Shown piece by piece: positions 1-28,600 of a stretch of DNA of 28,600 nucleotides. Numbering within the stretch: position 1 is the stretch's first letter; each line of letters begins with the position of its first letter. The notes below the pieces were generated by a model, which was not told where the DNA came from, ran no database searches, and saw only the letters and a program-made list of their open reading frames with translations. The stretch is from a virus, in IMG/VR virus record IMGVR_UViG_3300047181_000033, positions 1 to 28,600 of that record; one strand, written 5' to 3'. The position numbers were made by a program, and so were the translations under genes.

Positions 1-37
1 GTGTGAAATATAGTTTTCACGAATCTAGGTAAAAATT

Positions 38-57
38 ACACGGTGTTACAATTATAG
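38..57 (+). promoter_or_regulatory. possible extended -10 promoter with overlapping dyad, upstream of terS
   Basis: TGTTACAAT at 44-52 reads as an extended -10 element (TGn followed by TACAAT, five of six matches to TATAAT). No good -35 box lies 17 bp upstream, as expected if the extended -10 carries the promoter. A short dyad, ACACgGTGT at 38-46, overlaps its upstream edge and could be an operator. The elements are short and could arise by chance in AT-rich DNA, so this is tentative. Confidence 0.28.
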
Positions 58-81
58 CGCAGTGTTAGATATCCTTAAAAA

Positions 82-143
82 AAACTCGGCACAAACTCGG
101 CACAAACTCGGCAAAACTCGGCACAAAGTCGGCAAAACTCGCA
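82..143 (+). repeat. iteron array of six 10-11 bp repeats (candidate terminase-binding pac/cosB site)
   Basis: Six consecutive copies of a unit close to AAACTCGGCAC are present. The CTCGG cores start at 85, 96, 107, 117, 128 (GTCGG) and 138 (CTCGC), giving spacings of 11, 11, 10, 11 and 10 bp. This mean of about 10.6 bp places every copy on the same face of B-DNA. The array ends about 80 bp before the small terminase start. Small terminases bind phased repeats near or inside terS in several phages, so a packaging initiation site is the most likely role. Replication iterons or an operator array are alternatives. Confidence 0.6.
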
Positions 144-222
144 ATTTTACCTCAAAAGTAGTATGTAAAAATTGCAAAAGTTAGGTAAACTTATCATTGT
201 ATTTATTAAAAATAGGAAATCT

Positions 223-660
223 ATGGAAAAAGACAAAAAAGATTTTGGATCGGGAGAATACCCTAATACCGGGCGTTATTACCCGGCAAAAAAGGGGCAA
301 ACTTACTCCTGGGGAAAAAATTGGCGTATATTCTGTACGGAGATTACACAAAGGGACAACTTCAAAGAGTCTCATTTAAAGACCGTAGAAATTCTTTGCG
401 ACCTCCTTGAAGAGTACGAAAAGTTGACTCTTTTTGTAAAGGAAAACGGATATTCTTTCAAAGGCCCGGAAGGCCCTAAACCTTTCCCGGAAGTAAGCAT
501 AAGGAACAAGATTTCACAAAACATAGTTCAATATTGCAAACTACTCGACATTAAACTAAGCAAGGACAAACCTAATGCCTCTGAAGAAGAAGAAAACGAA
601 TGGGATGAAACAAATTTCGTCGCTCCACCAACCATCAGTGCAAACTCTACACTTTGCTAA
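223..660 (+). CDS. terS: terminase small subunit, P27-like (putative)
   Basis: This gene probably encodes the DNA-recognition subunit of the packaging motor. The 145-residue protein has a helical middle in which an acidic helix (TVEILCDLLEEYEKL) is followed by a GYSFKGPEGPKPFPEVS segment and a final helix (NKISQNIVQYCKLLDIKL). This 'helix, glycine-rich strand, proline, helix' arrangement is typical of P27-type small terminases. The ATG at 223 was chosen because AGGAA lies 7 bases upstream. An in-frame TTG at 172 would add 17 residues but has no ribosome site. It sits directly upstream of, and overlaps by 86 bases, an unmistakable large terminase, and it follows the iteron array it may bind. 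Family assignment rests on pattern and position. Confidence 0.72.
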   Translation: MEKDKKDFGSGEYPNTGRYYPAKKGQTYSWGKNWRIFCTEITQRDNFKESHLKTVEILCDLLEEYEKLTLFVKENGYSFKGPEGPKPFPEVSIRNKISQNIVQYCKLLDIKLSKDKPNASEEEENEWDETNFVAPPTISANSTLC

Positions 661-2329
661 TTGTCCAAACGTAAGTGCTGGCCATCAATACTGTCTAGAT
701 ATTTTAACCGGCAAGATCACGGCAAATATTTACATTATGGCCGCTTGCCAGAGATATTTAAACGATATTAAAAAGTGGCAGGAAAATCCCGAAACTAATT
801 ATTATTTTCGTGCTGATATTGCCGAACGATTTTTAGTACTAGTCCAAAAATTCAAACATGCTATCGGTAAATGGGATACGGATTACATTCTTTATGAACC
901 TTGGCAAAAATTTGTTTGGATGAATATTATCGGTTGGTATTCGAGGGAGACAGGCAATAGGAAATATAGAACCTGTCATTTAGAGCTTGGCCGCGGAAAT
1001 GGTAAAAGTGCGATGGCATCACAAGCCGCAATCTATTTCATGCGCTTAGATAATCCACAAGGGAACCATGTATCGTGTGCGGCCACACGTAGGGAGCAAG
1101 CAACAATCGTTTTAAATTCGGCCCGGATAATGGCCGCATCTAATAAAGAATTTCTCAAGCGAACTGGTGTAAAAGTTTTGGCCCATCAGATAGTACATCC
1201 TCCAACCGATTCACATATTAAAGCAGTATCAAGCGAGGCCGGAGGTCTTGACGGAAAATCTGACGTTTTAGTAATTGCCGATGAATTACATGCAATGAAA
1301 AAAAATACGTTTGAAACATTAGATTCGGGAATGTCGAAACGTCGTGATTCATTACTTCTATGTATTACTACAGCGGGATACGATGTTGAAGGTGTTGGAT
1401 ATTCTCAATCATGCTACGCTAAGAAAGTAGCTTTAGGGGAAGTTAATGACGAAACTTTTTTTAGTGCGGTATATTGTATCGATGAGAAAGATGATCCTTT
1501 TGATGAGAAAAATTGGATTAAGGCCAACCCCAATTTTGGTATATCAGTTGACCCTATTAATTTTAGAGCAAAGGCGCTCAAAGCAAGAGAAAATCCACAA
1601 GATCTAGCTAACTTTAAAATTAAACATCTCAATCTTTGGATTTCAGAAGCTAGAGCATTTTTCGATATGAATAAATGGGATGCTTGTTGCAATCCCAATA
1701 TTAGAATAGAAGATTTTGCAAATGAAAAATGTATGGTCGGAATTGATATTGCATCTAAGATCGACTTAACTGCTTTTGGTTTTGTTTTTAAACGCAATAA
1801 TAAATATTATATTTTTTCAAAAGCATATATTCCAGAAGTAACGGCCAGAGAATCTAAAAACTCAATTTATCCAGAATGTATTGGTAAAGGTTTTTTAATA
1901 TCAACAAAAGGCGAAGCAATTAATTATCCTCAACTTGAAAGTGATTTATTAACTTTATCTAGAAAACATCGTTTTGACTCTATATTCTATGATCCATGGA
2001 ACGCAAGTCAATTAGCACAAAATTTAGTTTCTAATCGTTTAAATATGGTTGAGTTTAGAATGACTACCGCAAATTTTTCCGAAACTATGAAATCATTAGA
2101 TGCGGCCATTCGGTCTGGCAATGTCGTCCACAATGGTGATCCATTATTACGCTGGTGTATTGGGAATGTCGTGGCCAAAGAAGATGCAAACGGTAATGTA
2201 TTTCCAAGAAAAAGTCATGAGAAATTAAAGATCGATATTGCAATTGCTATTTTGATGGCGATGGCCGGACATATCCAACAAAAAACCGAAACTAGTGTTT
2301 ATGAAACTAGGGGATTGCTAACGATTTAA
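575..2329 (+). CDS. terL: terminase large subunit (HK97-like, Terminase_1 type)
   Basis: This is the ATPase and nuclease of the packaging motor, which cuts concatemers and pumps DNA through the portal. The ATPase domain shows Walker A GRGNGKS (residues 139-145), Walker B VLVIADE (231-237) and the coupling motif ITTAG (264-268). The RNase H-like nuclease domain shows three acidic positions expected for metal binding: D391 in VGIDIAS, D473 in FYDPWNA and D554 in KIDIAIA. The 584-residue length is normal for the family. ATG 575 has AAGGA eight bases upstream; ATG 605 is a possible later start with a poorer ribosome site. The family-typical segment YCLDILTGKI lies close after either start. The long overlap with terS suggests translational coupling. 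Confidence 0.96.
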   Translation: MPLKKKKTNGMKQISSLHQPSVQTLHFANCPNVSAGHQYCLDILTGKITANIYIMAACQRYLNDIKKWQENPETNYYFRADIAERFLVLVQKFKHAIGKWDTDYILYEPWQKFVWMNIIGWYSRETGNRKYRTCHLELGRGNGKSAMASQAAIYFMRLDNPQGNHVSCAATRREQATIVLNSARIMAASNKEFLKRTGVKVLAHQIVHPPTDSHIKAVSSEAGGLDGKSDVLVIADELHAMKKNTFETLDSGMSKRRDSLLLCITTAGYDVEGVGYSQSCYAKKVALGEVNDETFFSAVYCIDEKDDPFDEKNWIKANPNFGISVDPINFRAKALKARENPQDLANFKIKHLNLWISEARAFFDMNKWDACCNPNIRIEDFANEKCMVGIDIASKIDLTAFGFVFKRNNKYYIFSKAYIPEVTARESKNSIYPECIGKGFLISTKGEAINYPQLESDLLTLSRKHRFDSIFYDPWNASQLAQNLVSNRLNMVEFRMTTANFSETMKSLDAAIRSGNVVHNGDPLLRWCIGNVVAKEDANGNVFPRKSHEKLKIDIAIAILMAMAGHIQQKTETSVYETRGLLTI

Positions 2330-2351
2330 TTTTCCTTTGTAATCTTGATGA

Positions 2352-2380
2352 TTTCCCCCTAATATTAATGCAAGGGGAAA
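2352..2380 (+). promoter_or_regulatory. hairpin covering the ribosome site of the protease gene
   Basis: TTTCCCC (2352-2358) and GGGGAAA (2374-2380) can pair as a perfect 7 bp stem around a 15-base loop. The right arm is the Shine-Dalgarno sequence of the ATG at 2384, so folding would hide it. This might tune protease expression relative to capsid protein. The stem is short and evidence is limited to complementarity. Confidence 0.35.
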
Positions 2381-2383
2381 AAC

Positions 2384-3106
2384 ATGCCAAAACTTTTAAA
2401 CTTTAGAAAACCATTATCTATTGAGAACAAATCTACCAAGAAGGCCGAAATTTCCATTTATGGGGTAATCGGTGCATCTTTCTGGGAAGAGGGAATAACT
2501 GCAAAATCCTTTAATGAAGAATTAAAAAAACTTGATTCTAATGTTGAAGAAATAACATTGCGTATCAATTCCCCGGGTGGAGATGTTTTCGATGGCATTA
2601 CAATAATGAATCGACTTAAGCAACATAAAGCAAGTATTACGGTTTACATCGATGGTCTTGCGGCCTCCATAGCTTCTATCATTGCTATGTCAGGTGATAA
2701 AGTTATCATGGGCGAAGGTGCTTTAATGATGATCCATAAACCTATGACAATGGGCTATGGTAATTCATCCGATTTTGAAGAATTGATAAAAAGATTAGAT
2801 GATGTTGAAGAACAACTTCTTTCGATTTATCAACGCAAAACTAAAATGGATCGATCTGAATTAAGAAACATGTTAGCAAAAGCGACTTGGATGGATGCAG
2901 ACGAGGCATTATCAATGGGCTTTGTAGATGAGAAAATGGCCAAAGATGAAGAGTTAAATATAGCCGCTTGTGATAATGCATTTTGGTTAAAAGATATGCC
3001 AAAGATCAAATCTAAGAATGATTTTATAAAAGGCAAAATAAATAATTTACGTTCTAGTGTTGGTAGTTTACTCGCTTCAAGCGCAGTTACTCCAAAGACG
3101 AAGTAA
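2384..3106 (+). CDS. ClpP-like prohead protease (S14 family)
   Basis: This is probably the head maturation protease that trims the capsid protein N-terminal domain. The protein has 240 residues. A typical ClpP-type core is visible: RINSPGGDVFDG (60-71), where the glycine-rich turn forms the oxyanion region, the nucleophile serine S95 in GLAASIAS, and the catalytic histidine H118 in MMIHKPM. A segment WMDADEALSMGFVDE (169-183) matches the family's C-terminal catalytic-domain end. The third catalytic residue is not obvious to me. GGGGA lies just upstream of the ATG. Position directly before the capsid gene agrees with the role. The lysine-rich tail after residue 200 may bind the capsid or scaffold. 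Confidence 0.93.
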   Translation: MPKLLNFRKPLSIENKSTKKAEISIYGVIGASFWEEGITAKSFNEELKKLDSNVEEITLRINSPGGDVFDGITIMNRLKQHKASITVYIDGLAASIASIIAMSGDKVIMGEGALMMIHKPMTMGYGNSSDFEELIKRLDDVEEQLLSIYQRKTKMDRSELRNMLAKATWMDADEALSMGFVDEKMAKDEELNIAACDNAFWLKDMPKIKSKNDFIKGKINNLRSSVGSLLASSAVTPKTK

Positions 3107-3134
3107 AATTAAATAATAACATGGGAGAAAAAAA

Positions 3135-4412
3135 ATGAACCTTGAAGCAATGAAAGCACGTTTGGTTGAAATCGTAGCTAAACTTGATGAATTTAATGCA
3201 ATTGAAAACTTTTCTGATTCAGATGTTGAAACTATCAACAATCTAAATTCTGAATATGAAACAATCAGAAAGAATATTGAAGCAAAAGAAAAAGTAGAAG
3301 CAATGAAGAATTCCGCAAACGCTTCTAATAGAAAAACTACTCCTGCACCAGTCACAAAAGAAAATGTACGTGTGGCCGCTGGGGAAGATTTTACTGCTAG
3401 AAACGGTGGATTTGCTAATGCTGGCGATTTCCTTAAAGCAGTCGTAGCATCTTCTAATGGTAATGTTGATCGTCGTTTCCAAAATACTGCTTTAGAAAGT
3501 AGCGCACAAGACGGTGGATTTTTAATTCCTACTGATTTTCGTTCAGCTATTCTTTCTAAAGTGCAAGGCGATGAATCTCTTCTTTCACGCACAACTCAAT
3601 TAGTTACAGCTTCTAATAACCTTTCTTTACCAGTAGACGAAGTAGCTCCTTGGGATGGCACTGGTATTCAAGCTTATTGGGAAAATGAGGCCGCTCAATA
3701 TACCGATAGCAAGCATAAATTTGGCAATGTTGATTATAAGCTTCACAAGTTAACAGCAATGGTAAAAGTATCTGACGAATTACTATCAGATGCGGCCGCT
3801 CTAGAATCTTATGTACGTGCTAAAGCTCCAGAAGCTATGGTTCATAAAGTAAATACCGCAATCGTATCTGGTGACGGTGTTGGTAAACCACTAGGATTTT
3901 TAAATTCTGGTTTTATGGTAACAGTAGCAAAAGAAAGTGCTCAAGTTGCGGCCACAGTTAATTATGAAAACATCAGCAAGATGTATTCAAGAATGTTGCC
4001 TATGTCTATCGGCAAATCAGTATGGTTGATTCATCCACAAATTATGGAACAATTAAGATTGATGAAATTTGACCTTACAGCTACAAGCCCAGTACCTGTT
4101 TATCTTGGGCCACAAGGTCTTGCTGGCGCTCCATACGGTACATTAATGGGCCGTCCTATCCTTCCATTAATGCAAAATCCTGCGGTTGGTGCTATTGGCG
4201 ATATCGCTTTTGTTGACCTTTCTTACTATACAACCGTAGTAAAAACCGCTGGTATTAAATCAGACGTTTCTACTCACTTGTATTTTGACCGTGACCTTGT
4301 AGCATTCAAATTTAGTTTAAGAATTGCTGGATCTTGTCCATTCAAGGCACCAGTAGAAACTAAAAACGGTGCTTATAAGATGTCTGGATTAGTATCCTTG
4401 GCAGCTCGTTAA
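3135..4412 (+). CDS. major capsid protein, HK97 family
   Basis: The main shell subunit has 425 residues. The first 60 or so form a charged helical coiled coil (MKARLVEIVAKLDEF onward), the delta or scaffolding domain normally removed by the prohead protease. A flexible linker follows, and the HK97 fold begins near QDGGFLIPTDFRSAI (125-139), which is a family hallmark. VDEVAPWDGTGIQAYW and the later GRPILPLMQNPAVG segment also fit the fold. I cannot place the cleavage site. The gene has a strong ribosome site (GGGAGA). It sits between the protease and a capsid-adjacent protein, in the usual order for that pair. Confidence 0.95.
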   Translation: MNLEAMKARLVEIVAKLDEFNAIENFSDSDVETINNLNSEYETIRKNIEAKEKVEAMKNSANASNRKTTPAPVTKENVRVAAGEDFTARNGGFANAGDFLKAVVASSNGNVDRRFQNTALESSAQDGGFLIPTDFRSAILSKVQGDESLLSRTTQLVTASNNLSLPVDEVAPWDGTGIQAYWENEAAQYTDSKHKFGNVDYKLHKLTAMVKVSDELLSDAAALESYVRAKAPEAMVHKVNTAIVSGDGVGKPLGFLNSGFMVTVAKESAQVAATVNYENISKMYSRMLPMSIGKSVWLIHPQIMEQLRLMKFDLTATSPVPVYLGPQGLAGAPYGTLMGRPILPLMQNPAVGAIGDIAFVDLSYYTTVVKTAGIKSDVSTHLYFDRDLVAFKFSLRIAGSCPFKAPVETKNGAYKMSGLVSLAAR

Positions 4413-4442
4413 TTATTAATTTTTAAATAAAAGGATAACAAA

Positions 4443-4937
4443 ATGAACGGATTATTTTTAGAACACAATACGATTAGACAAATGGCCGTACCAGCGGATC
4501 TTCTCGCAGTAGGCATGACCGGTAAAAGAATGAAAATGGATGTATCAGATGCATTATCTGCCATTTTAGTTTTTGGTGATTCAACCGTTGGAACTGTAGA
4601 AGTAAAACTTTTACAACATAATGCCGCTACTGGCGGTACATCTAAGGCCCTTGAGATTGATCATAATTACTATACTCAAGTTTCCGCAGTAGCTACAACC
4701 GCTTTTACCGAGCATGTTGTTACAACCGCAGAAGATACTTATGATCTATCAACAACTTTTACAACCGATCCTGGTTGTGCAGTTTTCGAGGTTAAAGGTT
4801 CAGATTTAGATTTGGCCAATGACTTCGCATGGGTATCAGTAGATCTTTCAGCTTCTTTGGTAGGTACTAAAATCGCAAGTGGTTTATACGTGTTAAATGA
4901 CCTTCGTTTTAAGCCTGGCTTTGAACAAGTAGTTTAA
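4443..4937 (+). CDS. capsid-adjacent structural protein, possible decoration protein
   Basis: I do not recognise a named family. The 164-residue protein has no signal peptide or membrane segment and appears mostly beta, with alternating strands (VTVEVKLL, YYTQVSAVATTAF, CAVFEVKGSDLDL) and a conserved-looking end VLNDLRFKP. Phages often encode proteins of this size and style right after the capsid gene, and some decorate the shell. It is the last gene before a strong terminator, so it is co-transcribed with the capsid gene and should be abundant. Decoration is inferred from position and composition only. Confidence 0.72.
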   Translation: MNGLFLEHNTIRQMAVPADLLAVGMTGKRMKMDVSDALSAILVFGDSTVGTVEVKLLQHNAATGGTSKALEIDHNYYTQVSAVATTAFTEHVVTTAEDTYDLSTTFTTDPGCAVFEVKGSDLDLANDFAWVSVDLSASLVGTKIASGLYVLNDLRFKPGFEQVV

Positions 4938-4954
4938 TCTCAATTCTTCATGAG

Positions 4955-4984
4955 AGAGAAGGGAGTAATATCCCTTCTCTTTTT
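4955..4984 (+). terminator. Rho-independent terminator after the capsid operon
   Basis: A perfect 10 bp stem is formed by AGAGAAGGGA (4955-4964) and TCCCTTCTCT (4971-4980) with a 6-base loop, followed by TTTT. It lies 17 bases after the stop of the capsid-adjacent gene. Confidence 0.88.
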
Positions 4985-4990
4985 ACTTAA

Positions 4991-5019
4991 TTGACTACCT
5001 GAAAATTGAAGGCGATTAT
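4991..5019 (+). promoter_or_regulatory. sigma70-type promoter for the portal operon
   Basis: TTGACT (4991-4996) matches five of six -35 bases. GATTAT (5014-5019), exactly 17 bp away, matches four of six -10 bases. It sits between the capsid-operon terminator and the portal gene, where a new start of transcription is needed. Confidence 0.5.
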
Positions 5020-5046
5020 TGGTGAATAAATCTACAAGGGAAATCC

Positions 5047-6360
5047 ATGAAAAGATTCTTTCGATTTTTCAATAAGAAAACAATTGATGAGCAAATAGAA
5101 TCACCAATAAGACCTTTCGTTTTATCCGGTGGAACTAGTGTTACTCCTGATACAGCTATGAAATTAAGTGCATTTCATCGAGGTGTTGTTTATATAAGCA
5201 CTCAAATAGCGAAGCTTCCCTGGGCAATTAAAGATACTAATAACAATATAATTTACGATAGGATTTCTCCGCTATTATCAGTAGCTCCCAACATAGAAAT
5301 GTCAGCATTTACCTTTAGAATGGTAATGATCCAAAACGCTATAATCTGGGGAAATTCCTACGCAGAAATAGAAAGAAATAATATTGGCCAACCAGTAGCT
5401 TTATGGTTTTTACCGTCTGATTCGGTGGAACCAACTAGGTCAATCGATGGTAAATTATATTATCGAATAACGAATGGATTTGCATCTAATCAAGATGCCT
5501 TTCTATCTCCGAGAGATGTTTTTCATGTTAAAAACTTCCACACAAAAGAAGGGATAATCGGTCAATCAATTGCCGCTTATGCCAGTGAGATATTAGGAAT
5601 AGGATTAGGTAGTGATAGATTTGCTAATGCCCTATTTGCAAATGGTGGAATGCCATCGGGAACCTTAGAAGTACCAGGACAATTATCACCAGAAGCTTAT
5701 GAGAGATTAAAGACTTCTTGGGCCGCAAACACTGGCGGAAAAAAGACAGGTTCCACCGCTATTCTAGAGGAGGGGATAAAATATAATTCAGTTTCTCATG
5801 ATCCTCAATCTCTCCAATTCTTAGAATCGCGAAAATTTACGGTGCTAGATATTGCTCGTTTTTTGGGATTGCCTCCTACTAAGCTTTTCGACACCCAGGC
5901 CGCTACCTTTTCTAATATCGAGAATAGTAACTTAGAGGTGGCCGTAGATACGTTAGATGCTTGGTGTAGAGCGTTTGAATCAGAAGCGGACATCAAGCTT
6001 TTAAATAATCAATTCGCAGGACGACATTCCGAACTAGATTTATATGCGGTATTCCGTGGCGATATGGATACACGTTCACAATATTTTTCTCGCATGATGC
6101 AAATGTCGGCCATAACACCGAATGAGATTAGAGAAAAAGAAGCAATGGCCCCATATAAGGGCGGGGATCGGTATTATCTTGCCACGAATAATTATTCTCC
6201 TGTCGATAGAGTAGATGAATTATTAAACTCTCAAATTGAAAGTAAAAAATCTAAAGAAAAACCAGTAGAAAAAGAACCAAAGAAAGAAGAGAATTCTGAA
6301 ATGGTAATGGACGATAAGTTAAAAGAAGCTACTATCAAATTTTTAGAGCGAAAACACTAA
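5047..6360 (+). CDS. portal protein, HK97 family
   Basis: The dodecameric portal forms the DNA entry channel and the head-tail joint. The 437-residue protein has the family's usual landmarks. AFHRGVVYISTQIAKLPW lies near the N-terminus, IIWGNSYAEIERN and PLALWFLPSDSVEP-like text follow, then DVFHVKNFHTKEGIIGQS, and the helical segment TVLDIARFLGLPPTKLF with TFSNIENSNLE. The end (from about residue 385) is lysine- and glutamate-rich and probably disordered. The length is typical. AAGGGA precedes the ATG. The gene lies downstream of protease and capsid, whereas HK97-like phages normally place the portal before the protease; see findings. Confidence 0.95.
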   Translation: MKRFFRFFNKKTIDEQIESPIRPFVLSGGTSVTPDTAMKLSAFHRGVVYISTQIAKLPWAIKDTNNNIIYDRISPLLSVAPNIEMSAFTFRMVMIQNAIIWGNSYAEIERNNIGQPVALWFLPSDSVEPTRSIDGKLYYRITNGFASNQDAFLSPRDVFHVKNFHTKEGIIGQSIAAYASEILGIGLGSDRFANALFANGGMPSGTLEVPGQLSPEAYERLKTSWAANTGGKKTGSTAILEEGIKYNSVSHDPQSLQFLESRKFTVLDIARFLGLPPTKLFDTQAATFSNIENSNLEVAVDTLDAWCRAFESEADIKLLNNQFAGRHSELDLYAVFRGDMDTRSQYFSRMMQMSAITPNEIREKEAMAPYKGGDRYYLATNNYSPVDRVDELLNSQIESKKSKEKPVEKEPKKEENSEMVMDDKLKEATIKFLERKH

Positions 6361-6387
6361 ACTCGTAAAATACGCAGTAGGTGATGA

Positions 6388-7722
6388 TTGAAGAACGAAG
6401 TTTTATTGGCCTTAGCTAATAAGTTAATTAATGATGCTATTCTAGAGCATGAGCAAAATCATCCTTCACTTAGAGGGCCGCGAGGTTTACCAGGAAAGAA
6501 CGCAAAAGATTTTTGTTTTGAAGATCACCAAGATCAAATCAATGAATTAATAATTAAAAATATTCCCCAGGTTAAAGATGGGAAAGATTTTAATTTTGAA
6601 GATCATGCAAATAGAATTACCGAAATAATTAAAGCAAATATTCCAGAAGTTAAAGACGGAAAAGATTTCGTTTTCGATGATCATTCTGCCAAGATTTTTG
6701 GATATATCGATTCAATAAAAGATTCAATTAAGCTTAAGTTTTCCGATCTTACCGATGAAGAAAAAGAATCATTAAAAGGCGAAAAAGGTAATAGTGGACG
6801 ACCTGGGCGTGATGGCCATGATTTTATTTTTGAAGAAAATAGCGAAGAAATTTATGCACGTATTGAACAAGAATTTTCTAAAATAAAAGATTCGCTCAAG
6901 CTTAGATTTTCCGATTTGTCTAGGGAAGAAAAAGAAGAATTAAAATTAAAATTCCAAGATCTTAATCCAGAAGATATTTCGTTAATTAAAGGCCCACGTG
7001 GCCAACGTGGTAAACCTGGCCGAGACTTCTTTTTTGAAGAAAACCAAGAAAGAATTGCCAATATAGTCTATGATTATATTGAGTCCATTAAAGGCCAATT
7101 AAAAGGTCAAGATGGCAAATCTATTCGAGGGATGCCAGGCATTGCCGGATTAATTGGCAAAGATGGCCGCCCTGGAATGGATGGGGTAGATGCTCCGGTA
7201 ATTAAAGATATTCGGATTGAACAACAAAGAGATAAGAGATTTAGATTTATCTTTATCTTTGATAACGGCAATGTAATCGAGACTAACGACATTGAATTGC
7301 CAGTTTTAAATAATGCAATTTCTCAATATGTCTTGCTACAAAATACTGAATCGGTATCGTCTGAAATAGTAATATCCAATATCGTTTGTGATCCTACCGT
7401 GTACGTGGGCGCGGCCGTACGCATGTTATCTGATGGCAGTTGTGTTAATGCATTAGCAGACACTTATGGTAATGCGAATGTAATTGGAATTTGCCAATCA
7501 AAATCTAGTACCACTCTTTGTAATGTTAGAGTAATGGGGGTATTGCCCGAATTATATGCTGGCCTAGATGTTACCAAAGAATATTATTTATCTGATACTG
7601 TTCCCGGAGGAATAGCGGATACTTTCCCGGATACTACTGGTCATATTAAATTAAAACTAGGTCAACCTTTTACCACAACAAGATTATTTGTGTTTAAAGG
7701 TGAAAGAGTAGTGAGAGGGTAA
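6388..7722 (+). CDS. collagen-like virion surface protein with repeated DFxFE modules
   Basis: The 444-residue protein is modular. Collagen-type Gly-X-Y stretches occur at about 30-38, 131-143, 202-212 and 240-267. Five copies of a module starting with DFxFE/D (DFCFEDH, DFNFEDH, DFVFDDH, DFIFEEN, DFFFEEN at 41, 67, 93, 145 and 213) are followed by amphipathic helices. Two near-identical helices (DSIKLKFSDLTDEEKE and DSLKLRFSDLSREEKE) also repeat. The C-terminal 110 residues look like a beta domain (NVIGICQSKSSTT, GLDVTKEYYLSD). Such proteins usually form trimeric fibres. The TTG start at 6388 is preceded by an in-frame stop at 6385 and by AGGTGA at good spacing. A head fibre or decoration role is inferred from its place between portal and connector. 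Confidence 0.82.
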   Translation: MKNEVLLALANKLINDAILEHEQNHPSLRGPRGLPGKNAKDFCFEDHQDQINELIIKNIPQVKDGKDFNFEDHANRITEIIKANIPEVKDGKDFVFDDHSAKIFGYIDSIKDSIKLKFSDLTDEEKESLKGEKGNSGRPGRDGHDFIFEENSEEIYARIEQEFSKIKDSLKLRFSDLSREEKEELKLKFQDLNPEDISLIKGPRGQRGKPGRDFFFEENQERIANIVYDYIESIKGQLKGQDGKSIRGMPGIAGLIGKDGRPGMDGVDAPVIKDIRIEQQRDKRFRFIFIFDNGNVIETNDIELPVLNNAISQYVLLQNTESVSSEIVISNIVCDPTVYVGAAVRMLSDGSCVNALADTYGNANVIGICQSKSSTTLCNVRVMGVLPELYAGLDVTKEYYLSDTVPGGIADTFPDTTGHIKLKLGQPFTTTRLFVFKGERVVRG

Positions 7723-7723
7723 A

Positions 7724-8089
7724 ATGGGTGGATTAGTAAGGATAATAGATAATGTAACTAGGGTTGAAACTGAAAAAGATGTAGATCTTTTAATTGGTGG
7801 AGGGGCGACCAGTGTGGCCACAGAAATAAATATAACGGATTTAAACTTATCTTCTGCCAATACAGAATTTAGCTTAGTATTACAGGCTAATTTAAAACAA
7901 TTAACGATTAGAAATAGATCAATGACCACTACTAAATTTGCATTTATCGAAAATGAAAGTGGAACTGATTACTCAACTATTCCACCAGGGTGTGAACGTA
8001 CCATTACAAATATAGATTTTAATGATAAGATTTTATATGTGCAAGCAAGCATTATATCAGTCGTAGAGATAATAGAACTCTACGCTTAA
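7724..8089 (+). CDS. small probable virion protein
   Basis: No named family is recognised. The 121-residue protein is predominantly beta. Its second half (LKQLTIRNRSMTTTKFAFIENES, then IPPGCERTITNIDF and ILYVQASIISVVEIIEL) follows a pattern seen at the C-terminus of the next gene's product: 'strand, polar loop, strand, glycine turn, strand, YV or YVI'. The two may share a small beta domain. The start lies one base after the preceding stop and uses GAGGG as ribosome site, so it is coupled to the collagen-like gene. A virion-surface role is inferred from context. Confidence 0.7.
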   Translation: MGGLVRIIDNVTRVETEKDVDLLIGGGATSVATEINITDLNLSSANTEFSLVLQANLKQLTIRNRSMTTTKFAFIENESGTDYSTIPPGCERTITNIDFNDKILYVQASIISVVEIIELYA

Positions 8090-8103
8090 AAGGGAGTTTC
8101 ATA

Positions 8104-8790
8104 ATGACAGCATTAACTTTAGAAAGATTGTTATTTGATCCAAGTAATTTGGCCGATGGCCCAGTAGTTGGTTCTTATCTATTAGCGGCCGATGGTACTG
8201 TTTTTACAGCTACCGAAGTCGATGGCAAAAAAGCATTAGATGTTAATGTTGCTAATGCTATAGCCGTTGATATTGATAAAGATTTTGATTCTATAACTGC
8301 ATGGCAAGGCGGAGCGTGGACAGTTAGCGCAGTCCAAAGTGGTTCTTGGAGTGTTAACCTAACCGATGATTCGATAGCAGATGGCGATTTAGATTCGGGT
8401 AATCCTTTAAAAATCGGGGGACATGCATACGACCAAGCAACTGTATTAGGTGCGGTTGATGCTAACGACAGAGTTAATCTTGCTCAAGATCTTTATCGTC
8501 GAGTTTTTATTAATGATGCTCCCAATATTGGTGTTGATAATCAATTGCTTGCCGTAGGTTTAACGGCCATTGCTGTACCAATGATTGCTGGTCAAACTAG
8601 ATTAATGATTCAAAATATTTCCGATAAGAAAATGTATGTCGGGGCTTCTGATGTTACAATATCAGGTGCTACACAAGGTTTACTAGTAGAAAAAGGGACT
8701 ACTCTTTCAATCGAATGTGGTCAAGCAATTCCGCTTTATGTGATTTGCGAAGCCGCTGGGAAATCCGTTGTTATTTTTAACTTAGGCTAA
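8104..8790 (+). CDS. probable virion structural protein
   Basis: The 228-residue protein is not assigned to a named family. It starts with a beta-rich segment (VGSYLLAADGTVFTATEVDG) of a type found in phage structural proteins, followed by two tryptophan-containing short repeats (ITAWQGGAWTVSAV and QSGSWSVNLTDD). It ends in a beta domain (RLMIQNISDKKMYVGASDVTIS, then LLVEKGTTLSIECGQAIPLYVI) resembling the end of the preceding product. GGGAG precedes the ATG. A strong hairpin follows directly after the stop. It is likely a head-associated fibre or decoration component, judged from neighbours. Confidence 0.75.
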   Translation: MTALTLERLLFDPSNLADGPVVGSYLLAADGTVFTATEVDGKKALDVNVANAIAVDIDKDFDSITAWQGGAWTVSAVQSGSWSVNLTDDSIADGDLDSGNPLKIGGHAYDQATVLGAVDANDRVNLAQDLYRRVFINDAPNIGVDNQLLAVGLTAIAVPMIAGQTRLMIQNISDKKMYVGASDVTISGATQGLLVEKGTTLSIECGQAIPLYVICEAAGKSVVIFNLG

Positions 8791-8800
8791 TTAATATAGG

Positions 8801-8834
8801 AAGGGAGAGAATAATCTTCTCTCCCTTATTTTAT
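8801..8834 (+). terminator. strong hairpin, probable terminator or translational control element
   Basis: A perfect 11 bp stem, AAGGGAGAGAA (8801-8811) with TTCTCTCCCTT (8817-8827), encloses a 5-base loop and is followed by ATTTTAT. The T-run is short and interrupted, so termination may be partial. The next start codon (8833) is only 5 bases after the stem, and the only purine-rich ribosome-like sequence is its left arm. Confidence 0.68.
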
Positions 8835-9030
8835 GACTAAAGAAGATATTCAGATTTTAAAAAGCATAATTAAGATAATGGAAAAAGTTACTTATAAAGA
8901 AATGGGATTAGTCGAAGTTATGCAAGCATCAGCAAGTCTTAGAGCATTTGCCGATTTAATAAAACGTGCTGAAATGCCAATAATTGAACAACCCAAAACG
9001 GAGTTAAAGAGTGGCAGGAATAAACGATAG
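8833..9030 (+). CDS. small hypothetical protein (65 aa)
   Basis: The product is mostly helical and charged (EDIQILKSIIKIMEKVTYKEMGLVEVMQASASLRAFADLIKRAE) with a basic tail, and has no membrane segment or recognisable motif. The ATG at 8833 lacks a free ribosome site because the purine-rich sequence is paired in the hairpin at 8801-8827. ATG 8878 is an alternative start, also without a clear site. The gene overlaps the start of the following GTG-initiated gene by 20 bases, which supports it being real and coupled. Function unknown. Confidence 0.6.
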   Translation: MTKEDIQILKSIIKIMEKVTYKEMGLVEVMQASASLRAFADLIKRAEMPIIEQPKTELKSGRNKR

Positions 9031-9589
9031 TAATGCAGTCGATGTAAATGATCGCAGTGAGACGGTTATCTGGGGTAACGATGCCACTAGTGCCGCTAAT
9101 GGGCCTGTATCTATTATTAACGATGGCACTATTAAACGTCTTGCCGTTACAGCTAAGACCGTTAATGTTTCTTTGATTATCCCAATCTATGAAGAGATGG
9201 CACTAGCAAGAGACTTTATTGTTACCGCTTTATCCGGTTGGAATACTGTTTATTCATATTCCGGTGCTGGGCAATTCTATGGATTCTTAATAAACCTAGA
9301 GGGTGGTTATGGAGAAACATGGTCTGTTAGAGTTGTAATAGATACTAAGGAAGTTTTCGGGGCCAATGGTATTTATTACCCTGACATTGGCGATAATAAT
9401 ATTTTCGATATTAAAGACATCACGACGACTACAGGAGCAAGAGTATTGGGCATAACCGCTCACGATAATTGTTTCCAATATAGCCCTAATGCACCGATTG
9501 ACTTTACTACTTCAGTCGCAATTTACGTTAAAAAAACAGGTGCAAATAAAAAAGTTAGAGCATCTTTAATTAATATTGCAAAGGCATGA
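9011..9589 (+). CDS. probable virion structural protein
   Basis: I do not recognise the 192-residue product. It is beta-rich with many aromatic and glycine residues (SGWNTVYSYSGAGQFYGFLINLEGGYGETWSVR has been read as part of one beta sandwich) and has no membrane segment. The end, SVAIYVKKTGANKKVRASLINI, is strand-rich and basic. The GTG at 9011 has GGAG seven bases upstream and overlaps the previous gene. The following gene starts two bases after its stop. Its position in the run of probable surface proteins suggests a virion component, possibly of the head; this is inference. Confidence 0.7.
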   Translation: MAGINDSNAVDVNDRSETVIWGNDATSAANGPVSIINDGTIKRLAVTAKTVNVSLIIPIYEEMALARDFIVTALSGWNTVYSYSGAGQFYGFLINLEGGYGETWSVRVVIDTKEVFGANGIYYPDIGDNNIFDIKDITTTTGARVLGITAHDNCFQYSPNAPIDFTTSVAIYVKKTGANKKVRASLINIAKA

Positions 9590-9590
9590 T

Positions 9591-10454
9591 ATGACTTTAA
9601 GTTGGACAGACTTTAAACAATTTATAACATCAAGAGAAGATGCTATCATAATGATTGAAACATCTTCTCAGTATATATTAATTGCTGATAATTTCAGAAG
9701 TATACAATGTACACTAGACCGTAATCCTAGCGATACTACCGATCTAGATGATTTTGAAACTAACTATGAATCACTTTGCAATCAAAAACCGATAGCAAAA
9801 GAAATCATCCCTACCGCTCCTAAAAATGAATTTGATCTTTCCATATTCGACATGGGCCATAAGCATATTGATTCTAGTGCTCAAATATTCGATATAACAC
9901 TTTCACTAAAATCCGGTGTTCAATATAATTATTCTTGTGCTCAAACTCCCGCTTATTACGATTGTTTAATGCAAAATCATTCAGAAATTCGCGATGGTGT
10001 TGCAAGCGAGGAAAGTGGTGTTATAACTACGTTCTACGGTAATTTAGCAGAAGGGGCCGCAACATTAGCTAAACCAGTCGATATTGATGTGCCAGTAAAA
10101 ATGCTAAATAATTCCGATCCATTTTATTACTTATGGGGAGTTTATGTAACGGCCGCAGATTATGGTGAGGATGATCTAGTTCGATTACAGGTTATTGATA
10201 AAGACGGAATTGGCGTTGAGCTAGGTTGGTATACTCAAGAACAATTCGAGGCAATGGGTTCGCTTTATGTAATTAAAGAATATGATGAATGCTGGATTGG
10301 CCAGTTAGAAAAATTAGCAAAAGTGCTTACTCCTGATGGTTCTCCTGGGCAATTGCCTAATGGTGTTTATTTACGTGCTAAATATTATCCAAAGGATATA
10401 ACTAAAACTAATATTCGGTTTTGGTTCGATCCAATCATATCGGTGAAATCATGA
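9591..10454 (+). CDS. hypothetical phage protein, possible structural component
   Basis: The 287-residue product (from ATG 9591) has no motif I can name. It begins with a tryptophan-containing helix (LSWTDFKQFITSRED) and a short strand pair (AIIMIETSSQYILIADNF). A mixed region with several cysteines follows, and it ends in strands (NGVYLRAKYYPKDI, TNIRFWFDPIIS). ATG 9591 was chosen over an upstream TTG at 9576 because AAAGG lies six bases before it. Its stop overlaps the next start as ATGA, so translation is coupled to the papain-like gene. It is probably part of the surface-protein block. Confidence 0.7.
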   Translation: MTLSWTDFKQFITSREDAIIMIETSSQYILIADNFRSIQCTLDRNPSDTTDLDDFETNYESLCNQKPIAKEIIPTAPKNEFDLSIFDMGHKHIDSSAQIFDITLSLKSGVQYNYSCAQTPAYYDCLMQNHSEIRDGVASEESGVITTFYGNLAEGAATLAKPVDIDVPVKMLNNSDPFYYLWGVYVTAADYGEDDLVRLQVIDKDGIGVELGWYTQEQFEAMGSLYVIKEYDECWIGQLEKLAKVLTPDGSPGQLPNGVYLRAKYYPKDITKTNIRFWFDPIISVKS

Positions 10455-10966
10455 TTAAAGAAGGTGATATAGGATTTTGTTTTCATAGGGGCAACATACT
10501 TAGCAAGATGATAAAGGGCGTGATGGGATCTAAGTGGTCACATAACTTTATCGTGCTCGATGAGAATTACGTGATCGAAACTACATCCTATAAAGTCCAG
10601 GTATGGGAATTAAAAAATTACCTAGAATCAACCGAACACGATGTGATGATATTCAGTACTACATTATCACCTAAAGAACGCTACGATATCCAAATGGAAG
10701 CGATAAGACATATCAATGAAGTCTATGGATATCTACAACTAATCTCTTTCGGTCTTAGAAGATTGCTAATGAGATGCGGGATAAAGATACCTAATTTTTT
10801 TAGACAGGGATTAATTTGCTCAGCAATAGTTCTTTATCCTTATTCCAAGACAAACAATAAACTATTATCTAAAATCGATCCTGAAAGTTTAGATACGGAA
10901 GAGGTATTTCAACTAGTAAGTAATTCACCAGATTTTGAATGTGTATTCAAGCGGGGCAATGTATGA
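10451..10966 (+). CDS. permuted papain-like (NlpC/P60 superfamily, YiiX-type) enzyme
   Basis: The 171-residue product has the layout of circularly permuted NlpC/P60-like enzymes. It opens with a GDIGFCF strand, then WSHNFIVLDENYVIETTS carrying the likely catalytic histidine (H32 of this start) and a glutamate. A helix pair follows, and GLICSAIVLYPYS supplies the likely catalytic cysteine. The His-before-Cys order distinguishes it from the ordinary NlpC/P60 protein at 18401. Members act as amidases, peptidases or lipid hydrolases; the substrate here is unknown. ATG 10451 was chosen for its ATGA overlap and GGTGA site. Its place among head-connector genes is odd for a lysis enzyme and may indicate a virion-carried hydrolase. 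Confidence 0.72.
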   Translation: MIKEGDIGFCFHRGNILSKMIKGVMGSKWSHNFIVLDENYVIETTSYKVQVWELKNYLESTEHDVMIFSTTLSPKERYDIQMEAIRHINEVYGYLQLISFGLRRLLMRCGIKIPNFFRQGLICSAIVLYPYSKTNNKLLSKIDPESLDTEEVFQLVSNSPDFECVFKRGNV

Positions 10967-11601
10967 CGATGTTAGTTTCTCTTTCTGATGTTAGAACCTA
11001 TTTAAACGCTACTAGTACTAATATGGATGCCTGGTTAACTGAACAGATTGAAATAATATCTGATACTGTCGAGGCATATTGTGGCAGGACTTTATTGTCG
11101 GCCGATTCTACACAAACATTTTATAAAGATGAATTTGATCTAGATAGAAACGAATTACTTCTTGCTAATTATCCAATTAATACTTTAACAGGAATTTTTG
11201 AAGTAGATGCTTCCACGACGATGTTAAATTATAGATACCATAAACCTACAGGGAAAATAATTCCAAATGAAGGATATAGTTTTTTTGATAATTCTGATTC
11301 TGTTATTATTTACTATAACGCTGGTTATCCCACAACACCTACTCCCATTAAGTCAGTAGTCTATTCATTAGTTGAAGAGAGATATAATAAAAAGAACCAG
11401 GGAATCGCTTTAGGATTTGGGAATGATGTACAATCAATTTCAATTCCTGGAACCATATCTATATCTTATGATTATTCTCTTCAAGCAAATGAGCGTAAAA
11501 GCAATATGGGAATGATCTTAGGAAACTATATAAACATATTGGATAATTATAGATCTGAACGTCCTATTATTGGATCGGTTGGTAGGGAGTATTTAGAATG
11601 A
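10963..11601 (+). CDS. head-tail connector protein (HK97 gp6-like)
   Basis: This product probably forms the adaptor ring below the portal. Its 212 residues begin with SLSDVRTYLNATSTNMDAWLTEQIEIISDTVEAYCGRTLL (20-residue parts of which are typical): a helix bundle ending in 'YCGRTL', the signature of gp6-type connectors. Strands follow (TFYKDEFDL, LLLANYPINTLTGIFEV), then an SVIIYYNAGYPTTPTPIKSVVYSLVEERY segment that is also standard. ATG 10963 overlaps the preceding stop as ATGA, with GCGGGG upstream. The next gene also starts within an ATGA overlap. The order connector, closure, neck, tail terminator is the normal one. Confidence 0.85.
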   Translation: MTMLVSLSDVRTYLNATSTNMDAWLTEQIEIISDTVEAYCGRTLLSADSTQTFYKDEFDLDRNELLLANYPINTLTGIFEVDASTTMLNYRYHKPTGKIIPNEGYSFFDNSDSVIIYYNAGYPTTPTPIKSVVYSLVEERYNKKNQGIALGFGNDVQSISIPGTISISYDYSLQANERKSNMGMILGNYINILDNYRSERPIIGSVGREYLE

Positions 11602-11918
11602 GTCAAGCAATTGATGGTTTTAATTTTATATTGAATCTAAATGCTCGTCCTATGAAGATGTATAGAGCGGGTGGCACTGAACAATCGCTTCGTGTTGCTA
11701 CATCTAATTATCAAAGAAATCAGGCGCTCGCTCAAGATTTAGTTTCTAATGATCGAGAGTATGTCATATCTAAAAAAGAGATAGATAAGACTACCTATGT
11801 CCGGCCTAAACGTGGAGATAAATTAATTGATGTGGATTTTGGAACTGTTTCAATTACCCAAATAGTTGAGATGGTAATAATGGGCGAATTAGTCGGGTAT
11901 CGTATAAGGGCCAATTAA
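11598..11918 (+). CDS. probable head closure (head-tail adaptor) protein
   Basis: The 106-residue product is small and beta-rich, with a basic middle and a C-terminal strand set (KLIDVDFGTVSITQIVEMVIMGELVGYRIRAN in part). Head-closure proteins, of about 100-120 residues, normally follow the gp6-like connector gene, as here. It starts in an ATGA overlap with that gene, with AGGGAG upstream, and ends in a TAATG overlap with the next gene. Sequence motifs alone would not identify it, so the call depends on order and size. Confidence 0.66.
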   Translation: MSQAIDGFNFILNLNARPMKMYRAGGTEQSLRVATSNYQRNQALAQDLVSNDREYVISKKEIDKTTYVRPKRGDKLIDVDFGTVSITQIVEMVIMGELVGYRIRAN

Positions 11919-12754
11919 TGTTAAGTGTATCTGTTCAAACAAAAGAAAGATTTTATCTTGAAAAGGCAGATGGTTCTTATGTTGAACGGAATAAGTTTCA
12001 ATTGTCAGAAGAAAATTCTACAGTTGAAAACATGCTTGATAATATTAAAGAATATTTAATACAAACCGCACAACAAGCATTAAGAGAAGAATTAGGAAAG
12101 GGCTTTGATCCTGGGTATGTTACTAGGGTTGATGGCAAAAATACGAATGATTTAATGCAGGTTAAACCATTAGGCAAGATTCAATATTTTGCTAGGGTTA
12201 ATTTTTTAGAGGCCGCTTTAAATATCTACCAGGAAATAATAGGCGAATCAAAAGTAGTCACTGGACAGTATGCTAAAGCTAATATGGTCTTTTTTAATTC
12301 TATTTTAATAGCAGATAATTATAGTGAATTAGAAAAGAATCTAAATGCAATACTTACTCGTAGAAAATTATCAAAAGACGATACTCTTAGATATGTGAAT
12401 ATTGCGGCCTATGCACGTAAACTAGAAACATTAGGCGTTACCCAAAATTCTCCACCAAAGACAAGATGGCGTACGTCTAAGGCCAGCAAGAAATATGGAA
12501 TGGGTGGAAAGTTATTAAAGCCGCCTAATGGGGTTTATTGGAATGTGGCCAAAACGATGTCAAGAAAATTTGCAGTTTTAAAAGGTGCTAAATTCCGATT
12601 TGAATTATTGCTAGGTAATTATTTAGGAATTGGCTCTCTCTCTTTGTCTAGGGGATTTAAGGGAGCGACTAGAAAAACTGGTAAGGATATAGGTCGAGCG
12701 TACGTTTACCCAACAATTGTGTTAAAAATTGGCGAGGAAGGATACACTCAATGA
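11918..12754 (+). CDS. neck / tail completion protein (position of HK97 gp10), putative
   Basis: The 278-residue product occupies the position of the HK97 gp10-type neck protein, between head closure and tail terminator, but it is longer than the usual 130-170 residues. The N-terminal half has helices (ENMLDNIKEYLIQTAQQALREE, shortened here) and the C-terminal third is strongly basic (RWRTSKASKKYGMGGKLLKPP, then SRGFKGATRKTGKD). It ends in YPTIVLKIGEEGY. A final basic, strand-rich part is common to gp10-like proteins. It is coupled to both neighbours by overlap. Extra length or a fused domain is possible; the family is not certain. Confidence 0.6.
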   Translation: MLSVSVQTKERFYLEKADGSYVERNKFQLSEENSTVENMLDNIKEYLIQTAQQALREELGKGFDPGYVTRVDGKNTNDLMQVKPLGKIQYFARVNFLEAALNIYQEIIGESKVVTGQYAKANMVFFNSILIADNYSELEKNLNAILTRRKLSKDDTLRYVNIAAYARKLETLGVTQNSPPKTRWRTSKASKKYGMGGKLLKPPNGVYWNVAKTMSRKFAVLKGAKFRFELLLGNYLGIGSLSLSRGFKGATRKTGKDIGRAYVYPTIVLKIGEEGYTQ

Positions 12755-13206
12755 GTAGTTCATACGTTAGAAGCAATTTTACTACATTTCTTACTGCGGC
12801 TTGCACCGGTGTGGAAACGATTGTAGATATCACGGCCGATTTTGAAGAAATAAATGATCTATTGGCGGCCAATGGGTTGACCTATGCAAGTAATTGGGTT
12901 GGATTATATTTTCTTGGACATTCTGAATTGCCAGTAACAGTACCAGCTACGAATGATACTGGAAAATATCGTGAAGATGGTTCAATCTATATCCAAGTTA
13001 TAGCTCCGACTTCAATTGGATGCCATAATGGAATAATTGCAAGGGCCGAAGTAATTAGGGATTTAATCCGTGGTCAAAGAATTGGAGAAATAACTATTGA
13101 TAGCGTTTCACCAGTATCTTTTAATAATGGTTATACTATGGATTTTGAGGCGGGATTTACATCGGGGGCAATGGTTGCCGATTACACTAGAGATTTAGAT
13201 TTATAA
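12751..13206 (+). CDS. tail terminator protein (DUF4128-like)
   Basis: The tail terminator caps the tube and joins it to the head. The 151-residue length fits. The N-terminal helix and the strand with WVGLYFLGHSELPVTV are followed by KYREDGSIYIQVIAPTSIG, where 'YRExGxIxIxVxAPxxxG' is the characteristic pattern of this family. A helix with AEVIRDLIRG comes next. The gene is ATGA-coupled to the neck gene and lies directly before the tail tube gene, the normal arrangement. GGAAGGA provides the ribosome site. Confidence 0.78.
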   Translation: MSSSYVRSNFTTFLTAACTGVETIVDITADFEEINDLLAANGLTYASNWVGLYFLGHSELPVTVPATNDTGKYREDGSIYIQVIAPTSIGCHNGIIARAEVIRDLIRGQRIGEITIDSVSPVSFNNGYTMDFEAGFTSGAMVADYTRDLDL

Positions 13207-13214
13207 AAATACCG

Positions 13215-13244
13215 TAGACGTTAGATAGATAAAATTAATATAAT
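13215..13244 (+). promoter_or_regulatory. promoter for the tail tube gene
   Basis: A perfect TATAAT lies at 13239-13244. TAGACG (13215-13220), 18 bp upstream, matches four of six -35 bases. The site lies in the 65-base gap before the tail tube gene, whose own terminator follows at 14496. Confidence 0.5.
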
Positions 13245-13271
13245 GGGATTAGTCAAAAAAAAGGGGAAATC

Positions 13272-14468
13272 ATGAGTTCATCGAATTTAGTTAAGATATC
13301 AATTATCAAAGAAGCAACATACGGAGTTACCCCGGTAGCAGGGGATTTTGATTCGGTAAGATTTGTTTCAGAAAGTTTATCCGGTACTCCTGGAACTACT
13401 GAATCAAAAAATATTCGGACCGATAGACAATCATCCGGTCAGGTTGTTACATCGCTAACAGTGGGTGGAGATCTTGCTTTAGAACTAGCAAAAGATCCAG
13501 TGATTGATGATATTATTCAATCTGCCATGTTAAGCGCATGGTCAACATCAGCGGCCGTGACGGTAGATCTAACCTTAGATGCTACTGCAAAAACACTTAC
13601 TAGATCTACTGGAGATTTTACCGCAGATTTAGCAGTTGGTGACGTTATCACATTGGCCGGATTTACCGATTCTATCTACAATAGTCAGGTAATGGTGTCC
13701 GCTCTTACAACCACTAATGTGATTGCCGTAGTCCTTCCTGATACTATGATTGCGGCCACCGCTACCGGAGCAACAACAACCTATCAATTGGCCGACAAGA
13801 TTGCCATTGGAACAACTAAAACATCTTTTTCAATGGAGAAACAATTTACCGATTTAACAACCAAAGCAATTAATTATCGAGGGATGTTAGTCGGGGAATT
13901 AAATTCAAAAATTGCTTATGGTGAAATCGTTTCCATGACTGCTAAATTTTCAGGAAATGATTATGATGTTGCCGATATTGCCAGTGAGTTTATGACTAAC
14001 ACAAGAACAGTTAATGATGCGGCCACAACCAATTCATTGAATGGTTCAGTAGATATGCCTTTCCTTGCTGATTCATCAGGTGGTACTTTAACAGGTGCTA
14101 CTTTCTGTATTCAAAACGTAGAAATAAATTTGAACAACAATTTGAATGCACAAACTTGTATTGGCGAAGTAAGTCCACAAAACTATACTCCTGGCCAGGC
14201 ATCAGTTGGCGTAAACTTAACCGCTTATTTGGCAGATGCTAACTGGACATTGTTGGCCAAGAAATTAACTCAAGATCCTTTCTCGATTGGATTTATGGTT
14301 AAAAATTCTGGTGGATGGTATGGTTTTTATATGCCCGCTATTCAGGTGAGTTTTGATGATCCGGCATCACCTGGCGCTAACCAAGATATTATGCTTTCAA
14401 TGAAAGGTGTAGGTAAAGTGGGAGCTAGTGGAGAATCAGCTCTAACGATTTACAAAATGCCAAGTTGA
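13272..14468 (+). CDS. major tail tube protein
   Basis: This is the repeating subunit of the tail tube. The 398-residue product begins VKISIIKEATYGVTPVAGDFDSVRFVSESL (the 'xExTYGxTP' opening is typical of phage tube proteins) and continues with ESKNIRTDRQSSGQV and a GGDLALEL strand. An inserted immunoglobulin-like or small beta domain is likely in the 95-170 region (AVTVDLTLDATAKTLTRSTG onward), where the text is threonine- and valine-rich. The end SLTGYVFYMPAIQV-like part (GWYGFYMPAIQVSF) is also family-typical. GGGGA precedes the ATG. It has its own promoter and terminator, in keeping with a need for many copies. Confidence 0.88.
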   Translation: MSSSNLVKISIIKEATYGVTPVAGDFDSVRFVSESLSGTPGTTESKNIRTDRQSSGQVVTSLTVGGDLALELAKDPVIDDIIQSAMLSAWSTSAAVTVDLTLDATAKTLTRSTGDFTADLAVGDVITLAGFTDSIYNSQVMVSALTTTNVIAVVLPDTMIAATATGATTTYQLADKIAIGTTKTSFSMEKQFTDLTTKAINYRGMLVGELNSKIAYGEIVSMTAKFSGNDYDVADIASEFMTNTRTVNDAATTNSLNGSVDMPFLADSSGGTLTGATFCIQNVEINLNNNLNAQTCIGEVSPQNYTPGQASVGVNLTAYLADANWTLLAKKLTQDPFSIGFMVKNSGGWYGFYMPAIQVSFDDPASPGANQDIMLSMKGVGKVGASGESALTIYKMPS

Positions 14469-14495
14469 TAATTTAACAAAAAGAGTTAATATATT

Positions 14496-14523
14496 AGGGG
14501 GGCAATTTGCCTCCCTTTTTTTT
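14496..14523 (+). terminator. Rho-independent terminator after the tail tube gene
   Basis: AGGGGGGC (14496-14503) pairs with GCCTCCCT (14509-14516) through one G-T pair, with a 5-base loop and then a run of eight T. The ribosome site of the next gene (GGAGAG) starts right after the T-run. Confidence 0.9.
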
Positions 14524-14535
14524 GGAGAGAAAAGC

Positions 14536-14931
14536 ATGAAAACCAATTTAGACAAATTTTACAAGACAGACAAAAAAATCGAAACTCAAGGTATCTGGTT
14601 TAAAATCAGTGACGAGGTAGGATTTTTAGTAAAGCGTTTTGGCGGTTATAATTCTCCCGATGTTAAGGCCGCTTTGGCCAAACATTATAAACCATATTCA
14701 AAACAAATTGATGCGGGAACAATTGCACCGGATAAAGAAAGAGAAGTCCTTGCAAAAGCATTTGTCGATTCAGTTGTTATCGATTGGAAAGGCGTGGAGA
14801 TTGATGGCAAGATTACTCCTTTTTCAAAAGAAATTGCTGTACCATTTTTTCTAGGATTACCTGACCTAATGGATGCCCTGACGAAACATGCAAGCGATGC
14901 AGATAATTATCGAGAAGATTTGGGAAACTAA
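14536..14931 (+). CDS. tail assembly chaperone (lambda gpG-like)
   Basis: The 131-residue zero-frame product corresponds by position and size to lambda gpG, which coats the tape measure protein during tail assembly. It shows a beta-rich start (GIWFKISDEVGFLVKRFGGYNSP), a helix with ALAKHYKPYSKQIDAG, and a segment VDSVVIDWKGVEIDGKITPFS. 'W-x-G-V/I' followed by 'xPFS' is common in this family. It ends in GN just after the slippery sequence at 14922, so most ribosomes terminate at 14929-14931. It is placed between tube and tape measure, as is usual. Confidence 0.85.
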   Translation: MKTNLDKFYKTDKKIETQGIWFKISDEVGFLVKRFGGYNSPDVKAALAKHYKPYSKQIDAGTIAPDKEREVLAKAFVDSVVIDWKGVEIDGKITPFSKEIAVPFFLGLPDLMDALTKHASDADNYREDLGN

Positions 14932-15254
14932 TTCTTCGCTGGTATGAATGGGCCTATAAATGGAAAGATGCAATCAGCAATGGATTTTACCTTGATCTAT
15001 TATGTCGGGGAAAGATAAGGCCAGAAGATATTGAACCTAATATTGCTCCCTTTCAATGGTATGTTGATGGTTTTAACGAATTGAATACCTGTAGGACAGG
15101 AATGGATATTTCCCCTATTCCTTTTACAGCAATAGCGGAATACGTTAGAATTTACGATATAGATGATTTCGATGAATTTCTATATATTATAAGATTGGTT
15201 GATAATTTTATCATCTCAAAAGAAAGGTCAAAAAATGGCAGTAGGAAGTCTTAG
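14536..15254 (+). CDS. tail assembly chaperone fusion by -1 frameshift (lambda gpGT-like)
   Basis: A -1 slip at GGGAAAC (14922-14928) joins the 131-residue G-like part to 108 further codons, read in the -1 frame from 14928 to a TAG at 15252-15254 (239 residues in total). The extension is open throughout and looks coding: it begins LILRWYEWAYKWKDAIS and includes RPEDIEPNIAPFQWYVDG and IDDFDEFLYIIRL. This explains the otherwise empty gap of about 300 bases. In lambda, gpGT binds the tape measure and recruits tube subunits. The extension overlaps the tape measure start by 20 bases. No independent start with a ribosome site is seen for the T part. Confidence 0.9.
14922..14928 (+). other. programmed -1 ribosomal frameshift site GGGAAAC
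   Basis: The heptamer GGGAAAC is in exact X_XXY_YYZ phase with the G-like frame (ttG GGA AAC), directly followed by the zero-frame TAA. Lambda uses GGGAAAG at the equivalent point. No strong downstream stem-loop is evident; the adjacent stop codon may aid slippage. Confidence 0.9.
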
Positions 15255-17565
15255 AGAAATTCTGATAAAAGTTACCACGACCGGAGGCAATGAATTACGC
15301 AACGTACAAAAGGAAATGAACACCCTTAATAAAAGCGTAGATTCTCTTAAGACAGGAGTAAGCGGATTAGGTGGAGTTTTTGCCTCCCTTCTAACACTAT
15401 CAACCGCATCTACATTTTCCAGATGGGCCGATGAAATTCAATTAATCAGTGATCGAATCAAGATCTTTACTCCTGCGGGCCAGGATGCAAATAAAGTTTT
15501 TACTGACATGATTAATGTCGCGAATAACACAAAATCATCTTTGGCCGATATTGGTACGCTTTATAACAGAATTGCATTATCTACAAAAGACCTGGGTGTT
15601 AGTTCAGAAAGTGCCATGTTAGTGACAGGGGCCTTGCAGAATACCTTTCGATTATCAGGTTCTACCCTGGCAGAATCGGCCGCGGCTGGAATTCAATTCG
15701 GTCAAGCGATGTCGTATGGAACACTTCGTAGTCAGGAATTAAGATCTGTTATGCAAGCAGATGCCTATTTAGCAAAAGAATTGAAAGATCATTTTGAAAA
15801 AGGCGGAGTATCTATCTTTAAAATGGCGGAGGCCGGAAAGATTACTGTACGTGAAGTGCTATTGATTTTCGCAAAACTTATTCCGCAAATTAATCAGGAC
15901 GTACAAAATCTATCGCAAACATTTGAGCAAACTTTAGTTTTAGCATTTAACAAGATTAAAATTAAAGTTAATGAATTGAATGTGGAATGGGGATTGAATA
16001 GTAAATTTCAGCAAGCGGTAAAATTCATATTGGATAATTTCTATTTAATTAATATTGCAATTAGCACTTTAGTTATTGGAGCAATTCCTAGATTAATTAC
16101 GTCAATAGTAGCTTTATCATCAACATTATTTGCTACTGGATGGGGCGGTTGGTTCTTAGCAATTGGTGCGGCCGTTGGTCTTATTGCAAATTTTGAAACT
16201 ATTACAAAAAGGGCAAAATTAGCTTGGTATGATTTAGCTATTGCCGTGGCCGAAAGTGGAACTAATATTACCGAAGTTTTAGACAAAATGCTTAATCCTT
16301 CTCGATTTATTTCCGATCTAGGCAAAACATTTGCTCAAAAAAAACCAGAGATTAAAGTTAAAGTAACTCCAGAAATTGATTGGGCCGCATTAAATGGGCA
16401 AGCAAATGTATCGCCATTAAGGCCGACTGGAAAAAATGCATTTGATATAAATTCATTATTTAAAATTCCTGGAATGGAAGGCAAGCAAACTAATTGGTTA
16501 GAGCAATATAAAAAGGAACGTCAAGCACTTTATAATGAAATTACTGGCGGTGGAACTACTGCGGCCGGAGATCAATTAAATAAAGTAGCGGCCCTGCAGG
16601 CCCAGGCCGAAAAGATTAGAATACAGCAAGAAGAAACTAAAAAGAAAAGAGAAAAGGCCATAAGGCCAGTAGTTACCAAAAGCGATCTTGGAGATTTTAA
16701 ACAAATTAACGATGCTTTAATGATTGGTACAGTCGCACTTCGTACTTATTATGTAGCACTCGAAGCAGTCCAAACAAATAGATTAGAGTTAGAATTTATC
16801 AAAGGAAAGATATCCCTTGAAGAATTTGATTCTAAATTAACTAAGGTTACTAATACGATTACATCGGGAACCTTTAGGGCAGGTATTCAAGAATATCTAA
16901 GATCTACCGGAACCTTTGCATCAAATATAGCTAGTATGATTTCAAGTGTGTTTGCTAGATTAGAAGATGTCCTTTTTGATTTTATTAAAAAGGGAGAATT
17001 TGAATTTAGAAAATTTACCGAAGCTATCTTAGATGATCTTATGCGAATCGTAATTAGGGCGGCAATTGTTCAACCATTAGCAGGTGCGGTAATGTCTGCA
17101 TTTGGTACTTCGCAAACATCAGCGGCCGCAGCTAGTTCAACTCCTAGTGTTCAATATACTGACACAGGTGCTTATAGTGGTGTTCAGGCCGCTCATGGCC
17201 AAGCATTTTATAATGGAATATTACAAAAATTTGCTTCTGGTGGATTAGTTTCCTCCCCTACATTATTCGGCCATTCAAAAGGAATGGGATTAATGGGAGA
17301 GGCCGGAACCGAAGCTATATTACCATTGCGACGTGGATCTAATGGCAATCTAGGCGTAGAGGCAAACGTAGCTTCACAAAACGTAATTGTTAATGTGATT
17401 AATAATTCTACCGATGTTAAAACCGAAACAAAAGAAACTCGCGGCCCTGATGGTTCAAAGATGATTGATATTTTAATTATATCGAAGGTTCAAGAAGGAA
17501 TAGCCGGTGGAAGTTTTGATAAACAATTTGCTTACACCTATGGATTAAAGAGAAGGGGTAACTGA
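15235..17565 (+). CDS. tail tape measure protein (lambda gpH-type C-terminus)
   Basis: This protein sets tail length and is threaded in the tube. From ATG 15235 (AAAGG six bases upstream) it has 776 residues; an upstream TTG at 15199 lacks a site. The N-terminal part (NELRNVQKEMNTLNKSVDSL, then IQLISDRIKIFTPAGQDANKVF and RSQELRSVMQADAYLAKEL) is the TMP_3-type tape measure domain. Hydrophobic stretches at about 269-312 probably cross the membrane during DNA entry. Alanine- and glutamine-rich helices follow (about 450-490). Residues near 680-700, GLMGEAGTEAILPLRRGSNG, match the lambda gpH C-terminal signature. At roughly 1.5 angstrom per residue the length suggests a tail a little over 100 nm. 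Confidence 0.93.
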   Translation: MAVGSLREILIKVTTTGGNELRNVQKEMNTLNKSVDSLKTGVSGLGGVFASLLTLSTASTFSRWADEIQLISDRIKIFTPAGQDANKVFTDMINVANNTKSSLADIGTLYNRIALSTKDLGVSSESAMLVTGALQNTFRLSGSTLAESAAAGIQFGQAMSYGTLRSQELRSVMQADAYLAKELKDHFEKGGVSIFKMAEAGKITVREVLLIFAKLIPQINQDVQNLSQTFEQTLVLAFNKIKIKVNELNVEWGLNSKFQQAVKFILDNFYLINIAISTLVIGAIPRLITSIVALSSTLFATGWGGWFLAIGAAVGLIANFETITKRAKLAWYDLAIAVAESGTNITEVLDKMLNPSRFISDLGKTFAQKKPEIKVKVTPEIDWAALNGQANVSPLRPTGKNAFDINSLFKIPGMEGKQTNWLEQYKKERQALYNEITGGGTTAAGDQLNKVAALQAQAEKIRIQQEETKKKREKAIRPVVTKSDLGDFKQINDALMIGTVALRTYYVALEAVQTNRLELEFIKGKISLEEFDSKLTKVTNTITSGTFRAGIQEYLRSTGTFASNIASMISSVFARLEDVLFDFIKKGEFEFRKFTEAILDDLMRIVIRAAIVQPLAGAVMSAFGTSQTSAAAASSTPSVQYTDTGAYSGVQAAHGQAFYNGILQKFASGGLVSSPTLFGHSKGMGLMGEAGTEAILPLRRGSNGNLGVEANVASQNVIVNVINNSTDVKTETKETRGPDGSKMIDILIISKVQEGIAGGSFDKQFAYTYGLKRRGN

Positions 17566-17924
17566 TGAATCTATGGCCAGTATCACTTCAAAGTAAACTT
17601 AATACGCAAGATTTTGGATATACCTTTGGCAAGACTACTATTGAAACTGAAATGGATGTAGGTCTTAAGAAAAAGAGAAGATTATATACTAAAGCAGTCG
17701 ATGAGATAAAATGCTCGATTGATGTTGATATGACTCAATATAATACCTTCTATACTTTTTTCGATATTACATTAAATGGCGGGGCCAATACATTTTGGTT
17801 TAATAATCCAATTACCCAGGTGTCAGAAGAATATCGTTTTTCCGATGCGGCCCCTCCTGTAGTTTCTCCGTTGGGAGGTCTTTATTTTCGTATAACAATG
17901 TCATGGATTAGGATACCTGTATGA
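17565..17924 (+). CDS. minor tail protein (lambda gpM position)
   Basis: The 119-residue product follows the tape measure, the place of lambda gpM. It is beta-rich with a basic patch (DVGLKKKRRLYTKAVDEI) and the pattern 'F-x-x-F-F-x-x-x-L-x-G-G-x-x-x-F-W-F' (FYTFFDITLNGGANTFWF), which I have seen in small tail proteins at this position, though I cannot give a family name. The start overlaps the tape measure stop (TGATG) with AAGGGG upstream, and its stop overlaps the next gene (ATGA). It is probably a distal-tail or tip ring subunit. Confidence 0.72.
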   Translation: MNLWPVSLQSKLNTQDFGYTFGKTTIETEMDVGLKKKRRLYTKAVDEIKCSIDVDMTQYNTFYTFFDITLNGGANTFWFNNPITQVSEEYRFSDAAPPVVSPLGGLYFRITMSWIRIPV

Positions 17925-18391
17925 GGACTTTAACTCCTGAACTACTGGCCGAACTATATGGCCAAGAATCAGGGACACCATTTTTAATGCTAATGACTTT
18001 AAGTCATGCTTCTTTTGCAGGTGATATTTATCTTGTTAACAATACGGTTAATGTCACTTCCAGGGGAACCACGTTTGAAGCTTTTCCCTTATTAATTTCA
18101 CTTCCGGCCGACGATGGGGAAACACAAAGGGAAGTGCAATTAGAGTTAGATAATACATCGCTCGAGCTAATTGAAGAATTAAGAATGGTAAGCACTCCCA
18201 TTGATGTTAAAATGGAAATGATCCTTTCTTCTCGACCTAATGAGGTTCAGATTTCATTAGAAGATTTAAAAATTAAAAATATAAATTATAATAAGAATAG
18301 AATTACTGCTAAATTGTATTTAGATGATTTTTTAAATACTGCTTTTGGAGTTGAAAAATATACTCCTTCAAAATTTCCAGGGCTTTATTAA
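17921..18391 (+). CDS. DUF1833-family minor tail protein (lambda gpL position)
   Basis: The 156-residue product shows the layout of DUF1833 tail proteins: RTLTPELLAELYGQESGTPF at the start, a strand GDIYLVNNTVNVTSRGTTFEAFPLLISLPAD, and the end segment EKYTPSKFPGLY, where 'xTPxxFPGLF/Y' is a strong family signature. DUF1833 proteins occupy the lambda gpL position and belong to the tail tip complex. The ATGA overlap with the previous gene and the 9-base gap to the NlpC/P60 gene place it in one operon. Confidence 0.85.
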   Translation: MRTLTPELLAELYGQESGTPFLMLMTLSHASFAGDIYLVNNTVNVTSRGTTFEAFPLLISLPADDGETQREVQLELDNTSLELIEELRMVSTPIDVKMEMILSSRPNEVQISLEDLKIKNINYNKNRITAKLYLDDFLNTAFGVEKYTPSKFPGLY

Positions 18392-18400
18392 GAGGTATGA

Positions 18401-18763
18401 GTGGTAGATATAGACATTACCAGATATATTGGGATACCCTATTCAAGCTTGGATTGCTGGGGATTAGTAAAGCTATTCTATATTGAGCAATTCGACATTA
18501 AACTCCAGACCTATTATGATTCTCCTCCTCGAAACAAAGAAATTCAATCGGCAATTATCCAATCAAATCTAGGTGATTTTTTAAAAACAGATAAGCCTAA
18601 ATTTGGAGATATTGTTTTAATAAAACTTCTTGGCGTTCCCTCTCATGTTGGAATTTACATAGACAAAGCTAATTTTCTTCATACCAATGAAAAAGTAAAT
18701 TCTGTCTTAGATAAATTTTCTAAATGGGGAAAATCCATTGATTCATTTTACACGGTGAAATAA
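18401..18763 (+). CDS. NlpC/P60 tail tip peptidase (lambda gpK C-terminal domain-like)
   Basis: The 120-residue product carries the Cys-His-His arrangement of NlpC/P60 peptidases: DCWGLVKLFY (catalytic cysteine, residue 19), PSHVGIYID (catalytic histidine near residue 87) and FLHTNE (third polar residue). FGDIVLIKLLG before the first histidine is typical. In lambda gpK the same domain follows a JAMM domain; here it stands alone. It probably acts on peptidoglycan or on tail-tip processing during assembly or entry. The GTG at 18401 has AGAGGT four bases upstream; a nearby ATG is in another frame. TAATG couples it to the gpJ-like gene. Confidence 0.9.
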   Translation: MVDIDITRYIGIPYSSLDCWGLVKLFYIEQFDIKLQTYYDSPPRNKEIQSAIIQSNLGDFLKTDKPKFGDIVLIKLLGVPSHVGIYIDKANFLHTNEKVNSVLDKFSKWGKSIDSFYTVK

Positions 18764-21700
18764 TGATAAAATTTAGATTAAATCCACTTAGCTCTAATGA
18801 AATAGAAAAGATCCATAATGAAGGAGATAACCTTCAAAAGATATTTGATCAAGTATTAGATTCTGAAAATATCCCAGAAATTTCTCGTAAATATTTCAAG
18901 ATCTTTGTGGAGGGAATTGAGATAACACCGGAACTATGGAATAGCTACGCTCCGGCAAGTAATCAAACTATCTTAATCGCGATTATGGCCGCTGGTGGAG
19001 AGGATAGAGGTCTTTGGAAACAAGCTATTCTTTTGGCCGTTGTAATCGCCATAATAGTTGTGACAGAAGGAGCGGGATATTCATCATGGCAATTGGCCGC
19101 AATAGTTGGAACGTCAACAATAGCCGCTTCGTTACTCTTAAATAAATTATTACCTCCAATTGTTGCTGGCCTTGGCGATCTAGGATATGGGAGCGGTGTC
19201 TCTTCATTAGAAGATTCGCAAATGTACTCAATCGCTAATCAAACTAATGCCTTAAAAAAATTTGGTAGTATTCCACAAGTTTACGGTAAATTTAAAATGT
19301 TTCCTAATGTGGCCGCTACTCCCTACGTGGAATTAATTACCGATCCAGATACCGGGGAATTATGTCAATATTTTTATGCAATTTATGATTTTGGATATGG
19401 CCCGTTAATGTGGAGAGATTTAAAGATTGGCGATACTCCATTTAGTAATTATGTTGGAGCAAGATTTAATTTTGTTGACTTAAATAGACCAGTAATTTCA
19501 GAAGGGCCTTGGGATGATCAATTATTAGATGATTTTACAATCTATAAAGGCAGTATAGATGCGGAACAAGTATCAATAGCAATTAATAAGAATAAAAACG
19601 ATGGGGCATTAGTTAGTGAATATCAAATATTAAGATCTTTCCCGGTAGCAGATTCAACCGTAGAGCAAGAATTTAGCTTAATGTTTTCATGCCCGCAGGG
19701 ATTAACTAACTATTCTACCGATGGATCTAGAGGTAATGAATATGTAGAGGTAGATATCAAATTTGCTTCTGTTACCGATCCAGTAGGCTTTGAAAATTGG
19801 AGAGGGTTTAATGATCCTTTATATGTTTCCTCATTTGTTTCCGTGGGTGGAAATATTTCGGCCGGAACTGGAATAGTTACAATCGATACTTATAATAGTT
19901 CAGCATATTCTTTTCCTTATTTTTATTTAATTCAAACAATTCCTGAATGGAGAGAAAGTTATGATGTAGGATTTGTCGATCCATATACCTTTATCGTAGG
20001 AATGAAAAGCGGAGATACCACTTTCTATTCGTCGGATGATCTTGCCAATAATACTATTATTAGTTATCAAGGAACTGTTATAGGCAAGATCCTTTCTAGG
20101 ACTAATGTTTCAACATTTTATTTATATACTTTAGATACTCCGATACCGAGAGATTTTGTTTTAAAATCCTTTCGTGCTAAATATTATATTGGTACTTATT
20201 ACGATGAAACAGGCCTCCATTATTTGCCTCCTGTCTTTCAATCAATTGTTGAAACGGCCGCTTATCCGTTAACCTATGCTAGTGAAACAAGTGCTAGATT
20301 AATAATACGAGGCAATTCTGCCAACCCTATATTTGCGACCGCTAAATTCACACCAAAACTATTTGGTGATTATAAGATCAAGATTGAAAGAATTAGAGGA
20401 TATGGAGATTATAGTTTCCAGAGATATAATAATTTATCTCTTTTACAAATTGCCACTAGAAATAATAACAATCCTATTGTTACGGATAAAAGGCATCTAT
20501 TCCTTGAAGTAAGTATAAAAGCAACAAATCAGCTTAATGGTTCTATTCAGAATTTATCGGCAATAGTTCAATCAGTATTACCATATCATAATGGAACTAT
20601 ATGGGCCGGAAGTACGGCAACATCCAACCCATCGTGGATCTATTGCGATATCCTTACCGGGCAAGCGAATAAAAAACCAATCGCTAATACTCGACTTGAT
20701 ACTGATTCAATTGTGGAATGGGCCGCTTTTTGCGACGAGGTGCCTACTCCGCCAACTGGAATGATTTATCTTAGTGAACGCTACAGTATGAATTTCATAA
20801 TGGACTACAATGCCACAGTCCAGGAATTAATTAATCAAGTTACTAATTCCGCCCAGGCATCATTAAACCTTGCTGATGGTAAATATGGCGTTTTAATTGA
20901 TAAGAGAAAAACAACTCCGGTACAGGTTTTTACTCCGAGAAATAGCTGGGGATTTTCTTCAACCAGAGATTATTTTGTTGAACCGCACGGCCTTAAGGTT
21001 AAGTATATTGATTCTCAAAATACTTGGGAACTAGCGGAGAAGATTGTTTATAACGATGGTTACACCGAAGTTACTGCGGAAAATTTCGATGAAATCCAAT
21101 CATTCGGTTGTATCAATGATGAGCAAGCATGGAGATTTGGCCGTTATGTAATGGCACAAAATAAACTACGAAAAGAATCAATTACTATCAATGTCGATTT
21201 CGAGCATTTAGTTTGTACTAGGGGCGATTATGTAAAAATATCTCAAGATGTAATGAGAGTAGGCGGAACACCAGCAAGGGTAAAAACCGTTGTGGCCAAT
21301 AGAATTACTATTGACGATGGTGTGGTGATTATTCCGGCAACATCTTATGGATATACCTTTAGAGCAAGTAATGGCGATGTTGTAACTTCGACTTTAACCG
21401 TAGTCGCATCAGATACTTTCGACGTGGCCGGACAAATACCCGCTATAGGAAACTTAATTATTATCGGAGTAATTGGGAATATTACCTACGATTGTATAGT
21501 TAAATCTATTATGCCTAAAAATGATTTAACTGCTACCCTACTCCTAGTAGAGAGGGCAGATGCAATTTATGATGCAGAATCAACTTCAACATTTCCTGCT
21601 TACAATGCACAAATTAATGCTAACATTAATTCTGAATTTGTAGCGCCTCCGGAAGTGGAGAATTTAGCGGTAATAACTAATACCTGGGAGTGCCTTGGTG

Positions 21701-23031
21701 GAGATTATAATTATTATGTTGATCTTGATTGGGATATTCCTAATGGTGCTATATACGATGTCTTTGAAGTGTATTGTGATCGAGGACAAGGCTACGTTTT
21801 GCTTGGATTTTCTAATGATAGTTCTTATCATTATGACGTTCCTAGCAATTACATCGGAGTTTCTCACTCATTTAAAGTATTAGGTCTTTCGGTTAATGGT
21901 AAAAAAATCGATCTTGGCGGAGTAACTGCCACAACACCAATTACAATTACTGAAAAAAATACTCCTCCTTCAAGCATAGCTAACCTTTATCTAAATGTTA
22001 CTGGGGAAGTATTGCAAATTGATTGGGTTCAAATCACTGATTGCGATGTGAGAGAATACCTTATTAGATATTCGCCTCTCGATAGTGCTACATGGGAAAA
22101 CTCTATCCCATTGCTAAGAGTAGACCGCAACACTACGATGGCAAGTACTCAAGCTAGAACCGGAACCTATCTAATTAAAGCAGTCGATTGGAACTATAAC
22201 GAATCAGTTACAGCGGCCTATGCAAGGACTTCAATCCCTGACCTTCTAAATTTAAACTTTATTGAAACGACTACCGATTTCCCCGCATTACCAGGGGCAA
22301 AAGATAAAGTAATTCCTTTTGGAAATGCTTTAATTTTACAAACCGCTGGCCCATTACAATATTATCCAGAAGGATATTATTACTATTCTGCCCTAGTGGA
22401 TCTTGGCGATATCTATACCGCTCGGATTCAGTCAAGTATTCAGGCCGAAGGATTTGCCGAAGCGGATATGATGATTAACTGGACGACATTATCCAGTGTT
22501 CTTCTCTTATCTAATTCGCGATTTAGTGAATGGGATGTTTTTTCAGAATTACGAGGTATTGATAATTATATTACTATTGATACCTGGACTACTCTCGATG
22601 GTGTAAGTGCATTAGCATCAGGTCTAGATGAGTTATGGACGGAATGGCGGAAATTTACTATCGGAGATTTTACCGCAAGAATTTTCCAATTTCGTTTAAA
22701 ACTCATATCAAATCTAGCTTCTGTTTCACCTAAAGTTTACGATGGGACTATTAGAATCGATATGCCAGACCGCTATGATACTTTACCAAATATCATCGTG
22801 CCAAATACCGGGCTAGATATAACCTATGCTCCGGCCTTTGCTGGCCCTACTGGTGGCCCGGCAATTCAGGTAACACAAGATGCAATGCAACAAGGTGATT
22901 ATTACGTTCTTTCCAATAGAACGATTACAGGTTTTAATATTAAAATGTATGACAAAAATGATGTGTTAGTTCAAAGGCAGGTCGATATAAGTGCGACCGG
23001 TTGGGGCCGCAAGGGAACCGCATCTATTTAA
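18763..23031 (+). CDS. gpJ-like tail tip protein with N-terminal gpI-like domain
   Basis: This 1422-residue protein is the central tail tip or host-specificity protein. Its first 135 residues resemble lambda gpI: a small ubiquitin-like part, then hydrophobic segments at about 88-101 and 108-129, ending LLNKLLPP. No separate gpI gene is present. The J-like body follows (IPQVYGKFKMFPNVAATPY and CQYFYAIYDFGYGP are typical of J openings), with mixed beta domains and a segment AWRFGRYVMAQNKLRKESI near residues 785-805. Two fibronectin-III-like domains occupy about 960-1150 (NLAVITNTWE onward, then PPSSIANLYLNV). The C-terminal part probably faces the receptor or holds the fibre. GGTGA precedes the start. 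Confidence 0.9.
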   Translation: MIKFRLNPLSSNEIEKIHNEGDNLQKIFDQVLDSENIPEISRKYFKIFVEGIEITPELWNSYAPASNQTILIAIMAAGGEDRGLWKQAILLAVVIAIIVVTEGAGYSSWQLAAIVGTSTIAASLLLNKLLPPIVAGLGDLGYGSGVSSLEDSQMYSIANQTNALKKFGSIPQVYGKFKMFPNVAATPYVELITDPDTGELCQYFYAIYDFGYGPLMWRDLKIGDTPFSNYVGARFNFVDLNRPVISEGPWDDQLLDDFTIYKGSIDAEQVSIAINKNKNDGALVSEYQILRSFPVADSTVEQEFSLMFSCPQGLTNYSTDGSRGNEYVEVDIKFASVTDPVGFENWRGFNDPLYVSSFVSVGGNISAGTGIVTIDTYNSSAYSFPYFYLIQTIPEWRESYDVGFVDPYTFIVGMKSGDTTFYSSDDLANNTIISYQGTVIGKILSRTNVSTFYLYTLDTPIPRDFVLKSFRAKYYIGTYYDETGLHYLPPVFQSIVETAAYPLTYASETSARLIIRGNSANPIFATAKFTPKLFGDYKIKIERIRGYGDYSFQRYNNLSLLQIATRNNNNPIVTDKRHLFLEVSIKATNQLNGSIQNLSAIVQSVLPYHNGTIWAGSTATSNPSWIYCDILTGQANKKPIANTRLDTDSIVEWAAFCDEVPTPPTGMIYLSERYSMNFIMDYNATVQELINQVTNSAQASLNLADGKYGVLIDKRKTTPVQVFTPRNSWGFSSTRDYFVEPHGLKVKYIDSQNTWELAEKIVYNDGYTEVTAENFDEIQSFGCINDEQAWRFGRYVMAQNKLRKESITINVDFEHLVCTRGDYVKISQDVMRVGGTPARVKTVVANRITIDDGVVIIPATSYGYTFRASNGDVVTSTLTVVASDTFDVAGQIPAIGNLIIIGVIGNITYDCIVKSIMPKNDLTATLLLVERADAIYDAESTSTFPAYNAQINANINSEFVAPPEVENLAVITNTWECLGGDYNYYVDLDWDIPNGAIYDVFEVYCDRGQGYVLLGFSNDSSYHYDVPSNYIGVSHSFKVLGLSVNGKKIDLGGVTATTPITITEKNTPPSSIANLYLNVTGEVLQIDWVQITDCDVREYLIRYSPLDSATWENSIPLLRVDRNTTMASTQARTGTYLIKAVDWNYNESVTAAYARTSIPDLLNLNFIETTTDFPALPGAKDKVIPFGNALILQTAGPLQYYPEGYYYYSALVDLGDIYTARIQSSIQAEGFAEADMMINWTTLSSVLLLSNSRFSEWDVFSELRGIDNYITIDTWTTLDGVSALASGLDELWTEWRKFTIGDFTARIFQFRLKLISNLASVSPKVYDGTIRIDMPDRYDTLPNIIVPNTGLDITYAPAFAGPTGGPAIQVTQDAMQQGDYYVLSNRTITGFNIKMYDKNDVLVQRQVDISATGWGRKGTASI

Positions 23032-23043
23032 GGGGAAAAGATC

Positions 23044-26000
23044 ATGTCGCAAACAGTATGGGATACAATTTTACCGGGTTCCACTAGTGGGACGCAATTA
23101 GCAACAATCTTAGATAATTTTAAAGATGCGGTAATTTCTGGCATGAATGGAACGGCCAGACCGTCTGAAATTGATCCAGGGGGAACGTGGGTTGATACTA
23201 CTACGACGACCTGGGTTTTAAATATATGGTCGGGTACGGTAGATATTCCTTTATTCTCGATCAATACCTTAACTGGCTCCGCTTCGATTTCATCGGCCGA
23301 TTCATCGATTACCATATCAAAAATTAGTGCTGATGCCGTTGGCCCATTGTTGAAGTTTCTTAAAGAGAGAATCGCGAATAACGGCCAAACCGTTCCTGGC
23401 GATTCGGTTGGCGATATCGACTTTTATGGAACTACTGACGCAGGATTAGAAGAAAAATTAGCATCAGTCATGGTTGTTGCTACTGAATCTACTACGGCCA
23501 TCGCCCAGGGTAGTTACATGGCATTTAATACGACAAAAACCGGAGAGACAGCACTTGAAGAAAGGATGAGGATAACCGGAAATGGTGGAGTAGTCATTGG
23601 AGCAACATCAACTACCGAAGATTTTGAGGTAGCAGGAAGCGCCAAGTTTGATTCACTTACAGTTACAACCGCAACAACTTTTGTTACTGCGACCGCTACG
23701 ACCGGAAATTTTGTTAATCTGAATGCGACTACTGAAAACGTAACGACCTCTAACATTGTAACGGCCAATGCGACTACTGCGAATATTGTAACTGAAAATG
23801 TTACGACTTCCCACGTAGTAACTGCGAATGCTACAACCGCTAATATCGTAACTGAAAACGTCACAACATCGAATATAGTAACTGCTAATGCTACGACCGC
23901 TAACATCGTTACGGCCGACATTACGACCGCTTTAATTGATACCGCTACAATGATTACCGCTAATGCGACTACTGCGAATATTGTTGATTTAATCGTTTCC
24001 GGGGCCAGTACATTAGCAAGTTTAGTTGTGACAGCTAGTTCAAGCTTAGCAAACGCCACAATTCAATCGCCGGTCAGATTAGATGCTAAGAAAGATACAA
24101 AAGCTAATTTAGATACATACGCTTCTACTGGGATTAATGGCGAATTACTTTATGCTACTGATGAGAAAAAATATTACGGTATTAAAGATGGTGCTACTGA
24201 TTCGCTTGGAGGCGGAGGCGCTGGCGATGCTTCAACAATTGATCTTACCAATCCGAATGATCTAACCGATGCCACGGTAACTAATATTACTCGACAAGGT
24301 AACAATGCCGCTTTTGATGGCGGTGGAGCAATTACTTTAAATAGTTTAAGTATTTCAGCTACAGCGGCCGATCTTCTTTTTAATGAGAAGGTAATTAAAT
24401 ATAAACCAGCGGCCAATGGAGTTAATGATTACTTTGGTTTTGTTAAAGATATTCCTAAGAGTTGCCGAGGAAATTTAATTGGAATTAGCTTCTGGTATAA
24501 GACAGATGCGACGACATTAAATAATGATTTCCGCCATTGTATAAAAATAACTGACGGTGCTTTAGCTGGTACTATTCAATACGATAGTTTGCCCGCATCT
24601 AGTTCTAAAGCTAATAAATGGGGAACTACTTTTCAAGTACCAAGCGATTGCACTCAAATTGAATTTGGTATTCAGAATACCGATACAACTACGACATTAG
24701 AATTTTATTGGGATCAAATATTATTAGCGAGTGATCCAGTAGTAAGTACTAATGTTGCTAATATTACTGCTTGGACTTCGTACACACCTACTGGATCATG
24801 GTCAACTAATACAACATATACTGGTAAGTGGCGTAGAGTTGGCGAAAATATGGAGGTACAAGTTAAAGTCGCTACTTCTGGTGCTCCAACGGCGGCGGCG
24901 TTAACTGTTAATTTACCTACTGGATATTCTATTGATTCAACTAAATATGTAGAGGATGGGAATTCTGCAAAATTTGGATGGGGTACAATTAACGATAATA
25001 CTGCTACGGTTTTTACTAGTATTTATGCAGGCCCTAATAATTCTACTTCGGTAGCTATTTATAATACCAAAGCAGATCAAACTTATACATATTGGGGATC
25101 TGTTTCTGCAACAACACCGATGACATGGGCCGCAAGTGATTATTTAGCAATTAATTTCTCAGTGCCAATTCAAGGTTGGTCTGCCAATGATCAATTTATA
25201 CTAACACCTGCGACTAGCGGCATGGAAACATGGAGAATTAGTTCAGCACAAAATGCAATGACTGACATAGCGGCCTCTGTTCAATTTCCTGCGGCCCCTA
25301 CTGTTTATAAAAATGGTTCAGCTTCATCACAAACAGAATTTGCTTTAACTACGAATATAATTAGACATGATCGAAGTACCGATCCTTCTAAATTTATTGC
25401 AAATGTACCATGTAAAATAACAGTTTCAGCGGTAGTCGGAGAGACAGGAAGCGCCAACAATATTTTAAATATTACTGATTCTAGTTCGCTTGTGACTACT
25501 GGAAATAACGCTACTAGTGGTTATCCAATGACTGTTACTACCGAATTACATTTAAAGAAAGATGATTATTTTACCCTGGGTGTAACATTAGGAAGTATAG
25601 CGAGCACTGCCACAGTAATGTATATGAATATTCAAGCGGTGGCCGCTAGTAGTGCTTTTCTTGCGGCAATACCGACGGAGAGGGTAGCATTTTTAAAAGA
25701 TATACAAACTAATGGAACTAATGGCGGAGGATCTTCGGCCGGTTGGCAAACCAGAGTATTAAATACTATTCAGGGAGATACTGAAATTGTTGCTTTAAGC
25801 TCTAATCAATTTACTTTATGGTCTGGAATATATGATCTAGATGCAATAGCTCCGGCCAATGCGGTAAATAGACATAAAATAAAATTACGAAATATTTCTG
25901 ATTCTACTGATGATATAATTGGATCAAGTGAATATGCTTCTGGTATTTCAAGATCTAGATTAGTTGGACGTATCATTTTAATTAGTCCTAAAATTTTTGA

Positions 26001-26112
26001 AATTCAACATTATTGTGAATTAGCTATAGGTACTAATGGCCTTGGTATACCATCAAGTGCAAGTGTTTCAGAAGTATATACACAAGTTAAAATTAGAAAA
26101 ATAGTGAGGTAA
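23044..26112 (+). CDS. tail fibre protein with tandem TTxNIVT repeats
   Basis: The 1022-residue protein lies 12 bases after the J-like gene and is the likely receptor-binding fibre. It starts with a helical, probably tail-attaching part (TVWDTILPGSTSGTQLATIL). Residues about 227-317 carry the tandem repeat listed separately. A collar-like segment KKDTKANLDTYASTGINGELLYAT is followed by a jelly-roll-like carbohydrate-binding pattern (GNLIGISFWYKTDA to EFYWDQILL, about 470-560). A WTSYTPTGSWSTNTTYTGKW-type beta domain comes next. The last 125 residues (GWQTRVLNTIQGDTEI, NQFTLWSGIYDLDAIAPANA, FEIQHYCEL) match a C-terminal domain common to many phage fibres. It carries no intramolecular chaperone motif that I can identify. 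AAGGGG precedes the ATG. Confidence 0.88.
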   Translation: MSQTVWDTILPGSTSGTQLATILDNFKDAVISGMNGTARPSEIDPGGTWVDTTTTTWVLNIWSGTVDIPLFSINTLTGSASISSADSSITISKISADAVGPLLKFLKERIANNGQTVPGDSVGDIDFYGTTDAGLEEKLASVMVVATESTTAIAQGSYMAFNTTKTGETALEERMRITGNGGVVIGATSTTEDFEVAGSAKFDSLTVTTATTFVTATATTGNFVNLNATTENVTTSNIVTANATTANIVTENVTTSHVVTANATTANIVTENVTTSNIVTANATTANIVTADITTALIDTATMITANATTANIVDLIVSGASTLASLVVTASSSLANATIQSPVRLDAKKDTKANLDTYASTGINGELLYATDEKKYYGIKDGATDSLGGGGAGDASTIDLTNPNDLTDATVTNITRQGNNAAFDGGGAITLNSLSISATAADLLFNEKVIKYKPAANGVNDYFGFVKDIPKSCRGNLIGISFWYKTDATTLNNDFRHCIKITDGALAGTIQYDSLPASSSKANKWGTTFQVPSDCTQIEFGIQNTDTTTTLEFYWDQILLASDPVVSTNVANITAWTSYTPTGSWSTNTTYTGKWRRVGENMEVQVKVATSGAPTAAALTVNLPTGYSIDSTKYVEDGNSAKFGWGTINDNTATVFTSIYAGPNNSTSVAIYNTKADQTYTYWGSVSATTPMTWAASDYLAINFSVPIQGWSANDQFILTPATSGMETWRISSAQNAMTDIAASVQFPAAPTVYKNGSASSQTEFALTTNIIRHDRSTDPSKFIANVPCKITVSAVVGETGSANNILNITDSSSLVTTGNNATSGYPMTVTTELHLKKDDYFTLGVTLGSIASTATVMYMNIQAVAASSAFLAAIPTERVAFLKDIQTNGTNGGGSSAGWQTRVLNTIQGDTEIVALSSNQFTLWSGIYDLDAIAPANAVNRHKIKLRNISDSTDDIIGSSEYASGISRSRLVGRIILISPKIFEIQHYCELAIGTNGLGIPSSASVSEVYTQVKIRKIVR
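23722..23990 (+). repeat. tandem protein-level repeats in the tail fibre
   Basis: About four and a half copies of a 20-residue unit (NATTANIVTENVTTSNIVTA, itself two 10-residue halves) are encoded in units of 60 bases, with one copy extended by five residues. Synonymous bases differ widely between copies, so the repeat is conserved as protein rather than as DNA. The pattern suits a trimeric beta-helical or coiled fibre shaft. Confidence 0.85.
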
Positions 26113-26114
26113 TT

Positions 26115-26795
26115 ATGAAATTTTCAGAAATAAATGCAATAGAAATTAGTGATGAAGAAAAACAAGTTTTATATCAAATTGAATTCGATTTAATTCGAGT
26201 ACAAATGAATCGGATTATTGAAATAAAACAAGTAATTCCTTTGATCTTTCCAGAAGATAAAGACGGCCATGAATATGAGGCCATAATAGATGCCTGGTTG
26301 ATCTTAAATCAAGCAGAATTAAATCGTATTGAAAATATCAATTCTCGCTATAATGCCATTAGAATAGATGATCCAGGGATGCCAGCGTTTCATTCCATTT
26401 ACCCTGATAAACCAAATTCCGCTTATTTCTTTGAAAAAGAAATATTTGAGATGTCAGAAGTAAATGCAGAATTAGCATTGATAGAAATTGAAGCCAAACA
26501 TGCAGAGATAATGCAAGCAAGGCAAGAAGAATTAGAAACGCAACAAATGATTGATAGTGGAAAAGTAGATAGGGAAAAATGTACTAGAGTACTCGATTAT
26601 ATTTCTGCCTATAATACTAATCTTAATCTTTCAATCGAGCAAATTACCCAGATGCAAACTAATTTTGCTGATGCGGAGTTAGCACTTAGATCGGGACGAC
26701 CAACATTAGCGAGCATGTTTATTAATACGATACAACCAGATGGTGTAGTGATAACAGAAAATTTGAAGAATAAAGTATTAAGTCTTTTAATGTAA
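26115..26795 (+). CDS. hypothetical protein, possible fibre-associated or assembly protein
   Basis: The 226-residue product has no motif I recognise. It is highly helical and acidic, with a probable coiled coil around residues 115-145 (EVNAELALIEIEAKHAEIMQ onward). A more mixed middle carries DDPGMPAFHSIYPDKP. The ATG lies two bases after the fibre stop with GAGGT upstream, so translation is coupled. Genes directly after a phage fibre often encode its folding chaperone, which would suit its helical nature, but the sequence does not prove it. Confidence 0.62.
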   Translation: MKFSEINAIEISDEEKQVLYQIEFDLIRVQMNRIIEIKQVIPLIFPEDKDGHEYEAIIDAWLILNQAELNRIENINSRYNAIRIDDPGMPAFHSIYPDKPNSAYFFEKEIFEMSEVNAELALIEIEAKHAEIMQARQEELETQQMIDSGKVDREKCTRVLDYISAYNTNLNLSIEQITQMQTNFADAELALRSGRPTLASMFINTIQPDGVVITENLKNKVLSLLM

Positions 26796-26838
26796 TTATT
26801 GTTGCTTTAGTATTTAATAAAAATTCCAAAGGCATAAT

Positions 26839-27030
26839 ATGGCACAACATGACTGCAATAAAGAACGAGAATTAGATATACTCTTAAAAAGAACTGAAAA
26901 CATAGAGAATAAAGTTTTAGAGTTGTTAGAATTCAAGTGGAAAATTGTTGCAGTTGTGTCCACCATTAGCATAATTACAAGCGCAGGATTTACGATTGTT
27001 TTACAAGTTTGGGATAAAATTAAATCCTAA
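26839..27030 (+). CDS. XhlA-like holin-accessory membrane protein
   Basis: The 63-residue product has an N-terminal charged coiled coil (RELDILLKRTENIENKVLEL) and a single C-terminal membrane segment (IVAVVSTISIITSAGFTIVL), then WDKIKS. This 'coiled coil plus TM' layout is that of hemolysin XhlA-type proteins, which assist holin-mediated lysis. AAAGG lies seven bases before the ATG. It follows the fibre genes, a common site for lysis functions. No holin partner or endolysin is visible nearby, so it may be a single small membrane protein of other purpose. It overlaps the opposing zinc-ribbon gene by four bases. Confidence 0.68.
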   Translation: MAQHDCNKERELDILLKRTENIENKVLELLEFKWKIVAVVSTISIITSAGFTIVLQVWDKIKS

Positions 27031-27221
27031 TCATCGTCACGGCCCATATTCTCTTCACGACATTGTTTGCATAAATGGTAATTGTCATTTTCTGAACGAT
27101 AAAAAACCTTTCCACATTTTAGACAAGTTTTCTTAACATTTTTCTTATTGAAAGATGATTGCTCATGAATGCTTATTTGAGTGATGTCTATGTAATTCTT
27201 TTTTAAATTTTTCCTTGGCAT
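27027..27221 (-). CDS. small zinc-ribbon protein
   Basis: The 64-residue product has two CxxC pairs (CLKCGK and CKQC) separated by about 15 residues, VFYRSENDNYHL lying between them. This is the layout of a treble-clef or zinc-ribbon metal site. The N-terminal part is basic and the end acidic (MGRDDD). Such small phage proteins can bind nucleic acid or host proteins; the role is unknown. The start has no clear Shine-Dalgarno sequence (AAGGGA is about 20 bases away). It faces the plus-strand late operon tail to tail. Confidence 0.68.
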   Translation of the reverse strand: MPRKNLKKNYIDITQISIHEQSSFNKKNVKKTCLKCGKVFYRSENDNYHLCKQCREENMGRDDD

Positions 27222-27249
27222 GTAACAATTATTTCACAATCCCTTAGAA

Positions 27250-27278
27250 AGTATAAATAATTTTCGTTAAAATTTAAT
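27250..27278 (-). promoter_or_regulatory. possible promoter for the zinc-ribbon gene
   Basis: On the minus strand TATACT (27255-27250) is a good -10 box, about 30 bases before the start at 27221. The region upstream is AT-rich but its best -35 candidate is weak. The gene needs a start of its own, because the terminator at 27300 separates it from the next minus-strand gene. Confidence 0.3.
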
Positions 27279-27299
27279 CTGCCATGCTCCTCTCCAAAG

Positions 27300-27328
27300 A
27301 AGGGCCAATCACGGAAGGTTGGCCCTTT
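27300..27328 (-). terminator. terminator after the O-antigen-ligase-like gene (probably bidirectional)
   Basis: AAGGGCCAA (27300-27308) and TTGGCCCTT (27319-27327) form a perfect 9 bp stem with a 10-base loop. T-rich sequence follows on the plus strand, and on the minus strand CTTCTTTGG follows. It lies just past the stop of the minus-strand membrane protein gene and can also catch readthrough from the plus-strand late operon. Confidence 0.7.
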
Positions 27329-27329
27329 C

Positions 27330-28493
27330 TTAACTGTAGACCAATTTTTTGATTACCATAACGCTTAAGAATGAATCTACTGGCATTTTATCGGGGAAAT
27401 TAAAGCAAGAATTAATGAAAAGACAGGCAGAAAAACTCATGAAAAAGGCATCTTTATGGCCAATAAAAATCAATTCTGCCATTGCTAGAACTAGCAATAC
27501 TGCGCCAACTTTCCCGCCCTCAATGGCCCATTGAAAGAATGTTGAGTGAAGCCACATAACGACTTGCTTAGTTTTTAAATATGTTTCTTCTTTTTCGACA
27601 ATCTGGATTGCTGGCATTGCGTAATAAAAAGTACCATTGCCGATACCGAACCATTTATGAGCATATTTTTGGTAAACCGATTTCCAGGCAAATTTATAAA
27701 TAATGTCTCGATAACTTAAAGAGAAAAAAGGGTGCATTTTTCGCCCAAATAATACTAGCGGGGTGCAATTGCACATTTTGCTTTTCGACCAATTCCACCA
27801 TAAGGGGAGAGTTAATAGGACTATGCCAGTTACGATAAAGGGAATGATTGGATTATGATAAAGACCATAGATAAAACTCCCTGCGGAAATGCCAATTATG
27901 CCAGCACTTCCCATACTTCTAATTACCGCTAAAAATCCAATACACCAACCAATCAGACCTAAATGGTAAGGTAATAAAGATCCAAGTGATGCCATAGCAA
28001 TTAATGACATTAAAGTGGAGTTAACCGAGCTATTAGCGCCATATCCCCAACATCTTACATCTTGGTTTAATCTCTCACATTTAACCTTGTAAGGGATGAA
28101 TGTCCAAATTGCTCCGATAATCGAAACAATTGGCATGATATCAAATAACGGCCTTAACATTTTAGTGGGGAAAAATAAAAACATTAGGACCAAAACTAAA
28201 GTGTCGATAAATTGGGTGGAAACTGCATTTAAAAACAGAAAATTTCTCTTTTTTTCTTTCGAGCAAAAATGGTTTAATCGTGGCCAGGTGGACATATAGC
28301 AGGATGATGCCAGGGCATAGAAAACCAGGAAGGAACCTAATGGCAATACCTGAAAGACATACCAAGATAGTAAGGCAATCGATCCTAGATTAAACGCTAA
28401 TTGCTTGGGGTATTTATAATCGGTGTCAGCATTCCACGAACACCAGGCAACAAATACGATTAGTAGTAAAAACATAACTAATAATTCGATCAT
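27330..28493 (-). CDS. polytopic membrane protein, O-antigen ligase / Wzy-like (Wzy_C type)
   Basis: The 387-residue protein has about ten hydrophobic segments across its length. Three features fit the Wzy_C/O-antigen ligase family: IRSMGSAGIIGISAGSF (191-207), which resembles the 'SRgxxlal' helix; GIGNGTF (283-289), followed by a periplasmic-type loop and WLHSTFFQWAIEGGKVGAVL (314-333), in place of the usual 'HNxxLqxlxExGxxG'; and a final NSCFNFPDKMPVDS segment. Such enzymes polymerise or transfer lipid-linked sugars. On a phage this suggests host surface modification. AGGAAA lies seven bases before the ATG. The histidine-serine instead of histidine-asparagine is atypical, and function is inferred. 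Confidence 0.62.
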   Translation of the reverse strand: MIELLVMFLLLIVFVAWCSWNADTDYKYPKQLAFNLGSIALLSWYVFQVLPLGSFLVFYALASSCYMSTWPRLNHFCSKEKKRNFLFLNAVSTQFIDTLVLVLMFLFFPTKMLRPLFDIMPIVSIIGAIWTFIPYKVKCERLNQDVRCWGYGANSSVNSTLMSLIAMASLGSLLPYHLGLIGWCIGFLAVIRSMGSAGIIGISAGSFIYGLYHNPIIPFIVTGIVLLTLPLWWNWSKSKMCNCTPLVLFGRKMHPFFSLSYRDIIYKFAWKSVYQKYAHKWFGIGNGTFYYAMPAIQIVEKEETYLKTKQVVMWLHSTFFQWAIEGGKVGAVLLVLAMAELIFIGHKDAFFMSFSACLFINSCFNFPDKMPVDSFLSVMVIKKLVYS

Positions 28494-28502
28494 GAATGTT
28501 TC

Positions 28503-28600
28503 CTATTTTGTAATAGTTTCGATGTTTTTTAGTTCAATAAAGGCATTACATTCTTTTTCACCATAGCATTTTTTATAAATTGAAATATTTTGTAGTAATG
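28503..28600 (-). CDS. 3' end of a gene cut by the window edge
   Basis: On the minus strand one frame is open from the window edge to a TAG at 28505-28503, giving the last 31 or so codons (in part NISIYKKCYGEKECNAFIEL). The end lies just upstream of, and overlaps, the ribosome site of the membrane protein gene, so the two form an operon. The CYGEKEC pair suggests a disulfide or metal site. Too little is present to name it. Confidence 0.5.
   Translation of the reverse strand, partial: LLQNISIYKKCYGEKECNAFIELKNIETITK

Follow-up and report, generated by a model that had tools for sequence, protein, structure and literature searches.

A helically phased direct-repeat array beside the predicted cos end of an HK97-type phage as a putative accessory packaging element

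In phage HK97 the small terminase subunit, TerS, recognises a single 15-bp site at +15 to +29 that contains an A/T tract and in which the C:G pair at 21 is critical, as established by EMSA and cryoEM (PMC11331095). VarioGold carries a 10-nt 3' cohesive end that was determined from virion reads (PMC9658991). The two phages share a 3'-overhang cos with a terminal motif at +1, flanked by HNH on one side and by terS and terL on the other. In lambda, cosB (R3, R2, R1 and the IHF site I1) places several TerS sites together with bent DNA no more than about 200 bp from the cut, before terS (PMC4856287, PMC4669245), and the pac site of SPP1 (pacL) contains intrinsically bent DNA that is thought to wrap around the TerS oligomer (PMC4856287). 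In the Lactococcus 936-group phages, the cos region has been reported to contain direct repeats as well as putative terminase sites (PMC6105707).

We compared these systems with a viral sequence of 28,600 nucleotides (IMG/VR virus record IMGVR_UViG_3300047181_000033, positions 1 to 28,600; hereafter the window), which opens 222 bp 5' of terS. The terS gene (223..660, plus strand) encodes a 145-residue protein of the Terminase_4 family (PF05119), to which the VarioGold TerS also belongs. A search of 50,697 phage records gave no match to this protein, and a PDB sequence search returned chance matches only. Against an AF2 model (pLDDT 71), HK97 TerS ranks first with Z scores of 9.2 and 9.1, the next protein reaching 7.0; the quality of the model is moderate, the Foldseek E-value is not significant and helical proteins can reach high Z scores by chance, and it is at the level of prediction that an HK97-like fold is supported. 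The overlapping terL gene (575..2329, plus strand), with TerL_ATPase and TerL_nuclease domains, matches PF03354, PF20441 and PHROG 9 and thereby belongs to the HK97-type large terminases. It is followed by genes for a ClpP-like protease, an HK97-fold capsid protein, the portal and the tail; the record lacks the early region. Tandem 30/60-bp repeats occur at 23731-23909 within a gene for a 1022-residue tail-fibre-like protein, and two minus-strand frames encode a small CxxC...CxxC zinc-ribbon-like protein (27027-27221) and, downstream of the tail genes, a membrane protein that weakly matches Wzy_C, the O-antigen ligase domain (27330-28493), possibly a lysogenic-conversion gene or host flank. 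Scans of GTDB genomes for the host gave no match in one case and a distant Paenibacillus TerL only in another.

The position of the cut can be read from related metagenomic contigs, which start at one homologous base with the motif (G/C)YCRAATTTT. This motif forms the left end of L002 (GTCGGACTTA), L023 (GGCGAAGTTT), L029 (GCCGAATTTT), L039 (GTCGGATTTA), L055 (ATCGAATTTC), L058 (CCCAAATTTT), L060 (CTTGAATTTT), L095 and L114 (both GCCAAATTTT), L107 (GTCAAATTTT) and L112 (GTCAAACTTT), and the left ends of HK97 (GTTTGAATTT) and VarioGold (CCCAAATTTTTACG) lie in the same register. It stands exactly at the start in 11 of the 30 family contigs that end upstream of terL, against 0.1 expected; the pattern behind this count was broadened after later contigs had been seen, so that its significance is only indicative and the independent anchors are HK97 and VarioGold. 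A contig starting at the first base past the overhang would be what blunt-ending of a 3'-overhang end leaves. In six contigs that span the junction (L106, L109, L110, L111, L117 and L118) the motif is internal, and the order of HNH gene, cut and terS in them is that of HK97. The two examined in detail, L117 and L111, contain in succession the HNH gene, a GGGGGTGCAAA-GTCTG-like block, 10 nt, the cut, the terminal motif and terS. A single base separates the 3' end of VarioGold (CGATCGGTTC) from the 10 nt preceding the cut in L118 (CGATCGGTTA). No usable right cos end was obtained from the right ends of G001, G003, G004 and G021.

The left end of L002, the only close relative, is +1; aligned to this contig, the window starts at +10 and lacks bases +1 to +9. 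Taken together, the contig ends, the spanning contigs, HK97 and VarioGold therefore place window base 1 at about +10 and the cut about 9 bp to its left, from which it follows that the repeat array described below would occupy +91 to +150 and the terS ATG +232. These alignments support a location of the array inside an HK97-type cos region, and VarioGold and the spanning contigs together suggest a 10-nt 3' overhang for the window phage. The first-pass annotation had proposed a packaging site of either the pac or the cos kind; the array does appear to lie within the cos region, but pac packaging is disfavoured, since the contigs of the relatives end at one exact base.

The left-end leader (1..222, plus strand), delimited by the alignment to L002 and by the terminal motif common to contig starts, HK97 and VarioGold, would measure about 231 bp from the cut and contains a six-unit array, whereas the leaders of HK97 (49 bp) and VarioGold (88 bp) have no repeats. 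The array (82..144, plus strand) is composed of direct repeats of the form AAA[C/G]TCG.. with the consensus AAACTCGGCA(C), starting at 82, 93, 104, 114, 125 and 135. The six units and their spacings of 11, 11, 10, 11 and 10 bp are as first annotated, but the CTCGG core ascribed to all of them is intact in units 1-4 only, which are perfect copies of ACTCGGCA; units 5 (AGTCGGCA) and 6 (ACTCGCAA) are degenerate. The proposal that the repeats lie on one face of the helix is borne out by a phase coherence of 0.98 at 10.5 bp, compared with 0.37 at 12 bp, and the distance given between array and small terminase gene is likewise correct, the array ending at about 141-144 and the ATG following some 80 bp further on, at 223. 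The longest chain of 8-mers with at most one mismatch and 10/11-bp steps has 6 members in the array, against 2 across the remaining window sequence, and the same measure yielded at most 3 units in 40 Markov-simulated 28.6-kb sequences, confirming that the phased array is beyond chance. Outside the array no exact ACTCGGCA occurs in the window, and imperfect matches elsewhere in these 28.6 kb, from which the early region is missing, are at chance level.

An RNA reading of the array region found no footing: the region has no Rfam match and an unremarkable predicted RNA fold (z -0.85). Replication-origin iterons may be a further reading, although the window, a record without the early region, shows no sign of an initiator gene. 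Modelled curvature, computed with assumed wedge parameters, has its maximum for the window at the array region (about 91-170) and depends on phase. As a decisive sign of packaging it was dropped after controls, in which the 936 arrays did not reliably peak at their repeats and one relative peaked in coding DNA; we give the peak little weight because curvature is not a general property of phased arrays.

To assess conservation, we collected 86 distinct terL-upstream regions from three TerL alignment scans. Arrays of at least 3 copies at 10/11-bp spacing were present only in the window and in L002, an IMG/VR contig whose TerS and TerL are each 87% identical to those of the window. Family members with the same cos motif have leaders of roughly 50-130 bp without an array, that of the window being about 100 bp longer. 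The expectation that close relatives with the same terminase would carry the array thus holds for L002, the only close relative, but fails at about 55-65% TerL identity or less. In L002 the units lie at 91, 102, 112 and 123, in the same phase as in the window and with the mixed 11- and 10-bp spacings kept, and whole units have been gained or lost between the two phages (6 versus 4). Further IMG/VR matches to the array sequence are not relatives: one is a chance match, and the others are repeats of period 12 or of other unrelated kinds, for the most part in coding DNA (SAV- or NSA-like). In the TerL genes of several relatives, a long insertion directly follows the RGNGK motif; that of L013 (2107-4788) resembles an intein, and in L033-L037 and L040 the matches to TerL are broken up within longer frames. 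In the terminal contig L039/L074 (1-191), terL directly follows the leader and no terS is recognisable beside cos.

The closest parallel to the array is provided by the 936 group, although the phage itself is an analogue and not a member: the 936 type combines AATCT repeats with a PF07141 TerS, the window the unit AAACTCGGCA with a PF05119 TerS. In six of these phages (L186, L188-L192), 3-11 copies of AATCT recur every 10 bp between the left cos end and terS, at about +47 to +147. They lie at 51, 61, 71, 81, 91 and 100 in sk1, FB4 has eleven copies in exact 10-bp steps, CB14 has five and jm3 three, and the arrays of phi7 and PhiLj are gapped but in phase or nearly so. This helical phasing was measured here, and we found no mention of it in the passages of PMC6105707 consulted. 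Here, as in the window and L002, phased direct repeats separate the left cos end from terS; their copy number varies and their phase is constant, and the TerL of sk1 is homologous to that of the window (22% identity, E 5e-18). The two systems differ in the repeat sequence, in the TerS family, in the 11-nt cos of the 936 phages (CACAAAGGACT) and in the position of the array, which is nearer the cut in the 936 group. Convergence on a geometry is the likeliest explanation of the two arrays. Lambda cosB has several TerS sites and bent DNA close to the cut, as the leader may also have, but differs in its 5' overhang, its winged-HTH TerS and its three R sites in mixed orientation in place of a tandem phased array. 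HNH is not known to be part of the lambda cosB system. SPP1 is a headful pac phage, in contrast to the fixed cos end of the window phage's relatives.

Where TerS first contacts the DNA is a separate question. The positional equivalent of the HK97 minimal site (+15 to +29) falls at about 6..20 on the plus strand (AAATATAGTTTTCAC), with a T-tract at +23 to +26; a T-rich element near +23, which in the window lies at 13-18, recurs in most family left ends. By analogy with the single 15-bp site of HK97, and in view of this T-rich element, the primary TerS contact is probably this segment and not the array. The role first assigned to the array, that of the TerS site defining the cut, is accordingly not upheld: TerS of HK97 binds at +15 to +29, and relatives with the same terminase type and cos have no array. 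Nor does the array make the cut predictable, as had been proposed; the terminal motif does so instead.

Conservation between window and L002 extends beyond the array to a block at 27..50 (plus strand, AGGTAAAAATTACACGGTGTTACA) and to the final 43 bp in front of the ATG (180..222, plus strand, TTAGGTAAACTT..ATTGTATTTATTAAAAATAGGAAATCT), which are nearly unchanged; the part of the leader directly preceding the array has diverged. The block at 27..50 is near-identical in L002, the next 30 bp diverge, and its core has no match in any other viral contig. A second family of AGGTAAAAATTRC-like repeats, at 141-152 (minus strand) and at 163-175, 183-192 and 27-39 (plus strand), brackets the array and is partly kept in L002; its significance is modest.

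We tentatively regard the array as a lineage-specific accessory element of cosB-like character beside cos, a putative assignment to which we give somewhat less than an even chance. In this model, the terminase of a 3'-overhang, HK97-type phage would cut some 9 bp ahead of window base 1 and TerS would first contact about +15 to +29, as in HK97. The six copies facing one side of the helix would allow a TerS ring or multimer, or a DNA-bending partner, to bind or wrap the DNA beside cos, and the bound array would then help the terminase to load and aim the motor toward terS. We infer both the packaging role and the contact of TerS with the array, where TerS may act at an accessory site. Consistent with such a role, L002 drops whole units yet keeps phase, and the 936 phages share place and geometry. 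Against it stand the restriction of the array to 2 of the 86 regions, the same-motif relatives that lack it, the sufficiency of a single 15-bp site for HK97 TerS, and the fact that the 936 phages use a different TerS family (PF07141) and that the role of their own repeats is itself only putative.

Position alone cannot separate packaging from transcription, because the leader must also hold any promoter of the structural operon. A phage or host regulator might bind the phased copies as an operator and control a promoter in 145-222 for terS and the structural operon, which we consider unlikely, though it is the foremost alternative. The additional leader length, ending in the highly conserved segment before the ATG, and the second repeat family around the array would fit this arrangement, the segment at 180..222 being a possible promoter and ribosome-binding region, and with the gene at 27330-28493 on the minus strand, upstream read-through may be lacking. 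However, no sigma-70-like promoter is recognisable in the terS leader, though the promoters of the host may follow another consensus; the repeat motif is confined to the array within the 28.6 kb, a record without the early region; and at the corresponding position beside cos, the 936 phages carry an array of unrelated sequence. Neutral slippage, in which a short unit expanded without function in a tolerant leader, would account for the gain or loss of whole units (6 versus 4 copies) and for the rarity of the array in the family, but it is improbable: both phages mix 11- and 10-bp spacings with a mean near 10.5 bp where plain slippage would favour one fixed period, and the units are kept while the neighbouring leader diverges. 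Least probable of all is that TerS recognises the DNA solely or mainly through the array, which would thereby set the cut, as the location of the array between cos and terS, like that of lambda cosB with its three TerS sites and bend (PMC4856287, PMC4669245), might suggest: both window and L002 keep the element in the +15 to +29 position, TerS of the HK97 fold binds one 15-bp site, and in relatives that lack an array the cut falls at the same motif.

A broader proposal, which we hold to be less likely still than the operator, is that phased arrays beside cos arose independently in two unrelated lineages, this one and the Lactococcus 936 group, and represent a cosB architecture of their own. 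Besides the single-site mode of HK97, an HK97-fold TerS ring would there wrap the DNA, or dock on it, along one face for five turns. The array itself is a sequence-new case of a cos-proximal phased repeat geometry already represented by the 936 group. In addition, the terminal motif could be used to call the cos ends of the HK97-type group from metagenomic contigs without virion reads. The array bears on the way in which TerS recognises cos or pac DNA, whether by threading, for which HK97 provides the single-site example, or by wrapping, and the window offers a compact test fragment for the reading mode. Sequence-unrelated phased arrays at corresponding positions in two lineages would speak for a wrapping mode beside threading.
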